From: Butyrivibrio sp. NC3005
Lineage (GTDB): Bacteria > Bacillota > Clostridia > Lachnospirales > Lachnospiraceae
Direction: 5' to 3'
Length of the DNA stretch: 64,000 bases
Assembly: GCF_000424545.1 (NCBI RefSeq)
Contig: NZ_AUKC01000007.1
Coordinates: forward strand, 62,001-126,000
Made by a program: the position numbers and the translations under genes. This document shows positions 1 through 64,000 of this stretch, piece after piece. The notes beneath the pieces are model-generated. The model did no database searches and had not been told where the DNA came from. It saw nothing but the letters and a program-made list of their open reading frames with translations. The number at the start of each line of letters is the position of its first letter. The stretch's first letter is position 1.

Positions 1-2
1 TT

Positions 3-152
3 TCTGCAGCTAGAGAACAGATTGTGGGCGTTTCGAGTGATGAGGAACTTGAGTTTATGATTCAGTTCCAGAATGCATATAATGCGTCAAGCCGCTTTAT
101 AAATGTTGTCAGTGAAATGCTTGAACACATTATTAATACTCTTGGACGCTGA
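3..152 (+). CDS. flgK: Flagellar hook-associated protein FlgK, C-terminal fragment
   Basis: The window opens inside this gene; 49 C-terminal residues are visible before the TGA at 150-152. They contain FQNAYNASSRFINVVSEML, the terminal D0 helix motif of FlgK (HAP1), which packs in the hook-filament junction. The next gene ends in a related motif (KYQNAYALSAKVVNVLQEMY), so two FlgK-type proteins lie in tandem. The downstream gene follows after 14 bp with a strong AGGAGG at 154-159, implying one transcript. The family call rests only on the C-terminal helix, but this is the most conserved part of the protein. Confidence 0.8.
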   Translation, partial: SAAREQIVGVSSDEELEFMIQFQNAYNASSRFINVVSEMLEHIINTLGR

Positions 153-166
153 TAGGAGGTTTAGTT

Positions 167-2029
167 ATGCCCTCTCAATTTTTTGGATTAAACATTGCAG
201 CATCTGGTCTTAGAGCAGCTAATGCTGCAGTTAATACAACAGCCAATAATATTTCAAATGTTGAAACGAAGGATTATTCAAGACAGGAAGTTAAACAGCA
301 GGCAAGTAATGCACTTAGAGTGTTTACAACTTATGGATGTGCCGGTGCGGGTGTTGATACTATCGCGATAGAAAGAATAAGAGATGCTTTTTATGATGAC
401 AGATATCGCACTAATGAAGCGCTTCTTGGCAATTATGCTAAGAAGAATTATTATAACTCACTTATTGAGCAGTATTTTAAAGATGACGGTACTACGGGAT
501 TTAATTCTCTTTTTGGAAAAGTACAGGCAAATCTTCAGTCTGCAATGACAGCTCCTAGCGTAACAACTACAAAACATACATTTGTTGCTGCTGTTGAAAA
601 GATAGCAGACTATTTCAATGAAATGAGTACTAGTTTTAAAAATATGCAAAGTGATGTGAATGCTGAAATAAAGACAATAGCTGATGCTATTAACTCTATC
701 GCAGAAGAAATAGCCCAGCTTAATGAGCAGATAAATGTCGTAGAAATGACTGGACCTAAGGCAAATGAACTTAGAGACAGGAGAGATGGTCTTGTAGATA
801 AGCTTTCGGGTTATGTGTCTGTAAAAACGAAAGAAATTCCTATTATGGACGAGAATGACCCCAATAGAGAAACAGGTGCATCAAGGTTCCAGGTTTGGAT
901 AGCAGGTGGTCAGACGCTTGTAGATGCATATGATTACAGACAATTAAAATGTATCGCAAGGGATGGAAAAGAGACAGTTAATCAAACTGATATAAATGGC
1001 CTTTTTGATATCAAATGGGTTAGAAGTGATTTTACCGAAGAGACAGGATTTTATCTTGGAGATTTCGACTTGTATAATGCTAATATCGGTGGCAAAATGC
1101 AAGGACTTATCCACATGCGTGATGGTAATAACAGACAGTATTTTTCTGGTACCAGCACCGAGTGGGATATGGAGAACAGAACTCTTAAGGTTAGGGTATC
1201 TGATGACTATTTAAAAAACATGTCACAGTGTAATCTTCCAGGTGGTGGTCAGATTACGATAGGAACAAGAACATATGAGTATGAGAGCTGGGAATATGAT
1301 GGAAAAGATTCTTATACTTTTGTTCTTCCTGAAAAGAATCACGCAAATGAGTTCTTTGATTTTTCCAGAGTTTTAGCAAGAGGTGATACGGTTAAAATTG
1401 GAGCTGGTATAGACTATCAGGGAATCCCGTATTATATGATGCAGATGAATGAATGGGTTAGAAATTTCTCTGATAAAGTTAACCAAGTGGTAACTTCCGG
1501 ATTTACATCCGATGGAGAGGCTGGCATATATTTTTTGACTGGTAACAGAACGGTTAAGGCTGGCAATGATCCTGCGCAGTATACTTTTGAGGAATTGTCT
1601 ATTACTAATAAAGGTTATTATTTTGTAAATGCTGAAAACTTTTCAGTAAATGATTTGATTTCTTCAAATGCAGCATTGCTTGCAACAAAGGTTGATATTT
1701 CAGAAGGTCAGGATGAAGGAAGATGCCTTAGAAAATTAAATGACATGATAAGTAAGACAGAGCTTTTCAGAGGAGCAACTTCGGGAGAATTTTTGGATAA
1801 AGTCTTAAGTGATGCAGCGCTTAATTCCAGCAACTGCAGAGTTATGGAAAAAACATATACAGCATTGCAGTCCACTATTGACAATCAGAGGCTTTCAATC
1901 TACGGAGTTGATTCAGATGAAGAAGCTGCTAACCTTGTTAAGTACCAAAATGCTTATGCGCTTAGTGCAAAGGTTGTTAATGTATTGCAGGAAATGTATG
2001 ACAGGTTGATTCTGCAAACAGGCGTTTAA
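167..2029 (+). CDS. flgK: Flagellar hook-associated protein FlgK (second, tandem copy)
   Basis: 620 residues, within the usual FlgK range. The N-terminus has the flagellar rod/hook signature (GLNIAASGLRAANAAVNTT, then NNISNVETKDYSRQ, about residues 8-42). A helical D1 region with the FlgK stretch AEEIAQLNEQI follows near residue 180, then a variable middle, then the C-terminal D0 helix. FlgK is exported by the flagellar type III system and joins hook to filament. The start is set by AGGAGG 7 bp upstream. It lies between the end of another FlgK and flgL, 27 bp before flgL. Having two FlgK genes side by side is unusual; the two could form different rings of the junction or serve different filaments. 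Confidence 0.88.
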   Translation: MPSQFFGLNIAASGLRAANAAVNTTANNISNVETKDYSRQEVKQQASNALRVFTTYGCAGAGVDTIAIERIRDAFYDDRYRTNEALLGNYAKKNYYNSLIEQYFKDDGTTGFNSLFGKVQANLQSAMTAPSVTTTKHTFVAAVEKIADYFNEMSTSFKNMQSDVNAEIKTIADAINSIAEEIAQLNEQINVVEMTGPKANELRDRRDGLVDKLSGYVSVKTKEIPIMDENDPNRETGASRFQVWIAGGQTLVDAYDYRQLKCIARDGKETVNQTDINGLFDIKWVRSDFTEETGFYLGDFDLYNANIGGKMQGLIHMRDGNNRQYFSGTSTEWDMENRTLKVRVSDDYLKNMSQCNLPGGGQITIGTRTYEYESWEYDGKDSYTFVLPEKNHANEFFDFSRVLARGDTVKIGAGIDYQGIPYYMMQMNEWVRNFSDKVNQVVTSGFTSDGEAGIYFLTGNRTVKAGNDPAQYTFEELSITNKGYYFVNAENFSVNDLISSNAALLATKVDISEGQDEGRCLRKLNDMISKTELFRGATSGEFLDKVLSDAALNSSNCRVMEKTYTALQSTIDNQRLSIYGVDSDEEAANLVKYQNAYALSAKVVNVLQEMYDRLILQTGV

Positions 2030-2056
2030 CATAAAGCCGCAAAAAGAGGTAGTAAT

Positions 2057-4186
2057 ATGCGAATAACGAATAAGATTATGCACAATAATTCGATTTATAA
2101 CATTAATAATAACAAGGTTTCTGAAGATACTATCAATACTCAGATTGCTACAGGTAAGAAGATAAATAGGGCTTCGGATGATCCGGTTATAGCTATTCGT
2201 GCACTGAGACTTCGAAGTAATGTTAGTCAGCTTACTCAGTATAGTAAGAAAAATGCAGAAGATGCTGCTTCATGGCTTAAAGTTACAGAAGATGCACTTG
2301 GAACTGTTACAGATGTTCTTACTGCAATGATTTCGGAAGCAAATAAAGCAGCTAATACATATAAGGAACTTCCGGATTTTAAGACTATGATTACTGAGCT
2401 TGATGCTCTTTCAAGAGAGTATTACGCAACAGGTAATGAAGATTATGCAGGAAGATATATTTTTACAGGCTATAGGACAGGTAATCCACTAACATTTAAG
2501 GATGCAGCTACCCTTCAATATAAGAATATACATGATGAATTTAACGCTAGGGATGTTGATGTTTCTAAAAGGATAGTAAATGCTCATAAACTTGCTGCAG
2601 GTGATAGTGATGTTTTTATAGAAAGTGATATTGAGGATGTAGAGGTTGGAAGAGTAAGACTTTCTTATGAAGATCTTGCAGATACTGATACAGATTCGGT
2701 TCGAATTCAGTATAGAAAGCCATTGGCAGTTGATGCTACGGCTGAGCTTACCAAAGCAGATGTCAGCAAATCGTTACAGATTTCGTTTAAGGATTCTTCA
2801 GGAACTACACATAGAGTTAATCTCTCAACAGGAGACAGATATGATGAAATAGGTAACACTGTTACGGTAACTGAGTATGACGAGCAGGGCAATCCTACTG
2901 ATATAAAATACAATGCTCAGGTTGATACTGATGGAACTTTCAGAATTACAGGAAGTAATGATGGTGGTGCTACTAATATCTATGATCTTACAATAGATTC
3001 TGATGGAGTTATGAAAGCTCAAAATGGAACGGATGAAGTTAAAGATGTTGTTTGTAACATTTCTAAAACAGCGTTGTCAACAGTTACTTTCAAGACAGAT
3101 GCATCTGATCCTTATACTGTAACAATTAAAGTTCCTTTAACAGAAGCAAGTGATTCACCGTATACAGTTGAAATTCCAAGTACAAGATCAGATGGAAGCG
3201 CAGGCGATTTGTATACTATCACAGTTAATACTGACGGAACTTTCCATCTAGAATCACCTGTAACTGGATCAGGAAACGCGTCAGATCCGTTTATGACAAG
3301 TGTAGTCAATCTTTCGACAAATGGTAGTATAAACAGTTCATATATAGAGCATACATTAGTTCCAGATGGTGTAATAACTGTTGCAACTACAGAGGATGAA
3401 CTTGATAACATTTACAGAGAACTTGCAGATGGAACAAGTACTTGTTATTTAAATGCAGTTACAGGCGAAGTGCTTATGAACAATGAGTTGAAAACTACTT
3501 TGACGGCACTTACTGATGTTCATAATGCCAAAACAATCGATGTTGTGTACAGTAAAACAGCATGGAAATCAGGAGATACAAGACCTGAAAATCTCATGAA
3601 ATGCACTAATTGGGATGGAAAGGCGCCTGTGGTATTCAATGGTGGTATTTCAGATCATATTATGGAATATGATGTTGGATATGGCCAGACTATTGAAGTC
3701 AATACTACAGCAGACGAAGTATTTACTACAAATGTTGCAAGAGACGTTGAAGATTTGAAGCGTGTTATTAATAAGTTATCAGATGTGACAGCAGTTCTTG
3801 GAAATCTGAAGGCAGCAGTTGACAGTGCAACAAACGATACGGATAGAGAAAGTGCCCAGAAAGAATATGATGCTGCAGCAAAGGCTAAGGATTACCTTAT
3901 CAGGGATTTGAAAGATATGTGCGGCTCCAAGATTACTTCTTTCCAAAGAGCGCTTGATAAGGCAAATGTAGCGGTTTCTGAAAATGGAACCAGATCTAGC
4001 AGACTTGACATGATTTCAACAAGACTAACGAATCAACTTACAACATTTAAAGAGCTTCAGAGTAACAATGAAGATACCGATTTGGCAGAGGCAGCAACCG
4101 ATCTTAATATGGCAAAACTTCAGTATCAGGCTTCTTTAATGGCTACCGGAAAGATATTACAGAATTCACTTATGGATTACATTTGA
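2057..4186 (+). CDS. flgL: Flagellar hook-associated protein FlgL, enlarged
   Basis: FlgL (HAP3) is the second junction protein between hook and filament. The flagellin-like N-terminal helices (RITNKIMHNNSIYNINNNK, INRASDDPVIAIRALRLRS) and C-terminal helices (TDLAEAATDLNMAKLQYQAS) are clear. The protein is 709 residues against roughly 300-500 in most species. The excess is a Thr/Ser/Asp-rich beta-type insertion at about residues 200-540 with short internal repeats (YTVTIKVPL, YTVEIPSTR, YTITVNTDG), probably a surface-exposed domain. RBS AAAGAGG lies upstream. The operon continues to fliW only after a 579 bp gap filled with repeats R1 and R2. Confidence 0.87.
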   Translation: MRITNKIMHNNSIYNINNNKVSEDTINTQIATGKKINRASDDPVIAIRALRLRSNVSQLTQYSKKNAEDAASWLKVTEDALGTVTDVLTAMISEANKAANTYKELPDFKTMITELDALSREYYATGNEDYAGRYIFTGYRTGNPLTFKDAATLQYKNIHDEFNARDVDVSKRIVNAHKLAAGDSDVFIESDIEDVEVGRVRLSYEDLADTDTDSVRIQYRKPLAVDATAELTKADVSKSLQISFKDSSGTTHRVNLSTGDRYDEIGNTVTVTEYDEQGNPTDIKYNAQVDTDGTFRITGSNDGGATNIYDLTIDSDGVMKAQNGTDEVKDVVCNISKTALSTVTFKTDASDPYTVTIKVPLTEASDSPYTVEIPSTRSDGSAGDLYTITVNTDGTFHLESPVTGSGNASDPFMTSVVNLSTNGSINSSYIEHTLVPDGVITVATTEDELDNIYRELADGTSTCYLNAVTGEVLMNNELKTTLTALTDVHNAKTIDVVYSKTAWKSGDTRPENLMKCTNWDGKAPVVFNGGISDHIMEYDVGYGQTIEVNTTADEVFTTNVARDVEDLKRVINKLSDVTAVLGNLKAAVDSATNDTDRESAQKEYDAAAKAKDYLIRDLKDMCGSKITSFQRALDKANVAVSENGTRSSRLDMISTRLTNQLTTFKELQSNNEDTDLAEAATDLNMAKLQYQASLMATGKILQNSLMDYI

Positions 4187-4198
4187 TGCTAAAAAAAT

Positions 4199-4482
4199 AT
4201 AGGTTATTGTTTCTATATAGTCCGTTTTACTGTTTGTATATTTCGTCGCAGACACGCTTTCGCTTGATTATAAACGTAGTGGTACGTAATGCGCTAAAAA
4301 ACAGCGCATAAGTAAATGCGGCATAATTTAAACACTTTTAAATTATGTCGTCTGCCGTAGGCAGATTTAAAGGCATTATTTATGCCTTTAAACCCCAGAC
4401 CAACGTTTATAAACAGTTCTGCTCATGAAATATTACAAGCCAGCAAAACTCATCTATCATATGTTAAGAAACAATAACCTAT
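4199..4482 (+). repeat. R1 structured repeat, copy a (candidate ncRNA)
   Basis: A 284 bp non-coding element closed by a perfect 15 bp terminal stem (4199-4213 with 4468-4482). Nested stems inside pair GTTTTACTG with CAGCAAAAC (one mismatch here, none in copy b), TTGTATATTTC with GAAATATTACAA, GCAGA with TCTGC, and TTATAAACGT with ACGTTTATAA. An inner hairpin is GCGCT/AGCGC. Outside the terminal stem it is nearly identical to 9505-9705, apart from an 85 bp insertion (4314-4398) made of three hairpins (4322-4347, 4351-4365, 4366-4392). The two terminal-stem arms differ between copies by compensatory changes. It starts 12 bp after the flgL stop. No protein-coding potential was seen. Confidence 0.75.
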
Positions 4483-4606
4483 AGGTTATTGTTTTCATCA
4501 GGAAAATCAATAACCGTACTAGACCAAAATTTGTCGTTAAGACAAATTTTGTCCTGTGAAGCAGGATTCTTGCTGATGATTATCCTAAATCTCAGCAAGA
4601 AGTCAT
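4481..4606 (+). repeat. R2 structured repeat, copy a
   Basis: About 125 bp, matching the reverse complement of 21724-21849 at most positions. It begins with ATAGGTTATTGTTTTCATCAG and ends at CTCAGCAAGAAGTCAT. A hairpin with loop GTTAA has arm AAAATTTGTC here and AACATTTGTC in the other copy, with the opposite arm changed to match. A second hairpin keeps CCTG/CAGG while its loop varies. CTTGCTGA/TCAGCAAG forms a third stem. Its first bases are complementary to the last bases of R1a, giving a 26 bp palindrome at 4469-4494. No ORF. Bases 4607-4765 hold no further recognised element apart from the fliW start region. Confidence 0.7.
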
Positions 4607-4765
4607 AGATTATGGATTTTTGAGGTGTAGAATATGTGTTTTTTGCAAAAAAGAGTTTAAATTTTGTTGTTTTCTTATTATGAAAAAATAAAATTATTCC
4701 GACATATAAAATGATGGGAATTGGAATACTTAATCATTAAAATATGCGTCAAATGGAGGAACTAT

Positions 4766-5233
4766 ATGAAGCTTTTAACAAAAATATTTGGAGAGACTGA
4801 AATAAGTGATGACAAGATTTTAAGTTTTCCTAAGGGTATTATAGGTTTTCCAGATTTGAAGCGCTTTGCTCTTATGTATGACGAGGAAAAGGGAACACGG
4901 AATATCCAATGGCTTCAGTCTATAGATGAGCCGGCGTTTGCTATGCCGGTTATGGATCCTCTGCATGTTCGTGAAAACTATAGCCCCGAAGTTAACGATG
5001 ATGTATTGGAAGATATTAAACCGATTGATGAGAATAACACGTTAGTGCTGGTTACAGTTACAGTGCCTCATGATCTTACAAAAATGACTGTTAATCTCAA
5101 GGGACCATTCTTGATTAATGCTGATACAAGAGTCGGTGTTCAGGTTATTTTAGATAGTGATGAATATCAGGTAAAGTATCCTATATACGATATTTTGAAG
5201 AAGATGAAAGAGCAGAATACTGTAATGTCATAA
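4766..5233 (+). CDS. fliW: Flagellar assembly factor FliW
   Basis: FliW binds flagellin and CsrA; free FliW blocks CsrA from repressing flagellin translation. The protein shows the family core: KILSFPKGIIGFPDLKRFAL near the N-terminus, the acidic middle, LVTVTVPHDLTKMTVNLKGPFLINADTR, and a terminal KYPIYDIL segment; 155 residues is typical. The start is placed at the ATG preceded by GGAGG (4755-4759, 6 bp spacing). An in-frame ATG 45 bp upstream lacks a ribosome binding site and would add an atypical tail. The gene sits upstream of csrA as in many Firmicutes, but is separated from flgL by the R1/R2 repeats, so it may need its own promoter. Confidence 0.93.
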   Translation: MKLLTKIFGETEISDDKILSFPKGIIGFPDLKRFALMYDEEKGTRNIQWLQSIDEPAFAMPVMDPLHVRENYSPEVNDDVLEDIKPIDENNTLVLVTVTVPHDLTKMTVNLKGPFLINADTRVGVQVILDSDEYQVKYPIYDILKKMKEQNTVMS

Positions 5234-5321
5234 AAGTAATAACCCTCAGAATCCTGAATATCTTCAGTAATTAGCTGTCATGCAAATTCGTTATTGCAAG
5301 AATTGATAGACGGGCAAACGG

Positions 5322-5393
5322 TAATACGATTATGGATAAGTGCTATTAAATTTTGTGATTAATATTGCAATAATCGTATTAACGTGTTAATAT
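5322..5393 (+). promoter_or_regulatory. csrA promoter region with 12 bp inverted repeat
   Basis: TAATACGATTAT (5322-5333) and its exact reverse complement (5370-5381) are 36 bp apart. The right arm lies inside a candidate promoter, TTGCAA (5365-5370), 17 bp, TAATAT (5388-5393). A second small palindrome, TTAACGTGTTAA (5379-5390), overlaps the -10 side. Together this looks like an operator or a looped regulatory site in the 211 bp fliW-csrA gap. The promoter boxes are approximate matches. Confidence 0.4.
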
Positions 5394-5444
5394 AAAGCAT
5401 AACTGGGATATTCTCGGGAAAAGTTTTGTCACGGAGGGACGTCG

Positions 5445-5660
5445 ATGTTAGCATTATCAAGAAAGAAAAATGAAGCAATTATCATCAATAACAATATAGA
5501 AGTGACGGTGTTGGAGATTCGCGGAGATCAGGTAAAGCTTGGAATTGCTGCACCAAAAGAGATTCCGATTTATCGTCAAGAAGTTTATGCTCAGATTCAG
5601 GCAGAGAACAAGCAGGCAACAGATGTTGCGAACTTGGATGAATTGAATAAGCTGGCATAA
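5445..5660 (+). CDS. csrA: Carbon storage regulator CsrA
   Basis: 71 residues. It begins MLALSRKKNEAIIINNNIEV and continues with RGDQVKLGIAAPKEIPIYRQEVY, the two halves of the CsrA RNA-binding beta-dimer; the Leu4/Arg6 region and the conserved RxEVY are present. CsrA represses translation by binding GGA motifs in hairpin loops near ribosome binding sites, and in Firmicutes it is sequestered by FliW. The start follows GGAGG with good spacing. A Rho-independent terminator follows at 5683-5715. A plausible local target is the leader of the FliD-like gene at 8513-8561. Confidence 0.96.
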   Translation: MLALSRKKNEAIIINNNIEVTVLEIRGDQVKLGIAAPKEIPIYRQEVYAQIQAENKQATDVANLDELNKLA

Positions 5661-5682
5661 ACAGTATTTTGAATAGTTTTAG

Positions 5683-5715
5683 GACTGTTGCCTGAAATAG
5701 GGTGACAGTCTTTTT
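5683..5715 (+). terminator. Rho-independent terminator after csrA
   Basis: GACTGT (5683-5688) pairs with ACAGTC (5705-5710) and is followed by TTTTT. It closes the flagellar operon before glf. Confidence 0.75.
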
Positions 5716-5827
5716 GCGTAGCAAAGTAAGACTCTTATGATTTTAATGGGAGTGGTATGCCTAAAAATGTAAGTAGTTTCATAAATATTTTTTAAGCATT
5801 TTTTCAATGGATTGAGGGAGGAGTATT

Positions 5828-7072
5828 ATGAAGTATGATTATCTAGTTGTGGGAGCTGGTCTTTTTGGATGCGTTTTTGCACATGAAATGGCTAAGGCCG
5901 GCAAGAAATGTCTGGTAATAGATAAGAGAAACCAGATAGCAGGTAATATCTATACCAAAGATGAAAATGGAATTCAGGTACATGCTTATGGCGCGCACAT
6001 TTTCCATACATCTGATAGTGAAGTGTGGAGTTATGTGAAGAAGTTTGCTAAATTCAATCATTATGTAAATTCTCCAATGGCTGTTTATAAGGATGAGCTT
6101 TATAATCTTCCTTTTAACATGAACACATTTTCTAGAATGTGGGGAATAAGAACTCCTGAGGAAGCTCAGGCTATTATTGGACGTCAGAGTAGAGAAGCAG
6201 TTGTTGAAATTTTGAAAAAAAGAGGTGTTAGCAACCCTGCTGAATATGATATTCAGAATTTCAAGGCAGAGAATCTTGAAGAGCAGGGGTTATCTCTTGC
6301 TGGAAAAGATATTTTTGAAAAGCTTGTAAAAGGTTATACAGAGAAACAGTGGGGAAGACCATGCAGTGAACTTCCTGCATTTATCATTAAACGTCTGCCT
6401 TTCCGCTTTGTATATGATAATAACTATTTTAACGATCCTCATCAGGGAATTCCCAAGGGTGGATACACCGCTATGTGCGAGAGACTTCTTGGTCTTTTGA
6501 ATGACATGAGCAGCCAGATTTGTGGTATTCAGGCTTTTAGTAATATTACTGTTAAGCTTAACACAGATTATTTTACCTTCGTTGATCAGAAGCAGAAAAA
6601 GCCTGGAATGCCTTTCGTTTCTGTAGATGGCGATACTTTTGACAAGGTTGTTTATACAGGTATGATTGACGAGTTCTTTGGTTATAAGTATGGTATGTTA
6701 GAGTATCGTTCACTTTCCTTTGAAACTGAGTATCTTCCGGAAGTGGATAATTATCAGGGAAATGCTGTTGTCAACTATACAGAAAGAGAAGTTCCCTATA
6801 CTCGTATTATTGAGCACAAGCACTTTGAGTTTGGTAAGGGCAAAGGTACTATCATTACCAAGGAATATCCTGCTACATGGAAGAAGGGTGATGAACCTTA
6901 CTATCCAATGAATGATGAAAAGAACAATGCTTTATTTGAGAAGTACAAGGATATGTCCAAAGAATGGCCTCAGGTGATTTTTGGTGGACGTCTTGGTCAG
7001 TATAAGTATTTCAATATGGATCAGGTAGTAAGAAGCGCACTTGATGCTGCTAAAGCTGAGATTGGAAGATAA
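5828..7072 (+). CDS. glf: UDP-galactopyranose mutase
   Basis: Converts UDP-galactopyranose to UDP-galactofuranose in the cytosol, using reduced FAD. The N-terminal FAD-binding motif (VVGAGLFGCVFAHEMA, residues 7-22) is followed by the family signatures GNIYT, HAYGAHIFHT and YNLPFNMNTF, then EKQWGRP and FGGRLGQYKYFNMDQV near the C-terminus. At 414 residues it is slightly longer than most Glf proteins. The start is fixed by GGGAGGAG 8 bp upstream. It stands alone between two terminators. Its presence suggests that Galf occurs in one of the surface glycans made by the downstream loci. Confidence 0.95.
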   Translation: MKYDYLVVGAGLFGCVFAHEMAKAGKKCLVIDKRNQIAGNIYTKDENGIQVHAYGAHIFHTSDSEVWSYVKKFAKFNHYVNSPMAVYKDELYNLPFNMNTFSRMWGIRTPEEAQAIIGRQSREAVVEILKKRGVSNPAEYDIQNFKAENLEEQGLSLAGKDIFEKLVKGYTEKQWGRPCSELPAFIIKRLPFRFVYDNNYFNDPHQGIPKGGYTAMCERLLGLLNDMSSQICGIQAFSNITVKLNTDYFTFVDQKQKKPGMPFVSVDGDTFDKVVYTGMIDEFFGYKYGMLEYRSLSFETEYLPEVDNYQGNAVVNYTEREVPYTRIIEHKHFEFGKGKGTIITKEYPATWKKGDEPYYPMNDEKNNALFEKYKDMSKEWPQVIFGGRLGQYKYFNMDQVVRSALDAAKAEIGR

Positions 7073-7122
7073 GATTAGAAAAGCTCTAGATGTACTTATT
7101 AGAACAAGATTATAGAATAATG

Positions 7123-7156
7123 AAAAAGAGAGTTGCCGGTTGTGCAACTCTCTTTT
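7123..7156. terminator. Bidirectional terminator between glf and the FliD-like gene
   Basis: AAAAGAGAGTTGC and GCAACTCTCTTTT form a 13 bp stem with A and T tracts on both sides, so it can stop transcripts from both directions. The TAA stop codon of the minus-strand gene (7155-7157) lies in the base of this hairpin. Confidence 0.85.
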
Positions 7157-8456
7157 AGCAGTAATAATTAAACATCATTCCAGAATACTCACTTGTTATA
7201 TATGGGGTTATTGTACCATGCCCTGGATTTTTATAATTTACAATAGGTCTGTTGGTGTATTTCATAGGGTCAAGCATTATTTCTGTAGTGTAGTTCTTTA
7301 ATACATTGGTGAAATCTCGAAGAGGTTTTAGTGTTTCTTTCGGATCACTGGAATCTGAGATGAATTCACTCATAACCGCTTTCTCGATGTTCATTTTGCC
7401 TTTTTCATTCATAGTGAGGCCTAATTTATTCAAAGGTTCTTTTTCTAAAACGAAGTTGGCATTCAAACCTGAAATAATCTTAGAACAGTCTACTTTTCCC
7501 TTTGAATTTGTTGTCAGATTCTCTAAATTATCAACAAAATCGTTATAGTTATCTTTTAACTTTTCACTATTCTTTATTATAGTATTGTGATCAGATTTTA
7601 ATCCTATTGTAATTGGGGGGCCTTCAGTTTCTTTTTTTAGTTCTACTTCGAATACATTGCCGAGTGTAAAATGATTAGTTGGACTATTATGTTCTGATCC
7701 ATTAACTATGAATATGGCATTTGAAGGAGCCTGACTTACATTATCTAGTCCGAAATGCGGGACGATTCCGTGTCTTGGACTATTAAGTGAATCATGAATA
7801 TCAAACCTAAGGAGCTGTCCATTTTCAGGATTGCCTGTTGCATTGGAGCTAATCTCTATTGCACAGTTGTTGTCTTCGTCTGTCAGGACATTAGCCGATA
7901 GTGAAACATTTGCCTTGTTTATTAATCTTGCTATTCTTTCTACCATTGTAGAGTTTGTATCCTGATTGTTAATGGAAAACTGAAATTCAAAATTGTTGTT
8001 TTCTATGCGCGCATTAAAGTAGTAACTCCCTTCCTGAATATCAAGCGAGTCACTAGGTAGGAACTTTCCAGTGTTTATTTGCGGCAATGCTAATTTCTTA
8101 ATTTCGAGAGATAAGTCTGGAACATCATCCTTGTTATTACCGATATATGTGACATTTATTGCTTCTTCATCAGATGCAATAGCTACTTTCTGACAGAATC
8201 CATCTGTTTCTTCATTTTCAAGCATACATAGACTGTTGCGGAATTTTCTTGTATGTTCTTTTAGTGCTACAGCACTTTCTTCAATGTCACAATCCCGTTT
8301 TAGAAGATAAAGAGGTGCATCTTTGTTGATTCGCACTATGGACTTATAAATATCACGAAGTTCGTTTCGTTTATGTGTATCAGATTTGCTTGTATCTGGT
8401 GACGCATAAGTCGTCAAAAAGTGGTTATAAACACCACTCATGATTATATTTGCCAT
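7155..8456 (-). CDS. FliD-like flagellar cap/hook-associated protein
   Basis: 433 residues. The C-terminal half resembles the FliD (HAP2) C-domain: a FIVNGSEHNSP turn, TLGNVFEVELKKE, TIGLKSDHNTII, then helical KLKDNYNDFVDNLENLTT (the usual fV..YN.l segment) and LGLTMNEKGKMNIE. The N-terminus (VYNHFLTTYASPDTSKSDTHKR) is not a standard FliD N-domain, so it is either a divergent lineage-specific cap or an export-linked relative. The start is chosen at the ATG preceded by GGAGG (8464-8468, 7 bp); an upstream in-frame ATG at 8507 would place the RBS inside the gene. The leader carries hairpins described separately. The stop codon is inside the terminator. Confidence 0.7.
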   Translation of the reverse strand: MANIIMSGVYNHFLTTYASPDTSKSDTHKRNELRDIYKSIVRINKDAPLYLLKRDCDIEESAVALKEHTRKFRNSLCMLENEETDGFCQKVAIASDEEAINVTYIGNNKDDVPDLSLEIKKLALPQINTGKFLPSDSLDIQEGSYYFNARIENNNFEFQFSINNQDTNSTMVERIARLINKANVSLSANVLTDEDNNCAIEISSNATGNPENGQLLRFDIHDSLNSPRHGIVPHFGLDNVSQAPSNAIFIVNGSEHNSPTNHFTLGNVFEVELKKETEGPPITIGLKSDHNTIIKNSEKLKDNYNDFVDNLENLTTNSKGKVDCSKIISGLNANFVLEKEPLNKLGLTMNEKGKMNIEKAVMSEFISDSSDPKETLKPLRDFTNVLKNYTTEIMLDPMKYTNRPIVNYKNPGHGTITPYITSEYSGMMFNYYC

Positions 8457-8512
8457 GACGTGCCCTCCTTTCTTCCTTGATAAACAGATCGGATTATATT
8501 GAATCATAACCC

Positions 8513-8561
8513 GTGGAGAAGTAGTTACTTATCCACATCCGCACTACGCATCCTTGCGTAG
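8513..8561 (-). promoter_or_regulatory. Structured leader with CsrA-type binding hairpin
   Basis: On the minus-strand RNA, CUACGCA-AGGA-UGCGUAG forms a 7 bp hairpin with AGGA in the loop (8544-8561). The core CAAGGAUG matches the CsrA consensus (ACARGGAUGU) in a loop context. A second hairpin, GUGGA-U-AAGUA-AC-UACUU-C-UCCAC, follows at 8513-8536, and the SD itself (8464-8468) supplies another GGA. Upstream, GCCGATGC (8573-8580, minus strand) resembles a sigma-28 -10 element, though no good -35 was found. If it is real, the hairpin would lie at the very 5' end of the transcript. Confidence 0.6.
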
Positions 8562-8664
8562 ACTACTGTTGGGCATCGGCAATCGATATTATCTTGAAAA
8601 TATATTATCACATTAACGATATAATATCAATGTTTTTAGTAAAAATATGATAATTAAAAAACAA

Positions 8665-8695
8665 TAAAAAAGGATACCGCCATAAAGCGATACCC
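8665..8695 (-). terminator. Terminator of the phosphoribosyltransferase gene
   Basis: Read on the minus strand, GGGTATCGC and GCGGTATCC form a stem with a short TTTAT-type loop, followed by TTTTTT. It lies 19 bp past the stop at 8714. Confidence 0.85.
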
Positions 8696-8713
8696 TTAAG
8701 TAGTTTGATAAAA

Positions 8714-9355
8714 TTAACCAATTTCAGAATAGCCAAAACCATTACAGATAGCATCAACTTTTGCGCCTTCCTGACAAAGCTTACAGTTGTCATGACTATA
8801 GGAAGCATAATCAGGAATATCTGCCTTGGAATATAGGCTGTGAATATCATATCCGGCAACTTTGTTTCCTGCTGAAAATATTGCAGAAACACCTGAAATG
8901 AAACCACCATAGTACTTGATTCCATCTATTGCTCTGGAAACAGTTTTACCTGTAGTCATGGAAGCAAGAAGGAGAAGTACGTTCTTTTTGTCCAGCATCA
9001 TTTTCATATTGTCTCTGAATATCATCTGTCCAAGTTGATCATATTCAGGGGTAACTACGTAAATTGTTTTGTGCTGGTTCATGGACATAACACCTGCTTT
9101 GGTAAGTTCATCAGCCAAATATGCACCTATAACTTCAGTTCCATCCATGCAGATAATAGTATCTACAATTGTAGTAGCAACATAATCATGTGCAAGTGCG
9201 TGCGCAACAGCTCTTGCTTCGCTTTGACGAGTTTTCATTGTCGTCATATCGATATAATAATTGATATGTGAATTTGGTGTTACGAAATGTCCTTTGATAA
9301 CTTTGAGAGTGATGTCTGGATGCGTCTTCGAAATAATCTTTGTGTAATTCAACAT
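8714..9355 (-). CDS. Phosphoribosyltransferase-family protein (orotate PRTase-like)
   Basis: 213 residues with a type I phosphoribosyltransferase layout. A central beta-alpha fold with TIICMDGTEVIGAYLADELTK is followed by the PRPP-loop region VLLLLASMTTGKTVSRAID and then YYGGFISGVSAIFSAG. The TTGKT phosphate loop is kept, but the acidic pair usually just before it (D-D or E-D) is replaced by A-S. Catalysis may therefore be altered, or the protein may bind a nucleotide as a sensor. The C-terminus has a CxxC (NCKLCQEG). It is transcribed alone from a candidate promoter at 9423-9451 and ends at a terminator. It could be an orotate or purine PRTase relative; the substrate is unknown. Confidence 0.65.
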   Translation of the reverse strand: MLNYTKIISKTHPDITLKVIKGHFVTPNSHINYYIDMTTMKTRQSEARAVAHALAHDYVATTIVDTIICMDGTEVIGAYLADELTKAGVMSMNQHKTIYVVTPEYDQLGQMIFRDNMKMMLDKKNVLLLLASMTTGKTVSRAIDGIKYYGGFISGVSAIFSAGNKVAGYDIHSLYSKADIPDYASYSHDNCKLCQEGAKVDAICNGFGYSEIG

Positions 9356-9422
9356 TTTATTTGTCTCCTATTCTGGAAATAAAATTGTTGCCACCGTTAA
9401 TGCAAAAACAAACAGTTATAAT

Positions 9423-9451
9423 AATATATTAACTCATTAACGCTTTTACAA
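9423..9451 (-). promoter_or_regulatory. Sigma-A-type promoter for the phosphoribosyltransferase gene
   Basis: On the minus strand: TTGTAA (9446-9451), 17 bp spacer, TATATT (9423-9428), about 67 bp before the ATG at 9355. Confidence 0.55.
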
Positions 9452-9504
9452 CAATATTTTTTTGAAAAATAGGGTATACTAAATGTAGAGAAAGTGGCAA
9501 AAAC

Positions 9505-9705
9505 TATACTTTATTGTTTCTATAATAGTCCGTTTTACTGTTTGTATATTTCGTCGCAGACACGCTTTCGCTTGATTATAAACGTAGTGGTACGTAATGC
9601 GCTAAAAAACAGCGCACAAGTACCAACGTTTATAAACAGTTCTGCTCATGAAATATTACAAGCCAGTAAAACTAATCTACTAAGTATTCAAAACAATAAA
9701 GTATA
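9505..9705 (+). repeat. R1 structured repeat, copy b (candidate ncRNA)
   Basis: 201 bp, the compact form of the element at 4199-4482. The terminal stem pairs TATACTTTATTGTTT (9505-9519) with AAACAATAAAGTATA (9691-9705). Relative to copy a, GG on the left arm became CT and CC on the right arm became AG, so pairing is kept by double changes. The interior is almost identical to copy a but lacks the three-hairpin insertion. GTTTTACTG/CAGTAAAAC is a perfect stem here. A TATACT box at 9475-9480 lies about 25 bp upstream and could be the -10 of its own promoter, although no good -35 was seen. Confidence 0.75.
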
Positions 9706-9727
9706 ACTTTTTTGTCAACTTCATTCA

Positions 9728-9815
9728 GAAACTCGCATTTACTGCGAGTTTCGTGAGAACAAAAGTCAAGTGGCAAACTGGTCCAAGGCGACGCCTTTTT
9801 TAATGGCCAGTTTGC
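9728..9815 (+). terminator. Hairpin cluster with nested terminator after R1b
   Basis: GAAACTCGC/GCGAGTTTC (9728-9752) is a 9 bp hairpin. GCAAACTGGTCC pairs with GGCCAGTTTGC (9773-9815) around an inner AAGGC-GAC-GCCTT stem followed by TTTTTTAA (9785-9802), which by itself looks like a Rho-independent terminator. This may end an R1b transcript before the next gene. The gap 9356-9876 is therefore filled by promoter, R1b, these hairpins and R3a. Confidence 0.5.
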
Positions 9816-9846
9816 GTAGTTTTTGGAACGCAGTGACAAAAATCTA
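9813..9846 (+). repeat. R3 short repeat, copy a
   Basis: A 34 bp block starting TGCGTAGTTTTTGGAA and ending AAAAATCTA, matching 16366-16399 at about 26 of 34 positions with equal length. TTTTTG/CAAAAA can pair. Both copies sit 25-35 bp upstream of a start codon. Confidence 0.4.
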
Positions 9847-9876
9847 TAGTTTTTGATGAATAATGTGGAGGAAAAA

Positions 9877-11334
9877 ATGAATGTAAAGTCAGATATTGAT
9901 AAAATCCTTGAAGAAGCATCTTATTATGAGTCGATTTTTGACACTGTGAATGAGAAAAAGGCGATTAATAGGGGGCTTTTAACATCGATTGATAATTACG
10001 AATTTTATTATATGTATGGACTTATGGAGGAGGTATTTAACTGTAATACGGCTTTCTTGTGCTTTGAGCATGCTCTTTTTTTGTGTGACAACGAGGATGA
10101 TTATCGAATAATAGAGCAGGAAAAAAATAAGATGGAAAAGGAACCGGGATTTTGCGTTCACGGGACGTCCATTATTATCCTGTCTTATAATAATCTTGAT
10201 ATCATGAAAGAAAATCTCGAGGCAATTTATAGGTTCGCTAATATTGGCGGTTCTAATAGTGAAGTTATTGTAGTGGATAATAAGTCTACTGACGAGGTTA
10301 CAGAATTTCTTTCGGTGCAAGATGATATTAAGTTTATTAAAAATGATGAAAATATGGGTTTTTCTTATGGTTGTAACCAGGGATTTAATATTGCCAAAAA
10401 AGAGAATGATATTTTACTTTTAAACAATGATGCTGTGCTTATGCCTAATTCGTTATTTTTTCTTAGAATGGCTTTATATGAATCACCTGAGATTGGGGCA
10501 AGTGGAGCTGTGTCTAATAATGCTCTTTTACAGATTGTTTCAGAGAAACTACAGGAAGATTTATCAGTAAGAAATAATCCTGATATTTCGATGCGTATTA
10601 AAAAGGCTATAGAAAAGAGTTGTAAGATAAATCTTTTTATAGATAGGGCTCTAGAAGATAGAACAAGGCTTACTGGATTTTGCGTACTTATAAAAAGAAT
10701 AGCTGCGGATATTGTGTCAATAAATAAGAAAGCAGACAATAGCGAATTGTTAGATGAATATTTTTCTCCTGCATATTTTGAAGACGATGATCTTGGGATT
10801 AGATTAGCAAAAGCTGGTTTTAGACTGGTTTTGTGTCACAATGCTTTTGTCTATCACGTTGGAGGAGAAAATGATGGTAAGTCTTTTGATAACAGTCAAA
10901 AGAAAAAGGATAATTCAGTAAGTCTAATAGAGATAGGTAGAGAAAAATTCCAGAAGAAATGGGGATTTGATATATGGTCTTATATATCTTTTGATGAGAA
11001 TATGCTGGAAAAGCTTTCTGGAATGTATCTGGAGACGGATTCTTTTACTCTTCTTGAGATAGGGTGCGGAATGGGGGCTTTTCTATCAGCAGTAGCCTAT
11101 AGATTCCCTAATGCAAAAGTATTCGGAGTAGAGAATTTTGCACTTGTAGCTGGTATTGGTAAAAGAATGGGGAATATTACTTCTTGCAATATAGAAAAAG
11201 GTGAGTGGGATTATCCAGAGAACTTTTTTGATGTTATATTTGTTCATGATAGTATTCAAAACACAGAAAATCCTAAGGCATTTGAAGAAAAAATAAAAAA
11301 ATATTTGAAAGATGGCGGAGAGATTTTTTACTAA
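9877..11334 (+). CDS. GT2 glycosyltransferase fused to a methyltransferase-like domain, C-terminus possibly truncated
   Basis: 485 residues. Residues about 90-330 form a GT2 domain: SIIILSYNNLDIMKENLEAI, EVIVVDNKSTDEV, NMGFSYGCNQGFNIA, LLLNNDAVLMP (DxD-like NND), then FEDDDLGIRLAKAGF and a VYHVGGEN metal-site histidine. Residues about 385-485 look like a Rossmann methyltransferase (LLEIGCGMGAFLSAVAYRFP, DVIFVHDSIQN). The domain stops at KYLKDGGEIFY, about where such domains normally continue, and the next base begins a reversed epimerase fragment, so the end was probably lost by recombination. The start is the ATG after GGAGG (9867-9871); a TTG 24 bp upstream is less likely. Confidence 0.75.
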   Translation: MNVKSDIDKILEEASYYESIFDTVNEKKAINRGLLTSIDNYEFYYMYGLMEEVFNCNTAFLCFEHALFLCDNEDDYRIIEQEKNKMEKEPGFCVHGTSIIILSYNNLDIMKENLEAIYRFANIGGSNSEVIVVDNKSTDEVTEFLSVQDDIKFIKNDENMGFSYGCNQGFNIAKKENDILLLNNDAVLMPNSLFFLRMALYESPEIGASGAVSNNALLQIVSEKLQEDLSVRNNPDISMRIKKAIEKSCKINLFIDRALEDRTRLTGFCVLIKRIAADIVSINKKADNSELLDEYFSPAYFEDDDLGIRLAKAGFRLVLCHNAFVYHVGGENDGKSFDNSQKKKDNSVSLIEIGREKFQKKWGFDIWSYISFDENMLEKLSGMYLETDSFTLLEIGCGMGAFLSAVAYRFPNAKVFGVENFALVAGIGKRMGNITSCNIEKGEWDYPENFFDVIFVHDSIQNTENPKAFEEKIKKYLKDGGEIFY

Positions 11335-11376
11335 GACTGCAGTACCACCAACTATTACATAAACTCTTTCAATCAT
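11335..11376 (-). pseudogene. 5' remnant of an NAD-dependent epimerase gene
   Basis: On the minus strand, AACAGGAGTGCTTATG is followed by codons for MIERVYVIVGGTAV and then abuts the stop of the preceding plus-strand gene. Both the leader and the first codons resemble the intact epimerase start at 12765 (MNERVCVIVSGAAG, with AACAGGAGTATTTATG), at roughly 80% nucleotide identity over about 70 bp. It is a decapitated paralog that marks a rearrangement junction at 11334/11335. Confidence 0.65.
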
Positions 11377-11470
11377 AAGCACTCCTGTTATATAATAATT
11401 ATAGAATAACGATAAATTGCCCTGTGAAAGCAATTTAAATTACTGATGTACTAAGGGAGAACATGCTTAC

Positions 11471-12544
11471 ATGTCAAATAAAGTATCCATCTGTATTATT
11501 GCAAAAAACGAAGAAAAAAACATACAAAAATGTCTTCGTGCCATAACTCCACTCCAATGCGAGATCATCTTGACAGATACTGGTTCAACAGATAAAACAG
11601 TTGAAATAGCAAGTCAATATACAGATCATATCTATCATTTTGATTGGTGTGATGACTTTTCAGCAGCTAGAAATTTCTGTGTCTCCCGAGCTTCAAATGA
11701 CTGGATACTTCAGGTTGATTGTGATGAATATCTTGTTCTTGCCAACCTGATTAGACTAAGAGAAGTCATAAAGGATCACCCAAAAGAAATTGGACTTATA
11801 AATCGTATTAGTCCATATCCTGGAAATGATGTCCAGCAAAAAAAACACGAATTTCTTGCTCGACTTTATGACAGAAATTATTATTCCTATCAAGGAAATG
11901 TACAAGAACATATTGAAGCTTTCGATAAATCAACAGTTCCAACAACAAACGATAATTTAAACTATTTTGAAGTGCCATTGACGTTTTATCACGATGGATT
12001 TAAAAACACAGGTATGCGTAAGCAAAAAGCTGAAAGAGATTTAACACTCTTGCAGGAAAGTTTGAGTATCGAAGGACCTTCGCCATATATTTATTTTCAA
12101 ATGGGAAAATGCTACGTAGCTATGAATGATCCGGCACTTGCGGCACACTATTTTGACCTGGGGTTATCAATGAATGTTAACCCGTCGCATACCTATGTAC
12201 ATGAGATGGTTGAAAGCTATGGATTTTGTCTCCTCGATTTAAAACAATACGATAAAGCTCTTTCGCTTGAAAATCTGTACGATATATATAATAACAGAGC
12301 AGATTTTGTATTCCTCATGGGTTTAATCTATATGAATAATGCCCGTTTTCAGGAAGCTATCAAACAATTCGAAAAAGCTACTAAGATGAACAATTATTCA
12401 ATTGATGGTGTAAACAGTTACGCAGCTAATTACAATATAGGGCTTATATATGAAAGTATGAATGAGCCTCAAAAAGCAATTGAGTACTATACAAAATGCG
12501 GTAATTATCCTCCTGCTATAAAAAGAATCTCTGTGATTCGATGA
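11471..12544 (+). CDS. GT2 glycosyltransferase with C-terminal TPR repeats
   Basis: 357 residues. The N-terminal GT2 domain is of the SunS/WcaA-like type: VSICIIAKNEEKNIQKCLRA, EIILTDTGSTDKTVEIAS, WCDDFSAARNF, WILQVDCDEYL. The C-terminal third contains TPR helices (YIYFQMGKCYVAMNDPALAAHYF, FLMGLIYMNNARFQEAIKQF, NIGLIYESMNEPQKAIEYY). Such enzymes usually glycosylate proteins or peptides. The coding strand is more A/C-rich than its neighbours, and the gene lies between an epimerase remnant and a strong terminator, so it looks inserted or inverted. The SD (GGGAG) is rather far from the ATG. Confidence 0.8.
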   Translation: MSNKVSICIIAKNEEKNIQKCLRAITPLQCEIILTDTGSTDKTVEIASQYTDHIYHFDWCDDFSAARNFCVSRASNDWILQVDCDEYLVLANLIRLREVIKDHPKEIGLINRISPYPGNDVQQKKHEFLARLYDRNYYSYQGNVQEHIEAFDKSTVPTTNDNLNYFEVPLTFYHDGFKNTGMRKQKAERDLTLLQESLSIEGPSPYIYFQMGKCYVAMNDPALAAHYFDLGLSMNVNPSHTYVHEMVESYGFCLLDLKQYDKALSLENLYDIYNNRADFVFLMGLIYMNNARFQEAIKQFEKATKMNNYSIDGVNSYAANYNIGLIYESMNEPQKAIEYYTKCGNYPPAIKRISVIR

Positions 12545-12582
12545 AAATGTGGATTTGGACATGATGTCCAAATCCACATTTT
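12544..12582. terminator. Strong 18 bp hairpin terminator
   Basis: AAAATGTGGATTTGGACA and its exact complement flank a TGA loop, immediately after the stop codon. A and T tracts make it usable in both directions. Confidence 0.85.
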
Positions 12583-12764
12583 AAATAACAAATCTTTTGT
12601 GATAAAACAAATTCACTGAAAAAATATTTCGAGAATGCCTATACTTTAGAATATATAAAGAAATTAGAAAAAATGTATACTAGTATAAGTGAGAATTTTT
12701 GGATAAAGAGTATCAGATGTTAAAATAGATTAATTATTCTATTATTAAAATAACAGGAGTATTT

Positions 12765-13709
12765 ATGAATGAAAGAGTTTGTGTAATAGTTAGTGGCGCA
12801 GCGGGTTTTTTGGGGATTAATCTTGTGAAAGAATTATTGGAAAATGGTTATGAAGTTTTTGCGCAGGTTAGGCCGTTTTCTGCGCATAATAAAAGATTAG
12901 AAGATATTGAGTCTGAAAATCTTCATATCTTTCCTTTGGAGATGAATGAGTTTTCAAGGCTGCCAGAAGAGATATCAGAAAGGTTTCCTGAAATTTTTGA
13001 TGAAGATATTAGGTTTAAGGCCTTTTTCCATTTAATGTGGGGGGGAGAAAGAAATGATTTTGAAAAACAGAAAATAAATATAGAAGAAACTCTTACTGCA
13101 ATAAATATTTGCAAAGAGCTTCAGGTTGATAGATTCATTGCAACTGGTTCACAGGCAGAATATGGATATTTTTATAAAATTCAGAAAGAAGACTGTATGC
13201 CAAGGCCTGAGAATGCTTATGGGAGTTGCAAAACAAGTGCTATGTATCTTTCAAGAGAGCTTGCAAGGCAGTATGGAATTGAGTGGATCTGGACTAGAAT
13301 TTTCAGTCTTATAGGTAGTTTCGAACCTGATGGAAGAATGTTTCCTATGCTTATAGACAATCTTTTGTCTGGGAAAGAAATAAATCTTTCTTCAGGAAAA
13401 CAGATGTGGAACTATCTTGACGCAAAAGATGCAGCTAGAGCGCTTAGGCTGTTGTGCGAAAAAGGAAAAGATGGTGAAATTTACAATGTTGCAGGAAATG
13501 TTTCTATGCCGCTTATGAACTATGTGAAGATGGCAGAAATCTATATTTCTCAAAAAAATGGAAAAAAGGGCAGGATAAACTTTGGAGATGATGCCAATCC
13601 TTTTGTAAATCTAGTTCCTGATATTTCAAAGCTTGTGAATGATACAGGTTTTGAACAAGAAGTAAGCTTTGAAGAAAGTATTGAAAATCATTTGAAATTT
13701 AGAGATTAA
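12765..13709 (+). CDS. NAD-dependent epimerase/dehydratase (extended SDR)
   Basis: 314 residues. The Rossmann motif reads VIVSGAAGFLGINLVKEL (the usual GxxGxxG as SGAAGFLG, about residues 9-16). The catalytic tyrosine is in ENAYGSCKTSAMYLSRELA (YxxxK as YGSCK), preceded by FIATGSQAEYGYF. LIGSFEPDGRMFP and WNYLDAKDAARALRLL are typical of nucleotide-sugar reductases and epimerases. It may act on a CDP- or dTDP-4-keto-6-deoxysugar; the substrate cannot be read from sequence. AGGAG precedes the ATG. The next gene begins 13 bp after its stop, suggesting one operon. A broken paralog lies at 11335-11376. Confidence 0.85.
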   Translation: MNERVCVIVSGAAGFLGINLVKELLENGYEVFAQVRPFSAHNKRLEDIESENLHIFPLEMNEFSRLPEEISERFPEIFDEDIRFKAFFHLMWGGERNDFEKQKINIEETLTAINICKELQVDRFIATGSQAEYGYFYKIQKEDCMPRPENAYGSCKTSAMYLSRELARQYGIEWIWTRIFSLIGSFEPDGRMFPMLIDNLLSGKEINLSSGKQMWNYLDAKDAARALRLLCEKGKDGEIYNVAGNVSMPLMNYVKMAEIYISQKNGKKGRINFGDDANPFVNLVPDISKLVNDTGFEQEVSFEESIENHLKFRD

Positions 13710-13722
13710 AGAAGGAAAAATT

Positions 13723-15474
13723 ATGTGTTCATTATTGTTGGAAACTTTTATTAGCGGATGGGCGTTATCCCTTGTTCTGTTTGTAGGAATGAGGAATATT
13801 TGGGAAGTTGCTATATTTGGATTTGTATATGCTTTTTTTAGGTGGAATAAAAAAGAAAACAGGACAAAGCTTTCTGATTCTAGAATAAAGCTAAGAAGAC
13901 TGTTTGCGGCTGTTTTCAGTATTATGGTCCTTTTGGGAGGCTTTGAATCATATGTAAGTCGTTATAGTAACAAAGCATTCAGGATTATCATATGTATTTT
14001 AATTGCAGGTGGCATGCTTATTTTCTTTGAGAATACGCTTCTTTTTATAGAGAGTGAACTTATTTATAAGAAGAGAATTTCCGGCATATTTGAAAAAAAT
14101 TCTGACAGCGATAATAAGTGCGAAAAGAAGCTGTTTTTTATCTATTTTGCAGTGATTTTACTTGCATATATTCCTTATTTTCTGTATGAATATCCGGGAA
14201 TAATATCTCCTGATGGTATTAATCAGTTCTATCAGGTGGTTGGAATATCAAGATGGTCTAATCATCATCCAATTGCACATACGCTTTGCATTGCATTTTT
14301 TACAAAAATAGGAAGCTTTTTTTCTGATGATATAAATGTGGCATTTTCGTTTTATACAGCTTTCCAGATGGTATTTCTTGCATTGTCAGAAGCCTTTTTG
14401 TGTGTGACACTTATTAGACTTGGAGTGAAGAAAAAACTTTGCCATGTAATTACTTTTTTGTATGCATTTATACCGTTTAATGGTGTATTTTCTGTGTATA
14501 TAACCAAGGATACAATGTTTTCAGCGATTACTATGATGCTATTGTCTGTTTTGGCGAGAATAATAATCGAAGAAAAAAATAATAAAAATTCAAAAAAACT
14601 ATGGATTTTTTTCACGTTTTTGTGTATTCTATTTTCTTTGTTTAGAAGTAATGGTTATTATGCATATATTATTTTTGTGCCTTTTCTTATATATAGATTT
14701 AGAAGTAGAAAAGTAGTTTTTTTGAGTGTGCTTGCAGCTTTATTTATAAGTACATTCACAAAAGTATTCATTATGGACAAGATGAATGTTATTCAGCCTG
14801 ATTTTGTAGAATCTTGCTGTGTTCCGCTCCAACAGATTGGAAGAACGATTACAAATGGGCATGAGCTTGATAATCGTGATAGAGAACTTCTTGAAAAAAT
14901 CATGAATCTTGATGGAGTTCCTGTTATGTATAGGAAAGATCTTGCTGATGGTATGAAGGAATTGGTAAGAGCAGGGAATGAAGATTATCTTATAAATCAC
15001 AAAAAAGATTATTTTGAATTGTGGCTTAGGCTTGGGGTAAAGCATCCTGGTTCTTATCTTCAGGCTTTTGTCGATTTAACAAAGGGAATTTGGTTCTATG
15101 ATCAGGACTATGAAGTTGGTACTATTGAAGGTGTTATTGCAAATGAAGCTGGATTGTATAGAAAACCTTTGATTTCAGGAAAAGTTGTAGTAAAAACACA
15201 TGAGCTTATGCTTAAGTTTGGAGATTTTATTCCTTTGTATAGCCTGCTTTTTTCTATGTGTACCTATACCTGGGGGGTGCTTGTTCTACTTTATTTGATG
15301 CTTTCTAATAGAGAGTTTAGAGGAAATATTATTGTAATACTTCTTCCTTTTATGATAATAGCAACGCTTCTGATAGCGACTCCTATATCAACAGAATTTA
15401 GATATATGCTGCCTATAGTTATGACGACACCTGTTTTCGTAATAACGTTTCTAGAAACACGCAAAGTTGCCTAA
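13723..15474 (+). CDS. Large polytopic membrane protein, GT-C-like (DUF6020-like)
   Basis: 583 residues with about a dozen hydrophobic segments. After the fourth to fifth segment there is a conserved-looking loop, YEYPGIISPDGINQFYQVVG followed by SNHHPIAHT, of the kind seen in lipid-linked-sugar glycosyltransferases of GT-C fold, where an Asp in the first outer loop is catalytic. A soluble part (about residues 370-480) lies before the last helices. Membership of the DUF6020 group is my recollection, not a search result. It probably transfers or polymerises a sugar outside the membrane. It is co-transcribed with the epimerase (13 bp gap, AAGGAA SD). Confidence 0.6.
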   Translation: MCSLLLETFISGWALSLVLFVGMRNIWEVAIFGFVYAFFRWNKKENRTKLSDSRIKLRRLFAAVFSIMVLLGGFESYVSRYSNKAFRIIICILIAGGMLIFFENTLLFIESELIYKKRISGIFEKNSDSDNKCEKKLFFIYFAVILLAYIPYFLYEYPGIISPDGINQFYQVVGISRWSNHHPIAHTLCIAFFTKIGSFFSDDINVAFSFYTAFQMVFLALSEAFLCVTLIRLGVKKKLCHVITFLYAFIPFNGVFSVYITKDTMFSAITMMLLSVLARIIIEEKNNKNSKKLWIFFTFLCILFSLFRSNGYYAYIIFVPFLIYRFRSRKVVFLSVLAALFISTFTKVFIMDKMNVIQPDFVESCCVPLQQIGRTITNGHELDNRDRELLEKIMNLDGVPVMYRKDLADGMKELVRAGNEDYLINHKKDYFELWLRLGVKHPGSYLQAFVDLTKGIWFYDQDYEVGTIEGVIANEAGLYRKPLISGKVVVKTHELMLKFGDFIPLYSLLFSMCTYTWGVLVLLYLMLSNREFRGNIIVILLPFMIIATLLIATPISTEFRYMLPIVMTTPVFVITFLETRKVA

Positions 15475-15853
15475 AAGAAATGCTTGTTAAAATGTTACAA
15501 AATTTTTTTGGTAAAAAAGTGTATTTTGTGTATAAAACTTATAAAAAGGCTAAAAAGGCTTATTTTGCGGCTATGTTATGAAACCGCATTATTTGGGCAT
15601 TTTTATAAAATTCATAAAAAAGCGTATAATAATTCTACATCGTTTCACAGAAATTTTACACATTTTGGGGTTGTCGAAAAAAAGTTTATGCATTATACTT
15701 TGTTACTGATGTGCGTAGAAAACGCAGAATTAAGTTAAGTCAGACAACAATTTTGATTTATTTCACGATTATTGCCAGATATATTTTTAAATATTCAATT
15801 AAGCAGTATGAATATAATAAAGCATTTTGTTTTAGTTTTAGGAGGAAAGCATC
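15475..15853 (+). promoter_or_regulatory. Gap with a sigma-A promoter for the XRE regulator
   Basis: A 379 bp non-coding stretch. It holds TTGTCG (15671-15676), 17 bp, TATACT (15694-15699), giving an estimated 5' leader of about 150 nt before the XRE gene. A weak TGCGG/CCGCA hairpin lies further upstream, near 15566. An 84-codon open frame at 15484-15738 has no RBS and a low-complexity Lys/Ile/Leu composition, so it is not called. Confidence 0.6.
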
Positions 15854-16189
15854 ATGACAAAGGCAGAAATATTAAAGAAAGAGATTCTAGCACAGTATAA
15901 GAGCGTAAGACAGTTTGCAATTGATATGTCTATTCCATATAGTACACTTGTAACTGCTTTGGATCGTGGAATTGAAGGAATGGCTTATGGTACAGTTATT
16001 CGTATGTGTGATAAACTCAACCTCAATCCTATTGATTTCACACCACTTGAAGGATCAAAGGATCTTGGCAACATGATTATTGAGAATCGTGTGATGCAGC
16101 AGTATATTAAGCTTAACAAGCCTGGTCGTAAGAAGATTCTTGAAATGATGAGTGATTTTTCTGAGCTTGAGAAATATCAGGCAGATTGA
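15854..16189 (+). CDS. XRE-family helix-turn-helix regulator
   Basis: 111 residues. The N-terminal 60 form a Cro/CI-type HTH: ILAQYKSVRQFAIDMSIPYS (helices 1-2), TLVTALDRGIEGMAYGTVIR (recognition region), MCDKLNLNPIDF. The C-terminal half is helical (NKPGRKKILEMMSDFSELEKY), a pattern seen in small Lachnospiraceae regulators. RBS AGGAGG with good spacing. It is monocistronic, with its own promoter and a strong terminator at 16247-16297. It may control the surrounding glycan genes; nothing in the sequence shows the operator. Confidence 0.85.
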   Translation: MTKAEILKKEILAQYKSVRQFAIDMSIPYSTLVTALDRGIEGMAYGTVIRMCDKLNLNPIDFTPLEGSKDLGNMIIENRVMQQYIKLNKPGRKKILEMMSDFSELEKYQAD

Positions 16190-16246
16190 TTATCATATTA
16201 AGATTAAATGTGAATATGATCATGTTTAGAATATGAGTAGTAGAAG

Positions 16247-16297
16247 CCTCTATATATTAAACTGTTTATGAGTTTAATATATAGGGGTTTTTATTTT
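16247..16297 (+). terminator. Terminator after the XRE regulator
   Basis: CCTCTATATATTAAACT and AGTTTAATATATAGGGG form a 17 bp stem with a GTTTATG loop, followed by TTTTTATTTT. Confidence 0.9.
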
Positions 16298-16365
16298 GGT
16301 TTCTTACGAAACTCGTACTATATAAATACTATCTTATATGTTATGATACATTTAGTTAAGAGTAC

Positions 16366-16399
16366 TGCGTGGTTTTTGGAATTAGTTTCCAAAAATCTA
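16366..16399 (+). repeat. R3 short repeat, copy b
   Basis: Same 34 bp format as 9813-9846. Here the middle extends the stem: TTTTTGGAA with TTTCCAAAAA around a TTAG-type loop. It lies 32 bp upstream of the ThDP enzyme start, so it could be a leader hairpin of that gene. Confidence 0.4.
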
Positions 16400-16431
16400 G
16401 AAATTTTTATGGTGGGAGATACATTTAGGTC

Positions 16432-18360
16432 ATGAAGATCAAATGTTCAGATTATGTTGCTGCCTTTCTGGCAGAACGAGGAATTCATCGTGTATTTATG
16501 GTGGTAGGCGGTGGTGCGATGCACCTTGATGACAGCTTTGGTAGAGAGAAATCTTTGAAACTTACCTTCAATCATCATGAGCAGGCATGTGCAATAGCAG
16601 CGGAAAGCTATGCAAGGCTTAGCAAAGAGATGGCATGTGTATGCGTTACAACAGGTCCTGGTGGTATAAATGCGCTGACAGGTGTGGCAGGTGCTTATTT
16701 GGATTCTATTCCAATGATGGTAATAAGTGGTCAAGTTAGATTGGATAACACTGTTGTAAGCACAGGGCTACCTCTAAGAAGCCTTGGTGATCAGGAGTTT
16801 GATATAGTATCTGCAGTTAAGAAAATGACTAAATATGCAGTAATGATTAAAGATGCTTCGCTGATTCGTTATGAACTTGAGAAAGCCTATTATATAGCGG
16901 AAACTGGAAGAAAAGGTCCTGTATGGATTGATATTCCTGTTAATATTCAGGGAACATATATTGATACTGATAAACTTGAATCTTTTTTTGATAATTCTTC
17001 TAATTTTTTGCAGGAAGTTACCTATAGAAACGAGAAAGATATTCCGTCAGACTGTAAATGTCCATTGGTGTCAGAGAACGATATAGATAAGGTAATTGAG
17101 AGAATAGCTGGTGCTAAAAGACCTGTTTTGTATGCCGGTAACGGAATAAGACTTTCCGGAGCGCATGATATTTTTATTAAAGTGATAGATAAACTAGGTG
17201 TTCCAATTGTTACAGGATGGGACAGTATAGATGAAATATGGAATGAACATCCATTGTATGTTGGCAGAGGCGGTATGATGGGTGATAGAGCAGGTAATTT
17301 TGCTGTTGAGAATTCTGATTTGTGTATTGCAATAGGGAACAGGCTTTCAATAAGGCAGGTTGGGTATAACTGGAAGAATTGGGCGAAGAATTCGTTTGTA
17401 ATAGATGTTGATGTAGACAGATATGAATTGTATAAACCTACGATTCATGTTGAAATGCCAATTTGGGCAGATGCAAAAGATTTTTTGCAAAAGCTTGATG
17501 ATAGGCTTGATATTTATCTAAAGGATAAAGGAAAAGTTTTCTTGTACGATTCACAAACAGTTGTTACTGATTGTGCAGAGGGGGTTAAGAAGCGCCCTGA
17601 TAATTGGAGGGATTTGTGTAGCTTTTGGAAAAAAGAGTATCCAGTTGTTACAGATAAGCATTACGCAGAAATAGAAAAAGTAAATGTATATGCTTTTTTC
17701 AACGAGTTGGGAAAGGCTTTACCACAGAATCAGACTATTGTGGTTTCCAATGGATCAGCCTGTGTTGTAGGAAGTCAGTCTTTTTACATAAAAAAAGGAC
17801 AAAGGTTTATTATCAATTCTGCTATGGCTTCAATGGGATATGGACTCCCTGCCGCAATAGGGGCTTTTTTGGCCGACCATAAGGAAGGTAAAAATAAAAG
17901 TACGGTTCTTATAACAGGCGATGGTAGTATTCAAATGAATTTGCAGGAACTACAGACGATTGTTACTAATGATCTGGATATCAAGATATTTGTTATCAAT
18001 AACGATGGATATCATTCGATAAGGCAGACACAGACTAACCTGTTCGAGAAGAATTTTGTTGGAATAGGAAAAGAAAGTGGTGGACTATCTTTTCCTGAAT
18101 TGAAGAAACTTGCAGCAGCTTATGGATATCCATATTTTTGTTGTGATAATAACAAAAATCTTCAGGATATAATAAGTAAGACTATTGAAACGCAAGGTTA
18201 TGCTATATGTGAGATAATGTGTTCGACAGATCAGTTCTTTGAACCAAAGTCTGCTACAAAGAAACTTGATGATGGCACACTTGTCTCTCCTATGCTTGAT
18301 GATTTGAAACCGTTTTTGTCAAGCAAAGAACATTTGGCAAATATGGTTATAACTGATTGA
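16432..18360 (+). CDS. ThDP-dependent enzyme of the acetolactate synthase family
   Basis: 642 residues, a little longer than acetolactate synthase. The N-terminal pyrimidine-binding domain has the activating glutamate in TFNHHEQACAIAAESYAR, with CVTTGPGGINALTGVAGAY after it. The central domain has ITGWDSID. The C-terminal domain has the ThDP/Mg motif GDGSIQMN...FVINND. Such proteins inside glycan clusters (YerE type) add a two-carbon unit from pyruvate to a CDP-keto-sugar, making branched sugars such as yersiniose. Two genes downstream is CDP-glucose 4,6-dehydratase, which fits that role. A housekeeping acetolactate synthase is less likely, since no small subunit or ilv gene is nearby. Confidence 0.75.
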   Translation: MKIKCSDYVAAFLAERGIHRVFMVVGGGAMHLDDSFGREKSLKLTFNHHEQACAIAAESYARLSKEMACVCVTTGPGGINALTGVAGAYLDSIPMMVISGQVRLDNTVVSTGLPLRSLGDQEFDIVSAVKKMTKYAVMIKDASLIRYELEKAYYIAETGRKGPVWIDIPVNIQGTYIDTDKLESFFDNSSNFLQEVTYRNEKDIPSDCKCPLVSENDIDKVIERIAGAKRPVLYAGNGIRLSGAHDIFIKVIDKLGVPIVTGWDSIDEIWNEHPLYVGRGGMMGDRAGNFAVENSDLCIAIGNRLSIRQVGYNWKNWAKNSFVIDVDVDRYELYKPTIHVEMPIWADAKDFLQKLDDRLDIYLKDKGKVFLYDSQTVVTDCAEGVKKRPDNWRDLCSFWKKEYPVVTDKHYAEIEKVNVYAFFNELGKALPQNQTIVVSNGSACVVGSQSFYIKKGQRFIINSAMASMGYGLPAAIGAFLADHKEGKNKSTVLITGDGSIQMNLQELQTIVTNDLDIKIFVINNDGYHSIRQTQTNLFEKNFVGIGKESGGLSFPELKKLAAAYGYPYFCCDNNKNLQDIISKTIETQGYAICEIMCSTDQFFEPKSATKKLDDGTLVSPMLDDLKPFLSSKEHLANMVITD

Positions 18361-18421
18361 TATTAATGTTTGAAGCTATTATAAATTTGGCAGTAAAAAG
18401 ACTAAGATTAGAGAAGGGTTT

Positions 18422-19360
18422 ATGAAAAAAATAAGTATACTTATACCTTGTTTCAACGAAGTAGAAAATGTTGAAGCAATAAGTAGCGCTGTGGAAAAGG
18501 AGATAACGACTTCTTTGCCGGAGTACGATTATGAAATTGCATTTATAGACAATGCATCTACAGATGGAACTAGAGATAAGATTGAAGCAATATGTGCTTC
18601 GAATCCCAAAATAAAAGCTATTTTTAATGTTACTAATTTCGGACAGTTTAATTCTCCATTTTATGGAATGTGTGCACTTGATGGTGATTGCGTTATTCCA
18701 ATATGTGCCGATTTTCAGGATCCAGTGGAGATGATAACAGTTTTTGTCCATGAATGGGAAAAAGGGCACAGAATAGTAAGCGGTGTAAAGACATCCAGCA
18801 GAGAGAATGGCTTTATTTATCTTCTTAGAACGGCGTATTACAAGCTTATAAAGAATATGTCAAGTACTCAGATGATTGAGCACTTTACTGGGTTTGGACT
18901 TTATGATAAGACTTTTATCCAGCTTTTAAGAAATTTGAATGATCCTGTTCCTTTTATAAGAGGTATTGTGGCAGAATATGGATCTGGATTTAATCTTAAG
19001 CTTATTCCATACGAACAACCAAAAAGAAGAGCAGGAAAAACTCATAATAATTTTTATACTTTATATGATGCAGCGATGCTGAGTATAACTTCTTATACGA
19101 AGGTCGGACTAAGACTTGCAACAATTGTAGGTTTTATTTGTTCATTATTATCCTTTGGAGTTGCGGTTGTCTACCTTTTTATGAAGCTTACCAATTGGTA
19201 TGGATTTGATGCTGGGCAGGCTCCGCTTATAGTAGGTTTGTTCTTCTTTATGTCTATAGAGCTTTTTTTCATAGGACTAATGGGAGAATATATTCTCAAT
19301 ATAAACACAAGAACAATTCATAGGCCATTGGTAGTAGAGGAGAAACGAATCAATTTCTGA
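18422..19360 (+). CDS. GT2 polyprenyl-phosphate sugar transferase (GtrB/ArnC/DPM1-like)
   Basis: 312 residues. The GT2 domain has ISILIPCFNEVENVEAIS, IAFIDNASTDGTRDKIE, NFGQFNSPFYGMCALDGD and ICADFQDP (the D-x-Q-D-P metal site of this subfamily). Two C-terminal membrane helices lie near residues 220-295, ending in YILNINTRTIHRPL. These enzymes move a sugar from a nucleotide donor to undecaprenyl phosphate, and the product is then flipped and used outside the membrane. The gene lies between the ThDP enzyme and CDP-glucose dehydratase with short gaps, so it may load the CDP-derived sugar onto lipid. Confidence 0.85.
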   Translation: MKKISILIPCFNEVENVEAISSAVEKEITTSLPEYDYEIAFIDNASTDGTRDKIEAICASNPKIKAIFNVTNFGQFNSPFYGMCALDGDCVIPICADFQDPVEMITVFVHEWEKGHRIVSGVKTSSRENGFIYLLRTAYYKLIKNMSSTQMIEHFTGFGLYDKTFIQLLRNLNDPVPFIRGIVAEYGSGFNLKLIPYEQPKRRAGKTHNNFYTLYDAAMLSITSYTKVGLRLATIVGFICSLLSFGVAVVYLFMKLTNWYGFDAGQAPLIVGLFFFMSIELFFIGLMGEYILNINTRTIHRPLVVEEKRINF

Positions 19361-19384
19361 CAATAGTTTAAGAGTGAGGTTTTT

Positions 19385-20464
19385 ATGAAAACATTTGATA
19401 TGTCTTTTTATAAAGGAAAAAAAGTACTGATAACAGGACATACAGGTTTTAAAGGTTCATGGATGTGTCTTATGCTTTTAATGCAGAATGCAAAAATAAT
19501 AGGATACTCAAATGATGTTCCAACAAGTCCTTCTCTTTTTGATATTGCTAAGATTTCAGATGATATAGTTGATGTTAGAGGTGATATCAGAGATTTAGAC
19601 AAGCTTATGGATGTTTTTAACAGATATGAGCCTGAAATTGTGATTCATATGGCAGCACAGCCAATTGTTAGGACTTCTTATGAAGAACCGGTTATGACAT
19701 TTGAGACGAATGTTATGGGAACGGTAAATGTTCTTGAGTGTGTAAGAAAGACAAAAAGCGTAAAATCTTTCGTAAATGTAACAACTGATAAGGTTTATAA
19801 AAACAACGAGTGGGAGTGGGGATATCGTGAGAATGATGAACTATTTGGATTTGATCCTTATTCAAATTCTAAATCTTGTAGCGAACTGGCAACTAAATCC
19901 TATAGAGATTCTTTTTTTGAACAAGATGGAAAGTATAGTGTTGCAATATCGACACTAAGAGCTGGAAATGTTATCGGCGGAGGAGATTTTGCCAAAGACA
20001 GGATAATCCCTGATTGCGTTCGTTCTGCAATTTCCGGCAAGGATATAGTAATCAGAAACCCTAATTCTATTCGTCCTTATCAGTTTGTGTTGGAACCAGT
20101 TTATGCTTATCTTATGATTGCGGCTATGCAGTATGAAGAAAAGTCGTTTTCTGGTTCATACAATATAGGTCCTGATGATGAAGACACAGTCAATACAAGA
20201 AAACTTGTTGAAACTTTTTGCAGGCAGTGGAATTTAGAAAACAATAGTAATATAGGCTATGTATGCGAGAATAATAATGGCCCTCACGAAGCTTCATTTT
20301 TAAAACTGGATACTACGCACATTAAGAACACTTTTTCGTGGAAACCGCGTATCCATCTTGAAGATACTATGAAGAATATCATATGTTTTACTAAGGTTTG
20401 GCAGCAAAACGGTGATGTCAGAGATTGTATGAATAGACAGATTGAGGATTTTTTGAATTTATGA
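19385..20464 (+). CDS. rfbG: CDP-glucose 4,6-dehydratase
   Basis: 359 residues of the extended SDR type. It starts near FYKGKKVLITGHTGFKGSW, a hallmark of RfbG. HMAAQPIVRTSYEEPVMTFETN and the catalytic region VTTDKVYKNNEW, then DPYSNSKSCSELATKSYRDSFF (YxxxK as YSNSK), follow. STLRAGNVIGGGDFAKDRIIPD and RNPNSIRPYQFVLEP are also diagnostic. It makes CDP-4-keto-6-deoxyglucose, the precursor of CDP-dideoxy and branched sugars. The cytidylyltransferase RfbF and the RfbH dehydratase are not in this window. The last codon overlaps the ATGA start of the next gene. Confidence 0.93.
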   Translation: MKTFDMSFYKGKKVLITGHTGFKGSWMCLMLLMQNAKIIGYSNDVPTSPSLFDIAKISDDIVDVRGDIRDLDKLMDVFNRYEPEIVIHMAAQPIVRTSYEEPVMTFETNVMGTVNVLECVRKTKSVKSFVNVTTDKVYKNNEWEWGYRENDELFGFDPYSNSKSCSELATKSYRDSFFEQDGKYSVAISTLRAGNVIGGGDFAKDRIIPDCVRSAISGKDIVIRNPNSIRPYQFVLEPVYAYLMIAAMQYEEKSFSGSYNIGPDDEDTVNTRKLVETFCRQWNLENNSNIGYVCENNNGPHEASFLKLDTTHIKNTFSWKPRIHLEDTMKNIICFTKVWQQNGDVRDCMNRQIEDFLNL

Positions 20465-21719
20465 GTATTTTGAAAAAAAAAATTTCAAATCAGAGAAAAA
20501 AACGATAATAAAAAAAGCATCAAGAGATTTTTTGTTTTCTATTGCAGCGTTGCTTGTCTATAATGGTATTTTGCAGCTTATAGTAAATCCTAAACTGGAG
20601 AGTTATATAGGAGTTAAAGAATTCGGAACAGCGCAGTTTTTTATAGCAATAACATCTATTATGGGAACAAGTTTTGGTTCCGGGGCAAGCTATTCCAGAA
20701 TGGTTGCAAGCAGGATAAGAACTCAGAAAAATGGAGATTATAATGTTTTTCTGAGTTTAATATTTTGTGTTTCAATTGCTTTGTCATCAGTTGTTATCAT
20801 GATGGGGAAGAGTCTTAGTAAAACAGAAAATGTTGTAGTAGAGACTTTGTTATTGTCAGTGCTTATTGGAATAACAGTCATGCGTTATTATAGCGATGTT
20901 GAGTATCGTATGACTATTTCGTTCCAAAAATATTTTATTTTTTATTTATGTATTGCACTGGGCAATCTTGTAGGAATTGCAGTTTTTCCATACACAGGCA
21001 GTTGGTATTTTACTATTTTTTTAGGGGAAATCCTAGCAGTTATGTTTACTGTTTTGTCTGGAAGCATATATAAAAAACCTTTCTTTGAAAAATCTGATTC
21101 TTCGTGTGAAAATGTAAAGTCCTGTTTTGTACTTTCATTTGCGAATCTTTTAGCTTCACCTGTTATGTATGCAGACAGAATACTTACAGGAACTTTTGTT
21201 GGAGATGAAGCTGTCACCTGTTTTTATACCGCATCGTTAATCGGGAAGATTGTCGCAATGGTAACAACACCTTTAAATGGTATTATTATTAGTTATTTGA
21301 CAAGGTATAAGGTTTCGTTCAGTAAAAAAGTGTTCAGACTTATTACAATAACAGCATTTATAATAGCTATTATTGGCAGTATTTGTACAAGTATAGTTTC
21401 GGAACTGTTTGTTCATACGCTTTATCCAGATGTTTATGGGATGGCAAAGCCATATTTTTTGCTTGCAAATGCAGGGCAGGTATTTTATTTTATTTCAGGT
21501 TCATTAATGGTTATCGTGCTTAACTTTACAAAGGAAAAGTGTCAGTTTTTAATAAATCTTATATATTTTGTCTTGTTTATGATAATTGTTGTTCCTGCAA
21601 CTTTTTGGTTCGGATTATATGGAATTGCATATGGACTTTTGACTGTTAATATTGCACGTTTTCTGTTAGTATTTATTTTTGGACAAAAATCGTTGACAGC
21701 TATGGAAAAAGTATCTTGA
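20461..21719 (+). CDS. Wzx-like polysaccharide flippase, with a probable -1 frameshift in an A10 tract
   Basis: A MATE/Wzx-type membrane protein of about 410 residues with 10-12 hydrophobic segments (LVYNGILQLIVNPKLESYIG near the N-terminus). The natural start is the ATG at 20461, overlapping the rfbG stop as ATGA. However, that frame gives MSILKKKISNQRKKR and stops. The long frame is open through the same bases. Adding one A to the A10 run (20473-20482) joins them into MSILKKKNFKSEKKTIIKK and on into the flippase. Without it, translation would have to begin at a TTG (20532) with no RBS. Slippage, phase variation or a sequence error are all possible. Confidence 0.7.
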
Positions 21720-21723
21720 AAGA

Positions 21724-21849
21724 ATGACTTCTGCTGAGATTTAGGATAATCATCAGCAAGAATCCTGATTTGCAGGACAACATTTGTCTTAACGACAAAT
21801 GTTGGTCTGGTACAGTTTTGGATTTTACTGATGAAAACAATAACCTATT
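21724..21849 (-). repeat. R2 structured repeat, copy b
   Basis: Reverse-strand copy of 4481-4606, with the same ends. The GTTAA-loop hairpin has arms AACATTTGTC/GACAAATGTT, which change in concert relative to copy a. CCTG/CAGG is conserved around a different loop, and TCTTGCTGA/TCAGCAGA is kept. It begins 5 bp after the flippase stop and no R1 copy adjoins it, so R2 is an independent element. Confidence 0.7.
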
Positions 21850-21919
21850 TTTTGTTATTTGAACAAATTATATAAAACAAAAATCTATGACTTATTATTT
21901 TCTATAAAAAGAGGTAAAG

Positions 21920-23113
21920 ATGGGAAATATTGTAACTTTAATTCGTATACTATTCTGGCTTATAGCAGTTCCGCTTGGAATAGGTATACTTCCGGGAAGT
22001 TTACTTCCAAAGAGTAAAAGAAGTGTTTTTATAACATATATATGTGGATTTTTGACAACAATAGCAGTCTTTGAAATTATTGCAATTCCTTGTATGTTGC
22101 TTATTATGTATGATGCATTCGAATACTGCAGGCTTATTAATGCTTCAGTACAGATGATTTTATTTGCGCTTGGAGTAAGCTATGCGATTTTAGTGGTTCA
22201 TAAGGAAACCAAAAAGAATATTTTGGCTTTTGAAATAAAAGGTTTTAATTACAGAGCAATTAAACATAGGCTTGAAGCAGTTTTTCCGGGAGAATCGCAT
22301 CCTGCTGCAGAAGATTACTTAAGTCCTCTAGACTGTGTTTTTGACAAAAAACAGCGCTACTCCAAGGAATCCAAGATCTTATGGGGGGTATTTTTTGCTA
22401 TACTTCTTTTGCAAGTAGGCATGGGGGTGTTTTTTGCTTCATTCGATGGTGATGATGCGTATTACGTAGTTGAATCTGTTTTGGCATATCAGGCAGACGT
22501 TATGAATACAATTCTTCCCTATACAGGAAGTTCGACAGCGCTGGAAATCAGACATGCGTTTGCAGTTATTACTATGTGGATTGCGTACATCTCATCTATG
22601 TGCAAGGTACATGCTACAATCGTGTCACATACGATTTTACCTGCATTTTTGATACCGTTTACATATATGATTTATATGGAAATAGGAAGACTCCTTTTTA
22701 GAAGAAAAAATGATATGCTGCCTATGTTTATGATAATAATGGCTGTATTTATGATGTTTGGAAATACTTCGATTAATACTAGCGAGACTTTTTTTCTTAC
22801 TAGAACATGGCAGGGAAAGGCAATGCTTGGTAATATCACAATCCCAATTATTATCTGGATTTTTTTGTGGATTGCACAGGATTACAGGTATGAGCGAATT
22901 ACAGGCAGCATTGCACCATGGATGATTCTTACTTTGAATAATATGGTTTCGGGAACTTTTAGCTCAATGGGAGTTATGTTTGGATCGATTCTTATTATGA
23001 TTTTAGCTATGTTAATAGCACTTTCCTACAGAAAGTTTTCCATAATATTTAAGTCGATTGTTACCATTGTGCCTAATGTTATATATATTGGAATGTATTT
23101 GGCTATGAAATAG
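21920..23113 (+). CDS. Polytopic membrane protein (DUF6077-like), N-terminal part before an in-frame TAG
   Basis: 397 residues with about nine hydrophobic segments. A soluble loop (about 115-150) is followed by FFASFDGDDAYYVVESVLAYQ, an acidic outer loop like those of GT-C transferases. AGAGG precedes the ATG. The stop is an amber codon at 23111-23113. The next ORF continues in the same frame after only three codons, so the two pieces could once have been one protein of about 659 residues. The DUF6077 assignment is from memory and uncertain. The likely role is in surface-glycan assembly, from its neighbours. Confidence 0.55.
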   Translation: MGNIVTLIRILFWLIAVPLGIGILPGSLLPKSKRSVFITYICGFLTTIAVFEIIAIPCMLLIMYDAFEYCRLINASVQMILFALGVSYAILVVHKETKKNILAFEIKGFNYRAIKHRLEAVFPGESHPAAEDYLSPLDCVFDKKQRYSKESKILWGVFFAILLLQVGMGVFFASFDGDDAYYVVESVLAYQADVMNTILPYTGSSTALEIRHAFAVITMWIAYISSMCKVHATIVSHTILPAFLIPFTYMIYMEIGRLLFRRKNDMLPMFMIIMAVFMMFGNTSINTSETFFLTRTWQGKAMLGNITIPIIIWIFLWIAQDYRYERITGSIAPWMILTLNNMVSGTFSSMGVMFGSILIMILAMLIALSYRKFSIIFKSIVTIVPNVIYIGMYLAMK

Positions 23114-23122
23114 TGGAGGAGC

Positions 23123-23899
23123 ATGAAAACATATTTTTTATCTAACATAGATACGTTTTTTGCATATTGTGGAAAAGGAATACTACCTTTTCTTGCAATA
23201 GCTGCAGCTGTTTATATTTTAATAAAAGAAAAAAGTATATATAAAAAGCTTATACTAGGTTTGTTTCCAGTTGTTTATATTGTTATTTTTTTCTTTCCAT
23301 TAACAAGGATGATTTTCGAAAAAGTCGGAATGGAAGATGGAACTTATTATAGAATGTTATGGCTTTTTCCGATGGGGTGTGTAATAGCATACGCAGCCTG
23401 TATTATTTTTTATGGTAAAAGAAGAATCGGAATTGCAGCTGCGGTACTTGCTATTATAGTATGCAGCAAAGCATCGCTTGTATACAGGAGTAAGTATATT
23501 ACTCTGGCTGAGAATAAATTTCATATTCCGAATGCTGTAATACATATCTGCAATTTAATAGAGCCTAATGAAGGCGAGCCTAGGATAAGAGCAGCTTTTC
23601 CACCAGAACTTGTATACTTTGTGAGACAGTACAATACCAATATTATGATGCCATACGGAAGAGATTATGTTGAAGCACAGTGGGATTATTGGAATCCAGT
23701 ATGCGAGCAGATGAACGTTACATCAGATGATGGCTATAAGATTAGAGATCTTGTAAAAACTACGAGAGAAAGTAAATGCATGTATGTTATCTTGAATATG
23801 AGCATTCCAACAGATATAGACCCTCAGGAAGAAGGATTAGCATTAATAGCTCAGATGGATGGATATTCAATTTATAAGGATCTTAAAGCTGAACAGTAA
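23123..23899 (+). CDS. Membrane protein, C-terminal continuation of the preceding gene
   Basis: 258 residues. Four hydrophobic segments occupy roughly the first 130, then a soluble domain (PPELVYFVRQYNTNIMMPYGRDY and so on) ends the protein. It lies in the same frame as the gene upstream, separated by TAG and three codons. TGGAGGAGC just before the ATG is a good RBS, so it could be made separately even if it arose by a nonsense change. Complementary halves of one membrane protein are possible. Function unknown. Confidence 0.55.
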   Translation: MKTYFLSNIDTFFAYCGKGILPFLAIAAAVYILIKEKSIYKKLILGLFPVVYIVIFFFPLTRMIFEKVGMEDGTYYRMLWLFPMGCVIAYAACIIFYGKRRIGIAAAVLAIIVCSKASLVYRSKYITLAENKFHIPNAVIHICNLIEPNEGEPRIRAAFPPELVYFVRQYNTNIMMPYGRDYVEAQWDYWNPVCEQMNVTSDDGYKIRDLVKTTRESKCMYVILNMSIPTDIDPQEEGLALIAQMDGYSIYKDLKAEQ

Positions 23900-24030
23900 C
23901 AAGCATTTAGCATAGTAACGTTGACTTGTGTGATAAAATAAAAGGTAGTGTGTTTGTTACTGCGTTGTTATGAAGACAAGAAAATGGTAACGCGTATTAC
24001 ATTTGTACTACTTAAGTTGGGAGATAGATT

Positions 24031-25284
24031 TTGGAAAATAATACGGGAAATAGGGATAATAGAAATAGAATAATTGATGGCGAAAGAAGTGGCAGGCAAA
24101 ATATGTCAAGGAAAGCACCTTCAGAAAGTAATGGGGAAAGAAAAATATCCAGAGAAAACAGTTCAAGATATAATCAGAAAAGAGAGAACATTTCAAGAAA
24201 TTCTGAGAATGGAAGAGTAAAAAAGACTTTATCAAGATCTTCTTTTGAATCGGCTGGAAGGATGCCAAATAGACGAAAGAAAAAGATATCTCTTCAAACA
24301 ATTCTTCTTTTGGTTATATTGGCTTTTATACTTTTATTTGTTGTAATTTTTTGGAAGTTTCAGTTCGGGGGGATAAAACTTGAATATGATCCAAATTATA
24401 CTCCTGAAATAAGTTTAGATGCTGAAGACATTGTGCTTTTACCACATGATGAGAACGGAGAACTCATATCCCAGGAAGGTGCAACAGATATTCTTTGCAT
24501 AGGCAATGATGTTTTTTCTGATGATAGAGATAACGATACTTCACTTGCCAAAATGATAGAGAATAACACTAATGTCAAGGTATATAATGCTTCTTTTCCA
24601 GAAACCACAGTAGCTCTTAGCATTCCTGGAGCAGATGGAAATGTTGATCCAGCAGATTTCTTTTCCTTTTCCAAGGTGGCGAAGGCGATTTCAACAGGCG
24701 ATTACTCTGAGATGGAAAGCCTTGCGTCAAATATGGGAGATGCATATGTAAAGGGGCTGGATACGCTTAAAAGTGTAGATATGTCAAAGGTTGGTACAAT
24801 CTGTATTATGTATGATGGAAGCGATTATTTGAAGAATCGTATGTTATATGCACCTGACGATGTATCTGCAGGTGGTGCGGCAGTTGTTCAAGGCGAACAT
24901 ACTTTTAATACATATACATATCTTGGCGCACTTATTGATGGTATGCAAAATATCCATAAAGCATATCCTAAAGTTCGCATTGTAATGAATACATTTACAT
25001 ATTGCAGAGCTTCAAGTAGTGAAGGCAGCGATGAAAACGGAGATTTGTATTCAATTGGTAATGGAACACTTGTTGACTATTTCGGAAGACTTGTTCAGGC
25101 GTGTGAGTCAGAGAATGTTACTATGATAGATAACTATGACGGATTTATCACAACAGACAATTATAAGGAATATTTGACAGATAGTAAGCATTTGGCACCT
25201 AAAGCCAGACAGTATGTGGCATATCATTTCGCATATATAGTTTTTAATAAGGATAAAGATAAAGGAAATGAAGAAAAGAATTAA
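24031..25284 (+). CDS. Membrane-anchored SGNH/GDSL-hydrolase-like protein
   Basis: 417 residues from a TTG start (GGGAG upstream; the first ATG, 24 codons in, has no RBS). Residues 1-88 are a disordered Asn/Arg/Ser-rich cytoplasmic tail, then RRKKKI and one membrane helix (about 90-112). The outer domain has features of SGNH esterases: a block I-like ILCIGNDVFSDD, a central MYDGSDYLKNR, and a block V-like DSKHLAPKARQYVAYHF. Block I has N where Ser is expected (GNDVFSD), so it may be non-catalytic or use another nucleophile. A role in acetyl or other ester modification of surface glycan is possible. It overlaps the next gene by 17 bp. Confidence 0.55.
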   Translation: MENNTGNRDNRNRIIDGERSGRQNMSRKAPSESNGERKISRENSSRYNQKRENISRNSENGRVKKTLSRSSFESAGRMPNRRKKKISLQTILLLVILAFILLFVVIFWKFQFGGIKLEYDPNYTPEISLDAEDIVLLPHDENGELISQEGATDILCIGNDVFSDDRDNDTSLAKMIENNTNVKVYNASFPETTVALSIPGADGNVDPADFFSFSKVAKAISTGDYSEMESLASNMGDAYVKGLDTLKSVDMSKVGTICIMYDGSDYLKNRMLYAPDDVSAGGAAVVQGEHTFNTYTYLGALIDGMQNIHKAYPKVRIVMNTFTYCRASSSEGSDENGDLYSIGNGTLVDYFGRLVQACESENVTMIDNYDGFITTDNYKEYLTDSKHLAPKARQYVAYHFAYIVFNKDKDKGNEEKN

Positions 25285-25657
25285 TCTAGTAGATCTGGCT
25301 TTATTGCAACTGGCGGTTGTGATTTACAGTGTTAATACCGTTGTTGGTAAATATGTTGGAATTTCATTAAAAGAAAATGGAGTTTTTGATATTCAAACTC
25401 TTGGGCTTATGTTTATTGAAGTGGCAATTCTTGGAGTATATGCAATTTTTTGGCAGCAGATGATAAAAAAATTCGAGTTATCAATTGCTTATGCCAACAA
25501 AGCGTTAACTTTGTTATGGTCACTTTTATGGAGTACATTTTTGTTTCATGAGGCAGTAACTATAAAAAAAATACTTGGAGTATTGCTTGTTATTGCTGGA
25601 ACAATTATTTTAAATGGTACAGGTAAGACTAAAGAGCAGGAGGAGGAACTTAAATGA
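25268..25657 (+). CDS. Half-size DMT transporter (EmrE/ArnE-like), subunit 1
   Basis: 129 residues with four predicted membrane helices and the SMR/DMT ending LGVLLVIAGTIIL. It overlaps the SGNH-like gene upstream and the next transporter gene (ATGA, 25654-25657), so all three should be co-translated. ArnE/ArnF-type pairs flip undecaprenyl-phosphate sugars; other SMR pairs export small cations. With glycan genes on both sides, a lipid-sugar flippase role is more likely, but this is inferred. Confidence 0.7.
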   Translation: MKKRINLVDLALLQLAVVIYSVNTVVGKYVGISLKENGVFDIQTLGLMFIEVAILGVYAIFWQQMIKKFELSIAYANKALTLLWSLLWSTFLFHEAVTIKKILGVLLVIAGTIILNGTGKTKEQEEELK

Positions 25658-25992
25658 ATATTTATCTGATTCTTGCGCTGATTGGTCAGCTTATTGCATC
25701 TTTTTCACAAATTCTTTTGAAGAAAAGTTCCGCGAAAAAGTATGATAGTATTATTAAAGAGTATTTAAATGTTTTGGTAATAGCAGGTTATCTTATGCTG
25801 GGTATTTCAATGGTTGTAGCAGTTGTTTGCTACAGCGGACTTGATTATATGCAGGTCGTTGTTATAGAACCTATAGGTTATGTAATAGTAATGCTATTAT
25901 CACGTTTGTTTTTTGATGAAAAAATAACGCTGCGAAAAATAATAGGTATGGCTGTGTTGCTTGCCGGAATTTTTGTTTTTTATAGTGTATAA
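25654..25992 (+). CDS. Half-size DMT transporter (EmrE/ArnF-like), subunit 2
   Basis: 112 residues with four hydrophobic segments. It begins LILALIGQLIASFSQILLKKSS, typical of SMR helix 1 with its bound Gln/Ser, and ends IIGMAVLLAGIFVFYSV. GGAGGAAC precedes the ATG inside the previous gene. It probably pairs with the 129-residue partner as an antiparallel heterodimer. The next gene is about 100 bp away and begins a new unit. Confidence 0.7.
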   Translation: MNIYLILALIGQLIASFSQILLKKSSAKKYDSIIKEYLNVLVIAGYLMLGISMVVAVVCYSGLDYMQVVVIEPIGYVIVMLLSRLFFDEKITLRKIIGMAVLLAGIFVFYSV

Positions 25993-26095
25993 CAGTCAAT
26001 GATTTTTTGTGGCAAACTTTTAAATAATAGTTCCAAATTGTTGCTGTTTATGAGTGATTGCAGGTAAATAGTAACCAAAAAACGTGGAGGAAAAA

Positions 26096-29000
26096 ATGAA
26101 AAAACATCATAGTATATTTGGAACAAAGAGTGTTCCGAGGTATAAGAAAAAGGAATTTCACGAAAAACATACAAAGAGGAAAGATGCAAGTGTTTCTAAG
26201 AGTGTTGCTTCCAAAAAAACAGTAAATTATAAGAAAGAAAAAGCTTTTGATATTGAGTCTGAAACATTGGAGCCAGAGCATCTTAATGGAATTCTAGATG
26301 CTGTGGAGTCAGCAGGTGCAAGGCAGGTTGAAGTTCAAAAAGATAAATATATCGAGCAGGCATCAATGACTTTAGGAGTTGCCAATGATGAAGAAATTGA
26401 TGAAATGTTAGAAACATCTGGTTTAGATGACTTTGAAGGCAACTTTGATAAGACATATGATGATCTTCATTTTCCCGATGAAAACGTAAAAGAAACGTAT
26501 CAGGAAGATTATGAAGATACAGAAAATTATGAAGATAACGATGAAATCTATGATCTGGATAATTCAGATGAATTTGACGAACAAAAAGAAGATTCATATG
26601 AAGAGGATTTGTATGATGAATATGAATCAGAATCGGCTCAAGATGATATATATGAGGATGATTCATATGAAGAGGAATCGGCTCAAGATGACAGATATGA
26701 AGATTTGATTGATGATGACAAGTATTATGAAGATGAGTCTTATGAATCAAATGATTATGAAGAAATTCATGAAAATGTAAACAGCCCCAAAGATTCTTTT
26801 AGCGATAACGAAAACTACGATTTTGAAGACGATTTTGATAATACATTTTCTTTTGTTGAAAAAGATGATTATGATGATCTTTTAAGACCAAGCGAATTAA
26901 ATAATAAGGTATCGAGCAAAGTTAAGAGAGGCCAGGAAAAGTCTTTTAGCTCAAAAAGTGTAGTAAATAACGACAAGAAAAGTGATACTAGAGAGAAAGC
27001 TGTACCTGTTTCTGGAAACAGAAAATCTTCGGGCAGTTATAAAAATAGGCGAAAGGCTGCAAGTTCTTCTAGAAAGATGAAGAAGTCATTTCTTGCAAAT
27101 AAGACATCACTTGAGAGAGTATCTCTTGTGATTGGACTTTTAATTGTAATAATGATAGTTACTATGGGATCTGTCTTTATTCAGAGCAGAGCTAAAGCGA
27201 ATGAGATTGCTTCTTTCGGAAATATTGGCTCGCAGGTTGAAGGCCTTACTATGATTGGCGAAGATGGTCTTGTAGCAGTATCAGATGCTCAGGCGGCTAA
27301 GAAGATGGTTGTAGATAACACGGCGCAGGAAGCGTCAAGTGCAGCAACCGAAAGTACTACTGCGGAAGAAGAAAAAGGTGTAAATGTTAAGATGACTCTT
27401 TCCAGTATCAAGCAGGACCTTAAGATTAAGTTTATTAATGCAAAAACATCAAGACTTGTTTCCAAGGTTCCGTTTGAAGTTGAGGTAAGTTACCCTGATG
27501 GTAAAGTAAGCAATTGGAAAGATGAGAATACAGATGGTATAATCTACCATTATGATATTCCTTCAGGAAACTATAAAGTAACATTAAAGCCGCTAGATGC
27601 AGATAAGTATGCTGACTATACAATCGATACCAAGCCTCAGACTATTAATGTCAAGGAAACTATTGCATATCAGGAAGTTGATGTTCATGATGAAGTTAAA
27701 ACAGAGGCAGAAGTTAACGTTGCCAAAGAAGATACACAGGTACAGAAGACTGTAGTAGAGTCTGTTAACAAAGATACAGTTGAGTGGGTTGAATCTACAA
27801 AGACAGAAATTGGTTCAAATGGAACAGTATCTTATGAAGAAGTTAATAAGAGCAATATTAAAGATCCTAATTCTTCAATGATAATAAATTCAAAGATTAA
27901 GAAGATGTCTGCTGTTGATAATGCACTTCCTACTGAAACAACTGATAATAATTCTCAGCAGACAGATACTCCGGCACCTTCCACTGAAAACAATGGTACA
28001 GAAAATGGTGAAGGAAATAATTCTGGAAAAGAGAATACAAATTCTTCAAGCGGAGGAAATAATTCAGGAACAGGAGAAACAAATAATTCCTCAGCAGGAG
28101 GAACAACATCCAGTTCAACAGGTGGTACAAGCAACGCTTCAACAGGAGGAACAACATCTAGTTCAACTGGCGGTACAACAAAGCATGAAGTTAAAGAGTA
28201 TGAATATAAGGTAAGCGAAAGTGGTGTCACAATTGAAGCAGGAAAGACACATAAGATATCTGCTTCTACAACAGATCCAAAGAATAATGTGTCATTTTCA
28301 TCCTCTGATAATTCTATCGCAACAGTAGCTGCAGATGGTACAATAACAGCGATTAAGGCTGGAACAGCTACAATTACAGCTACTTTTAATGGAGGAATTA
28401 CAAGAACTTGTACAGTAAAAGTAACTGCATCAAGTTCGTCTGCGTCAACAGCTAGTACTCAGGGAAAAGATAGCCTGAAATTATCAGCTTCCAGTATAAA
28501 AGTTGGTGAAACAATTACTGCAACTGCAACAACCGACTTAAAGGATAAGACGGTTGTATGGGCGACTTCTGATCCGTCGGTTGTTGAAATTAAACCAAAC
28601 GGATTAACAGCTGCAATAAGAGGCCTTAAACAGGGAGCTGCCAAAATTACTGTTAGGTTTGCTGATAAAACAGAAAAAACATTACAAATAACAGTTACAA
28701 ACAGTAATGTTAAGCTTGAAATTACTTCACAGAAATCAGTCCTTCTTGCTGGAAAAACACTTCAGCTTAAAGTTAAAGTTACTGGAGCAAAGACAGCAAA
28801 TGTTAAGTGGGCAAGTTCAGATGCTTCAATTGCTCAGGTTAATGAAAAAGGTCTTGTTACAGCACTTAAAGCAGGTACTGTTGATATAGTTGCAAGTCTT
28901 GTTGAAGATGCAAATGTAAATGCTAAGTGTACTATCACTGTAAAGGACGGTACCGCTCCTCTTACAACAAAAGATGGAAGAACGGTTTATGTATCTGATG

Positions 29001-29815
29001 GAAATGGCGGTTTTAGACCTGCAACTACAGCAGATTACGATACAGCTAAAAAGTTCTTTGTACAGACAGAAGGAAAAAACTACAAATACACTGGATGGCA
29101 GACTATAGATGGTTATACCTATTATTTTGATAAAAACGGCAATCCTGTAACAGGTGAACAGGTAATTCAGGGAGCCAAGTATACATTTGGAAGTGACGGA
29201 AGACTTTCTAATGGTTCTGGTGTGTTAGGTATTGACGTTTCGAAATGGAATGGTAACATAGATTGGTCACAAGTAAAGAATTCTGGTGTATCTTATGTTA
29301 TAATCAGATGCGGATATCGAGGTTCTTCGTCAGGCGCACTGATTCAGGATCCGAAATTTAGAGCCAACATAAATGGTGCAACAAGTGCAGGATTGAAGGT
29401 TGGTGTGTATTTCTTTACACAGGCTACAAGTGATGTTGAAGCTGTAGAAGAAGCTTCAATGGTATTGGAACTTGTAAAAGGTCACTCGCTTCCATGTGGA
29501 GTATACTTGGATGTTGAAGGTTCAGGCGGAAGAGCAGATTCTATTAGTACTGCTACTAGGACTGCAGTCTGCAAGGCTTTTTGCGCAACTATTGCTAACA
29601 GAGGATACAGAACAGGTATTTATGCCAATAAGACATGGCTTAGCAGCAGAATTAGTACATCAAGTCTTACAGGATATAAAATTTGGCTTGCACAGTACAG
29701 AGCTACTCCAACATATACAGCAACAAGATATGATATGTGGCAGTACACTTCTAGTGGTAATGTTAGAGGAATATCTGGCAGAGTTGATATGAATATTTCA
29801 TATATGAATTTTTAA
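26096..29815 (+). CDS. Cell-surface GH25 lysozyme with Big2 domains and an acidic cytoplasmic tail
   Basis: 1239 residues from the ATG after GGAGG (26086-26090); a GTG 12 bp earlier would overlap that RBS. Order of parts: a cytoplasmic tail of about 340 residues, very rich in Asp/Glu/Tyr with a repeated ESAQDD-x-YED unit; a membrane helix (about 342-363); a beta domain ([24 protein letters not shown]); a Ser/Thr/Gly linker; three Big2 Ig-like domains (about 704-947); choline-binding-like repeats ([21 protein letters not shown]); and a GH25 muramidase (about 1041-1238) with GIDVSKWNG and VYLDVEG carrying the catalytic Asp and Glu. It should cut peptidoglycan outside the cell while anchored in the membrane. 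The long acidic inner tail is unusual. Confidence 0.85.
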
Positions 29816-29852
29816 TAAATTGAATAATGAACCGAAAGGGGTTATATTAGTA

Positions 29853-30734
29853 ATGAAAGGTATTATACTTGCCGGTGGATCCGGCACAAGACTTTATCCA
29901 CTCACAAAGGCTGTTTCAAAGCAGATTATGCCTGTTTATGATAAGCCGATGATTTATTATCCATTGTCAACACTTATGTTGGCAGGAATAAGAGAAGTTC
30001 TTATTATCTCAACTCCTAGAGATATTTCAGCATTTAAAGAATTATTTGGAGATGGAAGTCAGCTTGGACTTTCAATGAGTTATGCAGTTCAGGAACAGCC
30101 AAGAGGACTTGCTGATGCGTTCATTATTGGAGCAGATTTCATCGGACAGGATTCTGTAGCATTGGTTCTTGGAGATAATATTTTCTATGGACAGAGCTTC
30201 ACTCATCTGCTTGGAAAGGTTTATGAGAGACATAATAAACCAAAGAGTGGTGCCACTATTTTTGGTTATTATGTAAGAGATCCAAGAGAATATGGTGTTG
30301 TTGAATTTGATAGTGAGGGAAGAGCTATTTCTATTGAAGAAAAGCCTGAGAAACCAAAGTCAAATTTTGCTGTACCAGGACTTTATTTCTATGATAATGA
30401 TGTTGTAGAAATCGCTCGTAACGTTAAGCCAAGTGCACGTGGAGAGATTGAAATTACAAGTATTAATAATGAGTATTTGAGCAATGGAGCGCTCTATGTT
30501 GAGACTATGGGACGTGGTTTTGCATGGCTTGATACAGGAAATCATGATGCACTTTTAGATGCAGCAGATTTTGTGGCAGCATTCCAGAAGCGTCAGGGCT
30601 TGTATATTTCCTGCATTGAGGAAATTGCTTACAAGAGAGGATTTATTGACAAGGAGCAGCTTTTAAAGCTCGCGGAACCGTTAATGAAAACCAATTATGG
30701 TAAATATCTTGTTGAGGTAGCAAATGGACTCTAA
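29853..30734 (+). CDS. rfbA: Glucose-1-phosphate thymidylyltransferase
   Basis: 293 residues. It starts [18 protein letters not shown] (nucleotide-binding and Mg site), followed by [35 protein letters not shown] and LGDNIFYGQ, all diagnostic of RfbA/RmlA. It makes dTDP-glucose from dTTP and glucose 1-phosphate, the first step to dTDP-rhamnose and related sugars; rfbB, C and D are not in the window. The ATG at 29853 is chosen because the fold begins there, although AGGGG is about 11 bp upstream. It precedes Wzm/Wzt, and the last 11 bp overlap the next gene. Confidence 0.93.
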
Positions 30735-31470
30735 AGTCATACGACTGGCAGTTGCAGTTTTTGTGAGCCTTATGGCTCTCATCTTGGTAATTGTATATGC
30801 AGTTAATGCCGATAAGATAAATGCTTTTTTGGGCATAAAAAGTTCTGATGAAGCAAGTTTGGATTCAGCCTTCGTTTCATCTATTGATATAGGTGAGCCT
30901 ATCGGTAATAATATGCATGGTTTTATGGCAAAGAAGAATTTTTTTGATGAACCTGATGCTCTCGCCAGCATTCATGTTGAAGACGTAACAGGTCTTTATA
31001 TGGATGTTAAGGCTGGCGCAGGTCAGATAAGGATAAGCATAAAGAATGCAAGGGGAGGCCTTGAAACGGGTACGCCCTTTGCAGTTATGCTTCAAAAAAG
31101 GGATGAAGAAGAATCTCATCCTGCAATCTATTCAGATGATGACCAGAATGGACAAATCCTTATTTCTGATTTGGAAAAAGGAAATTACGTATTAACATTA
31201 CAGCCACGTGATGGGTATCATATCCCGCTTTCACCTGTAAATGTTAACATTACTGAGTCAAGTGTGTCACTTTCAGCTGCAAGTAGCAGTGTAAGTGCTA
31301 CTACAGCTTTAGAAAGTAATGATGAAAGTGTGTCCTCTACAAGCGCATCAAAAGAATCATCTGATGACAGTTCGATAAAGGGAGCTTCAGGTCGTTCGTC
31401 AAGACTTGAAATGACAGACGTGTCATCGGGAGCTATTACAAGTGATTCTGGTGCTACGACTAAAAAATGA
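30724..31470 (+). CDS. Membrane-anchored extracellular protein with a beta domain and Ser-rich tail
   Basis: 248 residues. A single N-terminal membrane helix (about residues 7-28) is followed by a beta-rich domain (about 80-175) with [37 protein letters not shown] and VNVNI. The same pattern occurs in the GH25 protein upstream ([30 protein letters not shown]). The last 70 residues are Ser/Thr/Asp-rich and low complexity. It overlaps rfbA by 11 bp with GAGG in the rfbA end, so translation is coupled. No known enzyme motif; perhaps a wall or glycan-binding accessory. Confidence 0.7.
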
Positions 31471-31481
31471 ATTAGAAAGAT

Positions 31482-31501
31482 ACAAAGCAAATTTGCTTTG
31501 T
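31482..31501 (+). other. Perfect 20 bp palindrome before wzm
   Basis: ACAAAGCAAATTTGCTTTGT forms a 10 bp perfect inverted repeat, 12 bp after the stop of the preceding gene and directly before the GAGGAAAG RBS of wzm. It has only a short T run after it, so it may be an attenuator or an mRNA-stability hairpin rather than a full terminator. Confidence 0.5.
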
Positions 31502-31515
31502 TTGAGGAAAGTGTT

Positions 31516-32562
31516 TTGGTTAATAAAGGAAATAGAAGACAGGATTCTGCTGAAATAAAGCGACTTCCAGGAATAGGCATACTTCCAAAATGGGCAGGAA
31601 TCCTTGTTTTTGTTGTACTTGCAGCAATTTTAGCATCTCTAATTATTTTTCATTATAATCCAGGAGCAGATGCTCACACAGAAATGCTAAAAAAAGTGTG
31701 TGCATGTGTTCTTATTTCATTATCCTGTATTATCTACATAGTTAAATATGACCGAATCATGGTTGTTCCAATGGAACTTTGGGATAATCGTAGACTTATT
31801 TGGAGAATGTCACTTAATGATTTCCGAAAGCGTTATGCTGGTTCTTATCTTGGTTCAGTTTGGGCATTTACACAGCCGCTTGTCACTATATTAATGTATT
31901 GGTTTGTGTTTGATAAGATTATGCAGGCAAAAGCAAGTGTTTTTGGACGTGGTCTTCCTGTTCCCTATGTAATCTTTCTTATGGCTGGTCTTGTTCCGTG
32001 GTTTTATTTTATGGAAGGACTTTCAAATGGTACAACATCCCTTTTGGAATATAGTTATCTGGTAAAAAAAGTCGTATTTAAAATAAGCATTCTTCCACTT
32101 ATTAAGCTTATTGCAGCAACATTTACACATTTATTTTTCTGCATTATATTAGTTGCGGCAGCATGGATTGGCGGTTTTGCACCAAGTGCTTATACTTTGC
32201 AAATATTTTATTATATGTTTTGCGAATTTATGCTTCTTTTGGCGATGAGTTATGTAACAGCAGCAGTTCAGGTATTTTTTAGAGATTTAATGCAGATAAT
32301 TAATATTGGTCTTCAGCTTGGACAGTGGGCTACACCTATATTGTGGAATATTGGCGGTTTTGATTATAGAATCCAGTGGATTATAAAGTTGAATCCTGTA
32401 ACATATCTAGTTGAAGGATATAGAAGTTCAATTTATGAACAAAGATGGTTTTTTGAACACTTCTATTCCACAACATATTTTTGGATTGTAACAATCGGAA
32501 TATTCTGCCTGGGTTCATTGATATTCAAGAAATCCAAGGTTCACTTTGCAGATATGTTGTAA
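31516..32562 (+). CDS. wzm: Polysaccharide ABC exporter permease (Wzm family)
   Basis: 348 residues from a TTG (GAGGAAAG 5 bp upstream); an earlier in-frame TTG at 31498 lies before that RBS. Two extra N-terminal helices (WAGILVFVVLAAILASLII; VCACVLISLSCIIYIV) precede the ABC-2 core, which starts at SLNDFRKRYAGSYLGSVWAF and QPLVTILMYWFVF and has the LGQWATPILWNI and LNPVTYLVEGYR segments of Wzm/TagG. With the Wzt partner, 9 bp downstream, it should export a finished lipid-linked polysaccharide across the membrane. Confidence 0.9.
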   Translation: MVNKGNRRQDSAEIKRLPGIGILPKWAGILVFVVLAAILASLIIFHYNPGADAHTEMLKKVCACVLISLSCIIYIVKYDRIMVVPMELWDNRRLIWRMSLNDFRKRYAGSYLGSVWAFTQPLVTILMYWFVFDKIMQAKASVFGRGLPVPYVIFLMAGLVPWFYFMEGLSNGTTSLLEYSYLVKKVVFKISILPLIKLIAATFTHLFFCIILVAAAWIGGFAPSAYTLQIFYYMFCEFMLLLAMSYVTAAVQVFFRDLMQIINIGLQLGQWATPILWNIGGFDYRIQWIIKLNPVTYLVEGYRSSIYEQRWFFEHFYSTTYFWIVTIGIFCLGSLIFKKSKVHFADML

Positions 32563-32571
32563 TGCCTAATC

Positions 32572-33942
32572 ATGAACGAGATGGAAAAGGAAAATATGAT
32601 AGAAAAAAAAGATGTGGCAATAGACGTAAGTCATGTAACCAAACAATATAAATTATACGAGCACAATATTGACAGACTTAAAGAGGCACTTGGTTTAAGT
32701 AAACAGAAAAAATATCATGAAAAACTTGCTTTAAATGATATTGATTTAAAAATATATCGAGGTGAGACTGTTGGTATTATAGGAACAAATGGTTCTGGAA
32801 AATCAACACTTCTTAAAATCGTAACCGGTGTTTTGACACCAACAAAGGGAACTGTAAAAGTTGATGGTCATATATCAGCTTTGTTGGAACTGGGAGCCGG
32901 ATTTAATATGGAATATAACGGAATAGACAATATCTACCTAAATGGTATGATGATTGGATTTTCCGAAGAAGAAATAGAAAAAAGAATTGATGCAATTCTT
33001 GATTTTGCTGATATAGGCGAATATGTTTACCAACCGGTTAAAACATATTCAAGTGGTATGTTCGTAAGACTCGCATTTGCACTTGCAATAAATATCGATC
33101 CAGAGATACTTATTATTGATGAAGCTTTGTCAGTTGGTGATGTTTTCTTTCAGGCAAAATGTTATCACAAGTTTGAAGAATTCAAGAAGCAGGGTAAGAC
33201 AATTCTTTTTGTTTCACATGATCTTTCGAGTATTAGTAAGTATTGTGATAGAGCAGTTCTTATAAATCAAGGTGTTAAAATAGGCGAAGGATCTCCAAAA
33301 GAAATGATAGATATCTACAAGCAGGTCTTGGTTGGTCAGTATCAGCCAAAAGAAAATCCTGTGCCCGTAAAAAATCTTTTGGAAGATGAGGATATAAGAA
33401 AACTTGCCAAAGAAGATTCAGATGCCTCAGATGCACTTGTAGGATCAAAGGCAAGTGAGCAAAAGTTACCAAAGAAAAAAGATTTAAATACCAGAAATCC
33501 AAATGCTTTTGAATATGGTAATGATACAGCTGAAATTGTCGATTATTATATGACCGATGAAGCTGGAAGAAAAATATCAACTTTACAAAAAGGGACTACA
33601 TTTTCTATACATATGGATGTAGAATTTAAAAAGGATGCAGCGGCACCTATTTTTGCATTTACAATAAAGAATATACTGGGTATAGAGATAACTGGAACAA
33701 ATACAATGTTTGAGAAGGCATTTCTTGATTCAGTGAAAGCGGGTGATAGAAAGCATATCACATTCGTTCAGAAAATGGACCTGCAGGGCGGAGAGTATCT
33801 GGTTTCATTTGGTGTGACAGGGTATGAGCAGGAAGTATTTACGGTTTATCACCGCCTCTATGATGCACTTAACATTACGGTTATATCTGATAAGAATACC
33901 GTAGGCTACTATGATATGAATTCAAAGGTAACAGTGGAATAA
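32572..33942 (+). CDS. wzt: Polysaccharide ABC exporter ATPase with C-terminal carbohydrate-binding domain (Wzt)
   Basis: 456 residues. The ATPase has Walker A GTNGSGKST (71-79), signature YSSGMFVRLA, Walker B ILIIDEAL and the switch HD. A linker (about 250-300) leads to a C-terminal beta domain (about 305-456: AEIVDYYMTDEAGRKI, FSIHMDVEFKK, EYLVSFGVTG). Wzt proteins with this extra domain recognise a finished, capped glycan before export. The downstream methyltransferase-kinase overlaps this gene (TAATG) and is a good candidate for making the cap. A second possible start is at residue 9 (32596). Confidence 0.92.
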   Translation: MNEMEKENMIEKKDVAIDVSHVTKQYKLYEHNIDRLKEALGLSKQKKYHEKLALNDIDLKIYRGETVGIIGTNGSGKSTLLKIVTGVLTPTKGTVKVDGHISALLELGAGFNMEYNGIDNIYLNGMMIGFSEEEIEKRIDAILDFADIGEYVYQPVKTYSSGMFVRLAFALAINIDPEILIIDEALSVGDVFFQAKCYHKFEEFKKQGKTILFVSHDLSSISKYCDRAVLINQGVKIGEGSPKEMIDIYKQVLVGQYQPKENPVPVKNLLEDEDIRKLAKEDSDASDALVGSKASEQKLPKKKDLNTRNPNAFEYGNDTAEIVDYYMTDEAGRKISTLQKGTTFSIHMDVEFKKDAAAPIFAFTIKNILGIEITGTNTMFEKAFLDSVKAGDRKHITFVQKMDLQGGEYLVSFGVTGYEQEVFTVYHRLYDALNITVISDKNTVGYYDMNSKVTVE

Positions 33943-36089
33943 TGAGTATTAATTTGTCTGGCGAAGCCAAAATCGGAAATGTAAAGCTTAATTTAGATCA
34001 CTACAGTGGAAAGGATCTTTACTGTGATGGTGCAGTTGAAGATCAGCTTTTGGATATTGTGAAGAATCATACCAAAGAGGAGTTTCCACAGATTATTGAA
34101 GAGTATGCTAGTTGGCCGGTACTCTATCATCTTTCTGAGATGAGAAGTAATATCGTTGAATGGATTCCAATGAATCACATGGAGAAAGTTCTTGAAGTCG
34201 GAGCAGGATGCGGAGCTATTACAGGTAAGCTTGCAGAAAAAGCGGCTTCAGTAACATGCGTAGAGTTATCACAAAAAAGAAGTGAAATAAATGCTTATCG
34301 AAACAAAGACTGTGATAACATCACTATTCATATTGGTAATTTTACCGATATTGAGCCAGATCTTCCAAATGATTTTGATTATATATTCCTTATTGGAGTA
34401 TTTGAATATGGTCAGAGTTATATTGGAGGTGATACTCCATACGAAGATTTTATTAAGATGCTTCAAAAGCACCTTAGTATCAATGGAAGAATAGTAATTG
34501 CGATAGAGAATAGAACAGGTCTTAAATATTTTGCAGGATGTAGAGAAGATCATCTTGGAACTTATTTTTCAGGAATTGAAGGGTATACAAAAGAGAGCGT
34601 AGCCAGAACCTTTACTCGTAACGCTCTTATCAGCCTTATGAAAAAATGTGGAATAAAAAATTACCATTTTTATTATCCATATCCTGATTATAAACTTCCT
34701 ACAATGATTCATTCTGATATATATTTACCAGGACTTGGAGAATTGTCTGATTGTGTAAGAAACTTTGACAATCCGAGAATGCGTCTTTTTGATGAGAAGT
34801 ATGCATATGATTCCTTGATAAAGGATGGAATGTATCCGGATTTTGCAAACTCTTTTGAAATAATAATTGGAAATGGATTTCCTACGGTGTTTAGTAAATT
34901 CAGTAATGACAGAGGTGATGAATTTAAGATTCGTACAGACATAACTCTTGATATTATGAGACATACTCTCATTACTAAAACGCCTATGACAGAAAAGGCA
35001 AAGGTGCATATAAAGAATATAAGAAATGCCTATGTTGCGCTCAAAGAGCGTTATGAAGGTGGTGAATTGGAAATAAACGAGTGTAATGTCAATCCTACAA
35101 CAGGTGCAGCAGCATTTCCGTTTGTAGAGGGAGAACCACTTTCAGCGCTTATGGACAGATGTATTATGGCAGATGACATGGAAGGATTCAAAGCTCTTTT
35201 TGAAGAATATATGAGAAGAACTTCTTACCATGAAGATGTAGAAGTTGCTGACTATGATCTTATTTTTAGTAATATTCTGGTAGATAAAGATAAGTGGACT
35301 GTAATAGATTATGAATGGACTTATGGAAGGCAGATTCCTGCAAAAGAAATTGCTTTCAGAGCGCTTTACTGCTATCTTGAAGAAGATCCTAGAAGACGCA
35401 AAATAAATGTAGAACAATTCTATGAAATGCTTGGAATTGACGAGAAAGAACAAGAGCGTCTTTTAGAGGTTGAGGCAGAATTCCAGAAATATGTTACTAA
35501 TAATCGTAAGTCTCTTGTTGAGATGTGGAATAAGATTGGAAGAAAAGTAACTGTCCCCGAGGAAATGAAGCCAGATAGACTGACACATGATCACGAGATT
35601 CTTGATGACAGAATACAAGTATATTTTGATTATGGACAGGGACTTTCAGAAGAACAGTCACAGTATGTTCCTGAAAAGTATGATGCAGATGGAAGAGTTA
35701 CTATTAATCTTGAACTTGAAGATGGTGTAAGAGATATCAGAATAGATCCTGCTATCACTACTTGTATGATGACAATTGAGAGTGTATTGTGGAATGATGT
35801 TGAAGTGTTTATCGATCAGGATAAGCTCAAGATATATCCAAATGGAGTTTGGCTCTCTAATCATTCGCTTATTTTTGGAACAGATGATCCAGGTGTGACT
35901 TTTAAGTTTAGGGAAAGTAAGCTTAAGAGACGTGCCATAAATAGATTTTCTATTACCTTTACGAAGGTAAAACTTGACAGAAAAGTTGCAGGAGATATCA
36001 TTTCCTACCAGCAAAGACCAACTGAGGAAATTCCGCAGGAACAGTCTCATGGAATTGGCAAAATAAAGGATATCCTAAAAACAATTTAA
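33942..36089 (+). CDS. Methyltransferase-kinase fusion, WbdD-like candidate chain terminator
   Basis: 715 residues. Residues about 75-240 are a class I SAM methyltransferase (VLEVGAGCGAITGKL 83-97, CVELS, FDYIFLIGVFEY). Residues about 315-480 look like an aminoglycoside-kinase/WbdD-type kinase: a beta lobe (TVFSKFSNDRGDEFKIRTDI, Lys346 in ITKTPMT), a catalytic-loop match D439-x4-N444 (DLIFSNILVD) and a metal Asp456 (VIDYEW). The C-terminal 200 residues are beta-rich, with no coiled coil. E. coli WbdD has the same methyltransferase-kinase order and similar size and sits with Wzm/Wzt. The role here is inferred. Confidence 0.7.
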   Translation: MSINLSGEAKIGNVKLNLDHYSGKDLYCDGAVEDQLLDIVKNHTKEEFPQIIEEYASWPVLYHLSEMRSNIVEWIPMNHMEKVLEVGAGCGAITGKLAEKAASVTCVELSQKRSEINAYRNKDCDNITIHIGNFTDIEPDLPNDFDYIFLIGVFEYGQSYIGGDTPYEDFIKMLQKHLSINGRIVIAIENRTGLKYFAGCREDHLGTYFSGIEGYTKESVARTFTRNALISLMKKCGIKNYHFYYPYPDYKLPTMIHSDIYLPGLGELSDCVRNFDNPRMRLFDEKYAYDSLIKDGMYPDFANSFEIIIGNGFPTVFSKFSNDRGDEFKIRTDITLDIMRHTLITKTPMTEKAKVHIKNIRNAYVALKERYEGGELEINECNVNPTTGAAAFPFVEGEPLSALMDRCIMADDMEGFKALFEEYMRRTSYHEDVEVADYDLIFSNILVDKDKWTVIDYEWTYGRQIPAKEIAFRALYCYLEEDPRRRKINVEQFYEMLGIDEKEQERLLEVEAEFQKYVTNNRKSLVEMWNKIGRKVTVPEEMKPDRLTHDHEILDDRIQVYFDYGQGLSEEQSQYVPEKYDADGRVTINLELEDGVRDIRIDPAITTCMMTIESVLWNDVEVFIDQDKLKIYPNGVWLSNHSLIFGTDDPGVTFKFRESKLKRRAINRFSITFTKVKLDRKVAGDIISYQQRPTEEIPQEQSHGIGKIKDILKTI

Positions 36090-36103
36090 GGATTAGTAAT
36101 ATA

Positions 36104-38164
36104 ATGTTAAAACAATATATTCGAAAAAAACTTACAGAAAAAGCGCACGCTGACTATGATAGGAGGGTGCGCCATGTACGTTTTTATTATGATGATTTTG
36201 TAAATGAATTTGAAAAAAAAGAAACCGGATTTCCGGAACATGAAAAAATGCTCCGGATTTTTTATGACCAGATTTCATCAAAAATTTTGACTCAAATGGA
36301 AGATTTGCCGGATGATACTCCGGTAATTTTTGCGTGCAGAAGAGGAAGAATATTAGAATGTGCTGATTCGTGGTTTGGCCATTTTTTTGCAACGCATGAA
36401 AATGTGCAGCTTGCATATGCCGATGAAGATGAAGTATCTGAGAGTGGTTATTTATCAAATCCTTATCTAAAACCAGATTGGTCTCCCGATTCTTATGAGA
36501 ACGCATTTTATATAGGGAGCATCTTTGCTGCAAGGACAGGAATTGTTAGAAAGGCTATTTATGAAATTGAGTCAGGCAGAGGATTTTATGGAGCAGAAGG
36601 AACAAAAGTTATTGCTGCTGACAGGCTTTTTGGTACAATAGCAAAACTTTGCAAGGGATTTGAGAAAAGGGAAAAAATGGATTTTCCTATTGGACATGTT
36701 GATGAAATACTTTTTCACAGAGATAGTAAAGAAAGCCTCTTCTATGGAAGACCATTCCATAAGCAGTATCATAAGCTTGAAAAAAATCATGTGGTATCAA
36801 TTGTTATTCCGTCCAAAGATCATCCAGATATATTAGGACAATGTATTAACTCTCTTATCGATATAAGCCAGAAAAGTTCACAGCTGAAAATAGAAATAAT
36901 TGTTGTAGATAATGGAAGTAGTGATGACAACAAGACCAAAATTGAAGAAATGCTTCAAACATCGCGTGAAAGAGGAATTAGTAAGATAAATCTTATAAAT
37001 ATAGAATATCTGTACCAGAAAATGGATTTTAATTTCTCGAAAATGTGCAACCTTGGAGCTGATAAATCACAAGGTGATATGGTTCTGTTTCTGAATGACG
37101 ATATTGAGATTGTTGATTCCATGTGGCTTACAGAACTTGTATATCAGGCTGAGAAAAGCTATGTAGGAGCGGTAGGAGCAAAACTTCTGTATCCTGAAAA
37201 AAATCTTATACAGCACGCAGGTATTACTAACATTCATTTAGGGCCTATGCACAAGTTACAAAGGCTTGATGATTCTAAGGAATACTATTTTCGTATGAAC
37301 AGAGGTATACATGATATGGCAGGAGTAACTGCAGCATGCATACTTATGACCAAAGAACACTTTGTTGAGGCTGGAAAATACGATGAGAATATGGCAGTTG
37401 CTTTCAATGATGTTGATTTGAATTATAGATTGCTCAAAAAAGGTTATTATAATGTTTGTTGCAATCATATATCTCTTTTTCATCATGAATCTCTTAGCAG
37501 AGGTGATGATAATCAGGACGCTGCTAAACTTGAAAGAATGCTCAAGGAAAATGATATTCTTTTTGGAAAGCATGCGGATATGTATGACAGAGATCCGTTC
37601 TATCACAAATATCTAGATGGAAGACGAGTTCATCCTGAATATGAGATACTTGCTTATGAGAAAACTGTTCCTGCTGATCATCTAGGAGTATCTATGCCTG
37701 AAATAGTTAAAAATGGATACCCTGCACAATGGAAAAATGACTGTGTATGGGTAAGAGTTGAGTACAAAGGCACACTTAAGAAATGGAACAGATTATATTA
37801 TACAGGAAAGAACAAGAACAAAGAAAAAAGTAGTGAAGGATATCTTGTTTCTGGTTATAGCTTTGTAATAGGAAGTGACAATAGTATTTATAAAAGAAAA
37901 CTTGTGCTTAAGAGAGTAAAATCTGGAACAGACTTTACACCTGTTGAGAAGAAAGTTTATTCTTTTGATGTAAATGATGATTTGAGGGAAGATATTCGCA
38001 AGAATATATCTGACCAGGTTAATGTTGAGCTTACAGGTTATAGAGTGCGTATAGCCCAAAAGGCTCTTCCTGCAGGATATTATCAGATAGGAATGGTATA
38101 TTTTGACAAGACAGGAAGAACCAGAGTAATGAACTGGGAAGAAAAAGCAATTAGCGTTGGATAA
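36104..38164 (+). CDS. Large GT2 glycosyltransferase with a degenerate N-terminal GT-like domain
   Basis: 686 residues. The first 225 resemble half of a GT2 fold (PVIFACRRGRILE, LAYADEDEVSESGYLSNPYLKPDWSPD) without a clear donor site. Residues about 228-470 are a typical GT2 domain: VSIVIPSKDHPDILGQCINSL, IIVVDNGSSDDN, DMVLFLNDDIEIVD, AFNDVDLNYRLLKKGY, then LFHHESLSRG. The remaining 200 are beta-rich with no recognised domain. It probably adds residues to the exported polysaccharide in the cytosol. It starts 14 bp after the methyltransferase-kinase and is followed closely by another dual-domain GT2. Confidence 0.85.
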   Translation: MLKQYIRKKLTEKAHADYDRRVRHVRFYYDDFVNEFEKKETGFPEHEKMLRIFYDQISSKILTQMEDLPDDTPVIFACRRGRILECADSWFGHFFATHENVQLAYADEDEVSESGYLSNPYLKPDWSPDSYENAFYIGSIFAARTGIVRKAIYEIESGRGFYGAEGTKVIAADRLFGTIAKLCKGFEKREKMDFPIGHVDEILFHRDSKESLFYGRPFHKQYHKLEKNHVVSIVIPSKDHPDILGQCINSLIDISQKSSQLKIEIIVVDNGSSDDNKTKIEEMLQTSRERGISKINLINIEYLYQKMDFNFSKMCNLGADKSQGDMVLFLNDDIEIVDSMWLTELVYQAEKSYVGAVGAKLLYPEKNLIQHAGITNIHLGPMHKLQRLDDSKEYYFRMNRGIHDMAGVTAACILMTKEHFVEAGKYDENMAVAFNDVDLNYRLLKKGYYNVCCNHISLFHHESLSRGDDNQDAAKLERMLKENDILFGKHADMYDRDPFYHKYLDGRRVHPEYEILAYEKTVPADHLGVSMPEIVKNGYPAQWKNDCVWVRVEYKGTLKKWNRLYYTGKNKNKEKSSEGYLVSGYSFVIGSDNSIYKRKLVLKRVKSGTDFTPVEKKVYSFDVNDDLREDIRKNISDQVNVELTGYRVRIAQKALPAGYYQIGMVYFDKTGRTRVMNWEEKAISVG

Positions 38165-38193
38165 ATAAAGTATTGAAGGGATGTAGAGGCATC

Positions 38194-40209
38194 ATGGCAA
38201 ATGAAGAAAAGGATTATAAGAGTGCATATGAGCATGAGCGATTGAAAAGTGCAGCGTTAGCTCAGAAAGTTGCAAGACTTGAGGATAAAAATCAAGAAAT
38301 TCAGGCAAAGCTTGACCATATCAAAAACAATCCTATATGGAAAGCTTCCAAGCCTGCTAGAGATGTAATGCACTTTGTAATTCGACAGAAGGATAGAGTG
38401 GCAAATCAAGGCTCTCTTGCTGGTGTTGTTCGTAAAATTAAGTATAAACAAAGAGAAAAGAAAGCTAAGGCTTTTTATGGAACAGTTAGTTTTCCAGATG
38501 TAGCTACAAGAGAACAGGAGGAGAAAACTGTTTTTCCAAAGATGGTGAAAATCAGTATCCTTACACCTCTTTATAATACCCCTGAGAAGTTTTTGCGTGA
38601 CATGATTGAATCGGTTATAAATCAGACTTATCAGAACTGGCAACTTTGTCTTGCTGATGGCAGTGATAAAGATCATGGTAGAGTAGCTGAGATTGTAAAA
38701 GAATATCAGGAAAAAGACAAAAAAGGAAGAATATCCTACGAGAAGCTCAAAGTAAATGATGGTATTTCTGGAAATACTAATGAATGTCTTAAGATGGCTA
38801 CAGGAGAGTACATAGGACTTCTTGACCATGATGATATTCTTCATCCAGAAGTATTGTTTGCATATGTTAAGGCAATTAATGAACAGAACGCTGATTATCT
38901 TTATTGTGATGAAGCAACATTCCATAATGACAGCGTAGATAATATGATTACAATGCATTTTAAACCTGATTATGCAGTAGATACATTAAGAGCAAACAAC
39001 TATATTTGTCATTTTTCAGTGTTTTTAAGAGATTTGTTATCAGAAACAGAGCTTTTTAGAAAAGAATTTGATGGAAGCCAAGATCATGATATGATCCTTC
39101 GCTTGACTGATAATGCCAAGAATATCGTACATATTCCTAGAATCTTATATTATTGGAGATCTCACGCAGGTTCAGTAGCATCAAGTATTACAGCTAAAGA
39201 TTATGCTATAGAGGCTGCAAGAGGTGCAGTTGCAGACCATCTTAGAAGACATGGTTTCGAAAATTTTTCTATTACAAGTACTAGAGCTTTTGAGACTATT
39301 TTCAAGATTACATATGATATAAAGAATAATCCTAAGATTTCCATCATAATACCAAACTGTGATCATGAAGAAGATCTTAGAAGATGCATAAACTCAATAA
39401 TAGAGAAATCTACATATGAAAATTATGAAATTGTAGTTGTAGAGAATAACAGTACAAGTAATGCCATAAGAAATTACTACAAAGAACTTGAGCAGGGTGA
39501 ATATAAGTCTATTGTTAAAGTTGTAGATTTCGGAAAGCAGAAAAGCTTTAATTATTCGCAGGTAGTAAATTTTGGTGTTAAGAATTCTAGCGGTGAATAT
39601 GTTCTTTTATTGAACAATGATACTTCGGTTATTACAGTAAATTGGATGGAAGAACTTCTTATGTATGCACAAAGAAGTGATGTCGGGGCAGTAGGTGGAA
39701 AATTATATTTCCCTAACAGGAAGATTCAGCATGCAGGAATAATTCTTCGTCTAGGTGCACATAGAACAGCAGGTCATGCTCACTATGGACAGGCTGGTCA
39801 GAATCTTGGGTACATGGGAAGATTATGCTATGCACAGGATATGAGTGCAGTGACAGGGGCTTGTCTTATGGTTTCCAGACAAAAGTATGATGAGGTTGGG
39901 GGCTTTGGAGAAGATTTTGAAATATCATTAAATGATGTGGATTTTTGCCTTAAACTTAGAGAGAAAAAATATTTAAATGTATTTACTCCTTTTGCAGAGC
40001 TTTATCATTATGAATCATTATCCAGAGGACTTGATAATGAAGGAGAAAAGGCAAAGAGATACGCTTTGGAATCAGATAAATTCAAGACAAAATGGAAAGA
40101 TGTTTTGGATAAAGGCGATCCATATTATAATCCGAATTTTTCTTTGGATAGAAGCGATTTTTCTATAAATCTCAAAGGAATTGGAAATACAATTCTTGGA
40201 GGAGAATGA
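38194..40209 (+). CDS. Dual-domain GT2 glycosyltransferase
   Basis: 671 residues from the ATG after AGAGG; a TTG 21 bp upstream is less likely. A short coiled coil at the N-terminus (LAQKVARLEDKNQEIQAKLD) precedes two complete GT2 domains. The first (about 115-370) has VKISILTPLYNTPEKFLRD, GISGNTNECLKMATGEYIGL and DHDD. The second (about 385-640) has PKISIIIPNCDHEEDLRRC, IVVVENNSTSN, YVLLLNNDTSV and FGEDFEISLNDVDFCLK. Two active sites suggest alternating or successive linkages in one repeat unit. It is in one run with its neighbours; the next gene's RBS lies just past its stop. Confidence 0.87.
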   Translation: MANEEKDYKSAYEHERLKSAALAQKVARLEDKNQEIQAKLDHIKNNPIWKASKPARDVMHFVIRQKDRVANQGSLAGVVRKIKYKQREKKAKAFYGTVSFPDVATREQEEKTVFPKMVKISILTPLYNTPEKFLRDMIESVINQTYQNWQLCLADGSDKDHGRVAEIVKEYQEKDKKGRISYEKLKVNDGISGNTNECLKMATGEYIGLLDHDDILHPEVLFAYVKAINEQNADYLYCDEATFHNDSVDNMITMHFKPDYAVDTLRANNYICHFSVFLRDLLSETELFRKEFDGSQDHDMILRLTDNAKNIVHIPRILYYWRSHAGSVASSITAKDYAIEAARGAVADHLRRHGFENFSITSTRAFETIFKITYDIKNNPKISIIIPNCDHEEDLRRCINSIIEKSTYENYEIVVVENNSTSNAIRNYYKELEQGEYKSIVKVVDFGKQKSFNYSQVVNFGVKNSSGEYVLLLNNDTSVITVNWMEELLMYAQRSDVGAVGGKLYFPNRKIQHAGIILRLGAHRTAGHAHYGQAGQNLGYMGRLCYAQDMSAVTGACLMVSRQKYDEVGGFGEDFEISLNDVDFCLKLREKKYLNVFTPFAELYHYESLSRGLDNEGEKAKRYALESDKFKTKWKDVLDKGDPYYNPNFSLDRSDFSINLKGIGNTILGGE

Positions 40210-40222
40210 AAGGAAGTTAAAA

Positions 40223-41962
40223 ATGAGCAAAGCACAAGAACAGTTTGAGTATTGGTTAAATGATCCGTATTTTGATGACGAAGTAAAAAAAGAACTTTTA
40301 GCTATCAGAAACAATAAAGAAGAAGTTGAAGATAGATTCTATCGCGAACTAGAATTTGGTACAGGCGGACTTAGGGGAGTCATAGGTAATGGAACTAATA
40401 GAATGAATATCTATACAGTTCGTAAGGCGACTCAGGGACTTGCTAATTACATTGTAAAAAACGCAGGCGAAGAAGGAAAGAAAAAAGGAGTAGCTATTTC
40501 TTTTGACTGTAGGCTATATTCTCCAGAATTTGCAGACGAGACTGCAAGATGTCTGGCAGCAAACGGAATTAAAGCTTATATTTTTAAAGAACTTCGTCCT
40601 ACACCTGAGCTTTCATTTGCACTTAGATATCTTGGATGTATAGCAGGTGTAATGATTACAGCAAGCCACAATCCTCCGGAATATAATGGATATAAAGTGT
40701 ATTGGGAAGACGGCGCGCAGATTACGCCTCCTCATGATAAAGGTATTATCGAAGAAGTCAAGTCTATTACAAATTATAATGATGTTAAAACTATATCTAA
40801 GAAAGAAGCTATGGAAAGCGGATTATATAATTTCGTTTTAGATGAAATTGATGATGCGTATATGGCTGAACTTAAAAAGCAGATACTTCATCCAGAAATT
40901 ATTCAGGAAATGGCTGATAAACTCAGCATTGTTTATACTCCTTTCCACGGGACAGGCAATAAGCCGGTTAGACGTGTGCTTAAGGAACTTGGTTTTAAGA
41001 ATGTATACGTAGTTCCGGAGCAGGAACTTCCAGATCCAAAGTTTACAACACTTGAGTATCCTAACCCAGAAGATCCGAAGGCATTTGAACTTGCTCTTAA
41101 ACTTGCCAAGGAAAAGGATGCAGACATTGTTCTTGCAACAGATCCTGATGCAGATAGACTTGGTGTATATGCAAAAGATTCAAAGACTGGTGAATATAAG
41201 CAGTTTACAGGTAATATGTCAGGTATGCTTATTGGAGAATACATCCTTCGTGAGCGAAAGGCTCTTTGTAAGATGCCTGCTAATCCGGCTTTTGTAACAA
41301 CAATAGTTACTACTAACATGGCGAGAAAAGTTGCAGAAAAGTATAATCAGCATTTTGTAGAAGTACTTACTGGTTTTAAGTATATCGGAGAGCAGATTAA
41401 GTTCTTTGAAGAAAACAACAATGAGTATAGTTATGTATTCGGACTTGAAGAAAGCTATGGCTGCCTTGCAGGAACACATGCAAGAGATAAGGATGCTGTA
41501 GTAGCAGTTATGATGTTATGCGAACTTGCTGCATTCTATAAGAAGAATAACAAAACAATATATGATGCAATGCTTGACATGTACAATGAGTATGGCTTCT
41601 ACAAGGAAGGTCAGTATTCTATTACCATGAAGGGTATTGAAGGAGCAAAACAGATAAGTGCAATCATGGAAAAGCTCAGAAGTAATCCACCAAAGACTTT
41701 TGGAGAATGGAATGTTGAAGAGTTCAGAGATTATAAGAGCGGTGAGGTGATTGAACTTGCAACCGGAAACAAAAAGCGTACAAATCTTCCTGTTTCTAAC
41801 GTTCTTTATTTTGCTCTTAATGACGATTGCTGGTGCTGTGCAAGGCCATCTGGTACAGAACCCAAAATCAAGTTCTATATGGGTGTGAAGGCAGAAAGCC
41901 TTGAAGAAGCAAATCAAAAAGAAGAAGAACTTACAAACGCAGTTAAAGCTTTGATAAAGTAA
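40223..41962 (+). CDS. pgcA: Alpha-phosphoglucomutase / phosphomannomutase
   Basis: 579 residues. The phosphoserine loop is TASHNPPEYNG (Ser148), the metal loop DPDADRLGV, the sugar-binding loop GLEESYG, and the phosphate-binding end ARPSGTEPKIKFY. It interconverts glucose 6-phosphate and glucose 1-phosphate, feeding the rfbA and other nucleotide-sugar routes. The start is the ATG after GGAAG; an upstream in-frame TTG (40181) would overlap the previous gene. It sits inside the glycosyltransferase block and is followed by a terminator. Confidence 0.95.
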   Translation: MSKAQEQFEYWLNDPYFDDEVKKELLAIRNNKEEVEDRFYRELEFGTGGLRGVIGNGTNRMNIYTVRKATQGLANYIVKNAGEEGKKKGVAISFDCRLYSPEFADETARCLAANGIKAYIFKELRPTPELSFALRYLGCIAGVMITASHNPPEYNGYKVYWEDGAQITPPHDKGIIEEVKSITNYNDVKTISKKEAMESGLYNFVLDEIDDAYMAELKKQILHPEIIQEMADKLSIVYTPFHGTGNKPVRRVLKELGFKNVYVVPEQELPDPKFTTLEYPNPEDPKAFELALKLAKEKDADIVLATDPDADRLGVYAKDSKTGEYKQFTGNMSGMLIGEYILRERKALCKMPANPAFVTTIVTTNMARKVAEKYNQHFVEVLTGFKYIGEQIKFFEENNNEYSYVFGLEESYGCLAGTHARDKDAVVAVMMLCELAAFYKKNNKTIYDAMLDMYNEYGFYKEGQYSITMKGIEGAKQISAIMEKLRSNPPKTFGEWNVEEFRDYKSGEVIELATGNKKRTNLPVSNVLYFALNDDCWCCARPSGTEPKIKFYMGVKAESLEEANQKEEELTNAVKALIK

Positions 41963-41983
41963 AAACATAATAAAAATATTAGA

Positions 41984-42028
41984 AAACAGATTTTTGTGTA
42001 ACTAAATTGCTCAAAAGTCTGTTTTTTG
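41984..42028 (+). terminator. Terminator after the phosphoglucomutase gene
   Basis: AACAGATTTTTG pairs with CAAAAGTCTGTT (one T-G pair), followed by TTTT. A TATAAT box at 42043-42048 right after it may start the next transcript, but no good -35 was seen. Confidence 0.7.
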
Positions 42029-42115
42029 TTGTGAAAAAAGGCTATAATCATAAAGGCTATCTAGGAAAAGAGTTTTTGATTGCCTGTTGGCAACTATTGG
42101 ATTTGAGGTGACAAA

Positions 42116-43555
42116 ATGCTTAATTCAATTAGAAAAACAATTAATTACGCAAAAAGAAATGGAATTAAGTCGGCATGTTATGCAGCCTTGGAGAGGCTTG
42201 GTGACAGTAAAGTTCCATATGTTTTTAACGCACCTTCAGATAATGAATTGATTAGAGAAAGAGAAGAGGTAAAATCATGGAAACTAGGAGAGAAAAATGG
42301 CGGTAAAAAAATGCCATTTTTCAGTATACTTGTTCCATGTTATAATACACCGGTTACATATTTTAAGGAAATGGTATCATCTGTTCTTTCACAAACATAT
42401 CCTGACTTTGAACTGATTCTTGCAGATGCTTCAAAAGTTCCTGTATTAAAGCAGATTGCAGACGAATATTCAGATCATAGAATAAGATATGTTCATTTAG
42501 AAAAAAATAGTGGAATATCAGAGAATACCAATAAAGCATTAGAACTTGCCAATGGAGATTATTGCGCTCTTTTAGATCATGATGATTTATTAAGTGGTGA
42601 TGCACTATATCATTTTGCTAAAAAAATACTTGGTTCATCTACACTGTCTGAGAGTAATTATCCTATTAGACTTCTTTATTCAGATGAAGATAAGTGTGAT
42701 GGAGAGGGAAGAAAATTTTATGAGCCGCATATAAAGCCGGATTATAATTTTGATTATCTTCTTTCTAATAACTATATCTGTCATTTTACTGCAGTGCGAA
42801 CAGATATTTTGAAGGAAATCAAATTTAGAGAGTACTATGATGGTGCTCAGGATTTTGATATGATTCTTAGAGTTTGCATGCAGGCTACAATTAATTCGGA
42901 TGAAAAAAATATAGTGCATATTCCAAGAGTTTTGTATCATTGGAGATGTCATAATAATTCTACCGCTGTTAATCCTGAGAGCAAATCCTATGCTTATAAT
43001 GCTGGAAGAAGAAATGTTGAAGATAATCTTAATGCTTCGGGAATAAAGGCTGAAGTTACAGACCTTCCTCATGTTGGCTTTTACAGAGTCAGCTATCCGG
43101 ATGGAATTTTCAAGGCAAGAAGAGATATAGGAGTTGTTGGTGGAACAATCTATGGAAAAAGCAATGAGATAGTTGGAGGCCTTTATAAGGAAAATGGTGA
43201 AGTTATGTTTAAAGGACTTCATAAAGGTTTTAGTGGAGGATTTCAGCATAGAGCTGTGTGTCAGCAGGATGCTGAGGCTGTTGATTTAAGATGTATGAAA
43301 ATTAGAAAAAATCTTAGACCATTATTAAAAGAAGTTACGGGATTAACCTATCTTGGGAAAAAAGAAAGAATGGCACTTAAATCAAGTGATGAAGTGTTTG
43401 AAACAACATCTTATGAAAAAGAAACAGGACATAGGATTGAAATTCCAAAAAACTGGGATGAAGAGAAGATTCGAAGAGAAAGTATTCGTTTCTGCAAGGT
43501 AGTCAGGAAACAGGGATATAAAATTCTCTGGGATCCTATGATGAAACAAAAATAG
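42116..43555 (+). CDS. GT2 glycosyltransferase with C-terminal extension
   Basis: 479 residues. The GT2 domain begins near residue 67 (FFSILVPCYNTPVTYFKEMV), with ILADASKVPVLKQI, GISENTNKALELANGDYCAL and DHDDLLS as the metal motif. HIPRVLYHWRCHNNSTA closes the domain. It resembles the first half of the dual-domain enzyme at 38194 (the same Y-N-T-P, GIS-NTN and DHDD pattern). The remaining part (about 330-479) is like a partial second GT2 lacking its DxD, so it may be a degenerate or acceptor-binding module. Start by GAGGTGA. Confidence 0.85.
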   Translation: MLNSIRKTINYAKRNGIKSACYAALERLGDSKVPYVFNAPSDNELIREREEVKSWKLGEKNGGKKMPFFSILVPCYNTPVTYFKEMVSSVLSQTYPDFELILADASKVPVLKQIADEYSDHRIRYVHLEKNSGISENTNKALELANGDYCALLDHDDLLSGDALYHFAKKILGSSTLSESNYPIRLLYSDEDKCDGEGRKFYEPHIKPDYNFDYLLSNNYICHFTAVRTDILKEIKFREYYDGAQDFDMILRVCMQATINSDEKNIVHIPRVLYHWRCHNNSTAVNPESKSYAYNAGRRNVEDNLNASGIKAEVTDLPHVGFYRVSYPDGIFKARRDIGVVGGTIYGKSNEIVGGLYKENGEVMFKGLHKGFSGGFQHRAVCQQDAEAVDLRCMKIRKNLRPLLKEVTGLTYLGKKERMALKSSDEVFETTSYEKETGHRIEIPKNWDEEKIRRESIRFCKVVRKQGYKILWDPMMKQK

Positions 43556-43624
43556 GAGTACTGTTTGCTTTTAGAAAAGTAAATGAGTAAGAAGTGATAG
43601 AACTTAAATTTAGAAAGGTTTGTA

Positions 43625-44578
43625 ATGATAAAGACCACCGTAATAATACCCAATTACAATGGGAAAGCCTATCTAGAAAAGTGTATTGAATCGGTGAAAA
43701 ATCAAACGGTTGAAGTTGACATAATAGTTGTTGATAATGCTTCAACTGATGATAGTTTGGAATATTTGGAAAGTCTTCCTGTAAAATTAATAAAACTTGG
43801 CGAGAATACAGGGTTTTCAAATGCTGTAAATGTTGGAATACAAAGTGCAGTCACTCCATATGTTTTTCTTTTGAACAATGACACAGAATGTGAAAATGAT
43901 GCAATTGAAAGACTTGAAAGAGCAATGGAACAAAATAAAAGAGTATTTTCGGTTCAGGCAATGATGGTTTCTTTGAAGAACAAAGACATTGTTGATGACA
44001 GCGGAGATTATTATTGTGCGCTTGGAATGGCTTTTACTCTTGGAAAAGATAGGAATAAATCACGATTTAACAGAATAAGAAAGATTACAAGTGCCTGTGC
44101 AGGTGCAGCACTATATAACAAAAAAGCCTTTGATGAAATAGGCTTTTTTGATGTGGCTCATTTTTGTTACCTTGAAGATGTAGATATAGGTTATAGAGCA
44201 AGACTTTATGGATATACAAATCTTATAGAACCAAAAGCTGTAGTGTATCATGCAGGAAGCGCCACAAGCGGTTCAAGATACAATCCTTTTAAGCAAAGAT
44301 TTAGTGCTGGAAATAATATCTATTTTTTATGGAAAAACATGCCGCTTTTTCAGCTTTTAATAAATTTTCCGTTGCTGCTTTTGGGAATAGGATTAAAAGG
44401 ATGTTTCTTTTTGAAAAAAGGCTTGGGAAAACCTTATTTTCAGGGGATTTCAGAGGGACTGAAAAAGATAAAGGACAATCCTGATAAAAAAATTAAGTTT
44501 ACGTTAAGACGTTTGTTATATTATGTTAAGATACAGATGGAACTGTGGTATAATACGATTATAAAAATGGTTGGCTGA
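43625..44578 (+). CDS. GT2 glycosyltransferase (rhamnosyltransferase WbbL-like)
   Basis: 317 residues, a single GT2 domain: TTVIIPNYNGKAYLEKCIESV, IIVVDNASTDDSLEYL, NTGFSNAVNVGIQ, YVFLLNNDTECE, then FFDVAHFCYLEDVDIGYRARLYGY and VYHAGSAT. This subfamily often transfers rhamnose from dTDP-rhamnose, fitting rfbA in the locus, but the donor is not proven. A hydrophobic C-terminal stretch (LLINFPLLLLGIGLKG) may contact the membrane. AAAGG precedes the ATG. The phosphoglycosyltransferase gene follows 20 bp later. Confidence 0.85.
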   Translation: MIKTTVIIPNYNGKAYLEKCIESVKNQTVEVDIIVVDNASTDDSLEYLESLPVKLIKLGENTGFSNAVNVGIQSAVTPYVFLLNNDTECENDAIERLERAMEQNKRVFSVQAMMVSLKNKDIVDDSGDYYCALGMAFTLGKDRNKSRFNRIRKITSACAGAALYNKKAFDEIGFFDVAHFCYLEDVDIGYRARLYGYTNLIEPKAVVYHAGSATSGSRYNPFKQRFSAGNNIYFLWKNMPLFQLLINFPLLLLGIGLKGCFFLKKGLGKPYFQGISEGLKKIKDNPDKKIKFTLRRLLYYVKIQMELWYNTIIKMVG

Positions 44579-44598
44579 CTTAGGTTAGTGGGAGGATT

Positions 44599-46008
44599 AT
44601 GATTAAGGATAACCAAAAACATCTCAACCGCATGCAGGTTATACTTGATGGATGCGTTGTTGCGATTTCATATATAATTGCGTATTACATGCGATTTTAT
44701 TCAAGATTTGCAGACCCAAATGATGTAAAGGTTGCATATTCGGCAGAAGTGTATTTTAAGGCACTTTATTTTATTGTGCCCTGCTATCTTTTTGCTTATA
44801 ATTTTGTGAATCTGTATGCATCTAGGCGTACATCACATGGAAGAAGTGATTTTTATAAGATAGTTAAAGGAAATCTTATAGGTCTTCCGGGATTTATTGT
44901 GAGTTTGTACATGATTCAAGTAAGTGATTTCTCTAGAGGAATGTTGTTTATTTTCTTTGGAGTTAATATCTTTTTATGTACATTTGGAAGACTTGTTATA
45001 AGGTTTATATTGCAGTATTTTAGAGAAAAAGGATACAACTTAAAACATGTTCTTTTAGTTGGATATTCTCGTTCAGCTGAAAGTTATATTAGAAGAATAG
45101 AGGATAATCCTCAGTGGGGATATGTTATAACAGGAATTCTTGATAATAGAGTGCCAGTAGGAACTGCTTATCATAAAGTTAAAGTGATAGGTAAAATTAA
45201 TCAGCTCCAAGAGTTTATTGAGCAAAATGAGTATGATGAAATAACAATTACCTTGGCTCTTGATCATTATGACAGTCTTGAAAAATTAGTGTCTATTAGT
45301 GAGAAGTCAGGAATTCATACAAAGTTTATTCCTGATTACTCATCATTGTTTCCCAGTAACCCCTATACGGAAGATGTTGAAGGGTTACCTGTTATCAACA
45401 TCAGGTATGTACCTTTGACTGATACATGGAATAAGCTTATAAAGCGTATCGTGGATATAATAGGTTCACTTTTATGTATAATAATTTTTTCTCCTGCAAT
45501 GATATTTGCTGCAATTGCGGTAGGAATAAGTACAGACGATTCAATTATATATAAGCAGGAAAGAATAGGACTTAACGGCAAACCCTTTAAAATGTACAAA
45601 TTCCGCACAATGATTTCGCAGAATGTTAAGGATGAAGCAAAAGCATGGACTATAAAAAATGACCCTAGGGTAACACCTGTTGGAAGATTTTTGAGAAAAA
45701 CAAGTATTGATGAAATGCCTCAATTTTTCAATGTTCTTATGGGCTCAATGTCACTTGTAGGGCCAAGGCCTGAAAGACCAAGTTACGTAGAAAAGTTCAA
45801 GGAACAAATACCACGTTATATGGTTAAACATCAAGTTAGACCTGGTATAACAGGATGGGCACAAATAAATGGATTTAGAGGTGATACATCCATTAAACAG
45901 AGAATTGATTATGATATTTATTATATAGAAAACTGGACGTTGGGTTTTGATATAGAAATCCTGTTCGGTACTATTTTTCATGGTTTTGTCAATAAAAATG
46001 CGTACTAA
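44599..46008 (+). CDS. Undecaprenyl-phosphate sugar-1-phosphate transferase (WcaJ-like initiator)
   Basis: 469 residues of the polyisoprenyl-phosphate hexose-1-phosphate transferase family. Four to five N-terminal membrane helices (first 130 residues) are followed by a CoA-binding-like domain (HVLLVGYSRSAESYIRRIED). The C-terminal catalytic region has KRIVDIIGSLLCIIIFSPAM, FKMYKFRTMI, DEMPQFFNVLMGSMSLVGPRPERP and RPGITGWAQINGFRGD. It starts glycan synthesis by loading a sugar phosphate (usually glucose or galactose) on undecaprenyl phosphate. GGGAGG precedes the ATG. Confidence 0.93.
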   Translation: MIKDNQKHLNRMQVILDGCVVAISYIIAYYMRFYSRFADPNDVKVAYSAEVYFKALYFIVPCYLFAYNFVNLYASRRTSHGRSDFYKIVKGNLIGLPGFIVSLYMIQVSDFSRGMLFIFFGVNIFLCTFGRLVIRFILQYFREKGYNLKHVLLVGYSRSAESYIRRIEDNPQWGYVITGILDNRVPVGTAYHKVKVIGKINQLQEFIEQNEYDEITITLALDHYDSLEKLVSISEKSGIHTKFIPDYSSLFPSNPYTEDVEGLPVINIRYVPLTDTWNKLIKRIVDIIGSLLCIIIFSPAMIFAAIAVGISTDDSIIYKQERIGLNGKPFKMYKFRTMISQNVKDEAKAWTIKNDPRVTPVGRFLRKTSIDEMPQFFNVLMGSMSLVGPRPERPSYVEKFKEQIPRYMVKHQVRPGITGWAQINGFRGDTSIKQRIDYDIYYIENWTLGFDIEILFGTIFHGFVNKNAY

Positions 46009-46245
46009 TAATTTTGCGACTATTTTATTTGAGCAAGAGTAGGTTGCTGGATTAAGAAAAATACTACTTGGTAGCCAGTATTTGAATGAAATTGACGTGA
46101 ACATACAAAATGTGGCAAAATATAAAGTAGCGTGTTTATTAGAAGAATTAAATGCGCTATTTTTGTGGTGTAGGAGCACTTGTTTTAATAAGAGTGTTAA
46201 AGATGAAAAGAATATAAATAAGAGTTAGAGGAGCAAGATTTTTAA

Positions 46246-47616
46246 ATGGGAGAATATGAAAATCGAAACAGAGCTTCTAGACCTGTGGGCAGATCTGGCG
46301 CTGATTCAAACAGAAGATATCAAAGAGATGAAATGGATTTTTCGGAATATCGCGAAGCAGATAGAAGAAGACCTCAGCATAGAACTGAAGCTGCTAGAAA
46401 GATTTCACAGCAGGGTAGAAGACCGGCGCCTTCTAAAGGGGCAAGAGGAACTTCTTATGGAGAAAGAAGACCTCAGGATGATTATAGACGGCCAGCTGGA
46501 AATGGAAGAAGACCTCAGAATTCATCAAGTAGGCAGAACATGTCAAGAAGACCTGAAAATCATAGAAGGAAGAATAAAAAGAGCTCAATTGCGATTATTA
46601 TTGTAGAACTTATCGTAATTGCTCTTTTAGCCAGTTTTGCATGTTTTTTTGTCTTTAAACTTAATGTAAGCAAGGTAACAGAAGTTAAGGTTAATGAGGA
46701 TGATATTAATAAAAAAATTGCCCAGAAAGTTAATGAAAACGTTGCAATGAAAGATTATTGGAACATAGCTTTGTTTGGCGTTGATTCAAGGGATGGAGTA
46801 CTTAGCAGTGGAACAAGAACTGACTGTATTATCATTGCGTCTGTAAATCAGAAGACTGGTGCTATTAAGCTTTGCAGTGTTTATCGTGATACTTATCTTA
46901 ATCAATCTTTTTCCAGCAAACAGCAGTATGGAAAATGTAACGCAGCTTATTCCTATGGTGGACCTGAACAGGCTATCAACATGCTTAATACTAATCTCGA
47001 CATGGATATTAGAGATTTTGTTACAATTGGTTTTGGTGGTCTTACAGATATTATTGATGAACTTGGTGGAGTTGAGATATCCGTAGAAGATGATGAAATT
47101 GTACACCTTAACAACTATCAGAGCACTATGGCTAAAGAGCTTAACAAGAAGTATAAAGCGGTAACAGCACCTGGAGTGCAGACTCTTACAGGACTTCAGG
47201 CAACTGCTTATTGTAGAATACGTTATACTGCAGGAAATGATTTCGCACGTGCGCAGCGTCAAAGAGAAGTGATTCAGGCTATAATGACAAAAGCTCGTAC
47301 AGCAAATGTTAATACTCTAACAAATATTGCCAATAGAGTATTTGATGAAATGGCAACATCGTTAAAACTTTCAGATGTAGTAGATTTACTGGGTAACATT
47401 ACTAAGTATCAGATTGTGGCAGATGACGGGTTTCCACAGGAAAATCAAAGATGGACAGGTAAGGTTGGCGGAGCCAGCAGTATTGTTCCTGTTTCACTTG
47501 AATCAAATGTTTCATGGTTACATCAATTCCTGTTTGATGAAAGCGGATACGCAGTTTCTGATACAGTAAAGAATTATAGTGGTACTATTTCTTCAAAGAC
47601 AGCAGGACTTTATTAA
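46246..47616 (+). CDS. LytR-CpsA-Psr (LCP) family glycan ligase
   Basis: 456 residues. Residues 1-108 are a disordered Arg/Pro/Gln-rich cytoplasmic tail with repeated RRPQ units; a membrane helix follows (about 112-135). The LCP domain has NIALFGVDSRDG, SSGTRTDCIIIASVN, CSVYRDTYL, NMLNTNLDMDIRDFVTIGF, GVQTLTGLQATAYCRIRYT and the DFARAQRQREV signature with the conserved arginines. LCP enzymes attach undecaprenyl-linked glycans to peptidoglycan. The RBS (AGAGGAG) is rather far (about 12 bp). The location right after the initiator gene fits attachment of the polymer made here. Confidence 0.93.
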   Translation: MGEYENRNRASRPVGRSGADSNRRYQRDEMDFSEYREADRRRPQHRTEAARKISQQGRRPAPSKGARGTSYGERRPQDDYRRPAGNGRRPQNSSSRQNMSRRPENHRRKNKKSSIAIIIVELIVIALLASFACFFVFKLNVSKVTEVKVNEDDINKKIAQKVNENVAMKDYWNIALFGVDSRDGVLSSGTRTDCIIIASVNQKTGAIKLCSVYRDTYLNQSFSSKQQYGKCNAAYSYGGPEQAINMLNTNLDMDIRDFVTIGFGGLTDIIDELGGVEISVEDDEIVHLNNYQSTMAKELNKKYKAVTAPGVQTLTGLQATAYCRIRYTAGNDFARAQRQREVIQAIMTKARTANVNTLTNIANRVFDEMATSLKLSDVVDLLGNITKYQIVADDGFPQENQRWTGKVGGASSIVPVSLESNVSWLHQFLFDESGYAVSDTVKNYSGTISSKTAGLY

Positions 47617-47708
47617 AACGTTGTTGTTCACAACAGAATATTACAGTGTACTTTGAGATGATGCATAGAGTGAATTTATTTCAACTTGCCTGAGTTTGCT
47701 CTTATAAC

Positions 47709-47745
47709 ACTATCTCATGAAATGCGCAAGATAGTGCACATTTTT
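47709..47745 (+). terminator. Terminator after the LCP gene
   Basis: CACTATCT pairs with AGATAGTG and is followed by CACATTTTTG. It lies 93 bp past the LCP stop. Confidence 0.55.
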
Positions 47746-47775
47746 GTTTGAACAGTAGCTGATAAAAATTATATG

Positions 47776-47804
47776 GAGTCGGGGAAATACCTCGACTCTT
47801 TTTA
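47776..47804 (+). terminator. Second terminator-like hairpin before the next GT2 gene
   Basis: GAGTCGGGG and CCTCGACTC form a 9 bp stem followed by TTTTT. It is 15 bp before the next start codon, so it may work as an attenuator for that gene as well as a backup terminator. Confidence 0.7.
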
Positions 47805-47818
47805 AGGAAAAGAATAAA

Positions 47819-48763
47819 ATGTTTAATGTAGATATAATTATACCAACCTACAAACCAGGGAAAGAACTGTTAACTCTTTTAGATAGGCTTTGTGAGCAAA
47901 CTCTTTTACCTAAAAAGATTATTATAATGAACACGGAAAAAAGTGAATTTTCTAAGAATTTTACTGATGAAGAATTAAAAAATCGATATAATAATGTTGA
48001 AATCATAATAAGTCATATTTCAAAAAATGAGTTTGATCATGGTGGAACCAGAAGAAAGGCAGTTGAAGAATATTCCACTTCGGAACTTTTTCTTTGTATG
48101 ACACAAGATGCAATTCCAGCGGATAGAACATTTTTATTAGAGCTTAGTAGAGTTTTCGAAAAAGATGAGAACGTTGCGGCAGCATATGCACGACAGCTTC
48201 CAAGACATGATTGCAGCCCTGAAGAATTATATGCCAGAAAGTTTAATTATTCCGTATCACCAATCAGAAAGACCAAGAAAGATATACCTGTGCTTGGAAT
48301 TAAGACTTTTTTCTGCTCTAATGTATCTGCAATGTATAGAAGACAAATATATGATAAGCTTGGAGGCTTTTTAAAAAAAGCAATATTTAATGAAGATATG
48401 GTTTATGCAGGAAATGCAATAAAGGCTGATTATGCAATATGTTATGTGCCTACAGCGGGCGTTGTTCATTCACATAATTACAGTTGCAGTCAGCAATTTC
48501 ACAGAAATTTTGACAATGGTGTTTCCCAGGCGATGCATCCAGAAGTATTTGCAAATATTGTCTCTGAGTCAGAAGGAATGAAAATGGTTAAAGGAACTGT
48601 AAGGTATCTTCAAGATATTCATAAATCTTACCGTATACCATACTATATTCTTTCAGTATCAAGCAGATATTTAGGTTTCAGACTTGGAAAAATGTATAAG
48701 GTATTGCCTAAATGGTTTGTGAAAAAATGTAGTCTTAACAAGAACTTTTGGAATAACAGATAA
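47819..48763 (+). CDS. GT2 glycosyltransferase (rhamnosyltransferase family)
   Basis: 314 residues: VDIIIPTYKPGKELLTLLDRL, KKIIIMNTEKSEF, SKNEFDHGGTRRKAVEEY (the FDHGGTR motif of the rhamnosyltransferase branch), LFLCMTQDAIPAD (D-x-D-like) and IFNEDMVYAGNAIKADY. The acceptor-side VVHSHNYS and the Arg-rich end are also typical. It probably completes the rhamnose-containing glycan, using the product of the rfb route. It is separated from the LCP gene by two hairpins. Confidence 0.85.
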   Translation: MFNVDIIIPTYKPGKELLTLLDRLCEQTLLPKKIIIMNTEKSEFSKNFTDEELKNRYNNVEIIISHISKNEFDHGGTRRKAVEEYSTSELFLCMTQDAIPADRTFLLELSRVFEKDENVAAAYARQLPRHDCSPEELYARKFNYSVSPIRKTKKDIPVLGIKTFFCSNVSAMYRRQIYDKLGGFLKKAIFNEDMVYAGNAIKADYAICYVPTAGVVHSHNYSCSQQFHRNFDNGVSQAMHPEVFANIVSESEGMKMVKGTVRYLQDIHKSYRIPYYILSVSSRYLGFRLGKMYKVLPKWFVKKCSLNKNFWNNR

Positions 48764-48829
48764 TATGGTTGCTGCGTACTGTAAAGCAAGAAAATAGTAC
48801 CAAAAGATGTCTCGGAAAGGGGATAGTGT

Positions 48830-49501
48830 ATGGAACTTAAAATTGGAAACGAGCAAGATATTCATACATGGGAAGAAGTTATCTTGATTTATCATTCTGC
48901 ATTAAAGCAGATAAATACTAAGATTGAAATTCTTAATGACGAATTTCAGCAGGTTCATCGTTATAACCCTATTGAGCACATTAAATCCAGAATTAAGACT
49001 TCTGAAAGTATTGTGAAAAAATTAAAAAGACATGGATATGACGTAACTATCGAAAACATGGTAAAATATGTCAATGATATTGCAGGTATTCGTGTAATAT
49101 GTTCTTTTTCTGATGATATCTATCAAATTGCAGATATGATCAGTAACCAGAGCGATATAAGGACAATAGCTGTAAAAGATTATATTATGAATCCCAAGTC
49201 AAGCGGCTATAGAAGCTACCATATGGTAGTAACTGTTCCTGTTTATCTATCTGATAGAATTATAGATACGCGCGTAGAAATTCAAATACGTACAGTAGCT
49301 ATGGATTTCTGGGCTTCACTCGAGCACAAAATTCAGTATAAATTCGAAGGAAATGCGCCTACTCATATCAATACAGAGCTTTTAGAATGTGCACATATGG
49401 TTTCAGAACTTGACACCAGAATGTTGGCGCTTAATAATGAGATACAAGAAATTGCGGCTCAAAAAGAGCGAGAAAAACTAGAGATGCAAAAGGTTAATTA
49501 A
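48830..49501 (+). CDS. relQ: Small alarmone synthetase, (p)ppGpp synthase RelQ/YjbM-like
   Basis: 223 residues with the RelA/SpoT synthetase fold and no hydrolase, TGS or ACT domain. Motifs: HIKSRIKTSESIVKKLKRHG, DIAGIRVICSF, YIMNPKSSGYRSYHMVV, and VEIQIRTVAMDFWASLEHKIQYK with the catalytic Glu and the EH-x-x-x-YK-like close. It makes (p)ppGpp from ATP and GTP or GDP, and expression usually controls its activity. AAGGGG precedes the ATG. The C-terminal helix is Lys/Glu-rich, like RelQ tetramers. Confidence 0.93.
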   Translation: MELKIGNEQDIHTWEEVILIYHSALKQINTKIEILNDEFQQVHRYNPIEHIKSRIKTSESIVKKLKRHGYDVTIENMVKYVNDIAGIRVICSFSDDIYQIADMISNQSDIRTIAVKDYIMNPKSSGYRSYHMVVTVPVYLSDRIIDTRVEIQIRTVAMDFWASLEHKIQYKFEGNAPTHINTELLECAHMVSELDTRMLALNNEIQEIAAQKEREKLEMQKVN

Positions 49502-49509
49502 TGAGGAGT

Positions 49510-49535
49510 GCCCAGACACCTTTCGGCGCCTGGGC
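49510..49535 (+). terminator. Hairpin after relQ
   Basis: GCCCAG and CTGGGC with inner G-C pairs form a stable stem with a TTTC loop, 8 bp after the stop. The following bases (TATTAT) are a weak U-tract. Confidence 0.55.
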
Positions 49536-49536
49536 T

Positions 49537-49820
49537 ATTATGAAAAAATTATCTATCTTGCGAGTTGGAATAGTTGCACAACTCATTGATTGAGTATGAA
49601 TATACTATAGTTAATAAATGTGAACATAATATGAACATGTGATGAATAACTATTTAATTTGCATAAAAAAAGCATAAAGTTCCCGAAGACGTTGTACAAT
49701 GTATACAATAGCATTTGTGCAACTCGGTAGTAATTATTGTTACTGATTGCTTAAGAGAGCAATTCAGGTGTATGTACATTCCATTTTAAAAAAGAGGACT
49801 GGAATGAATGGAGAGTGATT
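49537..49820. other. Non-coding gap after relQ
   Basis: Contains ATTGCT-TAAGAG-AGCAAT (49746-49763), a 6 bp inverted repeat, and an AT-rich stretch with TATACA/TACAAT boxes near 49695-49707 but no good -35. No gene was found here. Confidence 0.35.
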
Positions 49821-50906
49821 ATGAAGAGAAGGAACAATGAGACTTGGGGAGAAAGGATCATGGACAATCTAATGGATAGGGTAGCAGAGAGAATAAGCGC
49901 TCAGGAAATGATAAAAGCTAATGCTGCTGCGGAGGCTGCTGAGACAGAACGATTACGTACGCAGGTTATGCAGCATCAGCAGGAAATGGATGAGATTAGA
50001 GAAAAAGCTAACGAACTAAGTGATATTCTTCAAGAAATGAGAACATTTCTTGAAAAGAAGACTAATGAGAACAGTTTGAATATAAGCGAAGAGCGCATCA
50101 AACAGATGATACAGGTTATGACTAATCAGGCCAAAGATATTAAGGCATTATCTAATATCACTACTACGGTACTGACAAAATTTGAATCACTAGTTGAAGG
50201 CGTTAATTCATGCAGTGAAAAAGATGATGCTATCTTTGAAAAAATTGATGATTTTGAACAAAAAACAGAGAATGTATCTTTAAAATTTGAAGATATAGTT
50301 CTAAAACTTAGAGATGTATCCCTTAAAATCGAAGATAAAAGTCAGATTGAGGATATGAATAGAAAAGTCGGAGACTTTTCTGCTAAAACTGATGATATAT
50401 GCTCGGGGATTGCTGAAATTAAGAGCAATAGCAGCGAACTTTTTTCTAAAATTGATGATTTTAGTTCGAAACAGACAGAGCTTTCTGTTAAAATAGAAGA
50501 ACTGAAAAAAGGTTTATCAGAATTAGTACTTCAGGATATGCAAAAGTATTTGGATGAACATTTTGATAAATCAGATAAACAGACTCACGACATAGGTGTT
50601 CAGGTATATCGAAATGTTCAAAGTTCGATTGTTGAAGAGCAAAAAAAACAGTCAGCTGAACTAATTGATAATATCAAGAAAGAAAATGATTCTTTAGCTG
50701 GAATTATTGCTGAAGAAACTTCTGCGGAGCTTCACGGAGAAATTGAGAAATTATCAGAAGATATTAAAAACCAGCAAGAATTAATTGATCAACTGTCCAG
50801 ACAGGTATCAAAAAATAAATCCTCTAAGGGACTTAATGTCATAATACTGATTTTTGTATTGGCAATGTTTATTATTAAGGTCCTGGAGTTATGTCAGTTA
50901 TTGTAA
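49821..50906 (+). CDS. Tail-anchored coiled-coil protein of unknown function
   Basis: 361 residues from the ATG after GGAGAG. Nearly the whole protein is predicted helix with Glu/Lys/Ile/Leu heptads, including repeated FEKIDDFEQKT, FEDIVLKLRD, VGDFSAKTDD and FSKIDDFSSKQ units of about 20-25 residues. The C-terminus is a single membrane helix (GLNVIILIFVLAMFIIKVLEL) with a tiny end, so the coiled coil faces the cytosol. I recognise no family. It may be a membrane scaffold, or could act with the chemotaxis or envelope machinery. A flavin reductase gene follows after 11 bp. Confidence 0.75.
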   Translation: MKRRNNETWGERIMDNLMDRVAERISAQEMIKANAAAEAAETERLRTQVMQHQQEMDEIREKANELSDILQEMRTFLEKKTNENSLNISEERIKQMIQVMTNQAKDIKALSNITTTVLTKFESLVEGVNSCSEKDDAIFEKIDDFEQKTENVSLKFEDIVLKLRDVSLKIEDKSQIEDMNRKVGDFSAKTDDICSGIAEIKSNSSELFSKIDDFSSKQTELSVKIEELKKGLSELVLQDMQKYLDEHFDKSDKQTHDIGVQVYRNVQSSIVEEQKKQSAELIDNIKKENDSLAGIIAEETSAELHGEIEKLSEDIKNQQELIDQLSRQVSKNKSSKGLNVIILIFVLAMFIIKVLELCQLL

Positions 50907-50917
50907 AGGAATGAAAA

Positions 50918-51619
50918 ATGGCAAAAGAAATGTGGAAACCGGGAAATATGTTATATCCAATTCCGGCAGTGATGGTTTCTTGTCAAAGGAAGGGTGAGAA
51001 GCCAAATATTATTACAGTTGCATGGGCGGGGAATATATGTTCAACACCTGCTATGCTGTCAATTTCTGTAAGAGAGTCACGATACTCATATGACATCATA
51101 AAAGAGTCAGGTGAATTTGTGGTAAATCTTGTGAACCGAAAACTAACAAAAGCTGCAGACTGGTGCGGTGTTAGAAGTGGAAGAGACTATGACAAATTTG
51201 CTGAAATGAATCTAACACAGCAAAAGTCTAATATGATTTCTGCCCCAGGAATACTTGAAAGTCCTGTAAATATCGAGTGCAAAGTTAAAGATGTAATAAA
51301 GCTTGGTACACATGATATGTTTATAGCGGAAGTTATGTGCGTTGATATTGATGATAGATATCTTGATGAAAATAAGACTCTTGATTTGAAAAAGGCAGAT
51401 CTTGTAAGTTACAGCCACGGAGAATATTTTGCACTTGGTGAAAAACTTGGAAAATTCGGCTATTCAGTTGCCAAAAAGGTAAGTTCACAGTCAGGCGGGA
51501 AAGATCAAAAGACTTCATATAAAACAAAATCTAAAAAGTCTTTCGATAAAACGAAGTCTTTTGTCTCAAAGTCTTCAAAAAAACAGGCTGCATTTAAAAA
51601 GAAGAAGCCAAAAAAGTGA
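50918..51619 (+). CDS. Flavin reductase-like FMN-binding protein with a basic tail
   Basis: 233 residues. Residues 1-165 are a split-barrel flavin domain (NMLYPIPAVMVSCQRKGEKPN, ITVAWAGNICSTPAMLSISVR, SGEFVVNLVN, AADWCGVRSGRDYDKF). These domains reduce or hold FMN. The last 65 residues are extremely basic and Ser/Lys-rich (KKSFDKTKSF, KKQAAFKKKKPKK), absent from ordinary members, and could bind nucleic acid or membrane. It lies 11 bp after the coiled-coil gene. Substrate unknown. Confidence 0.85.
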   Translation: MAKEMWKPGNMLYPIPAVMVSCQRKGEKPNIITVAWAGNICSTPAMLSISVRESRYSYDIIKESGEFVVNLVNRKLTKAADWCGVRSGRDYDKFAEMNLTQQKSNMISAPGILESPVNIECKVKDVIKLGTHDMFIAEVMCVDIDDRYLDENKTLDLKKADLVSYSHGEYFALGEKLGKFGYSVAKKVSSQSGGKDQKTSYKTKSKKSFDKTKSFVSKSSKKQAAFKKKKPKK

Positions 51620-51660
51620 TAATAAAAGGGAATTTAAAAGGGTAAATAAAATAAGGGAGT

Positions 51661-51720
51661 ATGGGGAAACCCAAAGTATTACTGTTTGCAAAAGAACTAG
51701 TAATGTCAAGTTTTAAATGA
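51661..51720 (+). CDS. Putative 19-residue leader peptide coupled to the M23 gene
   Basis: ATG GGG AAA CCC ... TTT AAA TGA encodes MGKPKVLLFAKELVMSSFK; its TGA overlaps the ATG of the M23 peptidase as ATGA (51717-51720). AAGGGAG lies just before the start, with very short spacing. The peptidase ATG itself has no SD, so coupled re-initiation from this short frame would explain its translation. This is inferred from geometry only. Confidence 0.35.
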   Translation: MGKPKVLLFAKELVMSSFK

Positions 51721-53303
51721 AACAATTTACAAGTCATTATAAAAAAATAAAATATAAGTTTTATACTACATCTTTAGTTTGTGTAGGAATATGGACAATT
51801 CTATTTTTTCCAAATATAAAAAAAATTGATATGTCTGGTGATAACGTGTATGTTGTCAGGCTGAATGGAGAGGAAGTTGGAGTAGTGTCAGATAAAAACG
51901 ATGCTAAATCCGCACTTCGAAAGGCAAGAAAGAAGCTTGCCGGTGATGGTGACGAGCTTGTTATGGCAAAATCCAAGCTTTCATTTACAGGAAAACATGC
52001 CGTTTGGCAGGCAGTGGATGATGAAAAAGAGCTTTCATCAAAAATGCTGGATGTTTTGAACAGAAATAAAAAGAGTACTCTTCAAAGATGCTTTACAATA
52101 AAGATAAATGAGTTTTCTATAAACGTTGCAAGCATGGAAGATGTTCAGACTATTCTTGAGGCAGCAATGAGTAAGTATGATTCCGACAAGAAGTTTGCGC
52201 CTGAACTTGTCACAGATCCTGATAGAGAAGTTAATGTTCTAACAGCAAAAATAAATACAACCGAGATAATCAAGAAAAGAGAAGAACAGGCTAATTCGCT
52301 TTTTCCGAAGGCTGGAGTTGCACTAGCACTTGAAAATCCGGAATTTGAAGGCGAGACTGATTTTAAGAGTATGGATTTCTCTGATTATGAACTCGGAATA
52401 CAGGATATGAAGTTTGGAGATAAGGTTGAAATCGTCGAAGCATATCTACCGACTTATGAAATAAGCGACACTAAGACAGCGATAGAAAGTGTCACCAAAG
52501 ATCAGGAAAAAAATCAGATTTATGAAGTACGTTCTGGCGATACACTTGGTGCAATTGCCATGAAATATAATTTGAGCTTAAAAGATCTTATAGCAATGAA
52601 TGAATCGCTTGAGAATGAAAATTCCATGATAAGAGTTGGTGATGAACTTACAGTTACAGTTCCTCAGCCGGAGTTGTCAATTATACATACCGAACTTCAG
52701 TGCTATGAAGAAGATTATGATGAAAAAACAAAATATGTTGATAATGATTCCTGGTTTACCAATAAGAGTGTAGTAGTTCAGGAAAAGCAGACAGGCCATC
52801 ATAGAGTTGTAAATTTGAATACATACCAGAATGATTCGAAGATAGAAAATGAAACTATCAAAGAAGAAGTAACCAAAAAAGCTATTCCTCTTATAGTAGA
52901 ACGAGGAACACTCGTTCCTCCAACGTACATTAAGCCGATTTCAGGAGGACGTCTCTCGTCAGGATTTGGAAGACGTAACAGGCCTACAAGAGGTGCCAGT
53001 TCCTTCCACAAGGGCATAGACTGGGCGACTCCTGTAGGAACAGCAGTCATGGCTTCCTCTGGCGGTACAGTAGCTAGAGCGGGCTGGGCAAGTGGTTATG
53101 GTTATTGTATATATATCAACCATTCTGATGGTAAGCAGACACGATATGGACATTTATCAAGAGTTCTTGTATCTGTTGGTCAAAGAGTAAGACAAGGAGA
53201 AAAGATTGCACTTAGTGGAAATACTGGTGTTAGTACGGGTGCTCATCTGCATTTTGAGATATTGGTAAATGGAACGCAGGTTAATCCGTTCTCCATTCTC
53301 TAA
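51717..53303 (+). CDS. Cell-wall M23 endopeptidase with LysM and G5-like domains
   Basis: 528 residues. One N-terminal membrane helix (about 18-32) exports the rest. Order: a helical region of about 230 residues; LysM (about 268-313: YEVRSGDTLGAIAMKYNLSL); a G5-like stretch (about 335-402); and an M23 peptidase (about 405-528) with zinc ligands in HKGIDWA (His431) and HLHFE (near 509). It should cut peptide cross-bridges of peptidoglycan, probably in growth or cell separation. No SD is visible before the ATG; see the leader peptide at 51661. Confidence 0.92.
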   Translation: MKQFTSHYKKIKYKFYTTSLVCVGIWTILFFPNIKKIDMSGDNVYVVRLNGEEVGVVSDKNDAKSALRKARKKLAGDGDELVMAKSKLSFTGKHAVWQAVDDEKELSSKMLDVLNRNKKSTLQRCFTIKINEFSINVASMEDVQTILEAAMSKYDSDKKFAPELVTDPDREVNVLTAKINTTEIIKKREEQANSLFPKAGVALALENPEFEGETDFKSMDFSDYELGIQDMKFGDKVEIVEAYLPTYEISDTKTAIESVTKDQEKNQIYEVRSGDTLGAIAMKYNLSLKDLIAMNESLENENSMIRVGDELTVTVPQPELSIIHTELQCYEEDYDEKTKYVDNDSWFTNKSVVVQEKQTGHHRVVNLNTYQNDSKIENETIKEEVTKKAIPLIVERGTLVPPTYIKPISGGRLSSGFGRRNRPTRGASSFHKGIDWATPVGTAVMASSGGTVARAGWASGYGYCIYINHSDGKQTRYGHLSRVLVSVGQRVRQGEKIALSGNTGVSTGAHLHFEILVNGTQVNPFSIL

Positions 53304-53318
53304 TTGTATAAAATTACA

Positions 53319-53347
53319 TTTACAAAACAAACATTCCTTGCTATAAT
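53319..53347 (+). promoter_or_regulatory. Strong sigma-A promoter for murA
   Basis: TTTACA (53319-53324), 17 bp, TATAAT (53342-53347), with an extended -10 (TGC before TATAAT). The predicted leader is about 140 nt. Confidence 0.75.
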
Positions 53348-53494
53348 ATGGATTTGTTTGTAGATGTTTTTCTTATGGTAAGATGATAACTATGTAGCGG
53401 GTTGCAATGCGACTCTTAGCTCTATATATGATTAAATTTGAGAGGCTGGTTGGGATATACAAAGGTGTGTTGACAACTGGTATTTGAGGATAAA

Positions 53495-54805
53495 ATGGAA
53501 AAATATATTATCAAAGGTGGTTCGCCTCTTGTTGGTGAGGTTGAGATTGGTGGTGCAAAAAATGCAGCATTGGCAATACTTGCTGCTGCTACAATGACCG
53601 ATGATTCAGTTCATATCGATAATATGCCTGATGAGCGTGATACAAATGTATTACTTCAGGCTATGGAGAGCATTGGCGTTATAATTGACAGAGTGAATCG
53701 TCATAGTGTAGTAATAAATGCTTCACAGGTTAAAAATCATACAATTGAGAATGAGTTTATTAAGAAGATTCGCGCTTCTTATTATCTTATTGGTGCGCTT
53801 CTTGGGAAATACCGTCATGCACAGGTTGTGCTTCCTGGCGGATGTGATATAGGACTAAGACCTATAGATCAGCATATCAAAGGATTCAGTGCTCTTGGCG
53901 CGACAGTTCTTATTGAGCATGGAATAATAAATGCAAAAGCTCAGAAACTCGTAGGGAGTCATATTTATCTTGATATGGTATCTGTCGGAGCTACTATTAA
54001 TATTATGATGGCAGCATGTATGGCTGAAGGTCTTACAATTATTGAGAATGCCGCTAAGGAACCACATGTTGTTGATATAGCTAACTTTCTTAACAGCATG
54101 GGAGCTAATATTAAAGGTGCAGGTACAGATGTGATTAGAATTCGTGGAGTTGAGAAACTTCATGGAACTGATTATACTATTATTCCGGATCAGATTGAGG
54201 CTGGAACATTTATGGTAGCAGCAGCAGCTACTCATGGTGATGTCACAATTAAAAATGTTATTCCTAAGCACCTTGAATCCATTAGTGCTAAGCTTGAAGA
54301 AATGGGATGTCAGATTCACGAATCTGATGATGCGGTTCGTGTAGTAGCTACAAAGAGACTTACAGCTACACATGTTAAGACTCTACCGTATCCTGGATTT
54401 CCAACAGATATGCAGCCTCAGATTACTGTCGCTCTTGCTATGGCAAGTGGAATCAGCATTGTTACTGAAAGTATTTTTGAGAATCGATTTAAGTATGTTG
54501 ATGAATTAACACGTATGGGAGCTAGCATCAAGGTTGAAGGTAGCTCAGCGATAGTAACAGGTGTAGAGAGAATGACAGGTGCAGATATGAGTGCTCCTGA
54601 CCTTAGAGCCGGTGCAGCACTGGTTATTGCAGGACTTGTCGCAGAAGGTTTTTCTACACTCGATAATATAAAGTTTATTGAACGAGGCTATGAGGATTTT
54701 GAAATAAAACTTAGAAGTCTTGGAGCTAACATAGAAAAAGTTGATACAGACGCAGAAGAGCAGAAATTTCGCCTGAAAGCAGGGTATGGAGATATCGCGC
54801 AATAA
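53495..54805 (+). CDS. murA: UDP-N-acetylglucosamine 1-carboxyvinyltransferase
   Basis: 436 residues, the normal MurA size. The UDP-GlcNAc site Lys22-Asn23 is in IGGAKNAALAI. The catalytic cysteine is Cys117 in LPGGCDIGLRPID, so the fosfomycin-sensitive residue is present. PYPGFPTDMQPQ and the closing DLRAGAALVIAGL are also diagnostic. It catalyses the first committed step of peptidoglycan synthesis, using PEP. It has its own promoter and is probably monocistronic, ending at a bidirectional terminator. Confidence 0.97.
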   Translation: MEKYIIKGGSPLVGEVEIGGAKNAALAILAAATMTDDSVHIDNMPDERDTNVLLQAMESIGVIIDRVNRHSVVINASQVKNHTIENEFIKKIRASYYLIGALLGKYRHAQVVLPGGCDIGLRPIDQHIKGFSALGATVLIEHGIINAKAQKLVGSHIYLDMVSVGATINIMMAACMAEGLTIIENAAKEPHVVDIANFLNSMGANIKGAGTDVIRIRGVEKLHGTDYTIIPDQIEAGTFMVAAAATHGDVTIKNVIPKHLESISAKLEEMGCQIHESDDAVRVVATKRLTATHVKTLPYPGFPTDMQPQITVALAMASGISIVTESIFENRFKYVDELTRMGASIKVEGSSAIVTGVERMTGADMSAPDLRAGAALVIAGLVAEGFSTLDNIKFIERGYEDFEIKLRSLGANIEKVDTDAEEQKFRLKAGYGDIAQ

Positions 54806-54892
54806 TTATTGGCAATTATTCAAAAGGCAAATGGTCTGAGGCAGAAGCCTGTTAAGTTGACCATCTTGTGTGACTGTGGAAATATAGTAAAG

Positions 54893-54923
54893 AAAAAGTG
54901 GTCATTGGTGACCACTTTTTTTT
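54893..54923. terminator. Bidirectional terminator between murA and the acyltransferase gene
   Basis: AAAAAGTGGTCA and TGACCACTTTTT form a 12 bp stem with a TTGG loop. The minus-strand stop codon (54902-54904) lies in the stem. Confidence 0.9.
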
Positions 54924-56035
54924 GTTATACCCAAAGTTATAGGAAGTATCTTTTTCTGAATTTCACCAATGATAAGGCATATAAATAGAGTGATAATAGA
55001 AGGTATGATACATATTGCTAATGTTTTTATGCTATCAGTATTCTTTAAAGCTTTTCCAAGAGGTGTTATAAGAGTCTGCATCATTATAATAGGAAATTTA
55101 TTCCAGCAAAGTATTTGAAGCGTGTTTCGTCCTACATAATTCCAAAAAGCAGTTATATTAGAAAAGGTATTTCCGAAGAGCAAAAATGAAATTGCAAAAA
55201 AACAAGAACATAAAAAGAATAGAACATAATTGCCATATTCATCGGTTCTTGAACTTGTTATACCATTGGTTACACATAAAACAGTACCTACTGAAAATAA
55301 AGTTATTGCATACAAAAACATTACAATCTTTTTGGGGCATATTTTTTTGTAAAGTTTAAAGCAAAGATTAATTTTATCAGATGTAGTGGTATCTTTTTTT
55401 ATCTCATCTAGAATAAGAGTCTTAATACATGCACCAAATTCAAAAAAAGGTAAATGACACATGGCTGTTTCTAATTGAAAAGGAAAAAACAGCTTGGGAA
55501 AGTGCGTGATTATATAATTTCCAGTCAGACAGATAATCAACGAATAAAGAATTCTTGATATAACAAGCGTTTTATTTTTCGCAGTTTTTTGAAAAAGTAA
55601 AGTTAATACTTCTAAAAATAAATCTAGAATGAAAATCATAAAAAGGCAAGGCAGAAACCATAAAGATCTGTTAAATCTAAGCCCGCCATTTTTAGAACTT
55701 CCATAGATTGTTAACCATAAAGATGACATAAAATCTGAATAGGAGGCTGAAGTTCCGAGCTTTTTCGAAACAAAAGATCCAAGAAGCATGAAAATAATAA
55801 TGCTAATTGATGCGGTAAACAAATATGGAATAAGAATAGTTCTTGCTTTCTTTTTCAAAAAATCTTTACTTACAGTACATTTACTGGTCATACCAGCTAA
55901 TACAAAGAAGACAGGAACAGATGCGGGCACTAGAAAAGAAAAGAAAAGGCCGTCCCTTAAAACGTGCCCAAGGACGACCAGGAAAATACATGTTGCTTTT
56001 GCAAAATCAATTGAAGTAATTCTTTTTTGGTTCAT
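54902..56035 (-). CDS. Acyltransferase family 3 membrane protein
   Basis: 377 residues with about ten membrane helices. It starts ITSIDFAKATCIFLVVLGHVL, with the catalytic His in VLGH typical of OafA/WecH-type acyltransferases. FNRSLWFLPCLF and NTLQILCWNKFPI are further family features. It would move acetyl or another acyl group onto a surface sugar. AAAGGA precedes the ATG. It lies 28 bp after the HD-GYP gene on the same strand, so the two are probably one transcript. Confidence 0.85.
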   Translation of the reverse strand: MNQKRITSIDFAKATCIFLVVLGHVLRDGLFFSFLVPASVPVFFVLAGMTSKCTVSKDFLKKKARTILIPYLFTASISIIIFMLLGSFVSKKLGTSASYSDFMSSLWLTIYGSSKNGGLRFNRSLWFLPCLFMIFILDLFLEVLTLLFQKTAKNKTLVISRILYSLIICLTGNYIITHFPKLFFPFQLETAMCHLPFFEFGACIKTLILDEIKKDTTTSDKINLCFKLYKKICPKKIVMFLYAITLFSVGTVLCVTNGITSSRTDEYGNYVLFFLCSCFFAISFLLFGNTFSNITAFWNYVGRNTLQILCWNKFPIIMMQTLITPLGKALKNTDSIKTLAICIIPSIITLFICLIIGEIQKKILPITLGITKKSGHQ

Positions 56036-56063
56036 AAATAAAATCCTTTGTACATAGTAGTCA

Positions 56064-57152
56064 TTAAATTATGGCTTCAATATAAAGATCAGGGTTTTGA
56101 GAAAGATCAATATATTTGCTGCCAACGCGAATTGTGGGTTTGGCCAAATGATCACGGTTGATATAAACGATATCACCTTCTAGTCCGTTATTCAAGCGGA
56201 CACGGTTAAGAAGATAAGTATTAACTATATTGGTAAGAAACGTAATTATCGCTTTTGTATCATATTTCTGAAGGCCTTCGCTTTCAAATAGGGAAATAGC
56301 AACAAATGGACATAATGGTCCTCTATAAACCCTAGCGCTAGTCATTGCATCATAAACATCTGCGATTGCTACAATTTTAGCAAAAGGATCAATTTGATCA
56401 GCAGATAAATGAAGTGGGTATCCTGAGCCGTCACAGCGCTCGTGGTGCATTAGAACGGCATTTTTTATATGAATATCAAGGTTAAGATTTTTGAGTAGTT
56501 TAAACCCCTCCATAGGATGAGTTTGAACAATTGTATATTCATAGTCGGTTAATTTGGAAGGTTTTGTGATTATTTGATCTGGAATCATAATCTTGCCAAC
56601 GTCATGCAAAAGACCTGCGACAGTTAGAAGCTTTAAATCTTCATCAGAGAATTTTAACCACTGACCTAGCACATTGCTGATAAGAGAAACGTTAACACAG
56701 TGAATATACGTTGCATCATCATACTGTCTTAGACTATGAAGCATGTCGAAGACATTAGAAGGACTGCAGGTCTGCTGAAGAAGGTTATAAATAGGATCTG
56801 TAAAATCAATAAGATTGAAATCACATTCACCATTGATGATTTTGTTTATGCAATTTTCAAAACTGCTTGATGCATTTTCAAAATCGGCTTTGAATTGTTT
56901 AAATTCATTTGTCTGCTGCAATCTCTGAGCATAGGAAAGAGTGCTGTTATCTGAATAACTGACATTGTCTTTTATAGGAGTTATGGAATCTTCGACCATG
57001 ACATTGATTATTCCATAGAATTCCAATTTGGTGATAGACTGATCAGTCAAAGTAGTACCTTCGGTAAGAATTAATTGTTCGTTATTGTAAGTGTAAACAT
57101 TTTCAGCCAGGGTCATCCCTGGTAAAAGGTTAGCTGTTAAGACACGTTTCAT
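56064..57152 (-). CDS. HD-GYP domain cyclic-di-GMP phosphodiesterase
   Basis: 362 residues from the ATG after AGAGGA (an in-frame ATG at 57203 has no RBS). The N-terminal region (about 1-120) has no known domain. The HD-GYP domain has HCVNVSLISNVLG, LLHDVGKIMIPD (His183-Asp184), THPMEGFKLL, MHHERCDGSGYP (GYP 244-246) and IAIADVYDAMTSARVYR. The family hydrolyses cyclic-di-GMP, which controls motility and surface glycan production; both systems are encoded in this window. It is followed by the acyltransferase gene. Confidence 0.92.
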   Translation of the reverse strand: MKRVLTANLLPGMTLAENVYTYNNEQLILTEGTTLTDQSITKLEFYGIINVMVEDSITPIKDNVSYSDNSTLSYAQRLQQTNEFKQFKADFENASSSFENCINKIINGECDFNLIDFTDPIYNLLQQTCSPSNVFDMLHSLRQYDDATYIHCVNVSLISNVLGQWLKFSDEDLKLLTVAGLLHDVGKIMIPDQIITKPSKLTDYEYTIVQTHPMEGFKLLKNLNLDIHIKNAVLMHHERCDGSGYPLHLSADQIDPFAKIVAIADVYDAMTSARVYRGPLCPFVAISLFESEGLQKYDTKAIITFLTNIVNTYLLNRVRLNNGLEGDIVYINRDHLAKPTIRVGSKYIDLSQNPDLYIEAII

Positions 57153-57262
57153 AGATAATCCTCTATTCAAATATGTTTTATTAACAACACTGCGATAACA
57201 CATTAATCATACCATACAAGCCGGAATTTGTAATGCATTAGTAATTATTGTTTTTTATATTC

Positions 57263-57290
57263 AAAAAGACTACCACATCTGTGGTAGCCT
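57263..57290 (-). terminator. Terminator of the LacI regulator gene
   Basis: Read on the minus strand: GGCTACCACA, a GA loop, TGTGGTAGTC, then TTTTT. It is 19 bp after the LacI stop. Confidence 0.85.
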
Positions 57291-57309
57291 AAAATGATAG
57301 AACTAAGTG

Positions 57310-58326
57310 TTAGGAACGTGTAGTTCCACCTTCTACAAAATTAACGGGAATATTTGTGACATTTTTTACCTTTTCTCCATCAATCATTTTAAGAAGAATT
57401 TGAATACCAGTTCTTGCAATTTCTTCTATTGGCTGTCTGATGCTTGAAATAACTGGAACTCCAGTTATGTAATCCTCCATTCCGTCAAAACCAATTATCT
57501 GTACATCTTCAGGTACTTTAACATTATTCTGACGAAGCTCGTTCAAAAGAATGTATGCCAGATGATCGGAACTTGCAAAAACGCCATCATATTTGAATTT
57601 TCCATCAGATAATATATTGTTTGATAGAACACCATGAACAAGTTTTTTGTAATTATCAGATGGATACATAAAACCTGTATCCGCTTGATTATAATCCATA
57701 AAACTAAGCACATTATGCTCTATTCCATTTTCTTCACAATACTTTTTAAAACCATCAATCCTATGAATTGGTTCCGAGTCATAATCTGATCCAGCCCAAA
57801 GGCACAAAAGATTTTTGGATCCTTTTTTGTGAAGAGTTTTTGCTGCAAGATATCCACCACCTTCATTGTCACAGGCAATACATGGAACTTTATCGTTGAA
57901 ATGACGATCGAAAGAAACCATGGGAACACCGCTTAGCGATGGATCTTTAATTTTTGAATAGGTAACACCAAAAATTCCATCTACTCTGCTAATAGCAGCA
58001 GTAGAAACATAAGAATTAATTTTAGATGCATCATTACGTGAAATGCAAATGAGCATCCTTTTGCCACATGTATTTAGCTCTTTTTCAATAGCATCAAGCA
58101 TGGGAGGAAAAAGAGCATTCATCAGTGTCGGAACAATGACAGCAATGTCATTTGTTTTTTGCGCTTTTAGTCCATGCGCATTTGGATTAACGTGGTAATG
58201 CAGCTTTTTTATAGATTCTTCAACCCTAATTCTATAATCATCGCTTACATGTATACCGTTTAGTACCTTGGAAACAGTTCCAAGAGAAACCCCAGCGTCT
58301 TTTGCAACATCTTTAATAGTAGCCAT
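57310..58326 (-). CDS. LacI-family transcriptional regulator
   Basis: 338 residues. The HTH is ATIKDVAKDAGVSLGTVSKVLNG with the hinge LKAQKTNDIAVIVPTL. The periplasmic-binding-like effector domain follows (GIFGVTYSKIKDPSLSGVPM, KYDGVFASSDHLAYILLNEL, VQIIGFDGMEDY). It is divergent from the sugar operon at 58719. Palindromic LacI-type sites lie in the gap at 58399-58410 and 58618-58629, so it is likely an autoregulated repressor released by the operon's sugar. The effector is unknown. Confidence 0.95.
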   Translation of the reverse strand: MATIKDVAKDAGVSLGTVSKVLNGIHVSDDYRIRVEESIKKLHYHVNPNAHGLKAQKTNDIAVIVPTLMNALFPPMLDAIEKELNTCGKRMLICISRNDASKINSYVSTAAISRVDGIFGVTYSKIKDPSLSGVPMVSFDRHFNDKVPCIACDNEGGGYLAAKTLHKKGSKNLLCLWAGSDYDSEPIHRIDGFKKYCEENGIEHNVLSFMDYNQADTGFMYPSDNYKKLVHGVLSNNILSDGKFKYDGVFASSDHLAYILLNELRQNNVKVPEDVQIIGFDGMEDYITGVPVISSIRQPIEEIARTGIQILLKMIDGEKVKNVTNIPVNFVEGGTTRS

Positions 58327-58398
58327 AAAATAGTCCCTTTATATGCGGTAAAACAAATTGTTACCGGAAATTGTGAAAGTACTTACATGCACGTAAAA

Positions 58399-58410
58399 TG
58401 AAACGTTTTA
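58399..58410. promoter_or_regulatory. LacI-type operator, imperfect palindrome near the regulator
   Basis: TGAAACGTTTTA, within the longer arms CGTAAAA...TTTTACG (58392-58412). It overlaps the expected transcription start of the minus-strand regulator (candidate -10 TATGAT at 58418-58423), which would allow autoregulation. Confidence 0.65.
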
Positions 58411-58617
58411 CGCCTCTATCATAATAATGTCACATGTGACTGAAGAATACAACAAGTCAAACTTCACAAAAAATTAATTTGTTTTCGTGCAATTAATCTA
58501 ATTTACAAACTGATTTAAATTTGGTATTGTTGAAATGTGCCAATGATAAATAAAAAATAGATGACACGTTGCTGAAAAAGATACCGCTAGGAAAGCGGTT
58601 TATTTTGTGAAAACAAG

Positions 58618-58629
58618 TGAAACGTTTCA
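58618..58629. promoter_or_regulatory. LacI-type operator, perfect palindrome
   Basis: TGAAACGTTTCA is a perfect 12 bp palindrome with the central CG typical of LacI-family sites. It ends one base before the -35 box of the sugar operon, so bound repressor should block RNA polymerase. Confidence 0.8.
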
Positions 58630-58630
58630 T

Positions 58631-58659
58631 TTGATTTTATGTACTGGCTATTATATAAT
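58631..58659 (+). promoter_or_regulatory. Sugar operon promoter
   Basis: TTGATT (58631-58636), 17 bp, TATAAT (58654-58659), 59 bp before the kinase start. In the rest of the 392 bp gap, an ACCGCT/AGCGGT hairpin with TTTATTTT (58583-58605) resembles a small terminator, but no gene feeds it. Confidence 0.8.
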
Positions 58660-58718
58660 TAACGATATAAAGAATATCTATAAACAAAAAATAGATTTAT
58701 TGGTGGAAAGGATTTTTT

Positions 58719-59705
58719 ATGAATACAGAGTACAAAAGAGTTGCTTTAGATAGTGATGTCGCTGATAAGATTCAGGCTCTTGTTAATCAGAAACCGGCAA
58801 CGGTTCCAGCTGACAAAAATATTCCGCATGGAGATATGCCTGGAGATAAAATTGAAATTGAAGATAGTCATGTTGCAAAGGCTGAAACGATTTTTCCTGA
58901 ACTTGCAAGACTTCTTGCTCCAATAGCAGAGAAGAATCCATATGGAAGAACTGTTGTATGTGTATGTGGCGGATCTGGTGTTGGAAAGTCTGAAATTGCA
59001 TCTCTTTTATCATTCTATTTAAATGAGGCAGGCATCGGTAGCTACACACTTTCAGGTGATAACTATCCACACCGCATTCCTATGTACAACGATGCTGAAA
59101 GACTTCATGTATTCAGAGAAAATGGAATTAGAGGAATGGTTGATGCGTCTTCTATGAACTCTGAGAATTTCGCATTGGTTCAGAAATGGCAGCAGGAAGA
59201 TGATGATGCAAATAAAACTCACATTGATGAATATCCATGGTTTAAGTCATATATAGATGCTGGTTCTAAGGCTCTTGCAGGATATCTTGGTACCAGAAAT
59301 GAGACAGATTATGACGAAGTTACATCTATCCTTAAGGCTTTTAAAGATGGTGCAGACAAGATTTGGCTTCGCCGAATGGGAAGAGACATGAGCAGTCTTT
59401 GGTATGATGAGGTTGACTTTAGTGATACAAAGGTTCTTATAGTTGAATGGACACATGGTAATAGCGACTATATAGATGGAGTAGATGTGCCGGTTCTTCT
59501 TAACAGTACACCTGAGGAAACACTTGCTCACCGCAGATCACGTGCTAGAGATGGTAAGGTTGATAGTGCATTTACAACTCTTGTTCTTAACATTGAGCAA
59601 CGTGAACTTCATAATCAGGCACATAAAGCAAAGATTATCATATCAAAAGATGGAAAAATAATAAGCTACGATGAGTATTGTAAGCTTATGGATGGACAGT
59701 TTTGA
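58719..59705 (+). CDS. P-loop small-molecule kinase
   Basis: 328 residues. Walker A is GGSGVGKSE (84-92) in VVCVCGGSGVGKSEIASLL, followed by LSGDNYPHRIP (the acidic site of PRK/uridine-kinase relatives) and KVLIVEWTHGNSDYIDGVD (the strand before a lid). The 80 residues before the P-loop are unlike known kinases. It is the first gene of the LacI-controlled operon and lies 13 bp before a GH13_18 phosphorylase. It may phosphorylate the acceptor released by that enzyme, for example D-glycerate, whose P-loop kinases belong to this broad group. Adenylylsulfate kinase is less likely in this setting. Confidence 0.7.
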   Translation: MNTEYKRVALDSDVADKIQALVNQKPATVPADKNIPHGDMPGDKIEIEDSHVAKAETIFPELARLLAPIAEKNPYGRTVVCVCGGSGVGKSEIASLLSFYLNEAGIGSYTLSGDNYPHRIPMYNDAERLHVFRENGIRGMVDASSMNSENFALVQKWQQEDDDANKTHIDEYPWFKSYIDAGSKALAGYLGTRNETDYDEVTSILKAFKDGADKIWLRRMGRDMSSLWYDEVDFSDTKVLIVEWTHGNSDYIDGVDVPVLLNSTPEETLAHRRSRARDGKVDSAFTTLVLNIEQRELHNQAHKAKIIISKDGKIISYDEYCKLMDGQF

Positions 59706-59718
59706 AAGGAAAATATAA

Positions 59719-61383
59719 ATGAGTACTAAATATACAGATAATGGGCCAATGCTTAATGCTTATCCAGATAGTGTTGGTGGTACACTTGGCGATATCGTTT
59801 CATTCTTAGAGAAGCCTGAACTTAAAGATGTATTTCAGTCATTTTATATTTTACCTAGTATCTTTAATACAGATCTTGATAGAGGTTTTTCTGTTATAGA
59901 TTATGGAATAAATGAACAGCTTGGTTCTAAAGAAGATTTAGATAGGCTTCGTGCACTGGGAATGAATTTAAAACTTGATTTTATCTTGAATCATGCTTCA
60001 GTTCTTTCACCACAATTTCAAGATTTGATTAAAAATGGTGAAAATTCAAAATATAAGGATTTTTTCATCAACTGGAATAAGTTTTGGGATGGATGCGGAG
60101 AAATGACGAAAGAAGGATATATCCAGCCAGACGAGAAATATATAAAAGATATGTTTTTCAGAAAGCCTGGACTTCCAATTCTTATGGTTCGCATGCCAGA
60201 TGGAACTGATGTTCCATATTGGAACACATTTTATCAGGAAGTTCGTTATCCGGAATTTGATGCAATGGATTTAATGGATAAGATGTCCATGCAGTATCTT
60301 ACAGCAGATAAGCTTTCTAGGCGTATCAACAGTGAATTGAAAGCTGGTAAAACACCAAATGAAATTGATTTTACTGGTTTTGAAAAATACAAAGATGGGT
60401 GCATAGATCTTCTTGAGAGTAATCGTAAATATCTAGGTCAGATGGATTTGAATATAAATTCAGATTTGGTTTGGGAGCATTATGAGAATACGCTTAGAAC
60501 GCTTTCTGAATATGGTGCAAAGATAGTTCGTCTTGATGCATTCGCCTATGCACCAAAGACACCAGGCAAGAAGAATTTCCTCAATGATCCGGATACTTGG
60601 GAACTCTTGGAAAAAGTCAGAAAACTTGCAAATAAGTACAATGTACAGCTTCTTCCAGAGATTCATGCAAGCTACGGAGAGAAGATTTATGAAACAGTAG
60701 CAAAGAAAGGCTATATGACATACGATTTCTTCCTTCCGGGACTTCTTATCGATGCGATTGAGAAAAGAAACGGAAAAGACCTTATGCGCTGGGCACAAGA
60801 GATGTACGACAATAAGATTCGTGCAGTCAACATGCTTGGATGTCATGATGGAATTCCAATGCTTGACCTTAAAGGTTTTCTTCCGGATGAAGAGATTCAG
60901 GGACTTATTGATACAATTGTATCGAGAGGCGGACTTATCAAGAATCTTCACGGTGCAAAGAATATGTATTATCAGGTTAATGCAACTTATTATAGTGCAC
61001 TTGGAGATGACGACCAAAAGATGCTTCTTGCAAGAGCTATTCAGATGTTTATGCCTGGAAAACCACAGGTTTGGTATCTTGATTTATTCGCAGGTAAGAA
61101 TGATTTCGATGCTGTAGCAAATGCAGGAGCAGGCGGACATAAGGAAATCAACAGAACCAACATAAAGCCTGAAGATATTGATTCTAGACTTAAGAATGAT
61201 GTTGTAGTTAAACAGCTTGATCTTCTTCGTATGCGTAATACTTGTAAGGCATTTGGATTTGATGCAGAGTTTTCACAGAAGGTTGATGGAAACAAGTTAG
61301 AAATGTCTTGGAAAAATGAAGGACATACAGCTACACTTCATGCTGATTTTGCAGATTATTCATTCACAATTGAGACAACATAA
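59719..61383 (+). CDS. GH13_18 glycoside phosphorylase (sucrose phosphorylase family)
   Basis: 554 residues; the family is usually about 490-590. It has the subfamily's truncated GH13 pattern: SFYILPSIFNTDLDRGFSVIDY, MNLKLDFILNHAS, nucleophile Asp273 (RLDAFAYAPK), acid/base Glu314 (LLPEIHASYGEK) and Asp377 in GCHDGIPMLD. Members phosphorolyse sucrose, glucosylglycerol, glucosylglycerate or related glucosides, releasing glucose 1-phosphate. Its neighbour is a P-loop kinase and not a fructokinase, which argues against sucrose. Downstream are ABC importer genes for the substrate. Start by AAAGGA. Confidence 0.88.
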   Translation: MSTKYTDNGPMLNAYPDSVGGTLGDIVSFLEKPELKDVFQSFYILPSIFNTDLDRGFSVIDYGINEQLGSKEDLDRLRALGMNLKLDFILNHASVLSPQFQDLIKNGENSKYKDFFINWNKFWDGCGEMTKEGYIQPDEKYIKDMFFRKPGLPILMVRMPDGTDVPYWNTFYQEVRYPEFDAMDLMDKMSMQYLTADKLSRRINSELKAGKTPNEIDFTGFEKYKDGCIDLLESNRKYLGQMDLNINSDLVWEHYENTLRTLSEYGAKIVRLDAFAYAPKTPGKKNFLNDPDTWELLEKVRKLANKYNVQLLPEIHASYGEKIYETVAKKGYMTYDFFLPGLLIDAIEKRNGKDLMRWAQEMYDNKIRAVNMLGCHDGIPMLDLKGFLPDEEIQGLIDTIVSRGGLIKNLHGAKNMYYQVNATYYSALGDDDQKMLLARAIQMFMPGKPQVWYLDLFAGKNDFDAVANAGAGGHKEINRTNIKPEDIDSRLKNDVVVKQLDLLRMRNTCKAFGFDAEFSQKVDGNKLEMSWKNEGHTATLHADFADYSFTIETT

Positions 61384-61409
61384 AAAAGATTAGTAATTCC
61401 CTATACGTA

Positions 61410-61489
61410 GTTGAGGGCGAGATGCCCTCAACTTATAGTAAATGATTATGCTAAACAAATTCACATAGATAGATATCTCTTAGCATAAT
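61410..61489 (+). other. Two hairpins between the phosphorylase and the binding protein
   Basis: GTTGAGGGC/GCCCTCAAC (61410-61432, no U-tract) and ATTATGCTAA/TTAGCATAAT (61445-61489, 25 nt loop). They probably stabilise or process the mRNA so that the binding protein is made in excess, a common arrangement in ABC importer operons. Confidence 0.55.
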
Positions 61490-61530
61490 GGGTTACAAAC
61501 GAGGTATCTGTTAATTTAAGGAGGATTCTT

Positions 61531-62811
61531 ATGAAAAGAAAGGTATTAGCAGTGTTACTTGTCGGAGCTATGACAGCAGCTCTTACAGCTTGTTCTTCAT
61601 CAGATGGCAATTCAAATTCAGGAAATAATTCAGATTCATCAGCTGCAATTCGTCTTGTAAACGGAAAGCCTGAGATTGATAAACAGCTTCAGAGCCTTGC
61701 GGCTAAGTACAAAGAAGAAACAGGTCATGAAGTTCAGATTGAATCAATCGGTGGTGATACATCTGCATCTGATGCTCTTAAGACCTATTTCCAGTCAGAT
61801 AATATGCCAGATATCTTCGTATCTGAAACAAATCAGTTTGCTAACTGGGAGGGAAACCTCGCTGATCTTTCTGGTGAAAAGTGGACAGAGAATACTCAAT
61901 ATGAGTATGTTGATTCCAAGATGGGAACAATTGGATTTCCTTATCAGGTAGAAGCAACAGGTCTTGCATATAATGCAGACGTTCTCGAAAAAGCAGGTGT
62001 TGATCCTAAGACACTTACATCCCCTGCAAAGATTCAGGAAGCATTCGAAAAAATTGACAGCAAAAAGAGTGAACTTGGTCTCACAGCAGTAGTTGGATAT
62101 TGTGCAGAGCCAGCTAACCTTGGATGGTCAACTGGTACACATATTTTTGGTCAGTATCTTGATGCAGGACTTAAAGCTGACGATACTAAGTATATAGATC
62201 TTCTAAATGACGGTGGAAAGATTGATGATGCTCGTATGCAGAAGTTTGCAGACTTTATTGGTTTACTTAACAAGTATTCTGATAAGGCACTTCTTGTAGA
62301 TGGAACTTATGATAATCAGGTTGGTAACTTTGCAAAAGGTGAGTATGCATTTGTAACACAGGGATCTTGGATAGGTGCTTCATTAACAACAAATGAGAAC
62401 TACAAGGGATTCAAGGTTGGTTTTGCTCCTTACGCATTTGATGATGGTATTGATACAATCATTGCTGGACCATCTTCTTACTGGGCAGTATATTCCAAGG
62501 GTAATGTAGATGCAGCAAAAGCATTCCTTCAGTGGTGTTCAGAAGATTCTGCTCAGAACATTCTTGTAAATGATGCAGGTCTTATCAGCCCATTTGATAA
62601 TTGTAAATATACACCTTCAGATCCATTCGCAGCAAATGTAATCGAGTACATGCAGGCAGGAAAGACAAGTGGATGGCATACATTCCTTAAGAAGACAGGT
62701 CTTGAAAATGAGACATGTCAGGTATTTGCAGATTATGCAAAGGGAAGTATTGATTCCAAGGGATTCGTTGATAAGATATCTAAAGTTATTAGCGGATACT
62801 ATGCTGAATAA
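61531..62811 (+). CDS. Sugar ABC importer, solute-binding lipoprotein
   Basis: 426 residues. The signal peptide ends in the lipobox ALTAC (Cys21), then a Ser/Asn-rich linker. The mature part is a cluster B (MalE/UgpB-like) binding protein: LQSLAAKYKEETGHEVQIES, DNMPDIFVSETNQFANW, GIDTIIAGPSSYWAV and DAAKAFLQWCSE. GGAGG lies 7-8 bp before the ATG. It should deliver the glucoside to the permease downstream. Its place after a LacI-controlled phosphorylase suggests the same substrate. Confidence 0.93.
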   Translation: MKRKVLAVLLVGAMTAALTACSSSDGNSNSGNNSDSSAAIRLVNGKPEIDKQLQSLAAKYKEETGHEVQIESIGGDTSASDALKTYFQSDNMPDIFVSETNQFANWEGNLADLSGEKWTENTQYEYVDSKMGTIGFPYQVEATGLAYNADVLEKAGVDPKTLTSPAKIQEAFEKIDSKKSELGLTAVVGYCAEPANLGWSTGTHIFGQYLDAGLKADDTKYIDLLNDGGKIDDARMQKFADFIGLLNKYSDKALLVDGTYDNQVGNFAKGEYAFVTQGSWIGASLTTNENYKGFKVGFAPYAFDDGIDTIIAGPSSYWAVYSKGNVDAAKAFLQWCSEDSAQNILVNDAGLISPFDNCKYTPSDPFAANVIEYMQAGKTSGWHTFLKKTGLENETCQVFADYAKGSIDSKGFVDKISKVISGYYAE

Positions 62812-62874
62812 TTTTAGTATTGCAAAAATGTGATAGTAGTAAAAAACTACTGTCAATACCTGAATGAATATAGA

Positions 62875-63024
62875 GGGGCAGATAAGTTTTTACTATGCTG
62901 ATATGTAAAGTATGTAAGAATTATCTGCCCCAATAAATACTAATCATCAGAAAGGTTTGCGCATTTTTAGCCGGTTCTTTTTCCGGCCAAAGGGGAGGAG
63001 AAGAACCTGATAAAAACGCGCAAA
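62875..63024 (+). other. Structured RNA region between the binding protein and the permease
   Basis: GGGGCAGATAA and TTATCTGCCCC (62875-62931) form an 11 bp hairpin. Next, TTTGCGCATTTTT (62956-62968) can pair with AAAAACGCGCAAA (63012-63024), with one mismatch. Inside that, CCGG-TTCTTTTT-CCGG competes with GGTTCTT (62973-62979) pairing to AAGAACC (63001-63007). Alternate foldings would change access to the AGGGGAGGAG at 62991-63000, which is not followed by a start codon. It could attenuate permease expression. Confidence 0.45.
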
Positions 63025-63075
63025 GCGAGCGAAAAGAAAGTAAAAAGTTTTATTAAAGAAATGGAGGTAAGAGGA

Positions 63076-64000
63076 ATGAATATGCTTTCACCTGGGAGAA
63101 AGATCACTTCTCTTGTATGTTTAATTGCGGGTGCTGTCTCAATGGTAGCTGCACTTGTAATGGACTTTTCAAATTCAGAAAATGCGGCACGAGGCCCACT
63201 TCTTATAATCGGAGCGCTACTAATAATAGCTGGATTATACTTTTTTCCAACATTAAAGCACCATAGAACAATTATTAATGTATTGTTCTTGTTTCCGCTT
63301 TTGTTTACTTTTGCTGTTACAGTTATCATTCCTTTGTTCTTAGGTTTGTTTTACTCATTTACAGACTGGAACGGAATACAGATGACAAAATTTGTAGGCT
63401 TTGAAAACTATATTAAGATGTTTAAACAGCCTTCATTTATATGGTCAATACTTATAACTGCATTATTTGTTATTTTCAATATGATTCTGGTTAACCTTGT
63501 AGGATTTTTGCTTGCACTTCTTTGTACATCCAAGATTAAAGGTGTTGCATTCTTTAGAGCATCATATTTCCTTCCTAACCTCATTGGTGGTATTGTACTT
63601 GGTTATATATGGCAGTTTATTTTTGCAAATGTACTCACAAAGCTTTTGAATCAGCAGTATTCATGGCTTGCTGAAACCGGAACAGCATTTCTTGCTATCA
63701 TTATTGTTTATGTATGGCAGTATGCAGGTTATATTATGCTTATCTACATTACAGGACTTACACAGGTTCCTGGCGATGTAATTGAAGCTGCATCTATTGA
63801 TGGTGCAAATGGTTCCCAGATGCTTTTCCTTATCAAGATACCTATGATTGCATCAACATTTACAATATGTACATTCCTTACTCTTACATCTGCGTTTAAG
63901 CAGTTCGATGTAAACCTTGCTCTTACAAAAGGTAAAGGCTCATTGGATTTCATGGATACATATTTGTCAAATGGAACAGAAATGCTTGCTCTTAACATTT
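63076..64000 (+). CDS. Sugar ABC importer permease (MalF/UgpA type), cut by the window end
   Basis: The frame is open to 64000; at least 308 residues are seen. The first about 65 residues hold two extra hydrophobic segments (SLVCLIAGAVSMVAALVM; PLLIIGALLIIAGLYFF) before the usual MalF-like core (LLFTFAVTVIIPLFLGLFYSF, DWNGIQ, FVGFENYIKMF). The cytoplasmic EAA loop is EAASIDGANGSQMLFLIKIPMI. The ATG at 63076 follows GGAGG (63063-63067). In-frame ATGs at 63061 and 63082 are alternatives. It should pair with a MalG-like permease beyond the window. Confidence 0.88.
   Translation, partial: MNMLSPGRKITSLVCLIAGAVSMVAALVMDFSNSENAARGPLLIIGALLIIAGLYFFPTLKHHRTIINVLFLFPLLFTFAVTVIIPLFLGLFYSFTDWNGIQMTKFVGFENYIKMFKQPSFIWSILITALFVIFNMILVNLVGFLLALLCTSKIKGVAFFRASYFLPNLIGGIVLGYIWQFIFANVLTKLLNQQYSWLAETGTAFLAIIIVYVWQYAGYIMLIYITGLTQVPGDVIEAASIDGANGSQMLFLIKIPMIASTFTICTFLTLTSAFKQFDVNLALTKGKGSLDFMDTYLSNGTEMLALNI

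Follow-up and report, generated by a model that had tools for sequence, protein, structure and literature searches.

Two copies of a folded repeat in the window

Two copies of a non-coding repeat lie in the stretch of 64,000 nucleotides of Butyrivibrio sp. NC3005 analysed here (contig NZ_AUKC01000007.1, positions 62,001 to 126,000, henceforth the window). Their terminal stems differ in sequence and are nevertheless paired within each copy, which raises the question of whether such pairing is kept by selection on an RNA or by a process acting on DNA. The two copies are real and nearly identical in their interiors (99% identity over 98 nt and 97% over 58 nt), as the earlier note had described. 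Each carries a single variant at both of its ends (TATAGGTTATTGTTT in copy a, TATACTTTATTGTTT in copy b), so both arms have changed together. Their fold z-scores are far from chance (copy b −9.2 as DNA and −11.0 as RNA, copy a −12.2 as DNA) and no open reading frame of at least 80 aa was found inside either copy. Copy a lies between two genes that we take, from their translations, to be flgL-like (2057-4186) and fliW-like (4721-5233). It also has an extra 86-nt block, absent from the earlier note, that interrupts its head, so that the true head extends rightward beyond the model match, to ~4429 as read from the alignment. The same block was present in five other fetched loci of this genome (four distinct places).

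Table 1. Coordinates of the two copies, their parts and the adjoining repeat modules within the window.
Feature	Position	Strand	Remarks
Copy a, element (arms + head)	4198..4483	(-)	ends TATAGGTTATTGTTT; head strand opposite to both flanking genes
Copy a, left terminal repeat	4198..4214	(+)	
Copy a, head as matched by model	4250..4342	(-)	41.3 bits
Copy a, extra block within P4	4315..4400	.	86 nt; three hairpins
Copy a, right terminal repeat	4467..4483	(-)	
Repeat module M2	4480..4607	.	abuts copy a; TATA junction 4480-4483 in common
Copy b, element	9505..9705	(-)	ends TATACTTTATTGTTT
Copy b, head (P2, P3, P4, P5 three-way junction)	9558..9646	(-)	covariance-model match 1-88/88, 91.1 bits
Repeat module M3	9702..9848	.	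abuts copy b; TATA junction 9702-9705 in common

A search of the whole window against 4227 Rfam families gave no match at the gathering score and nothing convincing for the element at a lax threshold, and 20 related loci were likewise without an Rfam match, in line with the view that the repeat belongs to no named class. Literature searches turned up no description of such an element; the supplements of PMC8040213 (3161 candidate motifs) and PMC12306157 may list the motif.

A repeat family of the Lachnospiraceae

We described the core of the element, on the minus strand in the window, by a covariance model of 88 positions comprising a three-way junction and a GNRA mini-hairpin (the head). All 56 candidates scored in the window's genome matched the model, and 47 distinct places were listed. 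The elements are short (about 200–290 bp), non-coding and present in many copies. Several copies sit at contig ends, so the family may break assemblies. Within the genus the head was found in 55 of 79 genomes, and within the order in 63 of 392 genomes and 33 of 174 genera; all but one of these 63 genomes belong to a single family of gut and rumen bacteria, the Lachnospiraceae. We rejected a phage origin, as viral contigs yielded just two matches to one exact pattern.

Covariation and wobble pairing

The conserved fold with compensatory change that had been claimed from the two copies extends to the whole family: 30 of the 31 model pairs show double changes, and 94.6% are paired compared to 70.1% after shuffling. 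The arms of a copy pair with each other in 70 of 86 cases, against 3 of 86 when each is given a foreign arm. At the tips, both ends were readable in 28 of the 50 copies examined in the window's genome, and 16 of these had the same variant on both sides (mean 6.0 and maximum 14 in 2000 shuffles). Since the variants differ in the other 12, the end covariation is real but not strict. Besides its helices the head has conserved unpaired positions and a 2-nt bulge, and P5 is mostly a GC-GNNA-GC mini-hairpin whose loop conforms to GNRA in 183 of 197 rows and is never GNYA.

These features could belong to a structured RNA, that is, to head-strand transcripts (small RNAs or cis-regulatory RNAs) under selection as RNA. 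The covariation, the GNRA tetraloop, the conserved unpaired positions with the bulge and the RNA z-score all speak for it, as does the RNAalifold energy, which is better for the head strand than for its complement (−38.1 vs −32.8). We consider this reading unlikely, in part on the grounds of wobble pairing. In P3 and P4 taken together, G.U was not above A.C (44 vs 54, from two model-fitted alignments), nor was it in the arms (261 vs 283) or, after a realignment that ignored structure, in 187 heads (66 vs 81). The yardstick on which we relied, SRP RNA at strand-neutral pairs, gave 65 vs 18 with all 30 loci. Strand-neutral pairs of 29 heads gave 13 vs 8, or 17 vs 13 on a longer alignment. On the side of an RNA, there is a G.U excess in P2 (52 vs 24 in total; 25 vs 17 and 27 vs 7) and in P5 (93 vs 4 in total; 50 vs 1 and 43 vs 3), the latter coming mostly from one pair whose 3' base is an almost invariant T. 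The pairs picked by RNAalifold in the heads gave 42 vs 9.

Two further yardsticks were of less use. For SRP RNA, the procedure used for the arms covered 21 of 30 loci and gave 46 vs 21, a weak comparison in which three loci contribute 28 vs 6 and the rest 18 vs 15, and in which five loci were aligned over just 3 pairs. The TPP riboswitch was dropped because placement succeeded for just 17 of 30 loci and the outcome varied with the method (6 vs 4 at strand-neutral pairs, 26 vs 0 with RNAalifold). Given that G.U does not exceed A.C in the 187 heads or in the arms, unlike in SRP RNA, the pairing looks as if it is kept at the DNA level and not as an RNA gene. DNA mini-hairpins of the GNA and GNNA type, the form that P5 mostly has, are extraordinarily stable and resist nucleases when they contain two or more G-C pairs (PMC4686876). 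The loop itself counts against a DNA reading, as DNA mini-hairpins would allow any base at the position of the R, where a Y never occurs.

Genomic context

The copies are intergenic and their strand relative to both neighbouring genes is random (52/46/30/28 of 156), nor was there any promoter enrichment 5' of the arms in 147 copies (mean 7.32 vs 7.28 when shuffled). An independent small-RNA gene was rejected on the missing promoter signal, and a cis-regulatory leader on the random strand and position of the 156 copies, though several of them sit immediately upstream of a start codon. The head shares a three-way junction, a GNRA loop and strong covariation with the structured RNAs of Rfam, but differs from them in having no match, no wobble excess in its main helices, no promoter and no fixed orientation. 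Of the earlier proposal of selection on an RNA or a cruciform, the RNA part was not supported and the cruciform comes closer.

Folded DNA might also serve the host, for instance as a binding site for nucleoid or supercoiling proteins that would retain copies after insertion; for BIMEs, a host function as protein-binding folded DNA has been proposed. Consistent with this, at a locus shared by three closely related genomes (L070, L072 and L073) the copies keep their arms paired though several bases differ (27/27 arm pairs are Watson-Crick in L070, 36/36 in L073), and in 103 of 156 copies a gene lies closer on the 3' side of the head than on the other. We nonetheless regard a host function as improbable: 24 of the 79 genomes of the genus have no match, no gene class was associated with the copies among the commonest 25 of 134 Pfam families nearby, and template switching (see below) accounts for paired arms without selection.

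Ends, border duplications and mobility

According to the earlier note, a MITE would keep its end sequence, so the element could not be one. Two findings speak against this argument. In the window's genome the ends share the skeleton TATANNTTNTTGT, fixed at most positions, as terminal inverted repeats. In four other genera the head lies at the centre of elements of 200–290 bp with terminal inverted repeats TAGGYRWTTGCGAAAC; direct repeats border 21 of 32 such elements, against 13 of 623 re-paired flanks used as control. The core of these 32 was recognised by model or by pattern, weakly in L119, L120, L126 and L129. The border duplications measure ~9–15 bp, which points to a DDE enzyme. No target-site duplication was found for the subfamily to which the window's copies belong; its shared TATA/CATA junction would fit one of 4 bp.

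Elements of the window's genome tile in mosaics with other repeat modules. Of 72 ends, 38 abut the end of another module with a common 4-nt junction, against 13 of 3144 YATR sites. Close copies of the element are mainly divergent (10 divergent, 0 convergent, 3 tandem), a trait resembling REP units, which are often close together and in opposite orientation (PMC3733652). With its strand-specific conserved fold, variable arms and intergenic mosaics, the element could be REP/BIME-like or attC-like, with a Y1 (RAYT) transposase or a recombinase reading the folded head and moving the element in the form of single-stranded DNA. Several observations make this very doubtful. REPs are defined as palindromes of 20–40 bp with a GTAG/CGTC tag at one end (PMC3733652), while the element is about 200 bp long with YATR ends. 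The Y1_Tnp domain does not track the head among the 79 genomes of the genus, where it occurs in 40 of 55 carriers and 20 of 24 non-carriers (some of the 15 carriers without a Y1 match are incomplete genomes, and the profile, PF01797, also catches plain IS200-type transposases); mobilisation by RAYT/Y1 was rejected for this reason. Insertion on the lagging strand was rejected too: the copies of one near-complete genome showed no clear preference for a replication strand (20 vs 13 of 33), in a weak test counted by hand with the skew sampled every 120 kb. Finally, the border duplications of the other genera point elsewhere.

No autonomous partner of the TATANNTTNTTGT ends was identified in 30 loci scanned for end positions only. 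An autonomous element adjoining a copy was rejected: among 106 nearby ORFs (100–480 aa) no Pfam family had more than two matches, and no transposase figured in the commonest 25 of 134 families near copies. The window's genome does contain a 1.3-kb IS-like stretch (L113) bounded by AGGCGTTTGCGAAAC and AGGTAATTGCGAAAC, ends of the TAGGYRWTTGCGAAAC type, with a degenerate DDE_Tnp_1 frame (E 4e-05); no core was found in it (E up to 0.1).

A probable MITE-like origin and its implications

We infer that copies a and b are probably non-autonomous, MITE-like inverted-repeat elements of a family found throughout the Lachnospiraceae, with arms that are complementary at the DNA level. Like MITEs of DDE transposons they are short, free of ORFs, intergenic and numerous, with terminal inverted repeats and, in four genera, border duplications. 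Unlike MITEs they have a conserved folded core, common to elements with unrelated terminal repeats, and arms that covary instead of staying fixed; the partner of the window's subfamily was not found. What stands of the earlier interpretation is thus the fold, the compensatory change and the lack of an Rfam class, and not the argument against a MITE or for selection on RNA.

Each element would consist of long complementary arms with a lineage-specific terminal repeat at the tips and the 88-nt folded core between them, and DDE transposases would act in trans on its terminal repeats to move it. The arms may be kept complementary by a process at the DNA level, most simply by hairpin-templated template switching at replication, in which one arm would be recopied from the other, producing double changes without G.U intermediates; template switching is described as giving compensatory changes in a single step (PMC8794818). 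The core might, with some uncertainty, be kept as folded single-stranded DNA that caps or marks the palindrome.

A transposase alone does not account for the core, which recurs in elements whose terminal repeats are unrelated. We tentatively suggest, with considerable doubt, that one folded DNA domain (the three-way junction with its GNRA/GNNA mini-hairpin) is a portable core carried family-wide in the palindromes of different transposon lineages. There it would provide a DNA signal specific to one strand, or else a cap resistant to nucleases that lets the palindromes survive, independently of the transposase.

A strong covariation signal is usually read as proving a functional RNA; here it is seen in mobile DNA repeats whose main helices lack the wobble signature of RNA. 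This makes the choice between selection on RNA and template switching of DNA a question that can be tested on hundreds of copies, and it offers a repeat family for the annotation of Lachnospiraceae genomes.

The element in the window's genome

Pairwise comparison of the window's two copies, a and b, showed interiors of almost the same sequence between ends that differ from each other, as the earlier note had described, and its observation on the element as a whole stands. Compared with shuffled sequences, their folds gave z scores of -12.2 for copy a as DNA, and of -9.2 as DNA and -11.0 as RNA for copy b. No Rfam family reached its gathering score, and lower scores brought nothing convincing. 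Copy a carries an extra block of 86 nt with three hairpins (4315-4400), nested in helix P4 of the core described below; since this block recurs in five other fetched loci of the genome, amounting to four distinct places, it travels with a subfamily.

In the same genome, BLAST found at least 41 matches (40 of 144 candidates scored) and a covariance model at least 56 (all 56 scored candidates), corresponding to at least 47 distinct places among the matches listed. Fifty copies were examined, and 16 of the 28 with both ends readable had matching end variants left and right, as against a mean of 6.0 and a maximum of 14 in 2000 shuffles. The end skeleton TATANNTTNTTGT is kept among these copies, with variation at three positions. 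They lie in mosaics with two repeat modules, M2 and M3, sharing a four-base YATR junction: 38 of 72 copy ends adjoin such a module end (strict pattern), versus 13 of the 3144 YATR sites in the window. A direct M3-TATA-M2 junction lacking the element is present elsewhere (locus L425) and has the look expected of an empty site. The 16-mer at one end of M3 occurs 112 times in the genome at no more than one mismatch, and its reversed control not once.

Repeat elements, modules and related loci. L### are fetched loci; G000 is the window's genome and C20 one of its contigs.
Feature	Position	Size and structure	Remark
Copy a	4198-4483		repeat element
Copy b	9505-9705		repeat element
Module M2	4480-4607	~128 nt, three hairpins	second interspersed repeat family of the genome
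Module M2, further copy	21724-21848		91% identical
Module M3	9702-9848	~147 nt	one end TATAGATTTTTGTCAC
Degenerate DDE transposase stretch	L113:1500-2811 (G000:C20)		
Loci with two divergent heads within 700 bp	L207, L187, L204, L181, L244, L095, L103, L098, L100, L110		

A conserved folded head

Divergent homologues were found in nine further genomes among 60 relatives (73-85% identity over the matched part), with arms that are unrelated in sequence and yet pair. The model of the conserved core (the head, 88 nt), built from 29 sequences, comprises P2, P3 (extended by P4, with a bulge of 2 nt) and the mini-hairpin P5. At that stage 23 of the 31 pairs presented double changes; an alignment of 106 distinct rows has them in 30 of 31, with 94.6% of cells paired versus 70.1% when shuffled, although it was fitted to the model and hence is biased towards the structure. 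Alignment A1 was made without the structure, though the structure was then drawn on it.

Within the genus Butyrivibrio the model matched at least 55 of 79 genomes, and within the order at least 63 of 392 (33 of 174 genera), counts that are lower bounds because filters were strict and few candidates were scored per genome; 62 of the 63 belong to the Lachnospiraceae. A pattern scan of named genomes recovered at least 120 loci, the 80 among those listed being mostly labelled Lachnospiraceae or its genera, and the remainder Clostridia, Clostridiales, Clostridium or Clostridiaceae, apart from four MAG contigs (two Gastranaerophilales, one Muribaculum, one Bacteroides). Two viral contigs match as well. 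At one locus (L104:1586-1700) the head is followed by tandem repeats containing the P5 mini-hairpin.

Pairing in RNA or in DNA

Selection on an RNA helix should accept G.U far more than A.C. The main helices give no support to the RNA preferred in the earlier note, G.U not standing above A.C in P3 and P4 overall (21 v 36 in one alignment, 23 v 18 in a second). Neither the arms (124 v 162 in 92 copies, 137 v 121 in 70, aligned by Watson-Crick pairs only) nor 187 heads realigned without structure, with a strand-neutral choice of pairs (66 v 81), showed the excess seen in 30 SRP RNAs when their pairs were chosen in that strand-neutral way (65 v 18). The exceptions are P2 (25 v 17 in one alignment, 27 v 7 in the other) and P5 (50 v 1 and 43 v 3, mostly one pair with a near-invariant 3' base). 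Read on the head strand, 101 of 106 and 82 of 91 distinct rows have a GNRA loop at P5 (GAAA, GAGA, GCAA, GCGA, GGAA or GGGA, never GUNA or GNYA), a rule that fixes the strand and looks RNA-like; this rule, P2 and P5 count against pairing at the DNA level. Position 2 of 183 GNRA loops is A, C or G and never U, which is odd for RNA. RNAalifold, as a further exception, preferred the head strand.

Pairing maintained at the DNA level is nevertheless favoured, given the lack of a G.U excess in P3 and P4, arms and realigned heads. The same reading is favoured by the lack of promoter-signal enrichment 5' of the arms and by the random strand of the head with respect to its two neighbouring genes (156 copies, crude ORF calls, 25 copies overlapping an ORF). 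Furthermore, P5 read as DNA is mostly of the GC-GNNA-GC form, a mini-hairpin reported to be extraordinarily stable and to resist nucleases (PMC4686876), and template switching is described as able, in a single step, to create perfect stems and compensatory changes of several bases (PMC8794818).

Mobility and genomic setting

In four other genera the head is central in elements of 201-288 bp with the terminal repeat TAGGYRWTTGCGAAAC, and direct repeats of ~9-15 bp border 21 of 32 of these, versus 13 of 623 randomly paired flanks. From these elements, the family is mobile, and the earlier note's exclusion of a transposon fails. Terminal repeats differ in other genomes, e.g. GTTACAATTCAG in G096 (by eye), and the window's own subfamily yielded no partner and, apart from TATA, no duplication. 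The window's genome contains a degenerate 1.3-kb stretch, presumably IS1182-like, with a DDE_Tnp_1 frame (E 4e-05), ends like those of the TAGGYRWTTGCGAAAC-type elements and no head. These ends match the type on head-bearing elements of other genera; the window's own copies use different ones. A link to Y1 transposases was rejected, as their presence is unrelated to that of the head (matches in 40 of 55 carriers and in 20 of 24 non-carriers).

No Pfam family had more than two matches among nearby genes (n=106). The closer gene was on the 3' side of the head in 103 of 156 copies, related copies included. Orientation with respect to replication was 20 v 13 in one near-complete genome, hand-assigned with skew sampled every 120 kb. 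Head pairs less than 700 bp apart in the loci in hand (n=13, some apparently orthologous) were divergent in ten cases, tandem in three and never convergent; two more divergent pairs lie beyond these. The 2.45-Mb contig G349:C1 (L402-L421) has three sign changes of GC skew, suggesting a large inversion or misassembly.

Literature searches aimed at such an element found no description. The element is real and family-wide, of the MITE kind, set apart by its conserved folded core. We propose that the head may act as a cap or signal, maintained across elements with unrelated ends.
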